A DNA stretch of 64,000 nucleotides from Plantibacter sp. ME-Dv--P-122b. GTDB taxonomy: Bacteria; Actinomycetota; Actinomycetes; Actinomycetales; Microbacteriaceae. Where the stretch lies: assembly GCF_030209375.1 (NCBI RefSeq), contig NZ_JARVSC010000007.1:1-64000 (forward strand). The letters are read 5' to 3'. The notes beneath the pieces are model-generated. The model was not told the origin of the DNA, ran no database searches, and was given only the letters and a program-made list of their open reading frames with translations. How positions within the stretch are numbered: position 1 is the first letter of the stretch; the number at the start of each line of letters is the position of its first letter. Positions 1 to 64,000 of this stretch are shown here, piece by piece. The position numbers and the translations under genes are program-made.

Positions 1-127
1 CGTCGAGCCGTACTGCGACATCCGCGCAAGCGTGGGACAGAACCCGGCGTACCGGCCGACCCGTTCACACCCAAGGCGCCGCGGCGGTCGCGCTGAGACG
101 ACCGTCGCGGGCAGCGCCCCGCAGCAC

Positions 128-904
128 TCAGGCGATGCGTTCGGCAGGGCCCGCGGCGAGCGCGGCTGCGCCGAGGATGCCCGCGTTGTTGCGGTGCACG
201 GCGGGGATGATCGGGGTGTCGAGCTTCAGCAGCGGCAGGAAGTGGTCCGCGTGCTTGGACACGCCGCCGCCCACCACGAACTGATCGGGCGAGAAGAGGA
301 ACTCGAGGCGCTCGTAGTACTTCTGGAGGCGCTTGGCCCACTTCTCCCAGCTCAGGTCCTCGCGCTCCTTGACCGCGTAGGACGCCCGTGTCTCAGCGTC
401 CTTGCCGTCGATCTCCAGGTGCCCGAGTTCGGCGTTCGGGATCAGCGTGCGGTTGTAGATGAGCGCCGTGCCGATGCCGGTGCCGAGGGTCGTCAGGATC
501 GTGAGACCGCTGGCACCCTTGGCCGCCCCGAACTCGGTCTCGGCGTATCCGGCCGCGTCGGCGTCGTTCACGAAGGTGATCTCACGCCCGAGGCCCTGCT
601 CGAACAGCTGCTCGGCTTCGAGGCCGATCCAGGCGTCGGAGACGTTCGCCGCGGACATCGTCCGGCCGTTGCGGACGATCGCGGGGAAGCAGACACCGAG
701 CGGGAGTCCGTCCGAGGCCGGGGACAGCTGCTCGAGCACCTCGCGCACCGTGACGACGATGTCCTTCGGCTCGCCACCCTTCGGCGTGGGGATCTTCACC
801 CGATCGGTGAGGAGGGCACCAGTCGTGAGATCGACGACCGCACCTTTGATGCCGGTCCCTCCGATATCGATGCCGACGGCGGACCGGGGAGCTGCGTTCG
901 TCAT
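128..904 (-). CDS. ppgK: Polyphosphate glucokinase (ROK family)
   Basis: Cytosolic kinase predicted to phosphorylate glucose to glucose-6-phosphate using polyphosphate (and usually ATP). The 258-residue protein has the ROK phosphate-binding motif GIDIGGTGIKG near residue 11, a second glycine loop TLGTGIGTALIYN in the middle, and the LGHLEIDGKDAE stretch typical of polyphosphate glucokinases rather than general ROK kinases. The C-terminal VVGGGVSKHADHF motif is also characteristic. Its length matches the actinobacterial family (about 250-270 residues). It lies just downstream of map on the same strand with 9 bases between them, so co-transcription is likely. Substrate assignment rests on family motifs only. 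Confidence 0.93.
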   Translation of the reverse strand: MTNAAPRSAVGIDIGGTGIKGAVVDLTTGALLTDRVKIPTPKGGEPKDIVVTVREVLEQLSPASDGLPLGVCFPAIVRNGRTMSAANVSDAWIGLEAEQLFEQGLGREITFVNDADAAGYAETEFGAAKGASGLTILTTLGTGIGTALIYNRTLIPNAELGHLEIDGKDAETRASYAVKEREDLSWEKWAKRLQKYYERLEFLFSPDQFVVGGGVSKHADHFLPLLKLDTPIIPAVHRNNAGILGAAALAAGPAERIA

Positions 905-913
905 GCGTCCAGC

Positions 914-1816
914 CTAGAGCGCCGCGGGCGCTGCGTCGGTGTCGATCGGGCTCGGAAGCGTCAGGATCTCGGCGCCGCGTTCGGTGACGACGAGGGTGTG
1001 CTCGAACTGCGCGGTCAACGACCGGTCTCGGGTCGTGACCGTCCAGTCGTCGTCCCACTGCTCCCAGTCCTGGGAGCCGATCGTGAGCATCGGCTCGATC
1101 GTGAACACCATGCCGGGCTCCATCACCGTGTCGTACAGGGGCGCCGCGTCGTAGTGGGGGACGATCAAGCCCGAGTGGAAGGACCGGCCGACGCCGTGCC
1201 CCGTGAAGTCGCGGACGACCCCGTACCCGAACCGCTTCGCGTAGGACTCGATCGCACGACCGATGACGTTGATCTGTCGGCCGGGGGCGACGGCCTTGAT
1301 CCCTCGGTTGAGGGCTTCCCTGGTGCGCTCGACGAGGAGGCGTGTGTCGTCGGCGACGTCGCCGACGAGGAAGGTCACGTTGCTGTCGCCGTGCACCCCG
1401 TCGAGGTAGGCCGTGATGTCGATGTTCACGAGGTCGCCGTCGCGCAAGGCGGTGTCGTCGGGGATGCCGTGACAGACGACCTCGTTGACCGAACTGCAGA
1501 TCGACTTGGGGTAGCCGCGGTATCCGAGGGTCGACGGATAGGCGCCCTTGCCGATGACGAACGCGTGTCCGATGGCGTCCAGCTCGTCGGTGGTCACCCC
1601 GGGACGCACCGCCGCGCCGACCGCCTGGATCGCGTCGGCGGCGATGGTCCCGGCGACCCGGATGCGTTCGATCTCCTCAGCCGAGTACAGGTCACCCCGG
1701 GTGTCGGTGGCCGGTGCGGCGCGACCGACGTACTCGGGGCGCACGATGGTGTCAGGCACCGATCGCGGGCGGCCGACGCGACCGGGGATCAGGTGACCTG
1801 CGGTGTCGAAAGGCAT
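914..1816 (-). CDS. map: Methionine aminopeptidase, type I
   Basis: Removes the initiator methionine from nascent proteins. The 300-residue protein carries the five expected metal ligands in order: the two aspartates in [16 protein letters not shown], the histidine in FTGHGVG, the glutamate in FTIEPM and the glutamate in AQFEHT. It has an extra N-terminal segment of about 40 residues before the catalytic fold, as in the longer actinobacterial MetAP1c class. The start at 1816 is chosen because a TAGGCT -10 box sits 7 bases upstream, giving a leaderless transcript; the frame is open further upstream but that would pass through the promoter. ppgK follows 9 bases downstream. Confidence 0.95.
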
Positions 1817-1823
1817 AGGATCA

Positions 1824-1829
1824 AGCCTA
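1824..1829 (-). promoter_or_regulatory. -10 box of map (leaderless)
   Basis: TAGGCT on the minus strand ends 7 bases before the map ATG and there is no Shine-Dalgarno sequence in between. This spacing implies transcription starting at or next to the start codon. No good -35 is visible. Confidence 0.55.
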
Positions 1830-1850
1830 ACCGAGCAGGGGAGACGCGCC

Positions 1851-2036
1851 GTGGCGAAGGAACCATCCGAGCAGTACTGGTACAACACGAAGACCGGTCA
1901 GGTCGAGTTCGGCTTCGAGTCGAGTGTCGTGGACCGCGTCGGTCCCTTCGAGACGGCTGCAGAGGCCTCGCATGCCCTGGAGCGCCTGCGCGCCAACAGC
2001 GCGAAGTGGGACGCCGACGAGGCTGCCGAGGACTGA
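1851..2036 (+). CDS. Small conserved protein, SPOR-domain-like
   Basis: A 61-residue soluble protein of unknown function. The sequence is rich in charged residues, with an aromatic [16 protein letters not shown] segment, a [16 protein letters not shown] segment and an acidic tail. The GPF-x-T-x-x-EA-x-x-AL pattern is what is often annotated as a short SPOR-like protein beside map in Microbacteriaceae; that comparison is from memory, not a search. The GTG at 1851 is chosen because AGGGGAG lies 7 bases upstream; a longer reading from 1803 would overlap map and lacks a ribosome site. It is divergent from map, whose promoter shares the short gap. Confidence 0.72.
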
Positions 2037-2139
2037 GCCACCCAGTCGCGTCACCAGCGGATAGCGGGTCAGCCCTCTTCCGCAGGCGTGGTGTGATCCG
2101 CCAGGATGGGCCGAGCGATGAAGCTCGAGCGGGGGGAAC

Positions 2140-4107
2140 ATGCACACGATCGACCGTCCATGGAGGCGACCGATCGCCATCGGACGAGGTGCCGTCGCGG
2201 CCGTTGCCCTCGGACTCCTCCTCATGTCGGCGTCGCCCGCCGGTGCAGCGCCGATGGTCGCCGCGGAGGTCAGCGCGGCCGAATGCGTCACCGCGGTCCC
2301 CGGTGGTTCCCGCTGCGGCGTGTTGACGGTGCCCCTGTCGCGCGCGGTGCCGGACTCGGCGGAAGCGACCCTGCCGTACGTGCTCGTGCCGGCCGCCCTC
2401 GAGACCGGGCGACCGCCGCTCGTCTATCTCGCCGGCGGGTCGGCTCTCTCGACGCTCGACATCCAGCAGCTCGCGGTCGAGGGCGGGCTTGCCGCCGACC
2501 GCGACGTGGTGTTCGTCGAACGCCGGGGCGGTCGTGACGCCACGCCGTCGCTCGACTGTGCTCCGGCGACCGCCGCCATCCGCGCGTCGCTCGGCGCTGA
2601 TGGGGACCGTGCAACCCGCGTCGCCGCGGTCGGCGCCGCCTTCGCCTCCTGCACCGCGGCCTGGCAGGAGGACGGCGTCGTGCCGACCGACTTCGGCGTC
2701 GCGCCCGCGGCGGCCGACCTCCGCGACCTCCGGCAGCAGCTCGGTTACGACCGGTGGACCATCCTGGCCGTGGGCTCGTCGGCCGGCGTGGCCCTCGCGG
2801 CGTCCGACGTCGATCCGAGTGGTGTCGACGGTGTCGTCCTCGACGGCCCCGACCTGGGTGCACCCGGGATCGTCTCCGCGGGCGGTGTGGCGGCCGCCCT
2901 CGCCGTGGTCCACACGCGCGGCGTCGAGCCGCAGGGTCCCGCTCCGTCCCCGCCGGCGTCACCACAGGCCGCCGCCGCTGAGGAACCGGAGTCGAGGAAC
3001 CCGGACACCGCGCCGAGCGAGCCGACACGTTCCGCCGGGATACTCACCGCCGCCACCGACGCGCTCGTCGCCGAACCTCACCGCACCTCCGGCGCGCATA
3101 CGATCACCCTCGGCGGTGACGCACTCCTGGCGATCGCCTCACACGCGTTGTCCGAACCCACCGCCCAGTCGGCACTCCCGGTGATCCTGAGCTCGGTCGC
3201 GGACGGCGACAGGACGGTACTGGACCCCGTGACGGACGCTGCCATCGCCGAGCTGACCGACCCAGGCGACATCGTCGACCGCGTGCTCGGCTGTTCGACG
3301 ACGGGCTGGCCCGGTTCGATCGAGCGCTCGGATGCGGAGGCGACCACGACGAGCCTGCTCGAGGACGTCGCGGCCGCTGCCTGCTCGTCCTTCGCTGTGG
3401 CGGCGACGCCGGCACCCGCAGCGATCGGGACGTCGGTGCTCGTGCTCGAAGCCCCGGAACAGGCTGCCGCCCTCGCCTCGCCTGTGGCAGATGGCGCCGC
3501 AGCGGTCCTCGTGGCGGCCTTCCCGGGGTCGGGTGCCGTCCCCTCGGCCAGTAGTGCATGCGCCCGGATCGCGGTGCGCGCGTGGCTCAGCGATCCGGCG
3601 AGCTATCGGGCGGCGCTCTGCGACACCGACGACGCGGCCGTCGTCGTCGTCGACCGAGCCGATGTCGCGGCGAGCCCGAGATGGGCCGAGCTGCAGTCGT
3701 CGGACGCCGGCGGCAGGTGGCTCCTGCTGGTGCTGCCCATCCTGTTCGGGCTCGTGGCCATCGGATGGTCCGTGGCGTGGGGCTACCGGTTGATCACCCA
3801 GGCGCTTCGGCGCCAGCCGGTGCAGGACGGTCTGCTGCTGGGGATCGCTCCGGTCTTCGGAGCGACGTGGGCGATCGGGGGAGCCGTCGTGCTCGTCCGT
3901 GCGGCTGTGTCGAACCCGGCGATCGCTCTCGTCGGAGTGCCCGCGGCCTTGCCGTGGCTCTCCATCGCCCTGCTCGTGAGTTGTCTCGGGCTGGTGCCCG
4001 TCTGGCAGGGTGCCCACCGTGGATTGCGGCTGCGGATCGCCGCCCTCTCAGTGCTCTGGGCGGCGACGGCCGGCTGGACCGCACTCTTCGTCCTCGCCTG
4101 GTGGTGA
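2140..4107 (+). CDS. Secreted alpha/beta-hydrolase-like protein with C-terminal membrane domain
   Basis: The 655-residue protein starts with a signal peptide (basic start, hydrophobic core VAALGLLLMSASPAGA-type, cleavage near residue 35). The mature part opens with two cysteines around residues 48 and 58, followed by VLTVPLSRAVPDS, the entry seen in TAP-like exported hydrolases and peptidases. A nucleophile-elbow-like motif VGSSAGVALA and the following VVLDGPDLGAPG fit an alpha/beta-hydrolase fold. Roughly the last 130 residues contain four hydrophobic helices (WLLLVLPILFGLVAIGW onwards), which would anchor it in the membrane with the hydrolase domain outside. A strong purine-rich site, GGGGGGAAC, precedes the ATG. 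The substrate is unknown, and I cannot confirm a complete Ser-Asp-His triad. Confidence 0.75.
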   Translation: MHTIDRPWRRPIAIGRGAVAAVALGLLLMSASPAGAAPMVAAEVSAAECVTAVPGGSRCGVLTVPLSRAVPDSAEATLPYVLVPAALETGRPPLVYLAGGSALSTLDIQQLAVEGGLAADRDVVFVERRGGRDATPSLDCAPATAAIRASLGADGDRATRVAAVGAAFASCTAAWQEDGVVPTDFGVAPAAADLRDLRQQLGYDRWTILAVGSSAGVALAASDVDPSGVDGVVLDGPDLGAPGIVSAGGVAAALAVVHTRGVEPQGPAPSPPASPQAAAAEEPESRNPDTAPSEPTRSAGILTAATDALVAEPHRTSGAHTITLGGDALLAIASHALSEPTAQSALPVILSSVADGDRTVLDPVTDAAIAELTDPGDIVDRVLGCSTTGWPGSIERSDAEATTTSLLEDVAAAACSSFAVAATPAPAAIGTSVLVLEAPEQAAALASPVADGAAAVLVAAFPGSGAVPSASSACARIAVRAWLSDPASYRAALCDTDDAAVVVVDRADVAASPRWAELQSSDAGGRWLLLVLPILFGLVAIGWSVAWGYRLITQALRRQPVQDGLLLGIAPVFGATWAIGGAVVLVRAAVSNPAIALVGVPAALPWLSIALLVSCLGLVPVWQGAHRGLRLRIAALSVLWAATAGWTALFVLAWW

Positions 4108-4164
4108 GCCGTGGATCGCCCACGCCCGGCGCGCGCTGATGAGCGGGAACGGGGACGGAGCCAG

Positions 4165-4170
4165 TAGCCT
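4165..4170 (+). promoter_or_regulatory. Candidate -10 box of glnA2
   Basis: TAGCCT 34 bases before the glnA2 ATG; the implied leader is short and contains the AGAGGGG ribosome site. No clear -35 and no GlnR-type site is visible here, unlike upstream of glnA1. Confidence 0.4.
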
Positions 4171-4204
4171 AGACACGGGCCGCCGGCCGAAGGAAGAGGG
4201 GCAG

Positions 4205-5560
4205 ATGGATAAGCAGCGCGACTTCGTTCTCCGCACGATCGAGGAGCGGGGCGTCAAGTTCGTCCGGCTGTGGTTCACCGATGTCGTCGGGACCCTCAAG
4301 TCCGTCGCGATCGCCCCCGCCGAAGTGGAAGGCGCGTTCTCCGAGGGCCTCGGCTTCGACGGTTCGGCGATCGAGGGACTCAGCCGCTCCTACGAGTCCG
4401 ACCTCCTGGCCCACCCCGATCCGACGACCTTCCAGATCCTGCCGTGGCGCGGTGAGATCGACCCGACTGCGCGCATGTTCTGCGACATCACGACGCCGGA
4501 CGGCCAGCCCGCCGTCGCCGACCCTCGGAACGTCCTGAAGCGCACCCTGGCGAAGGCCGCCGACATGGGGTTCACGTTCTACACGCACCCCGAGATCGAG
4601 TTCTACCTGCTGAAGTCGTCGCAGTACGGCGTCGACGGACCGGAGCCGGTCGACTCGGCGGGCTACTTCGACAACGTGCCCGGTGGCACCGCGCACGACT
4701 TCCGTCGACGTTCCGTCCGGATGCTCGAAGACCTCGGGATCTCCGTCGAGTTCAGCCACCACGAGGCGGGCCCGGGCCAGAACGAGATCGACCTGCGGTA
4801 CGCCGACGCCCTGACGACGGCCGACAACATCATGACCTTTCGCACCGTCGTGAAGGAGGTGGCGATCGAGCAGGGCGTCTACGCGACGTTCATGCCGAAG
4901 CCGCTCGTCCACCAGCCCGGCAGTGGCATGCACACGCACATGTCGTTGTTCGAGGGTGACTCGAACGCCTTCTACGAGGCGGGTGCGCAGTACCAGCTCT
5001 CGAAGACGGGCCGGCAGTTCATCGCAGGACTGCTGACGCACGCTCCTGAGATCACCGCGGTGACGAACCAGTTCGTGAACTCCTACAAGCGACTCTGGGG
5101 CGGCGTCGGCCCGAACAAGCTGTCCGAGGCTCCGAGCTTCGTCTGCTGGGGCCACAACAACCGCTCGGCACTCGTGCGCGTGCCGCTCTACAAGCCCAAC
5201 AAGGGCCAGAGCGCTCGGGTCGAGTACCGTGCCATCGACTCCGCCGCCAACCCGTACCTCGCCTTCTCGCTCATGCTCGCCGCTGGGCTGAAGGGCATCG
5301 AGGAGGGCTACGAGCTCCCACCGGAGGCCGAGGACAACGTCTGGACCCTCTCCGACACCGAGCGCCGTGCGCTGGGATACAACGCGCTGCCCGCCAGCCT
5401 GGATCGCGCCGTCAGCCTCATGGAGGGCTCCGAACTCGTGGCGGAGACGCTCGGGGAGCAGGTGTTCAACTACGTCCTGCTCAACAAGCGACAGGAGTGG
5501 CACGAGTACCGGGCTCAGGTGACCCCCTTCGAGCTGGCCAGCAACCTGGAGATGCTCTAA
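4205..5560 (+). CDS. glnA2: Glutamine synthetase type I, GlnA2-like
   Basis: ATP-dependent ligase of the glutamine synthetase family, 451 residues. Visible motifs include LGFDGSAIEG (beta-grasp), the catalytic EIEFYLL glutamate, NEIDLRYADALTTADN, the PKPLVHQPGSGMHTHMS ATP/ammonia loop, and NRSALVRVP. It is shorter than the main GlnA1 enzyme at 8702-10126 and closer to the GlnA2 group that sits directly upstream of glnE in actinobacteria. Those enzymes are often minor or non-essential glutamine synthetases. The ATG at 4205 follows GAGGGGCAG; an upstream reading from 4010 would overlap the preceding hydrolase gene. glnE follows 21 bases later and is probably co-transcribed. Confidence 0.93.
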   Translation: MDKQRDFVLRTIEERGVKFVRLWFTDVVGTLKSVAIAPAEVEGAFSEGLGFDGSAIEGLSRSYESDLLAHPDPTTFQILPWRGEIDPTARMFCDITTPDGQPAVADPRNVLKRTLAKAADMGFTFYTHPEIEFYLLKSSQYGVDGPEPVDSAGYFDNVPGGTAHDFRRRSVRMLEDLGISVEFSHHEAGPGQNEIDLRYADALTTADNIMTFRTVVKEVAIEQGVYATFMPKPLVHQPGSGMHTHMSLFEGDSNAFYEAGAQYQLSKTGRQFIAGLLTHAPEITAVTNQFVNSYKRLWGGVGPNKLSEAPSFVCWGHNNRSALVRVPLYKPNKGQSARVEYRAIDSAANPYLAFSLMLAAGLKGIEEGYELPPEAEDNVWTLSDTERRALGYNALPASLDRAVSLMEGSELVAETLGEQVFNYVLLNKRQEWHEYRAQVTPFELASNLEML

Positions 5561-5581
5561 ACGAGGGGACCGGTCGGTCGC

Positions 5582-8575
5582 ATGGTCCGCGAGAACATCT
5601 CCCTGAGCACGCTCGCCCGACTCGGGTTCACCGGTCTGGGTGAGGCCCGTGACCGGCTGGACGAGCTCGCCGAGCTCGTCCAGCTCGATCCGGCGTTGCT
5701 GTCGCCGTCCTTCGCCGTCGCGGCCGACCCCGACGCCGCTCTGGTCGGTGTGCTGATGGTCGGTCGGAAGTCACCCGCCGAGCTGTCAGCGCTCCTGGCG
5801 GACCAGGCCTCGGCGGAGCGACTGTTCCGACTGTTCGGCGCCTCGCAGGGGTTCATCGACTTCTTCCTCCGCCACCCCGACCAGCTGTCGGTGTTCGAGT
5901 TGCCGGTGACCCGCGTCCCGACGCTCCAGGAGGCGCGCGACGAACTGCTCGCGAGCGTCGGTGCCGAGGACGGCTTCGCCGCGATCGTCGAGGAGCCGGC
6001 CTGGGACGCGATCCGCGTCGTCTACCGACGGCTGCTCGCCGAGGTCGCCCTCTTCGACCTCTGCGCCCCGGATCCGATCGTCGTGCTCGACCGGGTCGCC
6101 AGTGCCCTCTCCGACCTCGCAGCAGGTGCGTTGGAGGCCTCCATCGCCGTCGCCCGGACGCAGACGAGTGGCCCGAGAGGTCCCGGTGTATACCCGCGCG
6201 AGGAGGTCGCCGCCACCCGCTTCGCGATCATCGGCATGGGCAAGGCCGGCGCTCGGGAACTGAACTACGTCTCCGACGTCGACGTCATCTTCGTCGGTGA
6301 GGGGTCGGGTGACGGCGAGGAGGCGCTCGACAACGGGCGTGCCGTCGAGATCGCCACCCGGCTCGCGGTCCTCACCATGCGCGGTCTCGGACAGGCGGGT
6401 CTCGAGCCGAGCCTGTGGGAGGTTGATCCGAACCTTCGCCCGGAGGGGAAGGCCGGCGCCCTCGTCCGCACGCTCGAGTCGCATCTCGTGTACTACGACC
6501 GCTGGGCGAAGAGCTGGGAGTTCCAGGCGCTCCTCAAGGCACGGGCCCTCGCCGGCGATCCCGAGCTCGGTGCCCGCTACATCGAGGCGGTGCAGCCGAA
6601 GGTGTGGGGGAGTGCGTCCCGCGAGGGGTTCGTCGAATCGGTCCAGCGGATGCGCGAACGGGTCACCGAACACATCCCCGCGGAGGACGTCCACTATCAA
6701 CTCAAGCTCGGCCCAGGCGGGCTCCGCGACATCGAGTTCACGGTGCAACTCCTCCAGCTCGTCCACGGACAGCTCGACGACTCCGTGCATCAACGCGGCA
6801 CCCTCGCCGCCCTCGACGGCCTCGCGACCGCCGGGTACATCGGTCGCGCCGAGGCGCAGGAGTTCGCTCACGACTACCGCCTGCTGCGCGTGCTCGAACA
6901 CCGCCTGCAGCTGACGCGACTGCAGCGCACGCACATGATGCCGCGCGACGAGCCGTCCCTCCGATCCCTGGCCCGATCGAGCACGCTCGCGACGACCGCA
7001 CAGGCCCTCGTCACGCGATGGGAGACCACGAAGCACGGTGTCCGGCAGCTGCATGAGCGGTTGTTCTACCGGCCGCTGCTCTCGGCCGTCGCGGCCTTGC
7101 CCGAGAGCGGTCTCAGTCTGACGAGCGGTCAGGCGGAGGCGCGACTCGCGGCGATCGGCTTCGTCGATCCCCGCGGCGCGCTCGCTCACATCGGGGCGCT
7201 CACCGCAGGCGTGTCACGGCGCGCGAACATCCAGCGGCATCTGCTCCCCGTCATGCTCGGCTGGTTCGCGGACGGCGCCGATCCCGACTACGGACTGCTC
7301 GCGTTCCGTCGGCTCAGCGAGTCCCTCGGCGAGTCCCACTGGTTCCTGCGGATGCTCCGCGACTCCTCGGGCGCGGCCGAGCGGCTCACACGGGTCCTCT
7401 CGGGGTCCCGGTTCATCGGCGAGCTCATGGACCGCATCCCCGAGTCGGCAGCTTGGCTCGCGGGCGACGAAGACCTCCTCCCGCGCTCCTCGGCCGCGCT
7501 CGGCGAGGAGATCGCCGCCATCCTCAGACGACACGATTCACCCGATACCGCAGCCGCCGCCATCCGCGCAGTACGGCGACGTGAAGTACTCCGGCTGGCG
7601 ATGTCGTCGACCGTCGGCATGCTGGACGTGCAGGGCCTCGCCGCCGGGCTCACGGACGTGTCGACGGCGACGCTCGCAGGGCTCCTCGGCGCCGTCAGAC
7701 GCATCGGGGGACTCGGAGCCGACATCGAGTTCGCCATCATCGCCATGGGCCGCTACGGCGGTGCAGAGCTCGGACTCGGTTCGGACCTCGACGTCCTCTA
7801 CGTGTTCCGGCCGAAGGACGGGGTCGACACCCAGGATGCACAGCGGCAGGCCGGAGCGATCGCCGCAGAGCTCAAGCGTCTGAGCGAGGACGCCCGGCTC
7901 CCGCTCGACCTCGACCTCGACCTCCGTCCCGAGGGGAAGAACGGCCCGCTCGTGCGGTCCCTCGACTCCTACCGGAACTACTACGCGCGCTGGTCCCTCA
8001 CCTGGGAGGCGCAGGCGCTGCTCCGCGCCGCCGGAGTCGTGGGCGACACCGAGCTCATCGAGGCGTTCACGGAGGTGGCGGACACGGTCCGCTACCCGGC
8101 CGCGATCAGCGAACAGTCGGTGCGCGAGGTCAAACGGATCAAGGCACGTGTCGAGAACGAGCGGCTCCCGCAAGGCGCTGACCCGACGCGACACCTGAAG
8201 CTCGGGCGCGGCTCGCTCAGCGACGTCGAGTGGTTCGTGCAGCTCCTCCAGCTCGAGCACGGCGCGGCGGTGCCGTCGTTGCGGACCACCTCGACGCTCC
8301 GAGCGCTCGACGCGGCGGTGGAAGCGGATCTCGTCGATCGGGAGTCCGCAGAACGACTCCGTGAGGCCTGGATCCTCGCCTCGCGGATCCGCTCGGCCAT
8401 GACGCTGTGGTTGAACAAGACGCAGGACGTGCTGCCGAGCGACCGACAACAGTTGGAGGGTGTGGCGCGACTCCTGGAGTACCCGACCGGATCGGCGAGT
8501 CTCCTGGAACAGGACTACCTCGCGGCCACCCGGCGCGCCCGGACGGTCTTCGAGCACGGCTTCTACGGCATCTGA
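5582..8575 (+). CDS. glnE: Bifunctional glutamine synthetase adenylyltransferase/adenylyl-removing enzyme
   Basis: Regulates glutamine synthetase by adding or removing AMP on its adenylylation tyrosine. The 997-residue protein has the expected two nucleotidyltransferase halves. The N-terminal half carries MGKAGARELNYVSDVDVIFV, and the C-terminal half carries MGRYGGAELGLGSDLDVLYV; each contains the metal-binding SD-x-D pair. Repeated RPEGK and LKLGxGxLxDxE motifs mark the glutamine synthetase-binding and linker regions in both halves. It lies between glnA2 (same strand) and glnA1 (convergent), the standard actinobacterial arrangement. A hairpin terminator shared with glnA1 follows. Confidence 0.96.
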   Translation: MVRENISLSTLARLGFTGLGEARDRLDELAELVQLDPALLSPSFAVAADPDAALVGVLMVGRKSPAELSALLADQASAERLFRLFGASQGFIDFFLRHPDQLSVFELPVTRVPTLQEARDELLASVGAEDGFAAIVEEPAWDAIRVVYRRLLAEVALFDLCAPDPIVVLDRVASALSDLAAGALEASIAVARTQTSGPRGPGVYPREEVAATRFAIIGMGKAGARELNYVSDVDVIFVGEGSGDGEEALDNGRAVEIATRLAVLTMRGLGQAGLEPSLWEVDPNLRPEGKAGALVRTLESHLVYYDRWAKSWEFQALLKARALAGDPELGARYIEAVQPKVWGSASREGFVESVQRMRERVTEHIPAEDVHYQLKLGPGGLRDIEFTVQLLQLVHGQLDDSVHQRGTLAALDGLATAGYIGRAEAQEFAHDYRLLRVLEHRLQLTRLQRTHMMPRDEPSLRSLARSSTLATTAQALVTRWETTKHGVRQLHERLFYRPLLSAVAALPESGLSLTSGQAEARLAAIGFVDPRGALAHIGALTAGVSRRANIQRHLLPVMLGWFADGADPDYGLLAFRRLSESLGESHWFLRMLRDSSGAAERLTRVLSGSRFIGELMDRIPESAAWLAGDEDLLPRSSAALGEEIAAILRRHDSPDTAAAAIRAVRRREVLRLAMSSTVGMLDVQGLAAGLTDVSTATLAGLLGAVRRIGGLGADIEFAIIAMGRYGGAELGLGSDLDVLYVFRPKDGVDTQDAQRQAGAIAAELKRLSEDARLPLDLDLDLRPEGKNGPLVRSLDSYRNYYARWSLTWEAQALLRAAGVVGDTELIEAFTEVADTVRYPAAISEQSVREVKRIKARVENERLPQGADPTRHLKLGRGSLSDVEWFVQLLQLEHGAAVPSLRTTSTLRALDAAVEADLVDRESAERLREAWILASRIRSAMTLWLNKTQDVLPSDRQQLEGVARLLEYPTGSASLLEQDYLAATRRARTVFEHGFYGI

Positions 8576-8646
8576 GCCGAGATGCGGCGAATCGTCGCTC
8601 ACCCGGGCCCGGAGCGACGATCTGCCGCAACTCAGGCCGCGCAACG

Positions 8647-8684
8647 CGAACCGCCCGCCATCCGAGAGGATGACGGGCGGTTCG
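8647..8684. terminator. Bidirectional terminator between glnE and glnA1
   Basis: Perfect 11-bp stem CGAACCGCCCG (8647-8657) pairing with CGGGCGGTTCG (8674-8684), with further partial pairing inside. It lies between the convergent ends of glnE and glnA1. Confidence 0.85.
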
Positions 8685-8701
8685 TGGTTCGGCAGGTGTC
8701 G

Positions 8702-10126
8702 TCAGACGCCGTAGTACAGCTCGAACTCGAACGGGTGCGGGCGCTGGGCCAGCGGCTTGATCTCGTTCTCGCGCTTGTACTGGATCCAGGTCTCGATGAG
8801 CTCCGGCGTGAAGACGTTGCCGGCGAGGAGGAACTCGTGGTCCGCCTCGAGTGCCTCGAGCGCAGCGCCGAGCGATGCGGGCACCTGCGGGATGTTCTTG
8901 GCCTCCTCGGGGGGAAGCTCGTAGAGGTCCTTGTCGACGGGCTCGTGCGGCTCGATGCGGTTCTTGATGCCGTCGAGGCCGGCCATCAGCTGGGCGGCGA
9001 ACGCGAGGTACGGGTTGCCGGAGGCGTCGGGCGCGCGGAACTCGATGCGCTTGGCCTTCGGGTTCGTGCCCGTGATCGGGATACGGATCGACGCCGAGCG
9101 GTTACCGGCCGAGTAGACCAGGTTGACGGGAGCCTCGAAGCCGGGGACCAGGCGGTGGTACGAGTTCACCGTCGGGTTCGTGAACGCCAGGACGGCGGGG
9201 GCGTGCTTCAGCAGACCACCGATGTACCAGCGGGCGAGGTCGGAGAGGCCGCCGTAGCCGTTCTCGTCGTAGAAGAGCGGCTTGCCGTCGCTCCACAGCG
9301 ACTGGTGCGTGTGCATGCCCGAGCCGTTGTCGCCGAAGAGCGGCTTCGGCATGAAGGTCGCGGTCTTGCCCCACAGCTCGGCCGTGTTCTTCACGATGTA
9401 CTTGAACTTGAGGATGTCGTCCGCCGCGGCGACCATGGTGTCGAAGCGGTAGTTGATCTCGGCCTGGCCGCCGGTGCCCACCTCGTGGTGCGCACGCTCG
9501 AGGATGAGGCCGGCGTCGATCAGCTTGAGGCTGATGTCGTCGCGGAGGTCGGCCTGCTTGTCGACGGGGCTGACGGGGAAGTAGCCACCCTTGTACGGCG
9601 TCTTGTTGCCGAGGTTGCCGCCCTCTTCGGCGCGGCCGGTGTTCCAGGCTCCTTCTTCGGAGTCCACCGAGTAGAAGCTCGAGTGCTGGTTCACCTCGTA
9701 CCGGACGTCGTCGAAGATGTAGAACTCGGCCTCGGGGGCGAAGAACGCGGTGTCGGCGATGCCGGTCGAGGCGAGGTACTTCTCAGCCTTCTTGGCGACC
9801 TGACGCGGGTCCTTGGAGTAGATCTCGCCGTTGCGGGGGTTGTAGATGTCGAACACCATGATGAGCGTGCGCTCGGCACGGAAGGCGTCGATGTAAGCGG
9901 TGGAGACATCCGGGATGAGCTGCATGTCCGACTCGTGGATGTTGGCGAAGCCACGGATGGACGAACCATCGAAGAGCTGGCCGACGGTGAAGAACTCCTC
10001 GTCGACGGTGCTGGCCGGGATGTTGAAGTGCTGCTGCACGCCGGGAAGGTCCGTGAAGCGGATGTCGAGGAACTTGACATCGGTGTCCTTGATGAACTTG
10101 AGCACTTCGGAAGAATCACTGAACAT
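8702..10126 (-). CDS. glnA: Glutamine synthetase type I (main enzyme)
   Basis: Makes glutamine from glutamate and ammonia with ATP; forms a dodecamer. The 474-residue protein has the full type I-beta pattern: DGSSIRGF, the catalytic [39 protein letters not shown] and [10 protein letters not shown] tyrosine near residue 400, in the [10 protein letters not shown] segment, is the usual adenylylation site for GlnE. The ATG at 10126 is used because TTGGAGCC lies 7 bases upstream and the protein begins [11 protein letters not shown] as in relatives; the frame is open further upstream only by chance. A GlnR-type operator sits in its promoter region. Confidence 0.97.
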
Positions 10127-10198
10127 GTGAATGGCTCCAAATGGGGTTGGTACAGAGAGGCTGCACAGCGCAGCCAACTGTGAGACTACGGGGAGGGG

Positions 10199-10236
10199 GT
10201 TACCCCGCCATGACACCCATGTTTCGTGGATGTTAC
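10199..10236 (-). promoter_or_regulatory. GlnR-type operator upstream of glnA1
   Basis: Read on the minus strand: GTAAC-N6-GAAAC-N6-GTCAT-N6-GTAAC. This follows the published GlnR layout of four pentamers (gTnAc, GaAAc, GtnAC, GAAAc) each separated by 6 bases; the first pair is a perfect match and the second pair is partial. A TAGTCT -10 for glnA1 (10183-10188) lies just downstream and has no recognisable -35, which suits an activator-dependent promoter. The distal end overlaps the -35 position of the divergent RDD gene. Confidence 0.75.
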
Positions 10237-10253
10237 GAGAATCCCCGCCCGAA

Positions 10254-10259
10254 TAGAAT
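10254..10259 (+). promoter_or_regulatory. -10 box of RDD gene (leaderless)
   Basis: TAGAAT, 6 bases before the GTG start at 10266, with no ribosome site between. The -35 position 17 bases upstream falls on 10231-10236, inside the GlnR-type site. Confidence 0.6.
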
Positions 10260-10265
10260 GGCACA

Positions 10266-10697
10266 GTGCCCAACACCCCGCAGAATCCACGGACCTTCGG
10301 AGAGCTTCCTCCCAGCGCCTTCCCCGGTGAACGCCTGGGACTCCCGGAGAGCGGCGTCCGGTCGATCGCGCGGGTCGGTCGGCGGATCACCGCCCTCGTC
10401 ATCGACTGGGCTCTGGCGGTCGTCCTCTCCATCGCGTTCTTCGCCTACGACGCCACCGCGACGCTCGTGATCTTCGCCGTCATGCAGTTCGTGTTCATCC
10501 CGACCATCGGCGGCAGTCTCGGCCATCGCCTCTGCGGCATGCGTCTCATGCCGTTGACCGGCGGTTGGGTCGGGCTCTGGCGGCCGGCCGTGCGGACCGT
10601 GCTCCTCTGCGTGCTCGTTCCAGCGCTCGTCTGGGACTCGGACCAGCGTGGTTTCCATGACAAGGTCGCCGGCACCGTGCTCCTGCGGGTGCGCTGA
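10266..10697 (+). CDS. RDD family membrane protein
   Basis: A 143-residue inner-membrane protein. After a polar N-terminus of about 40 residues comes [20 protein letters not shown], which contains the R and D residues that name the family, followed by two more hydrophobic segments ([18 protein letters not shown] and a helix around [12 protein letters not shown]) and the closing [12 protein letters not shown] motif. The biochemical role of short RDD proteins is not established. It sits between glnA1 (divergent) and the DUF4191 gene (convergent), a conserved actinobacterial grouping. The GTG start is chosen from the -10 box spacing. A strong terminator follows. Confidence 0.85.
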
Positions 10698-10712
10698 ACG
10701 CAGCCGGAAACG

Positions 10713-10748
10713 CGAACGGCCGCCCTCCTGATGGAGGGCGGCCGTTCG
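10713..10748. terminator. Bidirectional terminator between RDD and DUF4191 genes
   Basis: Perfect 16-bp stem CGAACGGCCGCCCTCC (10713-10728) with loop TGAT, flanked by AA and TTT. It separates convergent genes. Confidence 0.9.
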
Positions 10749-10778
10749 TTTCACCCGGGGTGTTCCCGGGTCGGAGGG

Positions 10779-11483
10779 TCAGCGCGCGCGCTGCGGGCGG
10801 ACCCGCATCGGGTCGACGCCCTTCGGGATGGGGAGCTGGGTGCCGAACGAGGACAGACGGTTGCTGACCGCGAGCACCTCGGGGTTCGTCAGGGACTTCT
10901 TGACCTTCCGGAGGGCACCGGAGAGCTGACGGAGCTGCACCGAGTCGGCGTCTGGGCCGACGTGGAAGACCGTGATGGGCACGTTCGGGAGGATGCGGGT
11001 GACCTTGCGCTTCTCGTCCTCGAGCAGGCGTGAGGTCCGCGATCGGGGTCCTTCGGCGATCAGTGCGACGCCACCACGGCCCACGGCCCGGTAGATCGCA
11101 TCCTGGGTCTTCGGGTTCACGGCGACGGGCATCTCGCTCGTCTGCCATGAGCGCGGAGCAGCCCGGAGCACCTGGCCCACCGCGCCCGGCCGACCCTCGA
11201 TCTGCGTGTAGACGACCTTGTCGGCACGCCGGGTGAGGATGAACAGAGCTGCGAGGATACCGGCGAGCACACCCGCGATGATCCACATGACGAGCGCGAA
11301 GATGTTGCCCGCCGAGAACAGCAGCGCGACCGCGACACCGATGAGCACCGGCAGGATGAAGCCGCCGAGCATCAACCACTGCGCCGCCTTGTCGTGGCGA
11401 CGGGTGAGCTGGAACACCTGCCAGAGCTGCTTGATCCGCCCTGGTTCCTTCTGCGCCGCCGGGGGCGCGTCCTTCTGAGCCAT
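10779..11483 (-). CDS. DUF4191 family membrane protein
   Basis: A 234-residue membrane protein of unknown function. A basic N-terminal segment is followed by two adjacent hydrophobic helices (WLMLGGFILPVLIGVAVALL and VMWIIAGVLAGILAALFIL, about residues 38-85), then a soluble C-terminal domain of about 140 residues with several RxxRLLxDExRKV-type charged stretches. The layout matches the DUF4191 family, which is commonly found next to glnA1, lipA or sucB in actinobacteria. The ATG at 11483 begins MAQKDAPP; the longer upstream reading lacks support. It is divergent from the kinase-like gene at 11615. Confidence 0.85.
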   Translation of the reverse strand: MAQKDAPPAAQKEPGRIKQLWQVFQLTRRHDKAAQWLMLGGFILPVLIGVAVALLFSAGNIFALVMWIIAGVLAGILAALFILTRRADKVVYTQIEGRPGAVGQVLRAAPRSWQTSEMPVAVNPKTQDAIYRAVGRGGVALIAEGPRSRTSRLLEDEKRKVTRILPNVPITVFHVGPDADSVQLRQLSGALRKVKKSLTNPEVLAVSNRLSSFGTQLPIPKGVDPMRVRPQRAR

Positions 11484-11614
11484 GCTCCCAGGATAGCCGG
11501 TGACGGAGGGTCCTGATGCTGCGTTCCGCTCCACAGGCCGGCGGCGGGTGGACCTTGTCCACAGCCCGGTGCGCCGACGCCGTCGGACGGGGCTCTGCGT
11601 CGGAGGATCGAGCT

Positions 11615-13141
11615 ATGGAAAGACTGCCAGACCCGTCCGCCACCACAACCCGAGTTGCCGGCCGTCGTCTCGTCCGCCGCTTGGGTGAGGGCCGGGAGTG
11701 GACGGCCTACTCGACGGTGCTCGCCCAGGCCGGATCCGCGCACGGCGGGCGTACCGACCAGGCCGCCCCGGCGGGCGACGCCGTGCTGCTCCGAGCGAGG
11801 GCGGACGCCGCCGAGCGCGACCTCTGGCGTCGCGCGGCCATCCTGTCCCGACTCGACCACCCGCACATCGTGAGACTCGTCGACGTCGCCGAGGATCCCG
11901 CCGGCCTCCCGTGCCTGCTGGTCGAGCGGCTCGCCGGCGGCACGTTGGGAGAACTGCTGCGCCGCCGGGAGTCGATCGCTCCCGGTGAGGCCGTCACGAT
12001 CCTGGCACCGCTGGTCGACGCCATCCGCGCGGCGCACCTCTCCGGGATCAGTCACGGGTCGATCAGCGCTTCAGCCGTGCGCTTCGCTGACGACGGCCGA
12101 CCGGTCCTCTCCGGCTGGTCGGGCGCAGCTCCCGTCGACCACCAGACGATCGATAGTGGGCTCGGCCGCACCGCACCGGCGTTCGCTGCCGATTGGACGG
12201 CGTTCGCGGGGCTCATGGACGGCGTCCTGCAGGCGACCGACCTCGACGAGGCCCCCTCGACCGTGGCCTGGGCCGAGGTCGTGCCTGAGCTCGCCGACCA
12301 CGAGATCGCCAACCGACTGCAACAGCGGATCCACGCCCTGGCACGACCGCTCCCGGTCCTGCTCGACCGCGTCGACCCGCCGTCCGCATCACCTGCCGAT
12401 GCCATCCGTGCTTCCGCCGATCGCGCCCAGCGGACCGCTCCGCTCCCAGCGAGCCGACGGGCCGCGCTCGAGTCGAGGCGTCGGTCACGACCTTCCGCGT
12501 CGACGCTGCGTCGTCATCTGGCCTGGCGATCCGGTCGAGGCACACGGGTAGCGGCCGCCGCCCGCTCGACGCCGCTCGTCGACGGCGGCCCGAGACGCCG
12601 CCGACTCGTGATCGGAGCGGCTGGCGCGGCAGCGGCACTGGTGTCGGCGGCGATGGTGTTCCTGCCGTCCGAGGACCCGAGCACCGCGATCGCACCAACG
12701 CCGGCCGGTTCGGCCGGTTTGGACGGCCCGGTGCCCGCGCCGATCACGACTGTCGCGCCGCCGGCGGCGACGCCGATGCAGACGGCCGACGAATCCGACG
12801 CCGTCGACGTCGTCACCGGTGACGATCCCGAGGCCGCGGCCCGCGAGCTCGTCCGTCGACGGGATCAGTGCCGCACGACGGGGGAGGAGGGGTGCCTCTG
12901 GGACTCCGTCGAACGCGGGTCCCCGTTCGACGACGACGAGCACTTCGGTGTCGGGATCGGATCGATCGATGCGGCGAGCCTCGACCTCGTCGACCGTCAG
13001 GGCGACGCGGCGATCCTCCGAGGCACGGCCGAGCCGCCCGAGACGGACGAGGCCGCCGCAGGACGACGACAGCCCGTCACGCTCCTCGTGGTGAGGGGCG
13101 AGACGGGCTGGCGTCTGCGGGAGGTGTTCACCGCCGGATGA
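11615..13141 (+). CDS. Protein kinase-like membrane protein, predicted pseudokinase
   Basis: The 508-residue protein resembles a bacterial Ser/Thr kinase but lacks key catalytic residues. A glycine-loop remnant RRLGEGREWTAY is at residues 21-32. The beta-3 region reads AVLLRARADAAERD with no VAIK lysine. The conserved hinge and helix regions (LLVERLAGGTLGELL, LVDAIRAAHLSGISHGSI) are clear, but the catalytic loop HRDLKPxN is replaced by HGSISASAV (147-155) and DFG by GWS (about 167-169). A basic, disordered stretch leads to one transmembrane helix at about 330-351, then an extracellular domain of about 150 residues with two cysteines. GGAGG precedes the ATG at 11615. The domain architecture is that of a sensor kinase, so a scaffold or signalling role is plausible, but unproven. 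Confidence 0.78.
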   Translation: MERLPDPSATTTRVAGRRLVRRLGEGREWTAYSTVLAQAGSAHGGRTDQAAPAGDAVLLRARADAAERDLWRRAAILSRLDHPHIVRLVDVAEDPAGLPCLLVERLAGGTLGELLRRRESIAPGEAVTILAPLVDAIRAAHLSGISHGSISASAVRFADDGRPVLSGWSGAAPVDHQTIDSGLGRTAPAFAADWTAFAGLMDGVLQATDLDEAPSTVAWAEVVPELADHEIANRLQQRIHALARPLPVLLDRVDPPSASPADAIRASADRAQRTAPLPASRRAALESRRRSRPSASTLRRHLAWRSGRGTRVAAAARSTPLVDGGPRRRRLVIGAAGAAAALVSAAMVFLPSEDPSTAIAPTPAGSAGLDGPVPAPITTVAPPAATPMQTADESDAVDVVTGDDPEAAARELVRRRDQCRTTGEEGCLWDSVERGSPFDDDEHFGVGIGSIDAASLDLVDRQGDAAILRGTAEPPETDEAAAGRRQPVTLLVVRGETGWRLREVFTAG

Positions 13142-13171
13142 GGCGGTGGACACGGCGCGGTCGGTTCGGGA

Positions 13172-14593
13172 TCAGATCCCGAGCGAGCCGCGGAAGTCGC
13201 CTGCTTCGAGGCGGTTCTTCACCTGGACGAGGAAGCGTGCAGCGTCCGCGCCGTCGATGATGCGGTGGTCGTAGCTCAGCGCGAGGTAGACCGTCGAACG
13301 GATCGCGATGGCGTCTGCACCGTCGACCGTGACGACGACCGGCTTCTTCGTGACGATACCCGTACCGAGGATCGCCGACTGCGGCAGGAACACGATCGGG
13401 GTGTCGAACAGGGCGCCGCGCGAACCGGTGTTGGTCAGCGTGAACGTGCCGCCCGACAGCTCGTCCGGCTGCAGCTTGTTGTCGCGAGTGCGCTGCGCGA
13501 GATCGGCGATCTCGGCGCCGAGCTCGGCGATCGACTTGGAACCCGAGTTGCGGATGACCGGCGTCAGCAGGCCACGCTCGGTGTCCACGGCGATCGCGAG
13601 GTTCTCCGTCTCCGGGTACACGATCTGGTCGCCGTCGACGGTGGCGTTGATGATCGGGTACGTCTGGAGTGCCTCGCTGGCAGCAAGGGCGAAGAACGGC
13701 AGGAACGACAGCTTGTTGCCGGTCTTGGCGAGGAACTCGTCCTTGACGGCCGTACGGAGTGCCGCGACCTTCGTGACGTCGACCTCGACGACGCTCGTCA
13801 GCTGGGCGGTGCCCTGCATCGAAGCGACGGCGCGCTCGGCGACGACCTTGCGCAGACGCGACATGGCCTTACTCGTGCCACGCAGCTCGGAGACCTGGAC
13901 GGTCGGAGCAGCGGGCGACTCCGTGGCGCCACCGGCGCTCTGAGCCTGCAGGACGTCTTCCTTGCGGATCCGTCCGCCGACACCGGTGCCGGTGACCGTG
14001 CTGAGGTCGACCCCGTGCTGGTTGGCGAGACGACGCACCAGCGGCGTGACGTAGCCGGAGTTGACGACCCCGCCAGCGGCAGGCGTCGAAGCGGCGGCCG
14101 GAGCCGGAGCAGCAGGCGCAGCAGCAGGAGCCGGAGCAGCAGCTGGTGCCGGAGCAGCAGCGGGAGCCGGAGCAGCAGCTGGTGCCGGAGCAGCAGCAGG
14201 AGCAGCAGCCGGCGCTGCAGCAGGTGCAGCAGCGGGAGCCGGCGCGGCAGCAGGTGCCGGCTCGGGCTCGGCCGCGGGAGCGGGCTCTGCCGGGGCGGGT
14301 TCGGCAGCAGCCGGTTCCGCGGCGGGCGCGGGCTCCTCGGCAGCAGCCGCACCCGAACCATCACCGATGGTCACGAGAGCGGTGCCGACCTCGACGGTCT
14401 CGTCCTCCTGGACGAGGATCGCTTCGATGACACCCGCGACGGGCGAAGGGATCTCGGTGTCGACCTTGTCGGTCGACACTTCGAGCAGCGGCTCGTCGAC
14501 CTCCACGGTGTCGCCGACATTCTTCAGCCAGCGGGTGACCGTACCCTCGGTGACACTCTCGCCGAGTGCCGGGAGGCTGACGGATTCGCTCAT
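13172..14593 (-). CDS. sucB: 2-oxo acid dehydrogenase E2 (dihydrolipoamide succinyl/acetyltransferase)
   Basis: Core acyltransferase of a 2-oxo acid dehydrogenase complex. The 473-residue protein has one lipoyl domain (residues 1-77, lipoyl lysine in VSTDKVDTE), an Ala/Pro-rich flexible linker of about 90 residues, a peripheral subunit-binding domain ([16 protein letters not shown] to GRIRKEDVL) and a C-terminal catalytic domain ending with the active-site motif [15 protein letters not shown]. Actinobacterial E2 proteins of this form can serve both pyruvate and 2-oxoglutarate complexes, so the substrate is not settled. AAAGGAGA precedes the ATG. lpdA lies 61 bases upstream on the same strand and supplies E3. 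Confidence 0.93.
14096..14348. repeat. GC-rich Ala/Pro-coding repeat within sucB
   Basis: Imperfect tandem copies of an approximately 18-base unit of the form GCCGGAGCAGCAGC(T/G)GGT. They encode the Ala-Pro swinging-arm linker of E2. This is protein-level low complexity, not a mobile or CRISPR repeat, but repeat number may vary between strains. Confidence 0.8.
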
Positions 14594-14654
14594 GACCTTG
14601 TCTCCTTTGAAACCTGTTGTGTGTTCACTAGCTTATTGGGGTGTTCGGAATGCG

Positions 14655-16028
14655 TCACAGCGCGTGCAGGGGCTTGCCTGCAAGCGCGAGGAATGCTTCG
14701 CCGAGCGCCTCGTTCTGCGTGGGGTGCGCGTGGATCAGCGGCGCGATGTCCTCGGGGTAGGCTTCCCAGTTGACCGCGAGCTGGCCTTCGGCGATGAGCT
14801 CACCGACGCGGGCGCCGATCATGTGCACACCGATGACGGGGCCGTCGTTGACCCGGATGACCTTGACGTTGCCGCTCGTGCCGATGATCTCGCTCTTGCC
14901 GTTGCCGGCGAGGTTGAAGTCGTAGCTCGTGATGTTGTCGGCGCCGTACTGCTCGGCCGCCTTGGCCTCGCTCAGACCGACGGACGCGATCTCGGGGTCG
15001 CTGTAGGTGACCTTCGGGATGTTGACGTCCTCGATGATGACCGGCTTGAGACCGGCGATCTCCTCGGCCACGAAGATGCCCTGCTGGAAGCCGCGGTGCG
15101 CGAGCTGCAGGCCGGGGACGATGTCGCCGACGGCGTACAGGCCGGGGATGTTCGTCTCGAGACGGTCGTTGGTGATCACGAAGCCGCGGTCGATGGTGAC
15201 ACCGACCTCCTCGAAGCCGAGTCCGGCGGTCGACGGGCCACGGCCGACGGCGACGAGCAGCAGCTCGGCGTCGATCGTCTTGCCGTCCTCGAGCGTGATG
15301 TGCACGCCCGAGTCGTCCTGGGTGACGCCCTGGAACCGCACGCCGAGCGAGTATTCGATGCCGCGCTTGCGGAACGCGCGCTCGAGCGCCTTGCTGATCG
15401 ACTCGTCCTCGTTGGGGACGAGGTGGGGGAGCGCCTCGATGATCGTGACCTCGGTCCCGAACGACTTCCAGACGCTCGCGAACTCGACGCCGATCACACC
15501 GCCGCCGAGGACGGCGACCTTCTTCGGCACGAAGTCGAGCTGCAGCGCCTGCTCGCTCGTGATGACGCGGCCACCGATCTCGAGACCGGGGAGCGAGCGG
15601 CTGTACGAGCCCGTCGCGAGGATCACGTTCTTGCCGGTGATGAGGTCGTCGCCGACCTGCACGCTCGTCGGGGAGACCAGACGGCCCTCACCCTCGATGG
15701 TGGTGATGCCGCGGGCCTTGACGAGGCCCTGGAGTCCCTTGTACTTCTTCGCGACGATGCCCTCGCGGTACTTCGTGACGCCCTCGATGTCGATGCCTTC
15801 GAAGGTGGACTTGACGCCGTACTTCTCCGACTCGCGCGATGCGTCCGCGACCTCGGCGGAGTGCAGCAGCGCCTTCGTCGGGATGCAACCGCGGTGGAGG
15901 CAGGTGCCGCCGACCTTGTCCTTCTCGATCATGCCGACGGTGAGGCCGAGCTGCGAAGCGCGCAACGCCGCAGCGTATCCGCCGCTTCCGCCTCCCAGGA
16001 CTACCAGGTCAAAATTCTGCTCGGACAC
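14655..16028 (-). CDS. lpdA: Dihydrolipoamide dehydrogenase (E3)
   Basis: FAD enzyme that reoxidises the lipoyl groups of 2-oxo acid dehydrogenases using NAD+. The 457-residue protein starts with the FAD Rossmann motif VVLGGGSGGYAAALRA, followed by the redox-active disulfide in GGTCLHRGCIPTK. The NAD-binding motif VAVLGGGVIGVEFASVW is central, and the C-terminal dimer interface contains the catalytic His-Glu pair in HAHPTQNEALGEAF. The GTG at 16028 is chosen because the protein then begins directly before the FAD motif and AAGGAG lies 8 bases upstream. It is followed by sucB and preceded by pepA on the same strand. Confidence 0.96.
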   Translation of the reverse strand: MSEQNFDLVVLGGGSGGYAAALRASQLGLTVGMIEKDKVGGTCLHRGCIPTKALLHSAEVADASRESEKYGVKSTFEGIDIEGVTKYREGIVAKKYKGLQGLVKARGITTIEGEGRLVSPTSVQVGDDLITGKNVILATGSYSRSLPGLEIGGRVITSEQALQLDFVPKKVAVLGGGVIGVEFASVWKSFGTEVTIIEALPHLVPNEDESISKALERAFRKRGIEYSLGVRFQGVTQDDSGVHITLEDGKTIDAELLLVAVGRGPSTAGLGFEEVGVTIDRGFVITNDRLETNIPGLYAVGDIVPGLQLAHRGFQQGIFVAEEIAGLKPVIIEDVNIPKVTYSDPEIASVGLSEAKAAEQYGADNITSYDFNLAGNGKSEIIGTSGNVKVIRVNDGPVIGVHMIGARVGELIAEGQLAVNWEAYPEDIAPLIHAHPTQNEALGEAFLALAGKPLHAL

Positions 16029-16123
16029 TCCGTTGCTCCTTGTGTGTGCTTCGTGGTCGATCGGAAACCGTCGTGGTGTGTTCGGCGGCGTCGAGGCGGG
16101 TCGAACCGCCCCCACCGACCTTA

Positions 16124-17626
16124 CTACGGGTGGCTAATCTCCTCGGCCATTGCGAGGAGGGTGCGGACCGCGACTCCGGTCGGGCCCTTCGCGGTGAAGC
16201 CGTAGGGGGCGTCGCCGTTCATCGCGCTCCCGGCGATGTCCAAGTGGGCCCACGGGATGCGGGTCGTCCCGCCGTCCTCGTCGGTACGGTCGGCGATGAA
16301 CTCCTGCAGGAAGGTGCCGGCGACGAGCATGCCGCCCGCGGTGGTCCCGGGCTTCGCGTTGGCGAGGTCGGCGACGTCGGAGTCGAGGACCTTGCGCAGT
16401 TCCGCTGGGAACGGCATCGGCCAGAACAGTTCGTCCGCTCCGGAACCGGTCGCGATGAGGTCCGTGACGAACGCTGCATCGCCCATGACGCCCGTGTAGC
16501 GGTTGCCGAGCGCGACCACGGCGGCTCCCGTGAGGGTCGCGACGTCGATGATGGCGTCCGGGCCCTCCTCGCCTGCTGCGACGAGTCCGTCGGCGAGGAC
16601 CAGCCGGCCCTCGGCGTCGGTGTTGGTGACCTCCACCGTGCGTCCGCCTCGGATGGTGAGGACGTCGTTCGGCCGGATCGCCGTGCCGGACGGGAGGTTT
16701 TCGGCGAGGCAGAGCCACGCGGTCAGCCTGGTGGGTACCCCGAGCCGCGCGGCCGCTGCCAGGACGGCGAGCACGGTCGCCGCACCGGTCATGTCGTACT
16801 TCATCCCGACCATCGAGACCGGCGGCTTCAGGGAGAGCCCGCCGCTGTCGAAGGTGATGCCCTTCCCGACGAGGGCCAGGTGAGTCCGGGCGGCCTCCGG
16901 GTGGTAGCTCAGCTTGACGAGTCGCGGAGGCCGAGAGGACCCCTGCCCGACGCCGAGGATGCCGCCGAAGCCGTCCTCGGCCAGGCGGGTCTCGTCCCAT
17001 TCCTCGACCTCGACGTCGAGGCCGTCGACCGCAGCGCGGGCCGCGTCGGCGAAGGTCGCCGGGTAGAGCTCGTTCGGCGGCGTGTTGACCAGGTCCTTGA
17101 CGAGCGCGATGGCCTCGGCGACCGCGGTGGCGTGTTCCGCGAGCCCGGCATCCGGGGCATCCACGGTCGACGGGACGACGACGGTGATCTGCTCGAGCGA
17201 TGCCGGCGCCGGCGCGGACCCGACACCACGCGACGCGGTGTAGCGGTAGGCGCCGATGGCCGCCCCCTCGAGGACGGCTTCGGCGGCGGCGGCCGTCTCC
17301 TCCGTCAACGCGAACGCGATCGAGGCCTGGCCGTCGATCGTCCTCGTGACCGCGCCGGCCGCACGTCGGAAGGACGCGTCGTCCGCGTCAGAACCGAGGC
17401 CGACCACCACGAGACCGGAGGCCGCGCCGAACCGGTCCGGGAGGCGTCGCACCTGGTCTTCGGCTCCCGTGACGCCGGAGGCGCGCAGCTCGCCCGCGAG
17501 CGGCGCGTAGGCCTCGGGCGCCAGGAGCTCCGGTCCGTCGTCGCCCTTCCTCACCGCGAGGACGAGCAGCTCGGCCTCGACTCCCTCGACGGCGGCGGAC
17601 AACACGGAGAGCACAGGGATCGTCAT
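16124..17626 (-). CDS. pepA: Leucyl aminopeptidase (M17 family)
   Basis: Cytosolic two-metal aminopeptidase that releases N-terminal residues from peptides. The 500-residue protein has a variable N-terminal domain and a C-terminal catalytic domain. The signature NTDAEGRLVLADGL provides a metal-binding aspartate and glutamate, and the catalytic lysine and ligands lie in LVGKGITFDSGGLSLK. The C-terminus closes with WAHLDIAGSA. The start at 17626 is supported by a TACGAT box 6 bases upstream and GGAGG directly before the ATG. Transcription diverges from the PAC2 gene, and lpdA lies 95 bases downstream on the same strand. Confidence 0.95.
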   Translation of the reverse strand: MTIPVLSVLSAAVEGVEAELLVLAVRKGDDGPELLAPEAYAPLAGELRASGVTGAEDQVRRLPDRFGAASGLVVVGLGSDADDASFRRAAGAVTRTIDGQASIAFALTEETAAAAEAVLEGAAIGAYRYTASRGVGSAPAPASLEQITVVVPSTVDAPDAGLAEHATAVAEAIALVKDLVNTPPNELYPATFADAARAAVDGLDVEVEEWDETRLAEDGFGGILGVGQGSSRPPRLVKLSYHPEAARTHLALVGKGITFDSGGLSLKPPVSMVGMKYDMTGAATVLAVLAAAARLGVPTRLTAWLCLAENLPSGTAIRPNDVLTIRGGRTVEVTNTDAEGRLVLADGLVAAGEEGPDAIIDVATLTGAAVVALGNRYTGVMGDAAFVTDLIATGSGADELFWPMPFPAELRKVLDSDVADLANAKPGTTAGGMLVAGTFLQEFIADRTDEDGGTTRIPWAHLDIAGSAMNGDAPYGFTAKGPTGVAVRTLLAMAEEISHP

Positions 17627-17632
17627 GCCTCC

Positions 17633-17638
17633 ATCGTA
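17633..17638 (-). promoter_or_regulatory. Candidate -10 box of pepA
   Basis: TACGAT on the minus strand, 6 bases before the pepA ATG. The 6-base gap is GGAGGC, so the same bases could serve as a ribosome site for a longer transcript. Confidence 0.4.
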
Positions 17639-17734
17639 GGCACGTGCCGTTCCGGAACGAGGCGGGGCCCCCGGTGTTCGCTCTCGGCGGTACCGCCGAC
17701 GCCCGGAGGGGAAGGGCGCTGCGACACCCCCGTT

Positions 17735-17740
17735 TAGAGT
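17735..17740 (+). promoter_or_regulatory. -10 box of PAC2 gene (leaderless)
   Basis: TAGAGT ends 6 bases before the ATG at 17747; the gap TTGGACC has no ribosome site. Confidence 0.55.
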
Positions 17741-17746
17741 TGGACC

Positions 17747-18670
17747 ATGCCTACGCCTGACGACCTCTACGAGGTGCACCCGGAGATCGACATCCCCGCC
17801 GGCCTCCATCTCGTCGCGGGGCTCACCGGGTTCTCCGACGCCGGCGGCGCGGTCGGGCAGTTGAACGCCTACCTCGACGACGTCCTCGACACGACGGTCA
17901 TCGCCGAGTTCGACGCCGACGTCCTGCTCGACTACCGGGCCCGCCGGCCGATCATCTCGTTCGACCAGGACCACCTGACTGAGTACCGGCCACCTCGGCT
18001 GACCCTGTCGCTGGCCCACGACGAACTCGGATCACCGTTCCTGTTGCTCACCGGTTTCGAGCCCGACTTCCTCTGGGACCGCTTCGTCGCGGCCGTGCTC
18101 GAGCTCGTCGACCGCTTCCGGGTCAGCGACACGACGTGGGTGCACGCCATCCCGATGCCGGTCCCGCACACCAGGCCGATCGGGGTCACCGTCAGCGGCA
18201 ACCGGTTCGACCTCATCGAGTCGCTCTCGGTCTGGCGCCCCCGCACCCAGGTGCCGTCCAACGTGCTCCACCTCCTCGAGTACCGCCTCTACGAGCGCGG
18301 GGACAGCATCGCGGCCTTCGTGCTCCTCGTGCCGCACTACCTCGCCGACACGGAGTTCCCGGCCGCGGCGATCACGGCGATCGAGAGCCTCAGCGCGGCG
18401 ACCGGGCTCATCTTCCCCACGGACCGTCTCCGCGAGGACAGCCGCGACTTCCTCGCCAAGATCGACGAGCAGGTGGGGACCAACCACGAGCTCGGCCAGC
18501 TGGTCTCGACGCTCGAGGAGCGGTACGACGCCTACATGGAGGACAACTCGCCGAAGTCGCCGCTCACCGACATCGATGGAGCGCTCCCGACGGCCGATGA
18601 GATCGCCGCGGAGCTCGAGAAGTTCCTCGCGAGCCGGCGCCACGGCGACGAGGACCGCTCGACCACCTAA
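17747..18670 (+). CDS. PAC2 family protein (proteasome assembly chaperone-like)
   Basis: A 307-residue cytosolic protein. The N-terminal LHLVAGLTGFSDAGGAVGQL motif and the central WVHAIPMPVPHTRP segment are characteristic of actinobacterial PAC2-domain proteins, named for distant similarity to eukaryotic proteasome assembly chaperones. Their bacterial role is unknown; no proteasome genes are in this window. The C-terminal 60 residues are charged and probably helical. The start is set by the leaderless -10 box. The MFS gene begins 9 bases after the stop and may have its own promoter overlapping this gene's end. Confidence 0.87.
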   Translation: MPTPDDLYEVHPEIDIPAGLHLVAGLTGFSDAGGAVGQLNAYLDDVLDTTVIAEFDADVLLDYRARRPIISFDQDHLTEYRPPRLTLSLAHDELGSPFLLLTGFEPDFLWDRFVAAVLELVDRFRVSDTTWVHAIPMPVPHTRPIGVTVSGNRFDLIESLSVWRPRTQVPSNVLHLLEYRLYERGDSIAAFVLLVPHYLADTEFPAAAITAIESLSAATGLIFPTDRLREDSRDFLAKIDEQVGTNHELGQLVSTLEERYDAYMEDNSPKSPLTDIDGALPTADEIAAELEKFLASRRHGDEDRSTT

Positions 18671-18673
18671 GCT
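18668..18673 (+). promoter_or_regulatory. -10 box of MFS gene (leaderless)
   Basis: TAAGCT overlaps the stop codon of the PAC2 gene and ends 6 bases before the GTG start at 18680. Confidence 0.5.
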
Positions 18674-18679
18674 GGATCG

Positions 18680-19987
18680 GTGGGATCTCGACGCGTCTGG
18701 TGGGTGTACGGCGTCGGGGTGTTCGCCTACCTCATCACCGTCATGCAGCGGTCGACGCTCGGCGTGGCGGCGGTGGACGCCACCGAGCGGTTCCAGGTCG
18801 ACGCCGCCGCGCTGTCGACGCTCGCGGTCGCACAGCTGATCGTGTACGCCGCGATGCAGGTCCCGGTCGGGGTGCTCATCGACCGCCTCGGACCCCGCGT
18901 CCTGATCATCGCGGGGCTGACCGTCGTCATGGCGGGCCAGGTCTGGCTGGGTCTCACGACCGAACTCGGCGGCGCGATCGTCGGCCGGATGTTGGTCGGC
19001 CTCGGCGACGCCGCGGTGTTCACCTCCGTGCTCCGGCTCGTGAACTCCTGGTTCCCCACCCACCGGGTGCCGATCGTGTCCCAGTGGGTCGGCAACATCG
19101 GGCAGATCGGCCAGATCCTCTCGGCGGTGCCGTTCTCCTTCGTCCTCCACGCCTTCGGCTGGTCGCCGGCGTTCCTCAGCGCGGCGGGGCTCGTCCTCCT
19201 GGCGCTCGTCGGGGTGTTGATCGTCGTCCGCGACCGGCCTGCCGGTTCCGACGAGGCGCCGCGCCCCGAGACGTGGGGCCACGTCGTCCGCGAGGTCGTC
19301 ATCAGTCTGCGTCGGCCCGGGACGCGTCTCGGGTTCTGGTCGCACTTCGTCACCCAGTCCTCCGGTACTGTCCTCACGCTCCTCTGGGGCTTCCCGTTCA
19401 TGGTCTACGCCCTCGGCTACCCGCAGCCCCTCGCCGCATCGTTGCTCATCGTCATCGTGGTCTCGGGCATGATCGCGGGCCCCATCCTCGGGGTGCTCAC
19501 CGCACGGTTCCCCTACCGGCGGAGCAACCTCGTGCTCGGGATCGTCACGGTCATGGGCGTCGCCTGGGCCGCACTCCTCCTCTGGCCGGGCGTCCCACCG
19601 ATGTGGCTCGTGATCGTCCTGTTCGTCGTGGTCGGGATCGGGGGCCCCGGTTCACTCATCGGGTTCGACTTCGCCCGCACCTTCAATCCCATCCGCGCGC
19701 TCGGCGGGGCGAACGGCATCGTGAACGTCGGCGGGTTCCTCGCCAGCTTCGTCATGATGTTCCTCATCGGTCTCATCATCGACGCGGTCAGCGGGGGATC
19801 CCGTGCCGACTACTCCATGGACAGCTTCCGGATCGCCTTCTCCGTGCAGTACCTGGTGGTCGGGTTCGGCGTGGCGATGCTGCTCGTCGCCCGGTCCCGC
19901 ACGCGGAGACGCTTCGCCGAGGACGAGGGCATCGCCGTCGGCCCACTGTGGATCGCCGTCCGTGCCAGGCTCGGTCGCCGTCGCTGA
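18680..19987 (+). CDS. Major facilitator superfamily transporter
   Basis: A 435-residue integral membrane protein with about 12 hydrophobic helices. The first loop motif GVLIDRLGPRVLIIAGL (helix 2 to 3) is the MFS signature G-x-x-x-D-R-x-G-x-R. It resembles the nitrate/sugar-phosphate/unknown-solute branch of MFS proteins, with a long first half containing GRMLVGLGDAAVFTSVLRL. The substrate cannot be told from sequence. There is no adjacent regulator or enzyme that would hint at one. The GTG start follows a TAAGCT box at leaderless spacing. Confidence 0.87.
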   Translation: MGSRRVWWVYGVGVFAYLITVMQRSTLGVAAVDATERFQVDAAALSTLAVAQLIVYAAMQVPVGVLIDRLGPRVLIIAGLTVVMAGQVWLGLTTELGGAIVGRMLVGLGDAAVFTSVLRLVNSWFPTHRVPIVSQWVGNIGQIGQILSAVPFSFVLHAFGWSPAFLSAAGLVLLALVGVLIVVRDRPAGSDEAPRPETWGHVVREVVISLRRPGTRLGFWSHFVTQSSGTVLTLLWGFPFMVYALGYPQPLAASLLIVIVVSGMIAGPILGVLTARFPYRRSNLVLGIVTVMGVAWAALLLWPGVPPMWLVIVLFVVVGIGGPGSLIGFDFARTFNPIRALGGANGIVNVGGFLASFVMMFLIGLIIDAVSGGSRADYSMDSFRIAFSVQYLVVGFGVAMLLVARSRTRRRFAEDEGIAVGPLWIAVRARLGRRR

Positions 19988-20056
19988 GCGTTCGCTTCGT
20001 CCACCGATCCCACCCTTGACAAACGGCCTGTGGCTCTGGGGTCTTCCGGCGCGCGC

Positions 20057-20062
20057 TATAAT
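20057..20062 (+). promoter_or_regulatory. Candidate -10 box upstream of sigA
   Basis: Perfect TATAAT 150 bases before the sigA ATG. A TTGACA at 20016-20021 is 35 bases away, too far to pair with it. The implied leader is about 140 bases, long compared with most genes here. A second TTGACA (20128-20133) inside the leader may belong to another promoter. Confidence 0.5.
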
Positions 20063-20211
20063 GGAACACGGACCCGTTCACCTCTCGGAATGTCGGCGGC
20101 CCTTTTCGGGTTGCACTGCACCAAGACTTGACATGGGTCCTCGTAATGTCCGAAATCACGGACGATCCGGCGATGACTGTCCATGCCGGGTCCGAACAGG
20201 AAGGTGCAGCT

Positions 20212-21495
20212 ATGGCCACCAAGACGGCTCGCGCAGACGAAGCAGCGCCAGCAGACGAGGCCACGGAGGCTCCCGCAGCGAAGGCTCGGACCACCAAGGC
20301 CACCACGACCCGAGCGAAGGCTGCTCCCAAGAAGGCCACCCGCGCCAAGACGGGTACGAAGTCGAGCACTGAGCCCGACGAGGGCACGGACGACGAGGAC
20401 GTCGTCGTCGAGGTCGTCGCCGACGACGCCGTGGTCGACGCGCCCGCAGGCGACGCCACCGAGGCGGTCGAGGAGGAGGACGACAAGTCCGTGCCGGAGA
20501 TCACCCTCCCCACCGACGCACTCGTGCTCTCCAACAGCGACGACGACGAGATCCCGGTGTACTCGGCCGCGATCACCGGCGCCACCGCCGACCCGGTCAA
20601 GGACTACCTCAAGCAGATCGGTAAGGTCGCGCTCCTCAACGCGGCCGAAGAGGTCGAGCTCGCGATGCGTATCGAGGCGGGCCTCTTCGCCGAGGACAAG
20701 CTCGCACAGCTCTCCGACCTCGAGAAGCGCTCGCGGGTCGGTCGTGAGCTCCAGTGGGTCGCGAAGGACGGCGCCCGCGCGAAGAGCCACCTCCTCGGGG
20801 CGAACCTCCGACTCGTCGTGAGCCTCGCCAAGCGGTACACGGGCCGCGGCATGCAGTTCCTCGACCTCATCCAGGAGGGCAACCTGGGCCTCATCCGTGC
20901 GGTCGAGAAGTTCGACTACACCAAGGGTTTCAAGTTCTCCACCTACGCGACCTGGTGGATCCGTCAGGCCATCACGCGCGCCATGGCCGACCAGGCGCGC
21001 ACCATCCGCATCCCGGTGCACATGGTCGAGGTCATCAACAAGCTCGCCCGCGTGCAGCGGCAGATGCTGCAGGACCTGGGCCGCGAGCCCACGCCCGAGG
21101 AACTCAGCCGCGAACTCGACATGACGCCCGAGAAGGTCATCGAGGTCCAGAAGTACGGCCGCGAGCCCATCTCGCTGCACACGCCCCTCGGCGAGGACGG
21201 CGACAGCGAGTTCGGCGACCTCATCGAGGACACCGAGGCGGTCGTGCCGGCCGACGCCGTCAGCTTCACCATGCTGCAGAAGCAGCTGGAGTCGCTCCTC
21301 GACTCGCTCTCCGAGCGGGAAGCGGGCGTCATCCGGATGCGCTTCGGCCTCGGCGACGGCATGCCCAAGACGCTCGACCAGATCGGCGACACCTTCGGGG
21401 TCACCCGTGAGCGCATCCGGCAGATCGAGTCGAAGACCATGGCGAAGCTGCGTCACCCGAGCCGATCCCAGTCGCTTCGCGACTACCTCGAGTAG
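20212..21495 (+). CDS. sigA: Principal RNA polymerase sigma factor (sigma-70, SigA/HrdB type)
   Basis: Directs RNA polymerase to housekeeping promoters. The 427-residue protein has an Ala/Lys/Thr-rich acidic N-terminal extension of about 120 residues, region 1.2 ([16 protein letters not shown]), region 2 ([19 protein letters not shown] and [16 protein letters not shown]), region 3 ([13 protein letters not shown]) and region 4 with the -35-binding helix-turn-helix ([19 protein letters not shown]). The ATG at 20212 begins [10 protein letters not shown] after AGGAAGGTG; an in-frame ATG at 20146 would add 22 residues and cannot be excluded. murT begins 4 bases after the stop. Confidence 0.96.
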
Positions 21496-21499
21496 GAGC

Positions 21500-22762
21500 A
21501 TGCGCTACGCCCCGGCCATCCTCGCCGGTCGTGCCGTCCGATTCCTCGCCAGGCTGCGCAAGCCGGGCGGGGGATCGGCCGTTCCCGGCCTCGTGGTCAA
21601 CCGCATCGCGCCCGGGTTCCTCCCCGACACGCTGAACGCCTTCCCGCGCGGTCTCGTGATCGTGAGCGGCTCGAGCGGGAAGTCGACGACGACCAAGATG
21701 CTCGTCGGCATCCTGCGTGCCCACGGTGTGTCGGTCTTCACGAACCCGTCCACGGCGAACATCTCGCAGGGCCTCACCTCAGCCCTCCTCGAACGAGCCG
21801 ATCTCCGCGGCCGCATCGACGCCGACCTCGGGGTGCTCGAGATGGACGAAGGACACGGCGCGCTCATCGCGCCGCGCCTCGCACCCGCCCACGTCATCCT
21901 GACCAACGTGTCCGTCGACCAGATCGACCGCTTCCACGACGCCGCCATGGTGGCCCGCATGCTCGACGCGATCGCCGCCCGATCGAGCACGTCGCTCGTC
22001 CTGAACGGCGATGACGCACTCGTCGACGCCGTCGCTCCGGGCAGCGACGCGACGCGATGGCGGTACGGCGTCTCGACGGCCGTGCTCGGCGCCAGCGCAC
22101 GCGGCCTCGGCTACAGCACGACCTCGTCCGATCGGGTCGACCCCGGTTCCGGAACCGTCGTCGAAGCCCTCGACGGCGATCTGGTGTCGATCACCCACCG
22201 CGGTGAGACCGTGCGGTTCCGCCTGCCGGCCCGCGGCGTGCACTACGCCGTGGATGCGGCTGCAGCCCTCTCCGGCGCCGCCGTGATCCTCGGCCCCGAG
22301 TTCCGGCTCGCCACCGCGGCGGAGTCGTTCCGCGCGCTCACGCCGGTGTTCGGCCGCGGCGAGGTGACGACCGTCCGCGGGGTGGAGGTCGAGTTCGTCC
22401 TCGTCCAGAACCCCGCGAGCTTCCAGCTCAACGTCGACAGCCTGGCGGCCGACACCGAGCAGATCCTGGTGGCCGTCGGGAGCGACGTCCGCGATCCGTC
22501 GTACCTCTGGCCGGTCGACACGTCCAGGCTCGGCCGTGTGGCGCTCGTGTCGGGCTCCAAGGCCTGGGAAGCCGCGCTGCAGCTGGGCTATGACGGGGTC
22601 GAGATCGACCGGATCGAACCGGACCTCGGCACGGCGTTGGACGCGTTCCTCGCCCTCCCGGCGCCCGAGCACGGTCGGAAGACCGTGATCTTCACCGCCG
22701 ACTCGATGCGCCGCACCCGTGCGCACCTCGGCCTCGCCTCGAACGATCAGGACGACGCATGA
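21500..22762 (+). CDS. murT: MurT-like Mur ligase family protein lacking the zinc ribbon
   Basis: In other Gram-positives MurT activates the D-Glu alpha-carboxyl of lipid II with ATP for amidation by GatD. This 420-residue protein has a Mur-ligase P-loop, SGSSGKSTTT (56-65, instead of the usual TGTNGKTT), EMDEGHGAL, the ILTNVSVDQIDR motif and the C-terminal DUF1727-like part with LVQNPASFQ (301-309) and RDPSYLWPVD (331-340), matching the KNPAG and RDVSWIWD blocks of MurT. There is no cysteine anywhere, so the Cys4 zinc ribbon normally inserted in the middle domain is absent. TAGGAG overlaps the sigA stop just before the ATG. It overlaps gatD by ATGA and is surely co-translated with it. See findings for an alternative role. 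Confidence 0.88.
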   Translation: MRYAPAILAGRAVRFLARLRKPGGGSAVPGLVVNRIAPGFLPDTLNAFPRGLVIVSGSSGKSTTTKMLVGILRAHGVSVFTNPSTANISQGLTSALLERADLRGRIDADLGVLEMDEGHGALIAPRLAPAHVILTNVSVDQIDRFHDAAMVARMLDAIAARSSTSLVLNGDDALVDAVAPGSDATRWRYGVSTAVLGASARGLGYSTTSSDRVDPGSGTVVEALDGDLVSITHRGETVRFRLPARGVHYAVDAAAALSGAAVILGPEFRLATAAESFRALTPVFGRGEVTTVRGVEVEFVLVQNPASFQLNVDSLAADTEQILVAVGSDVRDPSYLWPVDTSRLGRVALVSGSKAWEAALQLGYDGVEIDRIEPDLGTALDAFLALPAPEHGRKTVIFTADSMRRTRAHLGLASNDQDDA

Positions 22763-23508
22763 CGACCGAGCCGACGATCACCATCGCCGTCCTCCTGCCC
22801 GCGAGCTGCAATGTGAACGGCGACGCCGAGAACGGTGCGGTCCTCGCTCGCCGAGCACGCGCGCGTGGTCTCGCCGTCGAGCTCGTCCCGGTGGAATCGG
22901 TCGCCGAGCTCCCGAGCACGGTCCACGCCGTCGTCCTCGGGTCGTGCGACGACCCGTCGGCGCCACAGGTGCTCGAGGCGCTCCGGCCGTTCCGCGACGC
23001 GTTCATCGCCTGGGTGGAGGCCGGCGTCCCCGTCCTCGCGATCGCCAACGGGTGGAAGCTCCTCACGCGCCGGCTCGAGCTGGTACCGGGGAACTGGGTC
23101 GAGGGCCTCGCCATCATCGAGGGCGACGCCCCGTTGCGGCGCACGCGGGCGAGTGACGACCTCGTCGTCGTGCCCAGCGGCAGACTCGAGCTCGACGCCC
23201 CGGTGCTCGTCGGGTACGAGAACCACGGGCGGGACTTCCGAGCCGGGACGGGCGTCGAGTCGGTCGGCGCCGTGCAGCACGGACGAGGCAACGGCGACGG
23301 GACGGAGGGTGCGCTGGTCGGCCCGTTCGTCGGGACCCACCTGCACGGTCCCGTGCTCGCCAAGAACCCGGAACTGGCCGATCGGCTGCTCCGTCTGGCG
23401 ATCACGGTCGCCGGCGGCACCTCGATGCTCGACGGGTCGCCGGAGCTCCACGCCCTCGACGACATCGCTGCCAACGCCAGAGCGCAGATCGTCTCCGCGC
23501 TCGCGTGA
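22759..23508 (+). CDS. gatD: GatD-like glutamine amidotransferase fold protein without catalytic cysteine
   Basis: GatD normally hydrolyses glutamine and passes ammonia to MurT. This 249-residue protein keeps the GatD frame: CNVNGDAENGAVLARRA near the N-terminus, GYENHGRDF (152-160) matching the glutamine-binding GFENHGG block, and the catalytic-histidine motif THLHGPVLAKNPELAD (His196). The nucleophile elbow, normally AxCGGYQ, reads LAIANGWKLL (93-102): alanine at 96 stands where the cysteine should be. The two cysteines present (17 and 63) are elsewhere. It is therefore predicted to have no glutaminase activity. The start codon overlaps the murT stop. Two strong hairpins follow. Confidence 0.88.
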   Translation: MTTEPTITIAVLLPASCNVNGDAENGAVLARRARARGLAVELVPVESVAELPSTVHAVVLGSCDDPSAPQVLEALRPFRDAFIAWVEAGVPVLAIANGWKLLTRRLELVPGNWVEGLAIIEGDAPLRRTRASDDLVVVPSGRLELDAPVLVGYENHGRDFRAGTGVESVGAVQHGRGNGDGTEGALVGPFVGTHLHGPVLAKNPELADRLLRLAITVAGGTSMLDGSPELHALDDIAANARAQIVSALA

Positions 23509-23552
23509 GGAAGCGCGTGCTCGAGTCCGCAGACTCGAGCACGCGCTTCCTC
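23507..23552 (+). terminator. Terminator hairpin 1 after gatD
   Basis: Perfect 21-bp inverted repeat (23507-23527 with 23532-23552, loop CGCA) beginning inside the gatD stop codon. There is no T-run directly after it. Confidence 0.8.
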
Positions 23553-23560
23553 GAGGACAT

Positions 23561-23599
23561 GACGAAGGGCCCCGGATCTCGGATCCGGGGCCCTTCGTC
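23561..23599. terminator. Terminator hairpin 2 between gatD and DUF7455 gene
   Basis: Perfect 18-bp stem, GACGAAGGGCCCCGGATC (23561-23578) with its complement (23582-23599) and loop TCG, between convergent genes. Confidence 0.85.
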
Positions 23600-23613
23600 A
23601 TGATGCCGGTGGA

Positions 23614-23844
23614 CTAGGCGCGCTGCTCGTTGAAGAGTCGCGCGGACTCGTCGTGCCAGTCGGTCGCGACCTGCGTCAGCTTCTCCTGGTACTTCTTGCC
23701 GTGGTGCGCGCAGAACAGCAGCTCGCCGCTGTTCATCTGCACGCGGATGTAGGCCTGTGCTCCGCACAGATCGCAACGATCGGCGGCAGTCAGTTGCTGG
23801 GCGTCGAGGTCACTCGGCGTGCTCTCGGTAGCAGTCTGTGACAT
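23614..23844 (-). CDS. DUF7455 family small zinc-finger-like protein
   Basis: A 76-residue protein of unknown function. The centre contains ADRCDLCGAQAY and, about 20 residues on, LLFCAHHGKKYQ; two cysteines plus a further cysteine and histidines suggest a single structural zinc site. The polar N-terminus and the C-terminal helix (WHDESARLFNEQ) are variable parts. Proteins of this type are found next to sigA and the topoisomerase genes across actinobacteria. GGAGGAGC lies upstream of the ATG. It faces gatD across the two hairpins and diverges from parE. Confidence 0.85.
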   Translation of the reverse strand: MSQTATESTPSDLDAQQLTAADRCDLCGAQAYIRVQMNSGELLFCAHHGKKYQEKLTQVATDWHDESARLFNEQRA

Positions 23845-24062
23845 GTGCTCCTCCTGACTCGGGCGGCTACGAAACTCGTAGTACTCATGAAAGCACGCGA
23901 TTGTCACAACGGGGTCCCATTCCGTGTTCGTTTCGCTGTGCGCGTAGATGATTCGGATCAACCGTGCAGCCGGATGGGTCGACGGCCCGCGAGAACGCTC
24001 CATCGAGGGCGTCCGGGCGATCTCGCGCCGAGTGTCTCCCTCGGCGTGTCGGCGCCGACGAC

Positions 24063-24068
24063 TACGCT
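24063..24068 (+). promoter_or_regulatory. -10 box of parE (leaderless)
   Basis: TACGCT, 7 bases before the GTG start at 24076, with no ribosome site between. The rest of the 231-base gap to the DUF7455 gene shows nothing else I can name. Confidence 0.5.
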
Positions 24069-24075
24069 GGGAAGC

Positions 24076-26154
24076 GTGAGCAGCGACTACTCCGCCAGGC
24101 ATCTCTCCGTCCTCGAAGGCCTCGAGGCGGTGCGTAAGCGACCGGGCATGTACATCGGTTCCACCGACTCGCGTGGCCTCATGCACTGCCTCTGGGAGAT
24201 CATCGACAACTCCGTCGACGAGGCCCTCGGCGGGTACGGCGATCAGATCGAGATCGTCCTCCACGCCGATCAGAGCGTCGAGGTGCGCGACCACGCACGT
24301 GGCATCCCGGTGGACATCGAGCCGAAGACCGGTCTCTCCGGTGTCGAGGTCGTCTTCACCAAGCTCCACGCCGGCGGGAAGTTCGGCGGCGGTTCGTACG
24401 CCGCGTCCGGCGGGCTGCACGGCGTCGGCGCTTCGGTCGTCAACGCCCTGTCCGAGCGACTCGACGTCGAGGTCGATCGCGGCGGCAAGACCTACGCGAT
24501 GTCGTTCCACCGCGGCGAGCCGGGGATCTTCGCCGACACGGGGGAGCCGACCCCGGACGCACCGTTCACACCGTTCGAGAAGCAGAGCGAGCTCCGCGTC
24601 ATCGGCAAGACGAAGCGCGGCGTGACCGGCACCCGGATCCGCTACTGGGCCGACCGCCAGATCTTCACGAAGGGCGCGCAGTTCCAAGCCGACGAGCTGC
24701 TCGGCCGCGCGCGCCAGACCGCCTTCCTCATCAAGGGGCTCGGAATCCACATCCGCGACGAGACCGTCGAGGAGCCGACCGAGGCGATGTTCCGGTACGA
24801 GGGCGGTATCTCCGAGTTCGTCGATTACCTCGCAGGCGACACCGCGCTCACCGACACCTGGCGCCTCACCGGCAGCGGCACGTTCACGGAGACCGTCCCG
24901 GTGCTGTCACCGTCGGGCACCATGGTCGCCACCGAGGTGGAGCGCGAGGCAGAGGTCGACATCGCACTGCGGTGGGGGACCGGGTACGAGACGGTCATGC
25001 GCAGCTTCGTCAACATCATCGCCACGCCGAAGGGCGGCACGCACCAACTCGGATTCGACCAGGGCCTGTTGAAGTTCCTCCGCGCCCAAGTCGAGCAGAA
25101 CGCCCGTCGACTCAAGGTCGGCTCGGACAAGCTCGAGAAGGACGACGTCCTCGCGGGCCTCACAGCGGTGCTGACGGTGCGCCTCGCCGAGCCGCAGTTC
25201 GAGGGCCAGACGAAGGAGATCCTCGGCACGCCGGCCGTCCGAGCCATTGTCGCCAACGTCGTCACGAAGGAGCTCAAGGAGCGGTTCGCCTCGACCAAGC
25301 GCGACGACAAGGCGCAGACCGCGCTCGTGCTCGAGAAGATCGTGTCGGAGATGAAATCCCGGATCTCCGCGCGGACCCACAAGGAGACGCAACGCCGCAA
25401 GAACGCGCTCGAGAACTCGTCGCTCCCGGCCAAGCTGGTCGACTGCCGCTCGGGCAACCTCGAGTCGAGCGAACTCTTCATCGTCGAGGGCGACTCGGCA
25501 CTTGGCACGGCGAAGCTCGCTCGAGACAGCTCCTACCAGGCACTGCTCCCGATCCGAGGCAAGATCCTCAACGTGCAGAAGGCCTCTGTCTCCGACATGC
25601 TGTCGAACGCCGAGTGCGCGTCGATCATCCAGGTCATCGGCGCGGGATCCGGACGATCGTTCGATCTCGACGCCGCCCGCTACGGCAAGATCATCCTCAT
25701 GAGCGACGCCGACGTCGACGGCGCCCACATCCGGACCCTCCTGCTCACCCTCTTCTTCCGGTACATGCGGCCGCTCATCGAGGCAGGTCGCGTGTTCGCC
25801 GCAGTACCGCCGCTCCACCGCGTCATCGTCATCAACCCCGGCTCCAAGCCGAACGAGACGATCTACACGTACTCCGAAGCCGAACTGCACGCGGTGCTCA
25901 GCGACCTCAAGCGCACCGGCAAGAAGCACCAGGAACCGATCCAGCGCTACAAGGGCCTGGGGGAGATGGACGCCGACCAGCTCGCCACCACCACCATGGA
26001 CCGCCGTCACCGCACGCTGCGCCGGGTCCGCGTCGAGGATGCGGAGTCGGCCGGACGGATCTTCGAACTCCTCATGGGCAACGACGTCGCCCCACGCAAG
26101 GAATTCATCGTCGACAGCTCCGACCGACTGTCGCGGGAGAGCATCGACGTCTGA
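24076..26154 (+). CDS. parE: DNA topoisomerase (ATP-hydrolysing) subunit B, ParE/GyrB family
   Basis: ATPase subunit of a type IIA topoisomerase. The 692-residue protein has the GHKL ATP-binding motifs (EIIDNSVDEALGG, GLHGVGASVVNAL), the transducer domain, and the TOPRIM motifs EGDSALGTAK and LMSDADVDGAHIRTL with the metal-binding Glu and Asp residues. The length and location near sigA and parC point to the ParE-like subunit rather than the GyrB next to dnaN and recF. The GTG at 24076 begins VSSDYSARHLSVLEGLEAV, placed by the leaderless -10 box; a longer in-frame reading crosses the promoter. parC is convergent, not co-directional. Confidence 0.92.
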   Translation: MSSDYSARHLSVLEGLEAVRKRPGMYIGSTDSRGLMHCLWEIIDNSVDEALGGYGDQIEIVLHADQSVEVRDHARGIPVDIEPKTGLSGVEVVFTKLHAGGKFGGGSYAASGGLHGVGASVVNALSERLDVEVDRGGKTYAMSFHRGEPGIFADTGEPTPDAPFTPFEKQSELRVIGKTKRGVTGTRIRYWADRQIFTKGAQFQADELLGRARQTAFLIKGLGIHIRDETVEEPTEAMFRYEGGISEFVDYLAGDTALTDTWRLTGSGTFTETVPVLSPSGTMVATEVEREAEVDIALRWGTGYETVMRSFVNIIATPKGGTHQLGFDQGLLKFLRAQVEQNARRLKVGSDKLEKDDVLAGLTAVLTVRLAEPQFEGQTKEILGTPAVRAIVANVVTKELKERFASTKRDDKAQTALVLEKIVSEMKSRISARTHKETQRRKNALENSSLPAKLVDCRSGNLESSELFIVEGDSALGTAKLARDSSYQALLPIRGKILNVQKASVSDMLSNAECASIIQVIGAGSGRSFDLDAARYGKIILMSDADVDGAHIRTLLLTLFFRYMRPLIEAGRVFAAVPPLHRVIVINPGSKPNETIYTYSEAELHAVLSDLKRTGKKHQEPIQRYKGLGEMDADQLATTTMDRRHRTLRRVRVEDAESAGRIFELLMGNDVAPRKEFIVDSSDRLSRESIDV

Positions 26155-26186
26155 TCGGTGGTCGTCCGCCGCGGCGCAGGACCGAC

Positions 26187-26231
26187 GACGAAGGCCCGGA
26201 TCGAGCACTGCGCTCAGTCCGGGCCTTCGTC
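26187..26231. terminator. Terminator between parE and parC
   Basis: 14-bp stem GACGAAGGCCCGGA (26187-26200) with TCCGGGCCTTCGTC (26218-26231) between convergent genes. Confidence 0.85.
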
Positions 26232-26246
26232 AGTGTGCAGCTCCGG

Positions 26247-28754
26247 TCAGGACGATTCGTCGCCCGCGGGCGCTTCGTCCGTCGCCGGTGCTGCCGGTGC
26301 GGTGATCGCGCCGCCGATGAACCCGACGGGGGCGTCGAGCGGCACCCCTGAGGCATCGCGCTTGGCTCCGACCTCCGGAAGCGTCCGTGGTGTCCCGTCC
26401 GTCCCGACGGCGTGTGCTGGAGCGGCACCGACCCACGCGACGGCCAGCTGGTCTTCGCCCTTCAGGAAGCGCTGTGACCGGACACCGCCGGTCGCGCGAC
26501 CCTTGGCGGGGAACTCGGAGAACTCCGACACCTTGGCGCTCCCGGTGTCCGTTCCGGCGAGGGTCAGGGAGTTGGTCGCGACCGTCACGACGACGACGTC
26601 GTCGGTGGGGAGGACCGCCGTGAACGAGATGACCTTCGCACCGGCCGACAGGTTGATGCCGGCCATGCCACCAGCGGCTCGCCCCTGCGGACGGACGGAC
26701 GTCGCGGCGAAGCGGAGCAGTTGCGCATCCGAGGCGACGAAGACGAGTTCCGCGTCGTCGCCGACCTGCGTCGCCCCGACGACGTGGTCGCGCGGCTTGA
26801 GCGTGATGACCTCGAAGTCCGGCTTGTTCGGCAGATCGCCCGGGATGACCCGCTTGACCACGCCCGTCTCGGTTCCGAGCACGATCGGCTGATCCGACGT
26901 CAGGGAGACGATCGCCAGCACCCGCTCATCGCGGTTCGGGAGCGAGAGGTACTCGCCCATCCGGACCCCGGCCGCGAGCTGGATCGAGGCAGCCGGCACC
27001 GCGGGGAGGTCGAGGGGCGTGAACCGGATGACACGGCCGAGGCTCGTGACCGCGCCGAGCTCGGTGCGACTCGTCGTCTCGACGACGCTCAGGATGGCGT
27101 CGTGCTTGCTCCGTCGGCCAGGTCTCGGCGCGGGCGCGTCCTGCTCGAGGTCGACGCGGAGCGCCCGTCCGGTCGCGCTCAGGTAGACGCGGCACGGGGT
27201 GTCGGCGAGCTCGAGCACCGGCGCGCTCTTGCCCCGGCCCGTCGTCGCGACGCTCGGCTTCGCGTTCGTCAGCATGGTCCGGCGCGGCGTGCCGAACTGT
27301 TCGGCCGCAGCGGCGAGCTCTGCGGAGACGGCGGCGCGGATGAGTCGTTGGCTCCCGAGCAACCGCTCGAGTTCGGCGATCTCCGCCAGCAGCTTGTCGC
27401 GCTCGGCCTCGAGCTCGATCCTCGAGAACTTGGTGAGTCGTCGGAGACGGAGTTCGAGGATGTACTCGGCCTGCAGCTGTGAGAGGTCGAAGACCTCGAT
27501 GAGCCTGGCGCGGGCCTGTTCGGAGTCGTCGCTCGCGCGGATGACCTGGATGACCTCGTCGATGTCGAGGATGGCGATGAGGAGACCCTCCACGAGGTGG
27601 AGGCGTTCCTTGCGTCTCGCCAACCGGAACCGGCTCCGGCGCGTGACCACGCTGATGCGGTGGTCGACGTACACCTGCAGCAGTTCCCGGAGGCCGAGCG
27701 TCTGCGGGCCGCCGTCGACGAGTGCCACGTTGTTGATGCTGAAGGAGTCCTCGAGCGGCGTGTAGCGGTAGAGCTGTTCCAGGACGGCCTCGGGTGAGAA
27801 GCCGGTCTTGATCCCGATCACGAGGCGGAGCCCGTGCATGCGGTCCGTCAGGTCGGTGACGTCGGAGATGCCGTTGAGCTTCTTGGAGCCGACACCGTCC
27901 TTGATCTTCTCGATGATCTTCTCCGGACCGACCAGGTAGGGCAGTTCGGTGATGACCAGACCGGTCTTCCGCGCGGTGACCGGCTCGACGGAGACCTTCG
28001 CGCGGGTCTTGAAGGAGCCGCGACCGGTGGCGTAGGCGTCCTTGATGCCGTCCAGACCGACGATCGTGCCACCCGAGGGGAGGTCGGGACCCGGGACGAA
28101 CTCCATGAGGTCCTCGAGGGTGGCCTGGGGATGCGCGATGAGGTGCCGTGCTGCACCGATCACCTCGACGAGGTTGTGCGGCGCCATGTTCGTCGCCATA
28201 CCGACCGCGATGCCGCTGGCGCCGTTCACGAGGAGGTTCGGGAACGCGGCCGGGAGGACCTCGGGCTGCATGAACTGATTGTCGTAGTTCGGGACGAAGT
28301 CGACGACGTCCTCGTCGAGGTCAGCCGTCAGGGCGAGCGCGGCGGCGTCCAGCCGGGCCTCCGTGTACCGCGGCGCGGCGGGTCCGTCGTCGAGCGAGCC
28401 GAAGTTCCCATGCCCGTCGATGAGCGGGACGCGGAGCGTGAAGGGCTGTGCGAGGCGGACGAGTGCATCGTAGATCGCCGTGTCGCCGTGCGGGTGCAGC
28501 TTCCCCATCACTTCGCCGACGACGCGGGCCGACTTCACATGGCCACGATCGGGGCGCAGGCCCATCTCGGTCATCTGATAGAGGATGCGGCGCTGCACCG
28601 GCTTCAAGCCGTCGCGCGCGTCGGGGAGGGCGCGGGCGTAGATGACCGAATAGGCGTACTCCAGGAAGGAGGTCTGCATCTCCGACGAGACATCGATGTC
28701 CTCGATGCGCTCGCCACTGGTCTCCGTCGGCGGGGTCTGCTGTTGGCGGGTCAT
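26247..28754 (-). CDS. parC: DNA topoisomerase (ATP-hydrolysing) subunit A, ParC/GyrA family
   Basis: DNA-cutting subunit of a type IIA topoisomerase. The 835-residue protein begins with a short polar tail, then [21 protein letters not shown]. The quinolone-resistance-determining region [17 protein letters not shown] and the catalytic tyrosine in [10 protein letters not shown] are intact. The C-terminal beta-pinwheel has repeated blade motifs; a degenerate GyrA-box-like [10 protein letters not shown] occurs where gyrase has QRRGGRG, favouring ParC over GyrA. It converges with parE and diverges from the phosphodiesterase gene. Confidence 0.92.
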
Positions 28755-28841
28755 TCCGTGTCTCTGCTGAGGGGAGTCGAGCCGGTGCTCGGCGAGGATG
28801 GCGGGGCGTGGTCGTCAGCGCGGTGTGCGAGACTGAGCCCG

Positions 28842-29984
28842 ATGACCACCATGCTACCGACGGTCGATCCGGAGTCACGCAGCCTTGCCGGTGTCCTCCC
28901 GGATTGCCTCGCATCCCTGACGGTGGGCGGTGGATCGCTGCCCCGAGCCGACCATGCCGTCGTCGTCCTCGTCGACGGCCTCGGCGCCGCGAACCTCCGT
29001 GGAGCAGCCGCCCACGCTCGGTTCCTCGCGCCGCGCCTCGGTCCGCGCTCCACCACGACGTCGGCGTTCCCGTCGACGACCGCGGCCGGGATCGCGACGC
29101 TGACCACCGGCTCGTTGCCGGGCCGGCACGGCCTCGTCAGCTACCGAGCACGGGACGTGGCGGGGGACCGGGTCGTGAACCAACTCAGCGGCTGGGACGC
29201 CGGCATGGTGCCCGAGACCTGGCAGCGCCTTCCGACCGTGTTCGAGCGAGCGAGAGCCGAGGGCGTCACCACGACGGTGATCGGTCAGGAGCGATACCGC
29301 AATTCGGGCTTCACCCGAGCCGTGCTCCGAGGGGCGGACTACCGGGCCGGACGCTCGATGGCGGACCGCCTCGACGCGGCCCGCGAGATCGTGTCCACGA
29401 CCGCCGGCCCCACACTCAGCTACGTGTACGTCCCCGAGCTCGATCAGGCGGCGCACGAGTACGGGTGGGAGTCGGGCCGCTGGACGGCGCTCCTCGAGGA
29501 GCTCGACGGCGATCTCAAGCGGTGGTCGTCACGTTTGCCCGCGTCGACCGGCGCGCTCATCACCGCCGACCACGGGGTGATCGACGTCGCACAGCACCAG
29601 CACGTGCTCTTCGACCAGGTCCCCGAGCTGGTCGCCGGTGTCCGCCACATCGGCGGCGAGCCGCGATGCCTCCACCTCTATCTGGACGCCGACGCGGGTC
29701 AAGCGGATCGGGAGCGCCTGGCTGAGGCCTGGCGAGCCGGGGAGGGAGGCCGCGCCTGGATCGCGACACGCGAGCAGGCGATCGACCACGGCTGGTACGG
29801 CCAGGTCGACCTTGAGGTGCTGCCACGGATCGGCGACGTCATCGTCGCCGCCCGCAAGCGCATCGCCTACTACGACTCACGTCCCGCCGATCAGAGCGCA
29901 AGGGGCATGGTCGGACAGCACGGATCGCTCACCGACGACGAACGTCGGATACCGCTCCTCGGACTCGGTCGCTACGAGCCCTGA
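28842..29984 (+). CDS. Nucleotide pyrophosphatase/phosphodiesterase family protein
   Basis: A 380-residue metal-dependent hydrolase of the alkaline phosphatase superfamily. Metal ligands and nucleophile are visible: VVVLVDGLGAANLR near the N-terminus, TSAFPSTTAAGIATLTTG with the nucleophile threonine, YVYVPELDQAAHEYG, and ALITADHGVIDVAQ followed later by QHGSLTDDERRIPLL. No signal peptide is apparent, so it is probably cytosolic. Substrates of the actinobacterial members are not established; nucleotide sugars or phosphonate-type esters are possible. It is divergent from parC and convergent with sepH. Confidence 0.87.
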   Translation: MTTMLPTVDPESRSLAGVLPDCLASLTVGGGSLPRADHAVVVLVDGLGAANLRGAAAHARFLAPRLGPRSTTTSAFPSTTAAGIATLTTGSLPGRHGLVSYRARDVAGDRVVNQLSGWDAGMVPETWQRLPTVFERARAEGVTTTVIGQERYRNSGFTRAVLRGADYRAGRSMADRLDAAREIVSTTAGPTLSYVYVPELDQAAHEYGWESGRWTALLEELDGDLKRWSSRLPASTGALITADHGVIDVAQHQHVLFDQVPELVAGVRHIGGEPRCLHLYLDADAGQADRERLAEAWRAGEGGRAWIATREQAIDHGWYGQVDLEVLPRIGDVIVAARKRIAYYDSRPADQSARGMVGQHGSLTDDERRIPLLGLGRYEP

Positions 29985-29996
29985 AGCCCTGACCGA

Positions 29997-31115
29997 TCAG
30001 ACCGGGTCGTCGTCGGACTTCGCACCGAACACGATCTCGTCCCAGGACGGCATCGACGCTCGGCCGCGGCGCGCCTTGGCCCCGGACGGCGTGCCGCCAT
30101 CGGAGGACTCGGCATCGCCCGCGCGTCGCTGCTGCGCCGCCTCGAACTCACCGGTGTCGAACACCGCCAGCGGCGTCTGCTGATCCGGGACGGCGTGCGG
30201 CGTACTGGGGCGCTCGGCAGGTTCGGGTTCGCTGGGAGCGGCCTCCCGCTCGCCGCGGCGCTTGCGGAGCGCCTCGAGCAGGTCGGCGGTCTGGTTGTGC
30301 TGCTCGGGACTCGAGGCCTCGCGGTTGATCGCGGCCTGCGTCGCAGCCTTCGAGGAGGGTGCACGGCCGAAGCCCGTGTCAGCGGCGAACGGCAACGGCT
30401 CGATCGGACGCGTCTCGGCTGGACGGTCGGTCTCGGTCTGCTGCGGCGTCGACACGCGGTCCAGGGAGAACGCGCCGCTGTCGAAGCGCGAGGTGTCGGG
30501 GGAGTCGTCGGTGTCGACCGCCCGCAACCGGGGGATCAGCGCGGCCGGCAGGTCACCCTGACGCGAGAGGGTCGTGGCTTCACTCCCGATGGGCGTGAGG
30601 GCGAGCTTCTTCGGCTCGAACGCCCAGCGGGCGTCGTGGTCGACCTGGTCGGCCGTGAAGGACAGCTTGACGATCCAGCCGCCCTCGGGTTCCTTCCAGC
30701 TCGTCCACCGTTCGTCGGTCGCGCCGAGCTTCTCGAGTCGAGCCCGGATGACGTTCCCGAAGGTGGCCTCGATGTCGTCGGCCGACGTGTCGGTCGTCGG
30801 CAGGACGGCGACGCCGAGGGCGGTGCCGACGATGTGCTCGCGCTCCGCCATCACCGGACCCTCGAACCGCTGCACGTACTCCAGTGAGGCACCGGTGACC
30901 GCTGCGACGTCCTCGGCGGAGAGCCCGCTGCGGATGTGCGCCTGCACTTCCCGCGGGGAGATCTTGGTGTTCCCACCGATCGGCGCACCGGCCGGCTTCG
31001 CCCGCCGCAGGTGGACGTGGAACGAATCGTCGACGATGAGGCGGTATTCCTCCTCGTTCCGATCTGCAACGATCAGAGCGCCGAGCTCCGCTCCGACTAC
31101 CTTCAATTCCTGCAT
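29997..31115 (-). CDS. sepH: Septation protein SepH (DUF3071)
   Basis: SepH promotes FtsZ assembly and septum formation in actinobacteria. The 372-residue protein has the conserved N-terminal domain beginning MQELKVVGAELGALIVADR, including a helix-turn-helix-like segment SPREVQAHIRSGLSAEDVA (about residues 55-75), and then a conserved block to about residue 185. The C-terminal half is acidic, Pro/Ser-rich and probably disordered, ending with the short conserved SWDEIVFG motif. That closing motif is a good candidate for a partner-binding peptide. A GAGAGG site precedes the ATG. Confidence 0.92.
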   Translation of the reverse strand: MQELKVVGAELGALIVADRNEEEYRLIVDDSFHVHLRRAKPAGAPIGGNTKISPREVQAHIRSGLSAEDVAAVTGASLEYVQRFEGPVMAEREHIVGTALGVAVLPTTDTSADDIEATFGNVIRARLEKLGATDERWTSWKEPEGGWIVKLSFTADQVDHDARWAFEPKKLALTPIGSEATTLSRQGDLPAALIPRLRAVDTDDSPDTSRFDSGAFSLDRVSTPQQTETDRPAETRPIEPLPFAADTGFGRAPSSKAATQAAINREASSPEQHNQTADLLEALRKRRGEREAAPSEPEPAERPSTPHAVPDQQTPLAVFDTGEFEAAQQRRAGDAESSDGGTPSGAKARRGRASMPSWDEIVFGAKSDDDPV

Positions 31116-31168
31116 GATGAATGCCTCTCAGCGTGCCACGTGATTGACCCACGTTCTCACGGATCACG

Positions 31169-31189
31169 GGCGTATTCGGGGAATACGCC
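31169..31189. repeat. Perfect inverted repeat between sepH and DUF4193 gene
   Basis: GGCGTATTC and GAATACGCC separated by GGG. It lies between two divergent starts, where a terminator is not expected, so an operator or an RNA hairpin is possible. Confidence 0.6.
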
Positions 31190-31241
31190 GGGCGTGCCGT
31201 CAGTTGCACGGGAAGGTTCCGCACACCCTCCCGAACACGGT

Positions 31242-31270
31242 TTGCAATTCATGCGGAACTGATGCAAACT
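31242..31270 (+). promoter_or_regulatory. Candidate promoter of DUF4193 gene
   Basis: TTGCAA (31242-31247), 17-base spacer, CAAACT (31265-31270). The -10 is a poor match. The two boxes also form a TTTGCA / TGCAAA inverted pair, which could be an operator. Confidence 0.4.
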
Positions 31271-31314
31271 GTGCCCGCCGATTTTGTTCCGACGGCATCG
31301 AGAAGTGGATAGGC

Positions 31315-31608
31315 ATGGCAACTGATTACGACGCTCCCCGCAAGACCGACGACGATTCCGAGTCGATCGAGGCCCTGAAGGAGCGCGTTCCAGACAAGCT
31401 GTCCGGAGTCGTCGACTCCGAAGACGCTGACAACCCGGGTGACTACAACCTGGGTGGATCCGACCTCTCCGACCTCGACCTCGACGTCGTCGTGCTCCCG
31501 CCCCAGGCGGACGAGTTCACCTGCATGGAGTGCTTCCTCGTGAAGCACCGCTCGCAGCTCGACCACGAGGGCAAGTTCGGCCCGATCTGCGCGGAGTGCG
31601 CAGCCTGA
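31315..31608 (+). CDS. DUF4193 family protein, CxxC zinc-ribbon-like
   Basis: A 97-residue acidic protein of unknown function. The first 60 residues are very rich in Asp and Glu (SGVVDSEDADN, GGSDLSDLDLDVVVLP). The C-terminus carries FTCMECFLVKHRSQL and PICAECAA, a four-cysteine arrangement that looks like a zinc ribbon. It matches the DUF4193 family of actinobacteria, where it sits next to sepH and the dut region. Some related small zinc proteins bind transcription machinery, but nothing here shows that directly. The start follows AGTGGATAGGC. A strong terminator follows. Confidence 0.87.
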   Translation: MATDYDAPRKTDDDSESIEALKERVPDKLSGVVDSEDADNPGDYNLGGSDLSDLDLDVVVLPPQADEFTCMECFLVKHRSQLDHEGKFGPICAECAA

Positions 31609-31631
31609 CAGCACCGCCGCGCGAGCGGCAC

Positions 31632-31669
31632 ACAGAACCCCTCCGGATCACGATCCGGAGGGGTTCTGT
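31632..31669. terminator. Terminator between DUF4193 and DUF3093 genes
   Basis: 17-bp or longer stem beginning ACAGAACCCCTCCGGAT (31632-31648) with its complement at 31653-31669, between convergent genes. Confidence 0.9.
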
Positions 31670-31695
31670 CGTTGCGGCTTCGAGCGGTGACCGCC

Positions 31696-32142
31696 TCAGG
31701 CGTGCGTGCGCGCGGCGGCGATCGCATCCGCCAGGGCCTGCGGCCGACGGGACGACAGCAGCCAGTACGGCGTCGGGTCGGCGGGATCGACGATCTCCAC
31801 CTTCACGAGGCTGTGCACCCACCCGCGGATCATGAGCCAGGCGCGTGCATCGAGCTTGGTGCGGAGCTGAGCGGTCGCGTCCGTCCCGGTGTACACCACG
31901 ACCTCTCCGATGAACCCGAGCGGGATCGACGCCTTCCCGACCGAGAGACTCGACTCGGAGACCTGGATCCTCGGCGCCGTCCCGAAGGCCAGCGCGAGGC
32001 ATCCGCCGTACAGCACCACCGCCCCGACGATCCCCGCCGCGAGTGAAACGGGTGCGAGGACGAGCATGGTCGCCGGCACCACGAGGGCGAGGGCGATGAT
32101 GACCCAGGGGCTGGGCCAGAGGGTTTCACGGTACGGCTGCAT
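31696..32142 (-). CDS. DUF3093 family membrane protein
   Basis: A 148-residue protein with two hydrophobic helices near the N-terminus (WVIIALALVVPATMLVLAPV and AAGIVGAVVLYGGCLALAFG) and a C-terminal soluble domain. Conserved points are RETLWPSPWV at the start, RAWLMIRGWVHSLVKVEI and DPTPYWLLSSRRPQALADAI. This is the DUF3093 pattern; function is unknown. It is divergent from dut, with which it is consistently neighboured in actinobacteria. A ribosome site AAGGCAG precedes the ATG. Confidence 0.87.
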   Translation of the reverse strand: MQPYRETLWPSPWVIIALALVVPATMLVLAPVSLAAGIVGAVVLYGGCLALAFGTAPRIQVSESSLSVGKASIPLGFIGEVVVYTGTDATAQLRTKLDARAWLMIRGWVHSLVKVEIVDPADPTPYWLLSSRRPQALADAIAAARTHA

Positions 32143-32168
32143 GTCTGCCTTGTCTCAGAGAACTGCAC

Positions 32169-32174
32169 TACCCT
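32169..32174 (+). promoter_or_regulatory. -10 box of dut (leaderless)
   Basis: TACCCT ends 6 bases before the dut GTG; gap CGATTC. Confidence 0.5.
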
Positions 32175-32180
32175 CGATTC

Positions 32181-32690
32181 GTGACCGAAAGCGTTGACGT
32201 ACTCATTATCGCGCCGGATCTGCCCGGCTATGCACACCCCGGCGATGCGGGTGCGGATCTCGTGTCCGCCGAGCACGTCGTGCTCGAACCTGGTGAGCGC
32301 GCCCTCGTCGGCACCGGCGTCTCGATCGCCCTGCCCGACGGCCATGCGGCGTTCGTCGTCCCACGCAGTGGGCTCGCGGCGAAGCACGGCATCACCGTCG
32401 TCAACTCGCCGGGCACGGTCGACGCCGGGTATCGCGGCGAGATCAAGGTCACGCTCCTCAACACCGACCGCCACACCTCCTTCATCGTCGAGCCGGGCGA
32501 CCGCATCGCCCAGCTCATCGTGATGCCGGTGTCCCGCGCCAACTTCATCCCGGTGGAGCGATTGCCAGGCAGTGCTCGAGGATCCGGAGGCTTCGGTTCG
32601 ACCGGCGTCGGCTCGCTCGCCACGGCACCGGCCGCCACCGACCCGACCATCAGCACCGACGGTGCCGCGCAGACAGGAACCCTCGCATGA
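32181..32690 (+). CDS. dut: dUTP diphosphatase
   Basis: Hydrolyses dUTP to dUMP, keeping uracil out of DNA. The 169-residue trimeric-type enzyme shows all five motifs: HPGDAGADLVS (1), PRSGLAAKHGITVVNSPG (2), DAGYRGEIKVTLLN (3), GDRIAQLIV (4) and RGSGGFGSTG (5). About 15 extra residues follow motif 5. The start is GTG at 32181 with leaderless spacing from a TACCCT box. Its stop overlaps the next gene by ATGA, so dut, DUF3710 and DUF3159 form an operon. Confidence 0.95.
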   Translation: MTESVDVLIIAPDLPGYAHPGDAGADLVSAEHVVLEPGERALVGTGVSIALPDGHAAFVVPRSGLAAKHGITVVNSPGTVDAGYRGEIKVTLLNTDRHTSFIVEPGDRIAQLIVMPVSRANFIPVERLPGSARGSGGFGSTGVGSLATAPAATDPTISTDGAAQTGTLA

Positions 32691-33307
32691 GCGAACTCGA
32701 AGACCTCCCAGACCTCGACCTCGGCGCGGAGCTGCCCGACGACGCGAAGTCCGCACCCGAGGACCGCGAGACCGCCGGCCCGTTCGACGAGAGCGAGGCG
32801 AACCCCGTCCGCCCCTACATCGACCTCGGTGGCGTCAAGGTGCTGCCTCGCGAAGGATTGAACCTCCGCCTCGAGGTGGAGGAGGCGACGAAGCGCGTCG
32901 TCGCGGTCGGCCTCGACTACGCCGGTTCCACCCTGCAGGTCCAGCCGTTCGCCGCCCCGCGGTCGACCGGCCTGTGGAACGAGACCCGCTCGCAGATCGC
33001 CGAACAGATCGCCCAGCAGGGCGGCACCGTGACCGAGCGTGAAGGCGAGTTCGGCCCGGAGCTCGTCGCCGAGGTGCCGACCGGTGGCGCGGCAGGCACC
33101 GAGGCGACCCACCTGGCACGCTTCATCGGTGTCGACGGTCCGCGCTGGTTCCTCCGTGGCGTCGTCGCGGGGGAGGGCGCGTCGAAGCCGGACGCCGCCG
33201 CGCTCGTGGACGACCTCTTCCGCAGCCTCGTCGTCGTCCGGGGCAACTCTCCCATGCCGCCGCGCGACCTCATCCCGCTGCGCATGCCGACGGCCACGAG
33301 CGCGTAG
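32687..33307 (+). CDS. DUF3710 family protein
   Basis: A 206-residue soluble protein of unknown function. The first 40 residues are acidic and probably disordered; the remainder is a single alpha/beta domain with conserved stretches VRPYIDLGGVKVLPREGLNL, TGLWNETRSQIAEQI and PRWFLRGVV. This fits DUF3710, which sits directly after dut in most actinobacteria. The start codon overlaps the dut stop (ATGA), and the DUF3159 gene follows 3 bases later. Constant linkage to dut suggests a nucleotide or DNA-related role, but this is only association. Confidence 0.88.
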   Translation: MSELEDLPDLDLGAELPDDAKSAPEDRETAGPFDESEANPVRPYIDLGGVKVLPREGLNLRLEVEEATKRVVAVGLDYAGSTLQVQPFAAPRSTGLWNETRSQIAEQIAQQGGTVTEREGEFGPELVAEVPTGGAAGTEATHLARFIGVDGPRWFLRGVVAGEGASKPDAAALVDDLFRSLVVVRGNSPMPPRDLIPLRMPTATSA

Positions 33308-33310
33308 TCG

Positions 33311-34102
33311 ATGACGGACGCACGAGAACCGCAGCCCCGCGGAGTCGACCCGGTCGATCACCGTGACGCGTCGAGTTCCCCTGATGCCACGGGTGATGCG
33401 GATCGGCAGCGGCTCGGTGAATCGATGTCCGCGGCGTTCGGTGCCGCCGCACGCAAGTCCGGTCTGGGCGTGATGGCCGAGGGCGACGCCCCCACCGGCA
33501 AGGCGTTGCTGCTCGCCATGGGCGGCGTGCGCGGCATCGTCGAAGCGATCCTGCCCGGACTCCTGTTCCTCGTCGTCTACACGCTGACCCTCGACCTGCT
33601 CCCGTCGATCATCGCTCCGGTCGCACTCGGGGTCCTGTTCTCCGTGGCACGCCTCGTGCAGCGGCAGCCGGTCACGCAGGCCGTCGGCGGCCTCCTCGGC
33701 ATCGCACTCTCAGCAGCCCTGGCGCTGCTGTCCGGGCGCGCCGAGGACTTCTACGTCGTCGGGTTCTGGACCAACGGCGCCTACGCCGTGGCCCTCCTCG
33801 TCTCAGTGCTCGTCGGGTGGCCCGTCGTCGGACTCGTGGCCGGCTACCTCATGGGCAGCGGCACGAGCTGGCGCTCCCACCCCGGACAACGACGCGCCAT
33901 GCGGTGGCTCACGCTGGTGTGGGTGGCCATGTTCGCCGCACGACTCCTCGTGCAGCTGCCCCTCTACTTCAGTGGGAACGTCGAACTCCTCGGCACGCTC
34001 CGGCTCCTCATGGGCATCCCGCTCTACGCGCCACTGCTCGTCCTCAGCTGGCTCGTCGTCCGCGCCGTGTTCCCGAAGGCGCCGCAGGCATCCACCGAGT
34101 GA
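33311..34102 (+). CDS. DUF3159 family membrane protein
   Basis: A 263-residue membrane protein. About 70 polar residues precede five or six hydrophobic helices (for example IVEAILPGLLFLVVYTLTLD, SIIAPVALGVLFSVARLV, AVGGLLGIALSAALALLSG, GAYAVALLVSVLVGWPVVG). The loop SGRAEDFYVVGFWTNGAY and the W-rich RRAMRWLTLVWVAMF match DUF3159. Function is unknown; a transport or channel role is a guess. It is the last gene of the dut operon and a hairpin terminator follows 9 bases after its stop. Confidence 0.87.
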   Translation: MTDAREPQPRGVDPVDHRDASSSPDATGDADRQRLGESMSAAFGAAARKSGLGVMAEGDAPTGKALLLAMGGVRGIVEAILPGLLFLVVYTLTLDLLPSIIAPVALGVLFSVARLVQRQPVTQAVGGLLGIALSAALALLSGRAEDFYVVGFWTNGAYAVALLVSVLVGWPVVGLVAGYLMGSGTSWRSHPGQRRAMRWLTLVWVAMFAARLLVQLPLYFSGNVELLGTLRLLMGIPLYAPLLVLSWLVVRAVFPKAPQASTE

Positions 34103-34110
34103 TCCGCCGA

Positions 34111-34150
34111 GAGCCCGGCCCGACGCGTCAGCGTGTCTCGGGCCGGGCTC
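34111..34150 (+). terminator. Terminator after the dut operon
   Basis: 13-bp stem GAGCCCGGCCCGA (34111-34123) with TCGGGCCGGGCTC (34138-34150). Confidence 0.85.
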
Positions 34151-34182
34151 TCGTCATGTCGGGAGGACCCGATCCTCGATGC

Positions 34183-34204
34183 TAGAATTGTCTCGACATC
34201 AAGA
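34183..34204 (+). promoter_or_regulatory. acnA promoter with palindromic operator
   Basis: A TAGAAT -10 (34183-34188) is followed directly by TCTCGACATCAAGA (34191-34204), an inverted repeat TCTyGA-N2-TCrAGA lying across the expected transcription start. A repressor bound here would block initiation. Which regulator binds is not known from the sequence. Confidence 0.5.
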
Positions 34205-34248
34205 TAGATGAGCGATGCCGAGATGACACGACGCGCCCCAGCCTGTAG

Positions 34249-34267
34249 TTAGGCAAGCCTTGCTAGC
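34249..34267 (+). promoter_or_regulatory. DtxR/IdeR-like iron box in the acnA leader
   Basis: TTAGGCAAGCCTTGCTAGC matches the left 12 positions of the actinobacterial iron box (TTAGGNNAGNCT) well; the right end diverges. It contains the exact palindrome GCAAGCCTTGC. It lies about 80 bases before the acnA ATG, within the leader of the promoter at 34183. Confidence 0.4.
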
Positions 34268-34348
34268 CGCGGAGCACCCGCCAGCAGCAAGATTGGTCGG
34301 AACGCACGTGAGTGAGCACTCGCCGCCGCCAACGAAGGAGAAGACGAT

Positions 34349-37168
<2,820 letters not shown>

Positions 37169-37187
37169 CGACGAGGCTCTACCACCA

Positions 37188-37220
37188 GGCCGGTCCCGAC
37201 AGCAACCGTCGGGGCCGGCC
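37188..37220 (+). terminator. Terminator after acnA
   Basis: 13-bp stem with one G-T wobble: GGCCGGTCCCGAC (37188-37200) with GTCGGGGCCGGCC (37208-37220). Confidence 0.85.
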
Positions 37221-37311
37221 TGCGGCGTTCGCCGCCCACCCCGCCCACGACGCGTACACTCGAAAGACGGGCTCCGAGCGATCGGTCGGCCCACGGTGGA
37301 GGGACGACAGC

Positions 37312-39276
37312 ATGACCGTGCTCGATCAGGTGAACGGACCCCGGGACCTCGACGGCCTCTCCGAGGCGGAACTCGTCGAACTCGCCGGCGACATCCGCGC
37401 CTTCCTCATCGCCAACGTCTCCAAGACCGGCGGACACCTCGGTCCGAACCTCGGCGTCGTCGAGCTCACGATCGCGATGCACCGGGTGTTCGACTCCCCG
37501 ACGGATCCGATGGTGTTCGACACCGGTCACCAGTCCTACGTGCACAAGCTCCTGACCGGCCGTCAGGAGTTCTCCGGGCTCCGGACCCGGGGCGGTCTCG
37601 CCGGCTACCCGCAGCGTTCCGAGTCCGAGCACGACATCGTCGAGAGCTCGCACGCTTCGAGTTCGCTCAGCTGGGCGGACGGCATCTCCCGCGCCTTCCA
37701 GATGACCGGGCAGGACGAGCGCCATGTGGTCGCGGTCGTCGGCGACGGTGCGCTGACGGGTGGCATGACGTGGGAGGCGCTCAACAACATCAGCGATGAC
37801 AACACCCGCCGGCTCGTCATCATCGTCAACGACAACGGTCGGTCGTACGCGCCGACCATCGGCGGTATGGCGCGGTTCCTGAGCGGCGTGCGGACCCGTC
37901 GGAGCTATCGCGACCTGCGCGAGCGCAGCCAGCGGGCCTTCAACCTCCTCGGCGGTCCGGGACGCGCGCTCTATCGCGGTGTCCGCGGGGGCGCGCACGG
38001 GTTCCTGTCGCGCCTCACGAACAACGAGGCGCTCTACTCCAACCTCGACATCAAGTACATCGGGCCGGTCGACGGACACGACATCCACGCGATGGAGGAG
38101 GCCCTGACCCAGGCGAAGCACTACGGCGCACCGGTGATCGTCCACGCGATCACCGAGAAGGGTCGTGGGTTCCAGCCGGCACGGGACGACGACGCCGATC
38201 AGTTCCATGCCGTCGGGGTGATCGATCCCGAGACCGGGGAGCCCGTCGGGGTAGCGGCCCGCCCGTCCTGGACGGCCGTGTTCAGCGAGGAGATGCTCGC
38301 GGTGGCCGAGGCCGACGACCGCGTCGTGGCCATCACGGCCGCCATGCTGCGACCGGTCGGGCTCCACGCCTTCGCCGAACGCTTCCCCGAGCGGGTGCAC
38401 GACGTCGGCATCGCCGAGCAGCACGCCTTCACCTCGGCGGCCGGGCTCGCCTTCGGTGGACTGCACCCGGTGGTGGCCGTGTACGCGACGTTCGTGAACC
38501 GCGCCTTCGACCAACTGCTCATGGACGTCGCGCTGCACCGCGCGGGGGTCACGGTCGTCCTCGACCGCGCCGGCGTGACCGGCCCCGACGGACCGAGCCA
38601 CCACGGCATCTGGGACCTCGCGATCCTGCAGGTCGTCCCGGGTATCCGGATCGCGGCACCGCGTGACGGTGAGCGGCTGCGCGAGGAACTGCGTGAGGCC
38701 GTGTCGATCGACGACGCCCCGACCGTCATCCGGTTCCCGAAGGGCAGCGCCCCCGCCGAGCTCGCGGCCGTCGAGCGTCTCCACGACGGTGTCGACGTCC
38801 TCCGGACGACCGAGCAGCCGGATGTCCTCATCGTCGCCGTCGGCCCGATGGCGCCCATCGCGATCGACGTGGCGGACCGGCTCGCCCAGCAGGGCATCGG
38901 CGCGACCGTCGTCGACCCCCGCTGGGTGGTCCCCGTCGCCGAATCGCTCGTCGAGCTCGCCGCGGCACATCGGCTCGTGATCACCATCGAGGACGGCATC
39001 CGCGTCGGAGGCATCGGCACCCGCATCAGGCAGACCCTCCGCGAGGCCGGTGTCGACACGGCCGTCGACGAACTCGGTGTGCCGGACGAGTTCATCGACC
39101 ACGCGTCCCGCGAGCAGATCCTCGAGGATGCGGGGCTCACGGCTCAGCAGATCGCCCGGGATGTCGTCGCGCAAGTCCTCGGGAGTCGCATCCCGGTCGC
39201 CCGCCCACTGCCCGACGACCGCGTCGAGCAGGACACGTCTTCGGAGCGGAGCACGACGAGGCCGCACGGCGCCTGA
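37312..39276 (+). CDS. dxs: 1-deoxy-D-xylulose-5-phosphate synthase
   Basis: First enzyme of the MEP isoprenoid pathway, condensing pyruvate and glyceraldehyde-3-phosphate with thiamine diphosphate. The 654-residue protein shows KTGGHLGPNLGVVELT, FDTGHQSYVHKLLTGR, the thiamine/Mg motif GDGALTGGMTWEALNN, the catalytic-glutamate region DVGIAEQHAFTSAAG, and TGPDGPSHHG. GGAGGGAC precedes the ATG at good spacing. It has its own promoter space, being separated from acnA by a terminator. Confidence 0.97.
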   Translation: MTVLDQVNGPRDLDGLSEAELVELAGDIRAFLIANVSKTGGHLGPNLGVVELTIAMHRVFDSPTDPMVFDTGHQSYVHKLLTGRQEFSGLRTRGGLAGYPQRSESEHDIVESSHASSSLSWADGISRAFQMTGQDERHVVAVVGDGALTGGMTWEALNNISDDNTRRLVIIVNDNGRSYAPTIGGMARFLSGVRTRRSYRDLRERSQRAFNLLGGPGRALYRGVRGGAHGFLSRLTNNEALYSNLDIKYIGPVDGHDIHAMEEALTQAKHYGAPVIVHAITEKGRGFQPARDDDADQFHAVGVIDPETGEPVGVAARPSWTAVFSEEMLAVAEADDRVVAITAAMLRPVGLHAFAERFPERVHDVGIAEQHAFTSAAGLAFGGLHPVVAVYATFVNRAFDQLLMDVALHRAGVTVVLDRAGVTGPDGPSHHGIWDLAILQVVPGIRIAAPRDGERLREELREAVSIDDAPTVIRFPKGSAPAELAAVERLHDGVDVLRTTEQPDVLIVAVGPMAPIAIDVADRLAQQGIGATVVDPRWVVPVAESLVELAAAHRLVITIEDGIRVGGIGTRIRQTLREAGVDTAVDELGVPDEFIDHASREQILEDAGLTAQQIARDVVAQVLGSRIPVARPLPDDRVEQDTSSERSTTRPHGA

Positions 39277-39294
39277 CCGCGGGCTGCGACGCGC

Positions 39295-39325
39295 TTGACT
39301 TCGAGTGCGCTCGAAGTCGTATCGT
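39295..39325 (+). promoter_or_regulatory. MerR-type promoter and operator
   Basis: TTGACT (39295-39300), a 19-base spacer and TATCGT (39320-39325). The spacer contains the perfect inverted repeat GACTTCGAG / CTCGAAGTC (39297-39305 and 39310-39318). The overlong 19-base spacer with a centred palindrome is the hallmark of MerR-activated promoters. The -10 ends 6 bases before the merR ATG. Confidence 0.85.
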
Positions 39326-39331
39326 GTCGAC

Positions 39332-39711
39332 ATGACCACTCTCCACGAGGGCTACGCCATCTCCGACGTCGCCGAACAGACCGGACTGAGCGTCCACACG
39401 CTCCGGTACTACGAGCGCGCAGGGCTCATGCCACGTCCGATCGGTCGCAGCTCATCGACGCACCGCCGCTACAGCGAGGGCGACGTGTCCTGGGTCGTGT
39501 TCCTGACGAAGCTCCGAGCGACGGGCATGCCGATCGCGACGCTCCGTGAGTACACGGAGTTGGCTCAGCGCGGTGACGACACCGCCGAGGCGAGGCTCGA
39601 GCTGCTGCTCCGGCATCGGATCTCGTTCCTGGCCCGCCTCGAGGAGATGCAGCAGTCGCTGGAGGTCATCGATCGCAAGATCGAACTCTATACAGGACAG
39701 GTGGCAACACG

Positions 39712-39715
<4 letters not shown>
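39332..39715 (+). CDS. MerR family transcriptional regulator
   Basis: A 127-residue regulator. The N-terminal winged helix-turn-helix reads [27 protein letters not shown], followed by [29 protein letters not shown] long C-terminal coiled coil (residues about 80-120) supports dimerisation. There is no cysteine, so it does not sense metals by thiols and has no separate ligand domain; it belongs to the short class that often governs a neighbouring oxidoreductase. It presumably autoregulates from the promoter at 39295. Its stop overlaps the aldo/keto reductase start by ATGA. Confidence 0.93.
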
Positions 39716-40689
<974 letters not shown>

Positions 40690-40730
40690 GCTGCGCAGGC
40701 GCTGAGAGCTGGCGTCCCCCGAGGCTCAAC

Positions 40731-40781
40731 CGCGAGAGCGGGGTGCCGTCCACCGATGGTGGATGACACCCCGCTCTCGCG
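40731..40781. terminator. Terminator between aldo/keto reductase gene and fadB
   Basis: Long stem of about 24 pairs starting CGCGAGAGCGGGGTG (40731-40745), with two wobble pairs and loop GAT, between convergent genes. Confidence 0.9.
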
Positions 40782-40793
40782 ATACCCCGCGGG

Positions 40794-42935
40794 CTACGCC
40801 TGGACGCCCCGGATGGGCGGGTGGTGGAAGGTGTCGCCGAAGGCACGCTCGCTGGCACCGACGCGGTCCAGGTACGGCGTCGCTCCGCCGTCCTGGAACG
40901 GCCAACCCGCACCGAGGATGAGCCCGAGGTCGATGTCCTGGGCGGCTGAGACGACGCCCTCGTCCAGCATGAGCTTGATCTCCGAGGCGAGGCCGTCCTC
41001 GACCCGCCGCAGGATCTCGTCCTCGCTCAGCGGGCTGTCGCCCGTGACGAGCACCTTCTGGGCCTGCTTCGTGAAGCCGGTCACCTTGCCGCCCTTGTCC
41101 TTCTCGACCACCGAGTCCAGGCCGGCGAGCCGGTGGAGGTTCTCCGACGCGAAGAACCGGTCGGGGAACTTCCCGACCATCGTGTCCTGCACGTGCGCGG
41201 CGACCTTCCAACCGACGAGGTCGATGAGCTGGAAGGGCGTCATCGGCAGGCCGATGGGCGCGAAGGCACGTTCGACCGTCAGCAGCGGGGTGCCGGCGTC
41301 CAGGGCGTGCGCCGCCTCACCCATGACCTTCGCCAGGAGTCGGTTGACGATGAAGCCGGGAGCGTCGGCGGTGAGGATGGCGCTCTTCTTCAGCTTCGCC
41401 GCGGTGGCGAAGGCCGTCGCGAGCGTCTCGTCGTCCGTCTGGGGTGTGCGGACGACCTCGAGCAGCGGCATGACGGCGACCGGGTTGAAGAAGTGGAAGC
41501 CGACGAGCCGCTCGGGGTGCGCGAGCTTCGCCCCGATCTCCTCGACGGAGAGCGAGGAGGTGTTCGTCGCGAGTACAGCCTGCTCCGAGACGTACTGCTC
41601 GACCTCGGCGAAGACGCTCTGCTTGACGCCGACCTCTTCGAAGACGGCCTCGATGACCCAGTCGCAATCCGCGAAGTCGGCCTTGTCCGTGGTGCCGGAC
41701 AGGAGCGCCTTCAGGCGGTTCGACTCGTCGGGGGAGATGCGCCCCTTCCCGCGGAGGGTGTCGATCTCGCCGTGGATCCGGGCGACGCCGGCGTCGACGT
41801 GACCCTGGTCGAGATCGGTGATGACGACCGGCACCTGGAGTCGCCGGAGGAAGAGCAGCGCGAACTGGCTCGCCATGAGCCCGGCACCGATGATGCCGAC
41901 CTTCGTGACCCGTCGGGCGAGCTGCTTGTCGGGCGCTCCTGCAGGACGCTTGGCGCGCTTCTGCACGAGGTCGAACGCGTACATGCTCGCCTGGAACTGG
42001 TCGCCGACGATGAGCTCGGACAGCGCCCGGTCCTCTCGCTCGAACCCCTGTGCCTTCGTGCCGCTGCGGGCGGCCTCGAGCAAGTCGAGGGCCGCGTAGG
42101 GCGACTTCGCGACCGTGCCGATCTTGCTCTCGAGCATCTTGCGGGCGGTGCTGATGGCGAGCGGCCACTTGATCGTCCGCTCCACCTTGCCCGGCACGTT
42201 CTTGCGCTGCACGGTCACCGTGCCACTGAGCACCCCGTCGGCCCAGCGCAACGAGTCCTCGAGGAAGTTGGCGGACGGGAACATGACGTCCGCGATGCCG
42301 TAGGCGAGCGCGTCCTGCGCCTTGAGCATCCGGTTGTTCTTGAGCGGGTTCGAGATGACGACGTTGAGTGCGTTCTCGATGCCGATCAGGTTCGGGAGCA
42401 GGTAGGCCCCGCCCCAGCCCGGGATGAGTCCGAGGAAGACCTCGGGGAGCGCGATCGCGGGCGCCGAAGCGTCGACGGTCCGGTAGTTCGCGTTGAGGCC
42501 GATCTCGAGTCCGCCACCGAGCGCGAGTCCGTTGATGAAGACGAAGGTGGGTACGCCGAGGTCCTCGAGCTTGCCGAAGACGTGGTGGCCGAGCTGCGCG
42601 AGCTTGGTCGCGACCTCGCGGGACGGGATGTCGCCGACCTTGCTCAGGTCGGCGCCGGCCGCCAGGATGAACGGCTTGCCCGTGATGGCGACACCGTCGA
42701 TCTCGCCGGACATGGCACGGGTCCGTTGCGCATCGAGGACGCCGTCGAGCTCGAGCAGCGTGACCGGGCCGAGGGTGTTCGGCCTCGTGTGGTCGCGTCC
42801 GTTGTCGAGGGTGATGAGCGCGATCGTGCGGCCGCTCGCCGTGGTGACGTCCTTGACGAAGGAGCGCGTCACGACCTCGTCGTCGCCGCTGATCGCGACG
42901 AGCTCCGAGAAGTCGATGGTCGTGTAGTCGGTCAT
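40794..42935 (-). CDS. fadB: Fatty acid oxidation multifunctional enzyme (enoyl-CoA hydratase / 3-hydroxyacyl-CoA dehydrogenase)
   Basis: Catalyses the hydration and oxidation steps of beta-oxidation. The 713-residue protein has an N-terminal crotonase domain (FILAAGADLSKVGD; GLALGGGLEIGLNANYR; LPEVFLGLIPGWGGAYLLP with the catalytic glutamates) and a C-terminal dehydrogenase with the NAD motif VGIIGAGLMASQFA, the catalytic FHFFNPVAVMPLLEVVR and ADAPGFIVNRLL. It lies immediately after fadA: the fadA stop TAG is directly followed by the fadB ATG. The symbol is by function; the protein is shorter at its C-terminus than some actinobacterial FadB proteins. Confidence 0.94.
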   Translation of the reverse strand: MTDYTTIDFSELVAISGDDEVVTRSFVKDVTTASGRTIALITLDNGRDHTRPNTLGPVTLLELDGVLDAQRTRAMSGEIDGVAITGKPFILAAGADLSKVGDIPSREVATKLAQLGHHVFGKLEDLGVPTFVFINGLALGGGLEIGLNANYRTVDASAPAIALPEVFLGLIPGWGGAYLLPNLIGIENALNVVISNPLKNNRMLKAQDALAYGIADVMFPSANFLEDSLRWADGVLSGTVTVQRKNVPGKVERTIKWPLAISTARKMLESKIGTVAKSPYAALDLLEAARSGTKAQGFEREDRALSELIVGDQFQASMYAFDLVQKRAKRPAGAPDKQLARRVTKVGIIGAGLMASQFALLFLRRLQVPVVITDLDQGHVDAGVARIHGEIDTLRGKGRISPDESNRLKALLSGTTDKADFADCDWVIEAVFEEVGVKQSVFAEVEQYVSEQAVLATNTSSLSVEEIGAKLAHPERLVGFHFFNPVAVMPLLEVVRTPQTDDETLATAFATAAKLKKSAILTADAPGFIVNRLLAKVMGEAAHALDAGTPLLTVERAFAPIGLPMTPFQLIDLVGWKVAAHVQDTMVGKFPDRFFASENLHRLAGLDSVVEKDKGGKVTGFTKQAQKVLVTGDSPLSEDEILRRVEDGLASEIKLMLDEGVVSAAQDIDLGLILGAGWPFQDGGATPYLDRVGASERAFGDTFHHPPIRGVQA

Positions 42936-44141
42936 CTACTTGCGTCCCTTCTTGCCGGTGAAGTACGGGTTCTCCCAGATCACGGTGCCGCCCTGGCCGA
43001 GGCCGACGCACATCGCCGTGAGGCCGTAGCGCACCTCGGGGTGCTCGGCGAACTGCGCCGCGAGCTGGATCATGAGTCTGACGCCGGATGCCGCGAGCGG
43101 GTGCCCGACGGCGATCGCGCCACCCCACGGGTTCACCCGCGGGTCCTCGTCGTCGATGCCGAAGTGGTCGAGGAAGGAGAGCACCTGCACGGCGAAGGCC
43201 TCGTTCAGTTCGAACAGACCGATGTCTTCGATCGACAGGCCCGCCTTCCGAAGGGCCTTCTCCGTGGACGGCACGGGACCGATGCCCATGATCTCGGGCT
43301 CGACGCCCGCGAACGCGAAGCTGACGAGGCGCATCTTCGGCGTGAGGCCGAGTTCCTTCGCCGTCGAGGCGCTGGCGAGCAGGCTCACCGTGGCGCCGTC
43401 GGTCAGCGGCGAGGCGTTGCCTGCGGTGACCCGGCCGTGGGGGCGGAACGGCGTCTTCAGTCCGGCGAGCCCCTCCATCGTGGTCTCGGGACGCAGGCCT
43501 TCGTCACCGGTGGCGAGTCCCCATCCGCTGTCGCTCCGGAGCGCGACCGGGACGAGGTCGGGCTGGATCCGTCCGGCTTCGTAGGCGGCCGCGACCTTCT
43601 GTTGGCTGCGCATGCCGAAGCGGTCGGAGCGTTCCTTCGTGAGCTGCGGGAACCGGTCGTGGATGCGCTCGGCCGTCTTGCCCATGTTCAGCGCGTCCTC
43701 ACTGACGAGGCGCTCGGCGAGGAAGCGTGGGTTCGGGTCGGCGTCCAGCCCCATGGGGTGACGTCCCATGTGCTCGACGCCTCCGGCGAGGACGAGGTCG
43801 TAGGCACCGAACGCGATGCCACTGCCGAGCGTCGTGACCGAGGTCATCGCTCCGGCGCACATGCGGTCGATCGCGAAGCCGGGGACGGACTTCGGGAGGC
43901 CGGCGAGCAGCGCGGCGGTGCGGCCGAGCGTGAGCCCCTGGTCGCCCTGCTGGGTCGTCGCCGCGATGGCGACCTCGTCGATGCGGTCGAGCGGCAGCCC
44001 GGGATGACGTTCGAGCAGTCCGATGATCGCCTTGACGATCAGGTCGTCAGCCCGGGTGTTCCAGTACATGCCCTTTTCGCCTGCTCGTCCGAACGGTGTC
44101 CGGACTCCATCAACGAATACGACGTCGGCTTGTTCGGCCAC
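42936..44141 (-). CDS. fadA: Acetyl-CoA C-acyltransferase (3-ketoacyl-CoA thiolase)
   Basis: Cleaves 3-ketoacyl-CoA in the last step of beta-oxidation. The 401-residue thiolase has the nucleophile cysteine in DRMCAGAMTSVTT, the histidine in GGAIAVGHPLAASG and the second active-site cysteine in AMCVGLGQGGTVIW. Together with fadB it forms the trifunctional set. The N-terminus is MAEQADVVFVDGVRTPFG. It is the first gene of the operon; rnd lies 74 bases upstream on the same strand. Confidence 0.95.
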   Translation of the reverse strand: MAEQADVVFVDGVRTPFGRAGEKGMYWNTRADDLIVKAIIGLLERHPGLPLDRIDEVAIAATTQQGDQGLTLGRTAALLAGLPKSVPGFAIDRMCAGAMTSVTTLGSGIAFGAYDLVLAGGVEHMGRHPMGLDADPNPRFLAERLVSEDALNMGKTAERIHDRFPQLTKERSDRFGMRSQQKVAAAYEAGRIQPDLVPVALRSDSGWGLATGDEGLRPETTMEGLAGLKTPFRPHGRVTAGNASPLTDGATVSLLASASTAKELGLTPKMRLVSFAFAGVEPEIMGIGPVPSTEKALRKAGLSIEDIGLFELNEAFAVQVLSFLDHFGIDDEDPRVNPWGGAIAVGHPLAASGVRLMIQLAAQFAEHPEVRYGLTAMCVGLGQGGTVIWENPYFTGKKGRK

Positions 44142-44215
44142 GTTGCCTCCTCATTCTCGGGGTACGCCCCGATCCTAGGCGGCAGACACGGGTGGACACC
44201 CGGGTGCAACGCTTC

Positions 44216-45463
44216 CTACGAAGCGTCCGGGTCAGGCTCCACCGGGGATTGGGCCGACTCGACAAAGGCGTCGGTGATCGCCCGGGCGGTCGCGTCGATC
44301 TGCCAGGGGCGTGCCTCGTGCTCGGCGAGTGCTGCGGCGACCGTCTCGACCGTGAGTGGTTCGGGCGGCGTCCAGGCCAGTCGGCGCAGCGTCTCCGGCG
44401 TGAGCAGGTTCTCGACCGGCATCGTCAGGAACTCCGCGGTCGCGAGGATCCTCGTCCGTGCCGCGGTGTACCTGGCGTGCGCGTCCGGATTCTTGTCCGA
44501 CCAGCTGCGCGGGGGTGGCAGCGTGTCGCTCGCCGGTCGGGCACCGGGGAGGTCCTCGGTGGTCTGGCCGGTGTGGATCGCGTTCCACCAGAGGTCGAGC
44601 TCGGTGCGGCTCGCACGCCCTCGGAAGTCCGAGAGCGCTGCGAGGTCGCGCTTCGAGCTGGGGTTGGCCTTCGCGGCCGCGGTGATCGAGGCGTCGGGGA
44701 TGAGCCGCCCGGGCGCGGTGTCGCGGCGCTGCGCGAGTTCGTCGCGGGCGAGCCACAGCTCGCGGGCGACGGCGAGGTTGCGTTGCCCGCGCACGGCGTG
44801 GAGTCCGGAGAGGCGGCGCCAGGGCTCGGCGCGGGGTGCCTTGGCCTCCCGGGCGAGCGTCGCCTGGAACTCCTGCCGCGCGATGTCGCTCTTCCCGGCA
44901 TCCTCGATGCGGGCTGCCAGTTCCTCTGCGGCGTCGACGAGCAGTTCGACGTCGAGCGCCGCGTACTCGAGCCAGGACGCGGGGAGCGGGCGGGTCGACC
45001 AGTCGGCGGCGGAGTGCTCCTTCGCCAGATGGATGCCCAACAGTTCCTCGACCACGGCACCCAGCCCGACACGCGGCAGCCCGAGCAGACGGGCCCCCAG
45101 CTCGGTGTCGAAGAGCTCGCTCGGGTCGATGCCCACTTCGCGCAGACAGGCGAGGTCCTGGCTCGCCGCGTGCAGGATCGACCGCTCACCCTGGATCAGG
45201 GCGCCGAGTTCGGCCATGGAGCCGATGGCGGGCGGGTCGTAGAGGAAGACCCCGGCACCGCGACGGTAGACCTGGATCAGGTAGGCCCGCTGGGAGTAGC
45301 GGTAGCCCGACGCACGTTCGGCGTCGAGCGCGAACGGTCCGTGACCCGCGGCGAGCACCTCGAGGGAGGCGAGGTAGGCCTCGCGGGTGTCGGTGACGAC
45401 CCGTGGTGCGGTGGGCGCGGGCGGGGGGAGGAGCGGTGCGGATTCGGGCGCCGCGTCACTCAC
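44216..45463 (-). CDS. rnd: Ribonuclease D-like 3'-5' exonuclease with HRDC domain
   Basis: Predicted RNA-trimming exonuclease, 415 residues. The DEDD exonuclease domain shows the first acidic pair in FALDAERASGYRYSQRAYL, the second aspartate in LHAASQDLACLREVGI and the final YAALDVELLVDAAEEL. An HRDC helical domain follows (WRRLSGLHAVRGQRNLAVARE). The C-terminal 100 residues are helical and charged. The GTG at 45463 is chosen because it gives MSDAAPES-type start and overlaps the DUF3000 stop by 8 bases, typical of coupling. Longer readings overlap DUF3000 fully. Confidence 0.9.
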   Translation of the reverse strand: MSDAAPESAPLLPPPAPTAPRVVTDTREAYLASLEVLAAGHGPFALDAERASGYRYSQRAYLIQVYRRGAGVFLYDPPAIGSMAELGALIQGERSILHAASQDLACLREVGIDPSELFDTELGARLLGLPRVGLGAVVEELLGIHLAKEHSAADWSTRPLPASWLEYAALDVELLVDAAEELAARIEDAGKSDIARQEFQATLAREAKAPRAEPWRRLSGLHAVRGQRNLAVARELWLARDELAQRRDTAPGRLIPDASITAAAKANPSSKRDLAALSDFRGRASRTELDLWWNAIHTGQTTEDLPGARPASDTLPPPRSWSDKNPDAHARYTAARTRILATAEFLTMPVENLLTPETLRRLAWTPPEPLTVETVAAALAEHEARPWQIDATARAITDAFVESAQSPVEPDPDAS

Positions 45464-46052
45464 GGTGAGCTCGTTTGACGGACAACAGGGAGACCCCTTC
45501 GGTGGTCGGAGGCAGGCCGGCGAGCATGCACAGCAGCTCTCCCCATCCTTCCACGTGCGCCGCGACGTCGCTCTCCAGCGGTGTCCACGACGCTCGGAGC
45601 TCGATCTGTGCGCCGTCGCCCTGCCGGGCGAGCTCCCCGAAACCACTCGAGATGATCTTCGTCGCGGTACCGGACGCCGCCTGGTAGGAGGCACCGCGGG
45701 TGTCGAGGGCGTCCACGAGCCAGGACCAGGCGACCTCGGCCAGGAACGGGTCGAGTCCGATCTCGGTCTCCAGGGGGGCCTGGGCGAAGCAGACGACGCG
45801 GAAGCGTCCACCCCAGGCGTCGGAGCCGTCCGGATCGTAGAGGAGGACGAACCGCCCCGTACCGAGGTCGGAGTCGGCATCGTGGCGACTCGGTGAGACG
45901 TCGGCCGCGAGGGCGATGGCGAACGGCGCGAGATTGCTCGGCGCGGGGATCTCCGTGACTCTCAGATCGGGCCGGACGGCAGCAGCGCGAACAGCGTCCA
46001 CCGCTCGGGCGAACTCTTCGGGAACCTTTGCCGTCGTCGGACTCTCTACCAC
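45456..46052 (-). CDS. DUF3000 family protein
   Basis: A 198-residue soluble protein of unknown function. Conserved blocks are PEEFARAVDAVRAA near the start, LAPFAIALAADVSPS, GRFVLLYDPDGSDAWGGRFR, EVAWSWLVDALDTRGASY and a closing GWGELLCMLAGLPPTTEGV. This matches DUF3000, which precedes the RNase D gene in many actinobacteria. The GTG start at 46052 is placed by a TAGTCT box 6 bases upstream (leaderless). Its end overlaps rnd by 8 bases, so the two are coupled. Confidence 0.88.
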   Translation of the reverse strand: MVESPTTAKVPEEFARAVDAVRAAAVRPDLRVTEIPAPSNLAPFAIALAADVSPSRHDADSDLGTGRFVLLYDPDGSDAWGGRFRVVCFAQAPLETEIGLDPFLAEVAWSWLVDALDTRGASYQAASGTATKIISSGFGELARQGDGAQIELRASWTPLESDVAAHVEGWGELLCMLAGLPPTTEGVSLLSVKRAHRE

Positions 46053-46058
46053 GAGTGA

Positions 46059-46068
46059 AGACTAGAGT
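46059..46068. promoter_or_regulatory. Overlapping back-to-back -10 boxes
   Basis: TAGTCT on the minus strand (46059-46064) serves the DUF3000 gene, 6 bases from its GTG; TAGAGT on the plus strand (46063-46068) precedes the alpha/beta hydrolase ATG by 9 bases. The two boxes share the bases TA, so both promoters cannot be occupied at once. Confidence 0.55.
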
Positions 46069-46077
46069 TACATCCCG

Positions 46078-47334
46078 ATGAATGGGCAGAGGCACGCCGG
46101 GCGGAGACGCGGACCCGGGTCGCAGGCAGGCGGTCGAGGAGCGGCGAGCACCGGCATCCGACGGCGGGGTTCGGCGACGGATGCGATCGTCATCGCCGGT
46201 GGAGCCGCTGCCGCCGTCGGCGCCCTCGGACTCGCCGTCGTCGCGACCATCGCCCGCAAGGTGGTGGTGCCGGCTCGGGATCGCCCGAGTGAGGCTCGCA
46301 TCGTCGGGTTGGACCGCGCCGGCGGGACGGTCGAACTCGTCGCGACGCCGGACACCGTCGTCCCCGGCCGGTACGGCAGCTGGGTGACGAGACGGGCGGC
46401 CTACGTGCAGCTGGGCGACATCCTCGAGGTGCGGCAGCACACCGTGGTCCGGACGCTCCTCGGCGGCGACGTCGACGCACTCCGCGTCGGCCAGGAGGCC
46501 GAGTTCAGCGGGTGGTTCTTCCGCCGTCCGGAGGAGCTGGGCCTCGCCCACGAGGACGTGCTCGTCCCGACGCCGCTCGGGCCGGCACCGGCGTGGGCGA
46601 TCCACCCGGAGGACGGACCGTCCACCCGCTGGGCCGTCCTGGTGCACGGCCGGGGGACCACGCGATCCGAAGCGCTCCGAGCGGTGCCGAGCTTCCGCAA
46701 CGCCGGATACTCGTGCCTGCTCGTCTCCTACCGCAACGACGGCGACGCTCCGCCCGCGTTGGACTTCCGCTACGCGCTCGGCGACGAGGAGTGGCGCGAT
46801 GTGGACGCCGCCATCGGTTGGGTGCGCGAACAGGGTGCCGCCGACGTCGTGCTCATGGGCTGGTCCATGGGCGGAGCGATCGTGCTCCAAGCTTCACGAC
46901 GGACGACGCACCCCGAACTCCTCCGCGCCGTGGCGCTCGATTCGCCGGTCATCGACTGGGTGGACGTCCTGCAGCACCAGGCCCGCGAGAACCGGATCCC
47001 GAGCGTGGTCGGTCGGGTCGCCCTGCTCGCCATCAGCCGCCGGTGGGGACGCCTCTTGACCGGGCAGGCGACGAGCATCGATCTCGGTCGGCTCGACTAC
47101 GTCGCCAACGCGGCAGACCTCGCCTTGCCGATCCTCCTCATGCACAGTGACGACGACGGCTACGTGCCGGCCGGGCCGTCGCGGGCTCTCGCCCTCGCGC
47201 GACCCGACATCGTGACGTTCGTCCCGTTCACTGTCGCCCGTCACACGAAGCTCTGGAACTACGACCCGGAGCGTTGGACCGCCGCGGTCTCGGACTGGCT
47301 CGACGAGCTCGTGCCGCTGCCGCCCGGACACTGA
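46078..47334 (+). CDS. Alpha/beta hydrolase family protein, membrane-anchored
   Basis: A 418-residue protein. A basic N-terminus precedes one hydrophobic helix (AIVIAGGAAAAVGALGLAVVA-like, about residues 38-60). After a beta-rich region of about 100 residues comes a peptidase/esterase-type hydrolase domain: WAVLVHGRGTTRSEAL (oxyanion region), LMGWSMGGAIVLQ (nucleophile serine), LLMHSDDDGYVP (acid aspartate) and a possible catalytic histidine in FTVARHTKLWN. The triad therefore looks complete. The substrate is unknown. It shares a promoter region with the divergent DUF3000 gene. Confidence 0.85.
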   Translation: MNGQRHAGRRRGPGSQAGGRGAASTGIRRRGSATDAIVIAGGAAAAVGALGLAVVATIARKVVVPARDRPSEARIVGLDRAGGTVELVATPDTVVPGRYGSWVTRRAAYVQLGDILEVRQHTVVRTLLGGDVDALRVGQEAEFSGWFFRRPEELGLAHEDVLVPTPLGPAPAWAIHPEDGPSTRWAVLVHGRGTTRSEALRAVPSFRNAGYSCLLVSYRNDGDAPPALDFRYALGDEEWRDVDAAIGWVREQGAADVVLMGWSMGGAIVLQASRRTTHPELLRAVALDSPVIDWVDVLQHQARENRIPSVVGRVALLAISRRWGRLLTGQATSIDLGRLDYVANAADLALPILLMHSDDDGYVPAGPSRALALARPDIVTFVPFTVARHTKLWNYDPERWTAAVSDWLDELVPLPPGH

Positions 47335-47350
47335 CCGACGGGCCGACGAC

Positions 47351-47785
47351 TCAGGCGAGTTCGCGGAGGCGGCGTTTCGTCCGGCCGAGCAGCGCCGACA
47401 TCCCGCGCAGGCGCAGTGGCGACACCGCCCGGGAGAGTCCGATCATCTGCGGGAAGTCGTCGGGGACGGCGAGGACCTCGTCGACGGTGAGTCCGGCGAG
47501 CCCCTGGACGAGGATGCTCGCGAACCCGCGGGTGGTCGGCGCTTCTTCGGGAGCCGTCGCGAACAGGTGCACGATGCCGTCCTCGTCGACCTCGACGAAG
47601 AAGAACACGGGCGCCTGGCACTCGAGCACCCGCTCCATGAGATCGGGGTGGTCGCGGTAGCGCTCCGGGAGGTCCGGCAGCTCGTCGCTGAATTCGAGGA
47701 GCAGCTGCAGCCGCGAGCGTTCCTCGACGGCGAGGAACTCATCTCGGATCTCGGCGAGGTTCGGGGCGAGAAGGGAATCGGTCAT
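47351..47785 (-). CDS. sufE: SufE-like sulfur acceptor protein
   Basis: Accepts persulfide sulfur from a cysteine desulfurase and passes it to Fe-S assembly. The 144-residue protein has LLEFSDELPDLPERYRDH, the reactive cysteine in RVLECQAPVFFFVEV and RGFASILVQGLAGLTVDEV, all standard SufE landmarks; the basic C-terminal tail (GMSALLGRTKRRLREL) is also usual. GGAGTGACC precedes the ATG. It lies downstream of sseA on the same strand; the pair is typical of actinobacteria, although a hairpin lies between them. Confidence 0.92.
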   Translation of the reverse strand: MTDSLLAPNLAEIRDEFLAVEERSRLQLLLEFSDELPDLPERYRDHPDLMERVLECQAPVFFFVEVDEDGIVHLFATAPEEAPTTRGFASILVQGLAGLTVDEVLAVPDDFPQMIGLSRAVSPLRLRGMSALLGRTKRRLRELA

Positions 47786-47818
47786 GGTCACTCCAGTATC
47801 GCAGCCGGGAACAGCAGA

Positions 47819-47855
47819 CCGCCCTCCCGCGCAGCGAAGCCGTGCGGAAGGGCGG
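47819..47855 (-). terminator. Hairpin between sseA and sufE
   Basis: CCGCCCT-x-CCGC pairs with GCGG-x-AGGGCGG (one internal mismatch, 13-base loop). It could terminate sseA transcripts or attenuate read-through into sufE. Confidence 0.55.
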
Positions 47856-47868
47856 TGGGTGGACGAGC

Positions 47869-48771
47869 TCAGCGCGTCGGCGCGTCGCCCGGCTCGGCAC
47901 CCTGCACGATCGGCACGCGCACGGCGCTGCCCCATTCCGTCCAGGACCCGTCGTAGTTGCGGACGTTGTCGAACCCGAGCAGGTGCTGGAGGACGAACCA
48001 CGTGTGACTCGACCGCTCGCCGATGCGGCAGTAGGCGATCACCTCGTCGCCCTCGGCGAGGCCCGCGCCGTCGCGGTAGATCGCGTCCAGCTCCTCGGCC
48101 GGCCGGAAGGTGCCGTCCTCGGCGACCGCCTTGCCCCACGGCACGCTCTGCGCGCTCGGGATGTGACCGGCGCGAAGCGCACCCTCTTCGGGGTAGGCGG
48201 GAGCCGTGGTGCGTTCACCGCTGTACTCCTCGGGAGAGCGGACGTCGATGAGCGGCTTGCCGAGGTGGGCGAGCACGTCGTCCTTGTAGGCGCGGAGGAC
48301 CGAGTCGTCGCGCTCCACCACGGGGTACTCGACGGCTTCGCGCTCCGTGGCTTCGCGGGTGATCGCCCGGCCGTCCGCGATCCACTTGTCGCGTCCACCG
48401 TCGAGCAGCCGGACGTCCTCGTGTCCGAAGAGGCTGAAGACCCACAGGGCGTAGGCGGCCCACCAGTTGTTCTTGTCGCCGTAGATGACGACGGTGTCGT
48501 CTCGCGAGATCCCCTTGGATCCGAGCAGTGCGGCGAAGGCGGCTCCGTCGATGTAGTCGCGCTCGACCGGGTCGTTGAGGTCGGTGTGCCAGTCGACCTT
48601 CACCGAGCCGGGGATGTGGCCGGTCTCGTAGAGGAGGACGTCCTCATCGGACTCGACGACGACGAGACCGGGTTCACCCAGGTGCGCTTCGAGCCACTCC
48701 GCCGTGACGAGGCGCTCGGGGTGGGCGTAGGCGGTGAACTTGGTCGAGGTCGAATCGGCGTCGACGGTCAT
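47869..48771 (-). CDS. sseA: Sulfurtransferase (rhodanese/3-mercaptopyruvate type)
   Basis: Transfers sulfur from thiosulfate or 3-mercaptopyruvate to an acceptor. The 300-residue protein has two rhodanese domains; the first is inactive and the second carries the active-site cysteine in [16 protein letters not shown], the form found in actinobacterial thiosulfate sulfurtransferases. [17 protein letters not shown] and [15 protein letters not shown] mark the two domains. GGAGG lies 7 bases before the ATG at 48771. Proximity to sufE suggests a shared role in sulfur mobilisation. Confidence 0.93.
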
Positions 48772-48928
48772 GGGTACCTCCGGTCGTGCAGCTGGCTGCG
48801 GTGGGGCTCGGGTGTCGTGCATCTAGGCTGGAAGCCTGTCCCTTCGACAGTACGCCGTCCACACCACCGAACCGCACCGATGCGTCAGACGCCGTAACCC
48901 CGCACCCATGCAGAGCCAGAGGTTTGCC

Positions 48929-49969
48929 GTGACCACGCCTTCCGTCCCGACCGGATTCCGCAGCCTCACCGATCGTGTCCCCACGGTCAGTGGCGCCGAG
49001 ATCGTCGCGAGCCTGACGCCACCCCGGCAGTTCGAGCAGGCGAGCTTCGACTCGTACCGTCCGGATCCCGACTTCCCAGGCCAGGCGGCCGCGGTCGAGA
49101 AGCTCCGCGGCTTCTTCGCGCCCCAGGCCGGTGGCGGTGGCGGCTTCTTCGGACGGCGGAAGTCCAAGGCGCCGGCCGCCAAGCCGGGGATCTACCTGGA
49201 CGGGGGCTTCGGCGTCGGCAAGACCCACCTCCTCGCCGCGCTCTGGCACGATGCGCCCGGTCGGAAGAAGTACTTCGGCACCTTCATCGAGTACACGGCC
49301 CTCGTCGGTGCGCTCGGCTACGCGGCGGCGGTCGCGCAGCTGACGGGCGCGACGCTCATCTGCATCGACGAGTTCGAGCTCGACGACCCGGGCGACACGA
49401 TGGTCATGACCCGACTGCTCGGCGAACTCGTCGCGACCGGGACGAGGATCGCGGCGACCTCCAACACCCCGCCGAACGCCCTGGGGGAGGGCCGCTTCGC
49501 CGCAGCCGACTTCCTTCGCGAGATCCAGGCCATGAGCGCCAACTTCGAGACCCTCCGCATCGACGGCACCGACTACCGCCGCCGCAGCATCGAGGGTCAC
49601 GCCGTGGTGAGCTCCGAGGAGCGGTTCGACGCACGCACGGCGGAGGCCGCGTCCGCCGACCGTCACGTCACGGTCGACACCTTCGACGGTCTCATCACCC
49701 ACCTCGCCGCCGTCCACCCCTCGCGATTCATCGGACTACTCGACGGCGTCGACCTGATCGCGCTCCGCGACGTCCACGAGTTGACCGACCAGGGCCAGGC
49801 GCTCCGGCTCGTCGCGTTCATCGACCGGGTGTACGACGCACAGATCCCCGTGGTCACGACCGGCATGGCCCTCGACGAGGTGTTCGGCGGCGACATGCTC
49901 AACGGTGGATACCGCAAGAAGTACCTGCGCGCGATGTCGCGCATGATCGCCCTCACCTCGATGGACTGA
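48929..49969 (+). CDS. zapE: ZapE-like AFG1 family ATPase
   Basis: AAA-type ATPase; in E. coli ZapE affects Z-ring stability, and mitochondrial AFG1 acts in protein quality control. The 346-residue protein has Walker A (LDGGFGVGKTHLLAAL), Walker B (TLICIDEFELDDPGD), a sensor block (RIAATSNTPPNALGEGRF) and the C-terminal arginine region of the family. The GTG at 48929 follows AGAGG; an ATG at 48908 would add 7 residues but has no ribosome site. Divergent from sseA. The precise role in actinobacteria is not settled. Confidence 0.9.
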   Translation: MTTPSVPTGFRSLTDRVPTVSGAEIVASLTPPRQFEQASFDSYRPDPDFPGQAAAVEKLRGFFAPQAGGGGGFFGRRKSKAPAAKPGIYLDGGFGVGKTHLLAALWHDAPGRKKYFGTFIEYTALVGALGYAAAVAQLTGATLICIDEFELDDPGDTMVMTRLLGELVATGTRIAATSNTPPNALGEGRFAAADFLREIQAMSANFETLRIDGTDYRRRSIEGHAVVSSEERFDARTAEAASADRHVTVDTFDGLITHLAAVHPSRFIGLLDGVDLIALRDVHELTDQGQALRLVAFIDRVYDAQIPVVTTGMALDEVFGGDMLNGGYRKKYLRAMSRMIALTSMD

Positions 49970-50018
49970 CCGGTCCCGCCGGGTCACGAAACACGCTGTT
50001 TACCTGGGCGGCGCTCGC

Positions 50019-50056
50019 GTAACACATCGGAAACACGCTGACAGTCGTGCGGAAAC
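50019..50056 (+). promoter_or_regulatory. GlnR-type operator upstream of amt
   Basis: GTAAC-N6-GAAAC-N6-ACAGT-N6-GAAAC. Elements 1, 2 and 4 match the GlnR pentamers exactly at the required 6-base spacing; element 3 is degenerate. It lies about 110 bases before the amt ATG. Confidence 0.78.
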
Positions 50057-50167
50057 GTCCGTTCCCCAGACTGGTCGCTGTACCGAGTCGGACGGCGAGG
50101 CCGAGCTCGACCAGCCCTCACCATCTCGGTCACCCGTTGCAAGACCACGATGTGTGAGGAAGATCCA

Positions 50168-51397
50168 ATGGATACAGGCAGTATCGCTTGGGGAGTCACG
50201 GCAACCGCTCTGGTGCTGTTCATGACCCCCGGTGTCGCATTCTTCTACGGCGGCCTCGTGAAGGCGAAGAGCGTCGTCAGCATGATGATGATGAGCTTCG
50301 GCGCACTGGGGCTCATCAGCGTGCTGTGGATCCTCTACGGCTTCAACATGTCGGCTGTCGGCGGCCCGCTGGAGTTCGCGGGCAACCCGTTCTCCGACTT
50401 CGGGATGACCGCACTCGCGAGCGGCGAGACCGCGAACACCGACCTCGTGGGAGCGACCTACGGCGCCACCTTCGCCATCATCACGATCGCGCTCATCTCC
50501 GGCGCCATCGCCGACCGCGCGAAGTTCGGCTCCTGGATGATCTTCGCCGGCCTCTTCGCGACGATCGCGTACTTCCCGATCGCCGCATGGGTCTGGGGCG
50601 GCGGCTGGATCATGAACCTCGGTACCACGCTGTTCGGTGAGGATGCCGGCATCGGCGTCATCGACTACGCGGGTGGAACCGCGGTGCACATCAACGCCGG
50701 AGCCGCAGCCCTCGCCCTCGCGCTGGTGCTCGGCAAGCGCATCGGCTTCCAGAAGGGCATCACGAAGCCGCACAACGTGCCGCTCACCCTCCTCGGTGCC
50801 GCCATCCTGTGGTTCGGCTGGTTCGGCTTCAACGCCGGCGCCGAGTGGCTGAACGAGCTCGCGAACGTCGGACTCATCGTCGTCAACACCGTCGGGGCCA
50901 CCGCTGCCGCCATCATCGGCTGGATCGTCGTCGAGAAGTTCAAGGACGGCAAGGCGACCTCGGTGGGCGCCGCCTCCGGTGCCGTCGCTGGTCTCGTCGC
51001 CATCACCCCGGCGTGCGCGAACCTGACTCCGGGTTGGGCACTGCTCCTCGGCATCGTGGCCGGCGCCGTCTGCGCCATCGCCGTCGAGCTGAAGTTCAAG
51101 CTCGGCTTCGACGACTCCCTCGACGTCGTGGGCATCCACCTCGTCGGTGGCCTCATCGGCACCCTGTACCTCGGCTTCTTCGCGACCGAGACCGGCCTCT
51201 TCGTCGGCGGCGGCATCGAGCAGCTCGCGGTCCAGGCCATCGCCGCCTTCGCCGTCCTCATCTACTCCTTCATCGTGGCCTTCGTCATCGGCTTCGCGAT
51301 CGAGAAGACGATCGGCTTCCGCGTCAAGAACGAGGACGAGATCGCCGGCGTCGACACCTCCGTACACGGCGAAGAGGGGTACGCCCTCGTCGACTGA
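50168..51397 (+). CDS. amt: Ammonium transporter
   Basis: Channel-like transporter for ammonium, 409 residues and about 11 transmembrane helices. Conserved features include TPGVAFFYGGLVKAKSV in helix 1, the DYAGGTAVHINAGAAAL signature with the first pore histidine, GAAILWFGWFGFNAGAEW, and VVGIHLVGGLIGTLYLG with the second pore histidine. AGGAAG precedes the ATG at 50168. A GlnR-type operator lies upstream. Unlike the usual actinobacterial amt-glnK-glnD operon it is followed directly by a terminator and no PII gene. Confidence 0.96.
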   Translation: MDTGSIAWGVTATALVLFMTPGVAFFYGGLVKAKSVVSMMMMSFGALGLISVLWILYGFNMSAVGGPLEFAGNPFSDFGMTALASGETANTDLVGATYGATFAIITIALISGAIADRAKFGSWMIFAGLFATIAYFPIAAWVWGGGWIMNLGTTLFGEDAGIGVIDYAGGTAVHINAGAAALALALVLGKRIGFQKGITKPHNVPLTLLGAAILWFGWFGFNAGAEWLNELANVGLIVVNTVGATAAAIIGWIVVEKFKDGKATSVGAASGAVAGLVAITPACANLTPGWALLLGIVAGAVCAIAVELKFKLGFDDSLDVVGIHLVGGLIGTLYLGFFATETGLFVGGGIEQLAVQAIAAFAVLIYSFIVAFVIGFAIEKTIGFRVKNEDEIAGVDTSVHGEEGYALVD

Positions 51398-51418
51398 CCT
51401 CGACCGCCTCTGCTTCGA

Positions 51419-51454
51419 CGAACGGGCGTCGTCCACCAGGACGGCGCCCGTTCG
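51419..51454 (+). terminator. Terminator after amt
   Basis: 16-bp stem with one wobble: CGAACGGGCGTCGTCC (51419-51434), loop ACCA, complement at 51439-51454. Confidence 0.85.
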
Positions 51455-51491
51455 GCGTTCCTTGCGGTGGGAGCCTGGGAGCCGCGGACGA

Positions 51492-51497
51492 TAGGGT
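51492..51497 (+). promoter_or_regulatory. -10 box of PemK/MazF-like gene (leaderless)
   Basis: TAGGGT, 6 bases before the GTG at 51504, with no ribosome site. Confidence 0.5.
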
Positions 51498-51503
51498 GAC
51501 GGC

Positions 51504-52049
51504 GTGTCAACCTTCACCTCGATCATCCGCCGCGTCGCGAACGCGCTCCTGGGCCCCTCCACCCGCGCCGCCTCCAGTGCGGTGCGCACCGCCGGCCTCG
51601 CGACGCCGCCGACCACCACCGCCGATTCGCCCGGACGCTCAGGCCGGACGGCGACGGTCGAGGTCGATCCGCGGGCGGTCGGTGCCGTGTCCATCGACTA
51701 CGCCCCGGCCGTCGACGGCGATCCCGATCCCGGCGAGATCGTCTGGACCTGGGTGCCGTACGAGGAGCGCGACGGACGTGGCAAGGACCGTCCGGTGCTC
51801 ATCGTGGCGCGCTCGACCGGAGGCTGGGTGCTGGCGGTGCAGCTGACGAGCAAGGATCATTCGCATGACGGCGAGTTCGTGCCGCTCGGTACCGGCGGAT
51901 GGGACAGTGCCGGCCGTCCGAGCTGGGCGAACCTCGACCGCGTCTTCCGCGTGCACCCCGCCGGGATGCGACGGGAGGCAGCTCAGGTCCCTCGTGATCG
52001 CTTCGCCCGCGTCGCCGCTGGCCTCCGTTCGAGATACGGATGGCGCTGA
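51504..52049 (+). CDS. PemK/MazF-like protein with N-terminal extension
   Basis: A 181-residue protein. The C-terminal two thirds resembles the SH3-like PemK/MazF fold: PGEIVWTWVPYEERDGRGKDRPVLIVAR is the family's start (strand, then K-x-RP-V-L-I-V), followed by WVLAVQLTSKDH and NLDRVFRVHPAG. The first 60 residues form an Ala/Ser/Thr-rich, amphipathic extension not present in typical toxins. No antitoxin-sized gene accompanies it, and the arrangement is leaderless and solitary. It may be a housekeeping relative rather than a toxin. Confidence is good for the fold, low for activity. Confidence 0.75.
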   Translation: MSTFTSIIRRVANALLGPSTRAASSAVRTAGLATPPTTTADSPGRSGRTATVEVDPRAVGAVSIDYAPAVDGDPDPGEIVWTWVPYEERDGRGKDRPVLIVARSTGGWVLAVQLTSKDHSHDGEFVPLGTGGWDSAGRPSWANLDRVFRVHPAGMRREAAQVPRDRFARVAAGLRSRYGWR

Positions 52050-52068
52050 CCGACCTATGATCGGCCGC

Positions 52069-52392
52069 TCAGGCGTACCGGTCGCTCCGTCGCGGCGCTG
52101 CGTCCCACGGCACCTGCCCGTGCTCCCAGGCGTCCGTGGCGGTGGGAGTGGCCGGTGCGGCGGGCCGGCGCCCACCCGGCACGGCACGCTCCGCCTCGGC
52201 GAGCGTCGCGAACCGACCGATCAACCGGCGGTCCTCTGACCGCGGAGCCCAGGTGACGCAACGGAAGTAGGCCGGTGCGCCGCTCGGCGCGAAGTACTTC
52301 ACGAGACCGGCCGGCCGGTCGGGCACCTCCCGCATCACGATCCACTCGGCCTCACCGATGCGGATCGGCGGGGTAGCGGACCGGTCGGACAT
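52069..52392 (-). CDS. Small SOS-controlled protein of unknown function
   Basis: A 107-residue soluble protein. I do not recognise a family. The N-terminal half has an IRIGEAEWIVMREVPDRP segment, then GLVKYFAPSGAPAYFRCVTW and SEDRRLIGRFATLAEAERAV, which looks like a small mixed alpha/beta domain. The last 35 residues are Pro/Ala-rich with EHGQVPWDA near the end. The ATG at 52392 is chosen because a complete promoter ends 6 bases upstream. A perfect LexA box overlaps that promoter, so the gene should be induced by DNA damage. It lies directly after jetC on the same strand but with its own promoter. Confidence 0.75.
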   Translation of the reverse strand: MSDRSATPPIRIGEAEWIVMREVPDRPAGLVKYFAPSGAPAYFRCVTWAPRSEDRRLIGRFATLAEAERAVPGGRRPAAPATPTATDAWEHGQVPWDAAPRRSDRYA

Positions 52393-52427
52393 GATTCGAA
52401 CATATGTTCGAATCAACCTGCTGTCAA
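52393..52427 (-). promoter_or_regulatory. LexA (SOS) box over a consensus promoter
   Basis: Minus strand: TTGACA (52422-52427), 17-base spacer, TATGTT (52399-52404), 6 bases, ATG. The -10 lies inside TCGAACATATGTTCGA (52396-52411), an exact match to the actinobacterial LexA consensus TCGAAC-N4-GTTCGA; the palindrome extends to 22 bp (52393-52414). Confidence 0.88.
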
Positions 52428-52464
52428 GTCACGTCTGGAACGAGCAGGTCCGATGGAGCAGACG

Positions 52465-55400
52465 CTATCCGACGCGTTCGAGCGGCTCGACCGGAGCCGA
52501 CCGCTCGATCTCGGCGACCCAGGCGTGTCTGGTCTCCGGATCCTTCCGGATCGACAGGAGCCGGTCCATGTAGGGCTCGAGCGCCGTCACCTTGTCGAGC
52601 GGGGCGCCGATCACGAGCTGGAAGCCGAGCCGCAGCCAGGCGACCACCGCGCGGCCGGCGAACTCCGAGTCCGCCTTGATGAAGCCTTCGTCGAGCAGCA
52701 CCGGCGCGAACCTCGGACGCGGGCGGTCCTCGTCACCGAGCTGGTAGCGGAGGGCAGCACCGACGATGAACGCCACGAGCTCCTGGGTCTCGCCGCCGCT
52801 CTTGTCGCCGAGCGACGAGTAGACGCTGACGTCCTGCCCCGACGTGTCGTACCGCACGGCGGTGATCTCGACGTGACGGCGCACGTCGAGCACCTGGTCG
52901 CGGGTCGACTGGGCACCGGCACCCGTGTCGCGCATCGACTCCATGAAGCGGCGGAGCCGCTGGAACCGGGCCTCCAACTCGTCGTCGCCGAGGTTCGCGG
53001 TGACCTCGCTCGACAGGGCCCGCAGCTCGCGCCGGAAGGCTGAGGCCTCCTCGCGATGCACCCGGCGGAGGACGATCTTCAGACGATCGTGCGCCGGTCC
53101 GAACGGCAGGTCGCGCAGAATGTCGTTGACCGGGACCAGACGGTCCTCGATCTCCTCGACGGCGCTGTCGAACGCACTGCTGAGGGGCACGAGGTCCTCG
53201 CCGCTCCACTGCGACAACCGGCGACGCCACTCCTGACGGCGTTCGGGGAGACCGGTGCCGAGGATGCCGTCGAGGATCGCCCGGTAGTCGTCGTAGGACT
53301 CGAGCGTGGTGCCGAGGTTGGGGTCGTGCCAGATCGACTGGTACTGCTCGAACACGTGCACCTGTGCGAGCGCGGCCTGCTCCGCCTTGCGGACGGCCGA
53401 CGACAGCTCGTCACCGAGCCGGGCGCGGAGCCGCTTCATCGCATCGCCGAAGCCACCGAGTGACGGCACGCCGCCCACCGCCGCGAGGGCGGCCTCGATG
53501 CGCTCGACGTCGGCGGGGGAGACCTCCTCCACATCGGAGCGCTCGAAGCGGTCGATGACCGTCGTCGCGGCGTCCTGCTGATCGACGAGAACCCCGTGCT
53601 CCTCGTCCAGGCGTCGGACTCGGTCTTCGGCCGGGAACCGCTCGGCGTTCGCGGCGTCGAGTTCACGCTGGGCGGCCGTGACCGAGCCCTGGAGCTCCTG
53701 CAGGACGTCACTGGCGTCGAGCAGACGCTCCAGCTCGGCCGTGGCGGCGTCACGATGCGCAGCAGCACCGGCGACGTCGATCCTGGCCCACTCGGTGTCG
53801 AGTCGGTACCGGTGGGCGGCCCGCTCGGCCTCACGGCGCGAGAGCCGCTGCTGAATGCCGGCCTGTCGACCGGCGATGACCTCCAGGCGCCCGCGGATCT
53901 CGGCCGTCTCAGCCTCGATCGACGCGATCCGCGCCTCGTTGGTGAAGCCGAGGATCGGCGCGCCGCCCGTGTCGCCATGGGAGCCGCGGCGGCCGTCACG
54001 CAGCTGGCCGTTCACGGTCACGCGGCGACCGCCACCCGAGAGGTCAGACGCCGACTCCACGCACCGCGCGTCGATCCGGTCCGAGCTCACGCGCTGCTCG
54101 ATCCACGCGCTGAACGGGGAAGTGCGGTACGTGACGCGGCCGGAGATGAACGCGGGGTCACCCGCGTCTGGGGAGGACGGCTCGTGCAGCGGGACGCCCT
54201 CGAACTGCAGGCGGATCGGGATCCGGACCGCGTCGATCGCGCGGCCGAACGCGTCGAGGTGTTCCTCGTCGACGAGGACGGTCCTCGCGAGACCGTGCAG
54301 CGTGACCTCGATCGCGGGACGCCAGGCGGCGTATGCGGGAGCGACGTCGACGAGCTCGGCCACGAACGGCAGCTGTTCGGGATCGAGTCCGGCCGCCTCG
54401 GCGAGGGCGAGCCGCGCCCGGTGGAGTCGATCGGGCACCGCGCCGTCACGGCCCCGCAGCGACTGCAGCTCACGGCGGAGCTCGGTGTTGCGCTCCTCGA
54501 GTGGGAACGCTTCCCGATGCAGCTGGGCGCGATCGGTCTCGATGGCGTCGAGCGCGGCGTCGTCGTCGGCGAGGAAGTCCTCGCTGCGGCCGAGCGCACG
54601 CAGGAACGAGGCTTCATCCTCGATCGGATCGTCCAGGACTTCCGTGCGCTCGTCGAACAGGGACCGGGCTCGCTCCACCTCGGCGTGCGTCGCCTCCGCG
54701 GCCTCACGGCGTTCCTCAGCACGCCGCAGCGCGCTCCCGCCCTGCTCCGACACCTGACGCTCGAGTTCACGGACGCGGACACCCGCCGCAGCGGCCCGTG
54801 CCCGCGCCGCCTCCAGCGTGGCCCCGGCCTCGAGCTTCTCCCGCCGGTTCCTGGAGACCGCTTCATCGAGCAGTGCCTCGTGCGCGCGACTGCGCCAGAC
54901 GGTGAACGGTGTCGTGCCGTCCTCGGTGAAGCCGAGGCGCTCCAGGTCGGCCGCCGCGCGGTGCCCGTCCTCGTAGTCGCGACGCAGCTCACCCAGCCGC
55001 TCGAGCACCCGAGCCTTGCGGCTCTCGGTCTCCATCGCGAGGTACGCCTCGTCGAGCGCCTCGAAGTGCGACAGCGCCCGGTCGGCCGCGTCGTACGTGC
55101 TCGGACGCTCCAGCACCATCGACTTGTACAGGCCGTCGACCGTCGGCAGGTGCTGGCCCGCCTGGATCCGGGCCAGCAGACGCATCGCCCGACCACCGTC
55201 GCCACCGGCACCGATGCCGAGACGGGTGTGCAGCGTGTAGGACAGCTCCGCGTAGGTGTCGCGGACGACGAATCCGGGGATGCGACCCTGGAGCTCACCG
55301 GCGTCGAACCGCTTCGGCACGAACGCCTCGAGGTCCGTGAGCTCGAACGGCCCGTCGACGGTCGCCATCGTCATCGACAGGTCACCGGTGCGCAGCGCAC

Positions 55401-55845
55401 GTCGGGGGACGAGGTAGGCGCGCACGACGGTGAAGCGACGGTCGTCGTCGTTGAGGAACGTCACCGCCACGGCACCCCAGGTGAGCTGGTCCGTGCCGCG
55501 CAGGTTGATGTCGCGCATCGCCCCGGTCTGCGGGTCGCGCGCCGAGTCGACCTTGCCGCGGAGATACGTGAGCAGGTTGCGCTGGTCGGGGTTCCGCGCC
55601 CGTCCGACCGCTGCGTCGTTGGAGGCGCCGTTGAACGGCACGTCCGACGGCATCATGACCGCGAGGTACGCGTCCATGAGCGAGCTCTTCCCGGTGCCGG
55701 AAGCGCCGGAGATGAGCGTCGCGCGGGAGGCGAAGTCGACCGATCGGTACCCGTCGAACCCGCCCCAGTTGATAACCTGCATCCGTTCGATGCGCCACTG
55801 CTCGACGAGGTCGAGCAGGGTGTCGGTGTCCGTGGCGCGGCTCAT
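52465..55845 (-). CDS. jetC: SMC-like ATPase JetC/MksB of a Wadjet-type complex
   Basis: Large SMC-family motor, 1126 residues. Walker A is [17 protein letters not shown] (44-60); the ABC signature is [12 protein letters not shown] (about 1015) and Walker [15 protein letters not shown] (about 1048). Between them lie two coiled-coil arms (roughly 270-480 and 650-800) flanking a hinge-like domain. The organisation is that of JetC/MksB, which forms a DNA-loop-extruding complex with JetA and JetB and, in defence systems, works with the nuclease JetD against plasmids. The start overlaps the jetB stop by ATGA. No jetD follows: the next gene is the SOS-controlled small protein. Confidence 0.9.
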
Positions 55846-56687
55846 CGGTCGTCCTCTGCTGCTCGTGTCTGGGTCGGGTCGTCGGGGGAGTCCTGCGACT
55901 CGGCTGCGGTGTCGTCGGGCTCGGCGTCCGAGTCCGCGTCAGCATCGGGTCGCGGCTGTTCGGAGGCAGGGTCGACCGCTGCGGTCTGCGTCTCCAACCA
56001 CTCCAGGAGTTCCTGGAGGCGCTCGAGGGGGAGGAGCGTCTCCACCACCGAGGCGATGCGGTGGCGACGGGCGTCCTTGGTGCGCAGCAGGACCCGGGCG
56101 GTCAGCAGCTTGTCGATCGCGCGCTCGACGCGTCCGTCGTCACGGGCACGGTCGGTGGCGTGCTCGGGCCGGAAGCTCGCGACGAAGCCGAGGAGTTCGT
56201 CGTGTTCGACGATCGCGGCTCGTGCGCCGTTGGCCAGTTCGGTCCGGAGACGCGTCCGCAGGTAGACGAGCAGGATCGTCTCCTCGCGGCTGTAGCTGGT
56301 GTCGTGCAGCAGGGTTGGGAAGGGACGCCGCCCGCTCTCCGAGCCCGCCTGGCGCTTGAAGGCGACCTCGGCCGAGCGGTCCACCTCGAGCTCCAGGAAC
56401 AGCTCGTTGAGGCGGGACCGCAGCAGCGACTCGGACTCGAGGACCGTCCGCCACTCGGCCGGCTGGAGCGCGGGGCTGACGTAGCGGTGTTTCAGCAGGG
56501 CGACCAGCGCACGACGCTGAGCCGCGTCGAGGCGTCCTTCGTCCCCTTCGAAGAGCGCGAAGGAGTCGTCATCCGGGCCGGTGACCGGCGTCTCGGCGGG
56601 TGCGAAGGCGTCGAGTCCGTCCGTCGTCAGATCATCCGACGTCGGGTCGGTCGTCGCCGTCACGGTGGGATCCGTCTCGGAGGTCAT
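55842..56687 (-). CDS. jetB: JetB/MksE-like DUF4194 protein
   Basis: Predicted KITE-type subunit linking JetA and JetC, 281 residues. The first 45 residues are acidic and Thr-rich; the core domain runs from about 50 to 220 with [42 protein letters not shown] and [15 protein letters not shown], which match DUF4194. A winged-helix-like block ([20 protein letters not shown]) follows, then a long acidic tail. The gene starts 1 base after the jetA stop and overlaps jetC by 4 bases, so the three are translated together. Confidence 0.88.
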
Positions 56688-56688
56688 G

Positions 56689-58236
56689 TCATTCCGTTCC
56701 GCGCCCGGCCTGGTCGGCCGGAGCAGTGGTCGTGGTCGTCGTGGCCCGCGTCAGCGCTGCGACACCGGCCTCACCGAGCGGGAACGCCGGGAGTTCGAAC
56801 GCGGTGGTCGTCCCGTCCGGACGGACCGTCTCGTAGCGACGGCGAGGTGCCTGCTCGTCGTACGTGCCCAGCTGGGTCATGAGGTGGACGAGGCCGAAGA
56901 GCTCCACCGGTCGTCGGAGTTCCGGATCGAGCCCGGAGAACGCCGCATGGGCGTCCTCGGCACCGGAGGTCACCGCGTCGAGGAGTCCGGCCCGGAGCTC
57001 GTCGAGGAGCGGACCGCCCTGCGAGCGGAGGATGTCGAGCGACATCGCCGCGCCGTCGGTCCGTTCGACGGTCGTCGTGATCGGCGGCGGTGCGACCTCG
57101 ACGTCCGGATCGTAGAACCGCTCGCGCAGGTGCTCGATGTCGATGGTCTCGGGGAGGAGCGGAAGGTCGACGGTGGCGCGAGGCCCAGCGGTCCGCATCC
57201 AGATGCCGAGGCGCTGGTTCAGTGCCCGCAGGGTCGTGTCGAGCTCGCGGTCCTGCACGACGTCGTGATGCACGATGTGGTCGCGGAGCGTCGCGGTGAG
57301 CCGCCGACGCTGCGCGAGGACGTCGTCGATCCCCTGTCGGATGATCCCGACGGCACCCCGGAAGCCCCGCAGCTCCGCGGGCCCGAGCCTGGCCGAGAAG
57401 GGGTGGTCGAGGATCGTGGAGAGGTCGCGTTTGAGGTCCTGCAGCAGATCGTCGTTGCGGAGGAGCTCGAAGGCGCCCTCGAAGGCGCGGCCCTCGGCCG
57501 TCGCCGTCATGAGCTCGTCGGTGCGCCGGAGGTAGTCGTCGAGGATTTCGCCGATCGGACGGGTGTCGTTCCGGAAGTCCTCGACGATCCGCCGGTGCAT
57601 CGCGATGACCGACTCCTCGACCCGGCGGAAGTCGCTCGGGAGCTGACGGATGAGGTCCGCGATGTTCGCGTAGCCGTCCTGCATCCGGTCGTCGCTCGCC
57701 GCCACGACGGTACCGCCGGCCGCGACCCGTTCGCGTTCCGCCTGCAGCTCGGCGAGCTGCGCGTCGATACGACGCAGATGCTCGTCGCGGTCCGGGTCGG
57801 CCTGCAGCGCCCATCGGCGCACCGAGTCGAGGATCATGGTCAGGCGCGACTCACTGATGAGGGCCCGGTCGTGTGCGAGGCCGTCGACGAGCGAGACCGC
57901 TTCGAGCGCGTGCGAGGTGAGCGAGTACTGCTCCTCGCCGTCGTCGGTGCTCGTCCGGACGAGCCACTGGTCGTGGACCCACTCCCGGCAGAGGGTGCGT
58001 CCGCCACCGCGTTCGTCACCGCCGGCCGGGATCCGCGCACCGCGTGCCGCGAGTTCACCGAGGTATTCCTCGACCTGCAGATGGAAGCGATCCGCTGCGA
58101 CGAACTGGACGTCGCGGCCGAAGGTGGTCCGGAAGATCGCGACCACCGCGGGTGCGGTCGGCCGGCTCAGCAGCCGGATCGCGGGACGCTCCAGCGCGTC
58201 CCGGACGCGGCCGAACTCTCCGTCGATCTCTCCCAC
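56689..58236 (-). CDS. jetA: JetA/MksF-like DUF3375 protein
   Basis: Kleisin-like subunit of the complex, 515 residues. The N-terminal winged-helix region shows [25 protein letters not shown] and [25 protein letters not shown]; the middle is a long helical region ([21 protein letters not shown] and [28 protein letters not shown]), and the C-terminal winged helix contains [13 protein letters not shown]. This is the DUF3375 pattern. The GTG at 58236 gives VGEIDGEF and is preceded by AGGAG. A GATAAT -10 candidate (58292-58297) lies about 55 bases upstream. Confidence 0.9.
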
Positions 58237-58291
58237 TGCACTCCTCGATCGTCCGGGCACACGAACACCCCGAGGCCACCGCAGCTGCCAG

Positions 58292-58297
58292 ATTATC
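58292..58297 (-). promoter_or_regulatory. Candidate -10 box of the jet operon
   Basis: GATAAT on the minus strand in the context CTGATAATCT, about 55 bases before the jetA GTG. The -35 position is poor. No LexA-like box is seen here. Confidence 0.4.
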
Positions 58298-58414
58298 AGC
58301 GCCCCGCACCCGTGGTGAGCCACGCCGAGCATCGACGGTCCCGATCGGGCCGGGTCCGGTCCGGCCGCTGTCAAGGTCCAGGGTGGGCCCGGGTGGTCCG
58401 GTTACGGTGAGGAC

Positions 58415-58459
58415 ATGGGAACAGAGCGATGCCCCGAGGTCCTGCGGGGAGACGGTTGA
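58415..58459 (+). CDS. Possible 14-codon leader ORF before the hydrolase gene
   Basis: TACGGT (58403-58408), 6 bases, then ATG and 14 codons to TGA, 22 bases before the hydrolase start. The spacing is that of the leaderless promoters used elsewhere in the window. It may be a regulatory upstream ORF or merely the transcript's start. Confidence 0.3.
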   Translation: MGTERCPEVLRGDG

Positions 58460-58481
58460 GCTGCATGAACGGCGGCGGTCG

Positions 58482-59165
58482 GTGATCCGTTCCGCGCTGC
58501 GGACCCTCGGCTGGTGGGCGCGCGACTACGCCTACGCCCTCGTCTGGCAGCTCCGGGCGTTCCTCAGCCGCACCGACCCGCACGACTTCCTGTCCGGCGA
58601 CCGATCACCGATCGTCGTCCTCCCTGGCGTCTACGAGACCTGGCGGTTCCTCGAACCGCTCATCCGCCGACTCCACGACGACGGACACCCCGTGCACGTG
58701 ATCGACCCGCTCGGACGCAACGACCGCGCTGTCCCGGTGGCTGCACGACTCGTCGCCGACTACCTCGAGGCGAACGGGCTCGGCGACGTCGTCCTCCTCG
58801 CGCACAGCAAGGGCGGGCTCGTCGGCAAGTACGTCATGTCGCTCGGCGGCGGGGGAGCCCGGATCTCCGCGATGCTCGCCGTCGCGGCACCGTTCGCCGG
58901 TTCGCGGTACGCGAGGCTCATGCTCCTCCCGAGCCTGCGCATCTTCACCCCCGACGATCCGACGATCCTGGCGCTCAGCCGGGAGGCGACCGTCAATCCG
59001 CGGATCGTCTCGGTGTACGGACGCTTCGATCCGCACATCCCGGGCGGCAGCCGACTCGACGGCGCCAAGAACGTGGAGCTCGACACCGGCGGCCACTTCC
59101 GGATCCTCGCCCACCCGCGCGTGTTCGCGGAGGCACAGCTGCTGGCGGACGGACGCGACGCATGA
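58482..59165 (+). CDS. Alpha/beta hydrolase, lipase/esterase-like
   Basis: A 227-residue hydrolase. The oxyanion-region sequence PIVVLPGVYETWRFLEPLI, the nucleophile motif LLAHSKGGLVGKYVM and a C-terminal GGHFRILAHPRVF with the probable catalytic histidine are visible. It resembles small triacylglycerol-lipase or PGAP1-like enzymes of actinobacteria. No signal peptide is seen. The GTG at 58482 is the most plausible start, but its ribosome site is weak, and the true start could differ by a few codons. The glycosyltransferase gene overlaps its stop by ATGA, so they act in the same operon. Confidence 0.8.
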   Translation: MIRSALRTLGWWARDYAYALVWQLRAFLSRTDPHDFLSGDRSPIVVLPGVYETWRFLEPLIRRLHDDGHPVHVIDPLGRNDRAVPVAARLVADYLEANGLGDVVLLAHSKGGLVGKYVMSLGGGGARISAMLAVAAPFAGSRYARLMLLPSLRIFTPDDPTILALSREATVNPRIVSVYGRFDPHIPGGSRLDGAKNVELDTGGHFRILAHPRVFAEAQLLADGRDA

Positions 59166-59953
59166 CGCTCGAGACCGCAGCCCACCCGCCCCTGACCGTG
59201 GACGTCGTCGTTCCCGTGAAGGACGACGCCGCCCTCCTGCGCCGCTGCCTGCGCTCGCTGCGAGCGCAGCACACCAGACCCGCATCGATCATCGTCGTCG
59301 ACAACGGGAGCCTCGATCGCGCCGAGGTCGCGGCCATCGCCGAGCGGTACGACGCGGTCCTCATCGATGAGCCGATGCCCGGCATCCCCGCGGCGAACGC
59401 AGCCGGCTTCGACCACGCGACCGCGACGGTCGTGGCGAGACTCGACGCAGACTGCGTGCCGCCACCGGACTGGGTGACCAGGATCACCGAGGCGTTCGCG
59501 ACGGATCCGGAGCTTGCGGCGCTCACCGGCCCGGCCGTGTTCATCGACGGTCCGCGCCCGCTGCGCGCACCACTCGCCGGCCTCTACCTCGGGGCGTACC
59601 GGCTCTTCGTCGGAGCCGCCCTCGCCCAGGTCCCGATCTTCGGGTCCAACTGTGCGATCCGGCGCGCGACGTGGGACCAGATCGCCGAGGCGGTGCACCG
59701 CGAGGATGCTGAGCTGCACGACGATCTGGACGTGTCGACGCACCTGGGTCTCCACCGACGCGTGCGCTACGACCGGTCGCTCGGGATGGGGATCTCGATG
59801 CGCCCGTTCACCGACGCCGGTTCGCTCGCACTCCGGATGCGTCGGGGCTGGACCACCCTGCGAGTGCACTGGCCGGAGGACCTGCCAGCCGTCCGATGGC
59901 TCCAGCGCAGCACACGACTGCGTAGCGGTTCACCGGGAGCGCTTCGTCACTGA
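59162..59953 (+). CDS. Glycosyltransferase family 2
   Basis: A 263-residue GT-A-fold enzyme. The N-terminus DVVVPVKDDAALLRRCLRSL and SIIVVDNGSLDRAEV is the nucleotide-sugar binding part; the metal-binding D-x-D motif is VARLDADCVPPPDWV; a later EDAELHDDLDVSTHLG block may hold the catalytic base. The C-terminal segment (residues about 130-160) has a hydrophobic, possibly membrane-associated stretch GLYLGAYRLFVGAALAQV. It is translationally coupled to the hydrolase and convergent with the next glycosyltransferase cluster. Acceptor and sugar are unknown. Confidence 0.9.
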   Translation: MTLETAAHPPLTVDVVVPVKDDAALLRRCLRSLRAQHTRPASIIVVDNGSLDRAEVAAIAERYDAVLIDEPMPGIPAANAAGFDHATATVVARLDADCVPPPDWVTRITEAFATDPELAALTGPAVFIDGPRPLRAPLAGLYLGAYRLFVGAALAQVPIFGSNCAIRRATWDQIAEAVHREDAELHDDLDVSTHLGLHRRVRYDRSLGMGISMRPFTDAGSLALRMRRGWTTLRVHWPEDLPAVRWLQRSTRLRSGSPGALRH

Positions 59954-60004
59954 CGAGTGATGTCCCAGACGGTGGCCGACGATACGGCGCTGTCCCGTCG
60001 ACCG

Positions 60005-60886
60005 CTACGCGCCGGAGCCTGCCGCTACCGCACTGGTGGTCGCGGTGGACTGACTGCTCGGGGAGCTCGGCTGAACGCGGACCCACTCGTCACCCGCCCG
60101 CCGCACCGCGCCGGCCCGAGCGAACGCCTCCAGCCAACCGGTCATCGGCCAGGATCCCCACCGCGAGGCGAACCGTGCGCCGTTGCGGAGGATGTCGTCG
60201 AAGTGTTGCCACGGCGGCCGTTGGGTCTCGTGGTACTGGTGGTAGGCGTGGGCGCCTCCGACCCACACGAGTGGCGTCCCCGCCGCGCTGAGGGCGAACG
60301 CGAAGTCGGTGTCCTCGCCGCCGTACCCCTCGTAGCCCTCGTCGAAGCCTCCGGTCCGGGACCACGTCGACGCAGTCGTCGCGAACGACAACGACCAGAA
60401 CAGCGGGTACTCGTCCTCGGAGGCGACGCGCTCCGCGCCGTCGTCCGGGTTCGGCCGCGCGGCGTGCGGTGCCGTCGCCGCCGCCAACGCGCGGTGGTCG
60501 GCGACGTCCACACCGGGCTGCAGATAGGTCACCGGTCCGCAGAGGACGGCGCCGGGGTGGCGAGCCGACGCTTCGCGGTAACGGTCGAGCAGCGCGGGTC
60601 CGGGCACGCAGTCCGCGTCGAGGAACACGACGAGGTCGGCGCCGCGTTCGATGGCCAGCGCGGCGCCGGCGTTCCGACCTGCCGCGAGACGGAGTCCTTC
60701 GGGACCTGGTGGTACGCGGACGGTCAGCTCCGCATCGAGGGTCGGCGGAGCGTCCTCACCGATCCACACGACGATCCGCTCCACCGCGTCGCCCGACGTC
60801 GGCACGAACGCCCCGATGGCCTCGAGCTGCCGTTCGAGGTGACCGAGTCTGGGGCGCGAGCACAGGGTCACGATCGAGGTCCTCAT
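60005..60886 (-). CDS. Glycosyltransferase family 2 with galactosyltransferase-type C-terminal domain
   Basis: A 293-residue enzyme with N-terminal SIVTLCSRPRLGHLERQLEA, RLAAGRNAGAALAIERG and the D-x-D motif LVVFLDADCVPGPALLDRY. The block GGFDEGYEGYGGEDTDFAFAL matches the conserved C-terminal domain of beta-1,4-galactosyltransferase-like proteins that recognises the donor and acceptor. It overlaps the upstream gene by ATGA and is the last gene of a four-gene minus-strand operon. Sugar and acceptor are unknown. Confidence 0.9.
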   Translation of the reverse strand: MRTSIVTLCSRPRLGHLERQLEAIGAFVPTSGDAVERIVVWIGEDAPPTLDAELTVRVPPGPEGLRLAAGRNAGAALAIERGADLVVFLDADCVPGPALLDRYREASARHPGAVLCGPVTYLQPGVDVADHRALAAATAPHAARPNPDDGAERVASEDEYPLFWSLSFATTASTWSRTGGFDEGYEGYGGEDTDFAFALSAAGTPLVWVGGAHAYHQYHETQRPPWQHFDDILRNGARFASRWGSWPMTGWLEAFARAGAVRRAGDEWVRVQPSSPSSQSTATTSAVAAGSGA

Positions 60887-61917
60887 CGCACACCCCCTGC
60901 GGGTTCACCGACGGCGACCGCCTCGATCGCCTCGGCGGCCCGTCTGGCGGCTCCGGCCACCCGCCAACGCGACCAGTCGGGGTCGAGCTTCGCGGCCTCG
61001 TCGAGGACGGCCGGCCAGTCCGCAGCGTCGGGCCAGGACGAGCGCACGACCGCCAGCTCGTTGGCCTCGAGGGCACGGGCGGTGGACACCTGCTCGTCGA
61101 ACGGGCGCTCCTGCGGGACCACGACCGCCGTGACGCCGGCCGCGGCGAGATCGGCGACCGCGTTCTGACCGGCCCACGACACCACCACCTCCGCCCGGCA
61201 GAGCGCGTCCCACGGATCGTCGGTCCAGACGGACCCTGCACCGGTGCCGAGCGAGGTCCAGTCACGACCGCTGGCGCGGGCGGCTTCCTCCACGGCTTCC
61301 CGCGACACCGCAGAACCCCCGGCACCGGCGAGGAGGAGCACCCCGCTGCGCGCGGTTTCCGCAGCCGTCCGCTCTCGTCCCTCGAAGCGACTGATGCCAC
61401 CGGTGTACACGACCTTGTGTTGCACGGCACGCAGATGCTCCAGATCCAGGACCCCGTGCGGCCAGGGGGCGACGATCCTCGACGCCGCATGGAATGCCAG
61501 GGCGTGCGGTCCGTCGTCGCGGTTGCCCGGCTGTGCGACGACCACGGTGGGGACACCGAGCAGGCGTGCGAGCAGCACCACCTCGACGGAGACGTCCACC
61601 ACCATCGCGTCCATCCGCTGCTCGGAGAGGGCGGCGGCGATGGTCGCCAGTCGGGCACGGTGGCCGGCGTGACCCAGTGGCGCCCAGTGCAGCAGCCCCT
61701 CGGCGGTCGGATCGCGGTCGCCCGGGGGAGAAGCGCCGTCTGGAACGTCGTCATCCCGGTCGAGCACCACCCAGGAACAGTTCGAGGGGAGTCCCACCGG
61801 TGCGGAGAACGAGCTGAAGCAGACGATGTCGGCATCGAGGTGCGGGGCCACGGCGAGCAGTCGGGTGACGTGCCCGCGTCCGTGGTGATGCACGTACCAA
61901 CCGATGCGGGGCCTCAC
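60883..61917 (-). CDS. Glycosyltransferase, GT-B fold, MurG/GT28-like
   Basis: A 344-residue enzyme with the N-terminal glycine-rich loop WYVHHHGRGHVTRLLAV, as in proteins that bind a lipid or glycan acceptor, and a C-terminal donor-binding domain with VVVSWAGQNAVADLAAAGV and VPQERPFDEQVSTARALE, typical of GT28. No membrane segment is seen. The start is GTG at 61917, overlapping the upstream stop by GTGA. It is part of the four-gene operon from 63.9 to 60.0 kb. Confidence 0.88.
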   Translation of the reverse strand: MRPRIGWYVHHHGRGHVTRLLAVAPHLDADIVCFSSFSAPVGLPSNCSWVVLDRDDDVPDGASPPGDRDPTAEGLLHWAPLGHAGHRARLATIAAALSEQRMDAMVVDVSVEVVLLARLLGVPTVVVAQPGNRDDGPHALAFHAASRIVAPWPHGVLDLEHLRAVQHKVVYTGGISRFEGRERTAAETARSGVLLLAGAGGSAVSREAVEEAARASGRDWTSLGTGAGSVWTDDPWDALCRAEVVVSWAGQNAVADLAAAGVTAVVVPQERPFDEQVSTARALEANELAVVRSSWPDAADWPAVLDEAAKLDPDWSRWRVAGAARRAAEAIEAVAVGEPAGGVR

Positions 61918-63056
61918 GAGCTGAACTCGTCGACGCGACCTGAACCGAGCACGGGCGAGTCACCGAGGAGCGCGGCGAAGTGCTCCTCGAGCCGACCCAC
62001 CCTGGCGTCGAGTGAGAACCGGGCGAGCGCGGATGCCCGGATCGAGGCGCGGAACCCTCGGTCCAGCTCCGACTGCCGGATCAACCCGTCCACGCGGTCC
62101 GCCATGGCCGCAAGGTCACCTGGTGCGACGACCTGCATGCCGACGCTCGCTTGAGCGATCTCGGGCACGCCGCCGACGGCGAAGCTGACCACCGGAGTCC
62201 CGGTCATCAGCGCCTCCGGCGCGACGAGACCGAACGGCTCGGCCCATGCCGGCGTCGAGACCGCTGCCGCGCTCCGCCCCACGAGCGTGGCGAGTCGCGT
62301 CGGGTCGAGCGGCCCGACATGTCGGACGTCACGTCCCAGCAGCGGTGACAGCACGCGCTCGGCGTACACCGGATCGCCCACGCGACCGGCGATGACGAGG
62401 CGGCGACCCAGTCGGCGAGCGACGTCGACCGCGAGGTGCGGCGCCTTCTCCGCGACGACCCGTCCGAACCACACGAGGTCGTCGCCGCCTCGGCCGGCCC
62501 GCCAGGCGTCCGGATCGATGCCGTTCAGGAGCACCTCCGACTCGACACCGGCCGTCGACCACGTGCGCTTCGTGAACTCGCTCACCGCCAGGAACCTGCT
62601 CCCGTCGGAACCGGCCCGGTTGGCGGCAGCGGCGACGGCCTCGTCGACCGGCGTGTGCAGGGTGGTGATCATGGGGACGCCCAGCTCAGGTGCCAGTTCC
62701 ACCGGGAGCGCGTCCAGGCAGTGGTTGGACACCACGTCGTATCGCCCTGGCCGAGCGGCGATCGCTTCGAGCGCGCGGCGCAACGCCGGGACGGACCGCG
62801 TCGCGTGGCCCGGGGGATACCGCTCGTCGTCGGGGGAGGACCAGCGCGGCCACCGCAACTCCGGCAGTTCGAAGACGCTGCCGCGCTCGACGAAGTCGGA
62901 CCCGCGGACGCCGATGAACGTCACCTCGTGGCCTCGTGCGCGGAGTGCGGTGACCTCCGACCACACGGCGGATTCGAGCCCGCCGGCGTGTGGGCGACGG
63001 ATGGGGAAGCGCAGCGGGGCGATGACGACGACGCGCAGTCGTGGACCGGCCGTCAC
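61914..63056 (-). CDS. Glycosyltransferase family 4
   Basis: A 380-residue retaining glycosyltransferase of GT-B fold. N-terminal RVVVIAPLRFPIRRPHAGGLE binds the acceptor; DLVWFGRVVAEKAPHLAVDVA and the C-terminal EPFGLVAPEALMTGTPVVSF, with the E-x7-E motif, mark the nucleotide-sugar site. The GTG at 63056 gives VTAGPRLRVV and overlaps the upstream stop by GTGA; a longer reading would cover that gene. Coupled to the flanking glycosyltransferase genes. Confidence 0.9.
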   Translation of the reverse strand: MTAGPRLRVVVIAPLRFPIRRPHAGGLESAVWSEVTALRARGHEVTFIGVRGSDFVERGSVFELPELRWPRWSSPDDERYPPGHATRSVPALRRALEAIAARPGRYDVVSNHCLDALPVELAPELGVPMITTLHTPVDEAVAAAANRAGSDGSRFLAVSEFTKRTWSTAGVESEVLLNGIDPDAWRAGRGGDDLVWFGRVVAEKAPHLAVDVARRLGRRLVIAGRVGDPVYAERVLSPLLGRDVRHVGPLDPTRLATLVGRSAAAVSTPAWAEPFGLVAPEALMTGTPVVSFAVGGVPEIAQASVGMQVVAPGDLAAMADRVDGLIRQSELDRGFRASIRASALARFSLDARVGRLEEHFAALLGDSPVLGSGRVDEFSS

Positions 63057-64000
63057 GAGGCGCGCTCGGCGGTGACCCGGCGGTACAGCTCGGCGTGCGC
63101 GGCTGCTCCCGCGGCGTCGTCGACGACGCGACGGGCGCGGCGCCCGGCGACGGCCACGATCCGGTCGGAGGAGCCGGGCCGGGTCGCTCCGTCCGCCTCG
63201 AGGAGCGCACGAATGGCCTGCTCGAGCGAGTCGCCGTCCCCGGGCGCGTATCCGGCCACGGTGGAGTCCGGGTGCTGTCCGACGTACTGCCCGACCCCTG
63301 CCGGGGCGGCGACGGACACGCCGAGGTCCCAGCAGAGCTCGAGCCAACCGGAGTGCGTCCCGTGCCGATAGGGGAGCAGGCAGACGTCCAGGCGGCTGAG
63401 CGCGATCGCGAGGCCGGCGTCGTCCAGACGCTCGTGCTCGATGAGGAGCGCCGCATCCGAGCCACCGACGATCCGTCGGACCACCTCACGAACATCCGGA
63501 TCTCGGACCGCATGGTGCATGCGGACTTCGGCGACGACGTCCCGACCATGACGGCGGAGGCGTTCGACCGCATCGACGAGGGTGGTGACCGCACCGATCG
63601 CGTCGACATTGGGCCGGAGGTCCTTCAGATGGACGCCGACCCGAGACTCGGACGACGGCAGCACGAGCGGAACCGTGACGTCATCCGACAGGAGCGACGG
63701 GTGCGGGATGACGACGGCGTCGCGGCCCCAACGTTCCCGGATGCCGGCGGCGGCGCCAGGGGTCAGGGTGATCAGGGCGTCTGCTCCACGGACGAGCTCG
63801 TCGAGCTGCCGGTCGTAGGCGGCCTGGTTGTCGAGCTGCGGGTGTTCGAGGTCGTGCACCGTGTACACGACCGACCAGCCGACCTGGTGCGCTGCCTCGA
63901 TGCACGCGGTCACGTGTCCGGGTGGGAACGACTCCGTCCCGAAGTGGATGTGCAATACGTCGGCATCGGCCGCGTGGTCACGGATCCAACTCGGATCGAG
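63053..64000 (-). CDS. Glycosyltransferase family 4-like (5' end outside window)
   Basis: The reading frame stays open to the window edge, so the N-terminus is missing; at least 315 residues are visible. ADVLHIHFGTESFPPGHV and WSVVYTVHDLEHPQL resemble the N-terminal domain of GT4 enzymes, and the C-terminal domain contains VRRIVGGSDAALLIEHERL, SRLDVCLLPYRHGTHSGWLEL and ATRPGSSDRIVAVAG. The canonical E-x7-E is modified, with a GTHSGWLELCWDLGVSVAAP block at the donor site. It is translated just before the GT4 gene (GTGA overlap). Confidence 0.87.
   Translation of the reverse strand, partial: LDPSWIRDHAADADVLHIHFGTESFPPGHVTACIEAAHQVGWSVVYTVHDLEHPQLDNQAAYDRQLDELVRGADALITLTPGAAAGIRERWGRDAVVIPHPSLLSDDVTVPLVLPSSESRVGVHLKDLRPNVDAIGAVTTLVDAVERLRRHGRDVVAEVRMHHAVRDPDVREVVRRIVGGSDAALLIEHERLDDAGLAIALSRLDVCLLPYRHGTHSGWLELCWDLGVSVAAPAGVGQYVGQHPDSTVAGYAPGDGDSLEQAIRALLEADGATRPGSSDRIVAVAGRRARRVVDDAAGAAAHAELYRRVTAERAS

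Follow-up and report, generated by a model that had tools for sequence, protein, structure and literature searches.

What can a MurT/GatD pair do in the cell wall when its glutaminase subunit has no catalytic cysteine? This question is raised by two adjacent genes of Plantibacter sp. ME-Dv--P-122b (Microbacteriaceae), located in a stretch of 64,000 nucleotides of contig NZ_JARVSC010000007.1 that was analysed as a whole and is called the window here. Peptidoglycan type serves as a standard character in the taxonomy of Microbacteriaceae, and B-type peptidoglycan, with the bridge attached at the D-Glu alpha-carboxyl, occurs in Rathayibacter, Curtobacterium, Okibacterium and Agromyces. A bridge at this carboxyl needs activation of the carboxyl, which is the reaction of MurT. 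The diamino acid is likewise described as a taxonomic character, and it is reported to vary within Microbacterium (L-Lys, D-Orn, Dab). Our searches of the open-licence literature turned up no study that names the ligase attaching the bridge to D-Glu in B-type peptidoglycan. The first-pass annotation of the window had put forward its MurT/GatD pair as a candidate for this ligase.

The MurT/GatD pair of the window

As listed in Table 1, the pair lies between two genes that we take, from their sequences, to be sigA and a parE/gyrB-type topoisomerase gene. The sigA stop codon and the murT ATG are separated by 4 nt, and murT and gatD overlap by 4 nt. A scan of the window against Rfam at gathering thresholds gave no match.

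Table 1. Genes of the sigA slot in the window and codons of interest
Feature	Position	Strand	Remarks
sigA, principal sigma factor (presumed)	20128..21495	+	Left slot boundary; start provisional
murT, P-type	21500-22762	+	420 aa; Pfam Mur_ligase_M and MurT_C, above gathering score; codons: SGSSGKST from 21665, N87 21758, V139 21914, D332 22493
gatD, P-type pseudo-glutaminase	22759-23508	+	249 aa; Pfam GATase_3, above gathering score; codons: A96 23044, R130 23146, H196 23344
Small DUF7455 protein, between gatD and parE	23617..23922	-	Pfam PF24254, E 1e-23; stretch as searched, start provisional
parE/gyrB-type topoisomerase (presumed)	23845..26154	+	Right slot boundary; true start probably further in

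Re-reading of the sequence confirmed that the window MurT has no Cys at all and a P-loop of SGSSGKST, as the first-pass annotation had stated. In the alignment, LAIA96NGW of the window GatD corresponds to LTIC94GGY of S. aureus GatD, which places Ala96 at the nucleophile position, again as annotated; Cys17 and Cys63 are present in the protein, neither of them at this position. The His motif had been described as kept, and His196 is indeed the equivalent of S. aureus H189, with Arg130 the equivalent of R128. The S. aureus GatD mutants C94A, H189A and R128A are each reported to be glutaminase-dead (PMC5871853), and amidation is reported to be abolished by C94S and severely reduced by D349N in MurT (PMC6113224). 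In the window MurT, D332 corresponds to this D349 and N87 to S. pneumoniae N85, an Asn reported as essential. V139 stands where the gate Arg is expected. In S. pneumoniae this loop Arg is described as one that 'closes the gate' between the two active sites, on the evidence of models of a loop unresolved in the crystal (PMC6085368).

The window pair shares with the solved MurT/GatD of S. aureus, S. pneumoniae and S. pyogenes the adjacent genes, the domains, the ATP site, the acceptor Asn, the MurT Asp at the GatD interface and the GatD fold. Unlike the solved enzymes, it has no nucleophile Cys, no gate Arg and no ribbon, and its P-loop is GSxGKST. NCBIfam equivalog cut-offs were not reached by either protein (85.1 vs 800 bits for MurT; 77.3 vs 450 bits for GatD with the best GatD model). 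The predicted window GatD fold (mean pLDDT 94.9) was closest to solved GatD (Foldseek E 3.8e-20), which was likewise the best match in sequence comparison. For the predicted window MurT (mean pLDDT 88.8), rows 1-9 of the structural matches were solved MurT, and the later rows held both MurT and Mur ligases; the closest matches other than MurT itself were MurC-MurF and archaeal pseudomurein ligases. These ligases use ATP for activation of a carboxyl and an amino acid as nucleophile, and are not known to have a GatD partner. The N-terminal domain of Mur ligases is reported to be cut short in MurT (PMC6113224).

Elsewhere in the window, three adjacent genes on the minus strand (52468-58260) match JetC, JetB and JetA (1310, 415 and 611 bits) and apparently form a Wadjet plasmid-defence operon; JetD was not seen beside them, with one further neighbour scanned. 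A DUF3071 protein (PF11268, E 5e-37), presumably of the SepH cell-division family, is encoded at 30000-31115 on the minus strand.

Classes of MurT/GatD and loss of the cysteine

The searches covered two samples of the family (60 and 199 genomes), 396 genomes from the order, 394 from the class and 59 from genus g61. In the 199 genomes the best 9 candidates per genome were scored for MurT and the best 14 for CofE-like proteins, in the class the best 4, and in other surveys the best 7 or best 30, so that absences in these surveys are provisional; named genomes were scanned in addition, and figures for these hold among the matches listed. Readable pairs, obtained from part of the matches, comprised 256 loci, of which 217 were distinct with one counted per genome and class.

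The 217 pairs were sorted into four classes: 92 P-type (the class of the window pair), 97 canonical, 24 H/Clostridia-type and 4 others. Sorting relied on the GatD nucleophile, two short motifs and MurT D349, so that the counts for these hold by definition. Since the Cys was used in sorting, its presence in 0/92 P-type vs 97/97 canonical pairs proves nothing alone. The gate Arg of MurT, lost in 92/92 P-type and kept in 97/97 canonical pairs, and the P-loop, with Ser in 90/92 P-type pairs, are outside the sorting criteria and also separate the two classes. At the nucleophile position the P-type has Gly in 69 pairs, Ala in 17, Ser in 5 and Asn in 1.

The residues for ATP, Mg and the acceptor carboxylate are intact in the P-type. 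The acceptor Asn, Mg Glu, P-loop Lys and hinge Arg (equivalents of N87, E117, K61 and R286, respectively) were found in 92/92 pairs, as was the D349 equivalent, which was used in sorting. In GatD the R128 equivalent is kept in 86/92 and the catalytic His (H189 equivalent) in 56/92, being gone in 36/92; both residues were present in 97/97 canonical pairs. When the window was compared with one genome of the same genus, dN/dS was 0.040 for murT, 0.218 for gatD and 0.077 for part of parE, and selection on murT and gatD is purifying. These results uphold the earlier view that the pair is retained with its ligase side intact. We consider it very improbable that the pair is a relic, with GatD inactive and drifting and MurT/GatD without a wall role of its own: GatD is indeed less constrained than MurT and the His is gone in 36 pairs, but dN/dS is well below 1 (one genome pair compared), the catalytic residues of MurT are invariant and the pair stands beside sigA in 87/92 cases. 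The partial retention of the His and the faster change of GatD than of MurT fit a merely structural GatD, and we count them against the bridge reading proposed below.

Absence of the zinc ribbon had been taken as part of the repurposing. This was not borne out, and ribbon loss was rejected as a marker, because 83/97 Cys-bearing pairs also have no CxxC in MurT; the ribbon is reported to occur in only a subset of MurT (PMC6113224).

As had been supposed, loss of the Cys is a trait of Microbacteriaceae in our samples, with 90/92 P-type pairs from this family and none of the 92 with Cys. The other two loci (L173, L175) are in MAGs titled Actinomycetes and Cellulomonadaceae and both adjoin sigA; they are counted outside Microbacteriaceae in this figure and inside it in the sigA-slot and flank counts below. 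Thirteen Cys-bearing pairs were found within Microbacteriaceae, away from the sigA slot where readable. The P-type profile at 1e-60 matched 23 of the 394 class genomes when the best 4 candidates per genome were scored: 12 Microbacteriaceae with at least 547 bits and 11 others with at most 411 bits.

A MurT tree was built from 73 chosen rows with a quick method and has some long branches. Its 29 P-type rows form one branch (SH-aLRT 100), and 4 switches between presence and absence of the Cys are required on it. The nearest relatives of the P-type are ribbonless canonical MurT/GatD of other Actinomycetales, which are also ribbon-free but, unlike the P-type, keep the Cys, the His and the gate Arg. 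A second Cys-less lineage, made up of H-type pairs of Microbacteriaceae and pairs of Clostridia/Eubacteriaceae type, likewise has a Cys-less GatD beside MurT. It differs from the P-type in forming a separate branch (SH-aLRT 99), in having CxxC in 24/24 and Leu, Ile or Met for the GatD His in 24/24, and in the replacement of MurT D349, a residue used in sorting.

Among the matches listed, P-type pairs occur in named Rhodoluna, Rathayibacter, Curtobacterium, Okibacterium and Agromyces. The named P-type MurT proteins form one group with the window (support 93), containing Rathayibacter, Agromyces, Cryobacterium, Glaciihabitans, Naasia (where no GatD was read), Amnibacterium and Rhodoluna, and another (support 99) containing Curtobacterium, Okibacterium and Microcella. 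We take the genera of the first group to be Dab genera and Curtobacterium to have D-Orn. Rhodoluna is a Dab carrier in print, the wall of Rhodoluna lacicola being given as B2-beta with D-Ala-D-Dab. The comparison of MurT grouping with bridge amino acid in these genera is a lead and not a test.

Cys-less and His-less GatD with MurT was also seen in MAGs of Clostridia, Eubacteriaceae and Oscillospiraceae (L184, L186, L188, L190, L205, L206, L213, L215, L222). At L205 (3486-6526) the gene after the Clostridia-type pair is ornithine-racemase-like (365.6 bits against a cut-off of 480), which we count in favour of the bridge reading; no such gene was seen at the other 7 of the 8 Clostridia-type loci with neighbours listed. 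Two more types of Cys-less GatD, both outside Microbacteriaceae (L118 and L119 of family f7; L120 and L121 of family f18), have Arg or Asp at the nucleophile position and a MurT with CxxC.

The sigA slot and its ligases

The strongest evidence for a bridge ligase in the P-type pair is its location in the slot between sigA and parE. Within Microbacteriaceae, sigA was found within 2.2 kb upstream of 87/92 P-type pairs (3 not, 2 not readable) and of 13/15 Cys-less pairs of H-/Clostridia-type. The corresponding count for Cys-bearing pairs was 0/11 readable in Microbacteriaceae (2 not readable), and canonical pairs outside the family gave 0/57 readable (27 not readable). In 7/7 examined genomes with Cys-bearing pairs only, the slot was empty, sigA being directly followed by parE.

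Other ligase genes can occupy the slot. Among the 199 genomes (best 9 and best 14 candidates scored), the MurT profile matched 163, counting any class, and the CofE-like profile 30; both were found in 3, CofE-like only in 27 and neither in 9, the last of which counts against a bridge role. CofE-like genes are thus present in 3/163 MurT-positive vs 27/36 MurT-negative genomes (Fisher p 2e-22, kinship ignored). The slot was read in 27 genomes without a MurT match, and 21 of these contain a CofE-like gene in it (PF01996 on the example scanned). The CofE-like gene was not in the slot of five: sigA stands directly before parE in G019, G051, G454 and G484, the last with its CofE-like gene on another contig, and G049 has transporter-like genes there. 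The remaining slot (G044) is cut by the contig end. In genus g61, a CofE-like gene occupied the slot of 8/8 MurT-negative genomes examined. Both the MurT and the CofE-like kind are present in 11 genera, and in g53 within one genome, while g38, g43 and g49 have the P-type in some species and the H-type in others. Repeated exchange in one place suggests that the ligases of the slot share one task.

The idea of one ligase for all B-type walls was rejected. CofE-like genes stand in for MurT in 27/199 genomes, so MurT/GatD cannot be the only bridge ligase of Microbacteriaceae. In G511 (genus g53; L263, L304), a Clostridia-type Cys-less MurT/GatD shares the sigA slot with racemase-like ORFs and a CofE-like gene that has diverged; G053 of this genus has the same ligase genes, but sigA was not found next to them.

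Further genes accompany the ligases in part of the genomes: ATPgrasp_ST (PF14397), MurJ (one genome), a diaminobutyrate transaminase, and a short Ala_racemase_C protein together with an alanine-racemase-like protein. In G328 the diaminobutyrate transaminase, above the EctB equivalog cut-off, lies directly before murT-gatD. Flanks of the 92 P-type pairs, often short, showed racemase- or transaminase-like ORFs in 31, parE without racemase, transaminase or ATP-grasp in 31, ATP-grasp in 1, and no such genes in 29, 19 of them with less than 1.2 kb read. The window is counted among the flanks showing nothing because its locus is short, though parE follows its gatD. Its slot contains no racemase, transaminase or other amino-acid-supply gene and no ATP-grasp. 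A search of the whole genome found a single Ala_racemase_C gene, and no transaminase of EctB type. Both the bare slot of the window and the figure of only 31/92 count against bridge formation by the pair.

Two candidate markers were discarded. EctB also occurs in G014, which has a Cys-bearing pair only and carries the gene away from sigA, and in G486; it is therefore not specific, and EctB-type transaminases were rejected as a genome-wide marker. The second alanine racemase (alr) gene of G040, G034, G007 and G031 lies near a glmS-like gene and not in a ligase cassette, both gene names being our own assignment.

The varied content of the slot leaves room for another wall product. MurT/GatD would then add a non-bridging substituent such as Gly to D-Glu, as found on the D-Glu alpha-carboxyl in Micrococcus luteus, or act on another precursor carboxyl, and the bridge would be made by ATP-grasp or other slot proteins; in line with this, ATPgrasp_ST accompanies H-type MurT/GatD in some slots and CofE-like genes in others. 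We regard this as rather unlikely, since ATP-grasp was found beside only 1/92 P-type pairs (many flanks are short), and with none in the window slot MurT/GatD would be the only bridge candidate there.

An alignment of MurE from 30 selected genomes was used to read its motif. TD[FHY][HN]PR was found in 16/16 genomes with a P-type, H-type or CofE-like ligase vs 3/14 without a slot ligase (G016, G473, G049); the other 11 have TDDDVH, CDYHPR, NDINPR or CDAHPR. Genomes free of slot ligases therefore mostly differ in the enzyme of the third stem residue, as expected if wall type differs. G016 counts against the bridge role, as it has a Cys-bearing pair only and an empty slot, yet the MurE motif of slot carriers. 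MurE of G059, G019, G003 and G024 (L309-L312) is very different (TDDDVHxED, with a branch length of 3.57), which would fit a replacement of the gene.

Proposed reaction and its alternatives

We propose, with a probability of about 0.6, that the two window genes encode a Mur ligase and its pseudo-glutaminase partner, and that the ligase couples a bridge amino acid to D-Glu in B-type peptidoglycan. We infer its reaction, acceptor and amino acid as follows. As its residues at the ATP and acceptor sites are invariant, MurT probably continues to phosphorylate the D-Glu alpha-carboxyl of the wall precursor. The attacking amine would be a free amino acid instead of ammonia made by GatD, most likely the diamino acid of the B-type bridge, and the product would then be a branch that is later cross-linked to the D-Ala of a neighbouring stem. 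The gate Arg may have become dispensable once no ammonia was channelled. GatD would have been retained since MurT depends on it, and the former glutamine pocket of GatD (Arg130, oxyanion Gly) may still bind the amino acid. S. aureus MurT is reported to be inactive without GatD, even for NH3 (PMC3266927). By analogy, MurT could still be activated by a dead GatD to use an amine from outside.

The same S. aureus system offers a different use for such a pair, namely D-isoglutamine formation on unbridged stems from free ammonia and not from glutamine. MurT with GatD C94G amidates lipid II with free NH3 at pH 8.5 but not at pH 7.5, according to the report (PMC3266927). Muropeptides of Clavibacter michiganensis, which is B2-gamma, are reported to include amidated D-Glu (PMC9603630), a point that favours amidation and counts against the bridge role. 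An ammonia-dependent amidase is nevertheless decidedly unlikely in our view, as NH3 was not used at pH 7.5 and as it leaves unexplained both the loss of the gate Arg in 92/92 pairs and the exchange with CofE-like, ATP-grasp and racemase cassettes in one slot.

Ligation of a bridge amino acid fits the neighbourhood (racemase-like proteins, diaminobutyrate transaminase, ATP-grasp, MurJ and other ligases) in part of the genomes. In this respect the candidacy first given to the pair is supported in part, whereas a single family-wide ligase is not, 27/36 MurT-negative genomes having the CofE-like gene. On a wider scale, we see an even chance that the slot beside sigA is where Microbacteriaceae have the long-missing locus for the B-type bridge. 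It would be an exchangeable cassette whose ligase is either a MurT with a pseudo-glutaminase, from one of two separate lineages, or a CofE-like protein, and the racemase, ATP-grasp and transaminase genes would determine the amino acid.

These results offer candidate genes, a locus and alternatives for the missing B-type bridge ligase, and they caution against annotating Cys-less MurT/GatD as lipid II amidating enzymes. If the proposal is true, the P-type pair would exemplify how a glutamine amidotransferase can become an amino-acid ligase once its glutaminase is lost. On the wider reading of the slot, such bridges would extend to those Clostridia that have the second Cys-less lineage, and swaps of the sigA-slot cassette would account for the different diamino acids of sister species.
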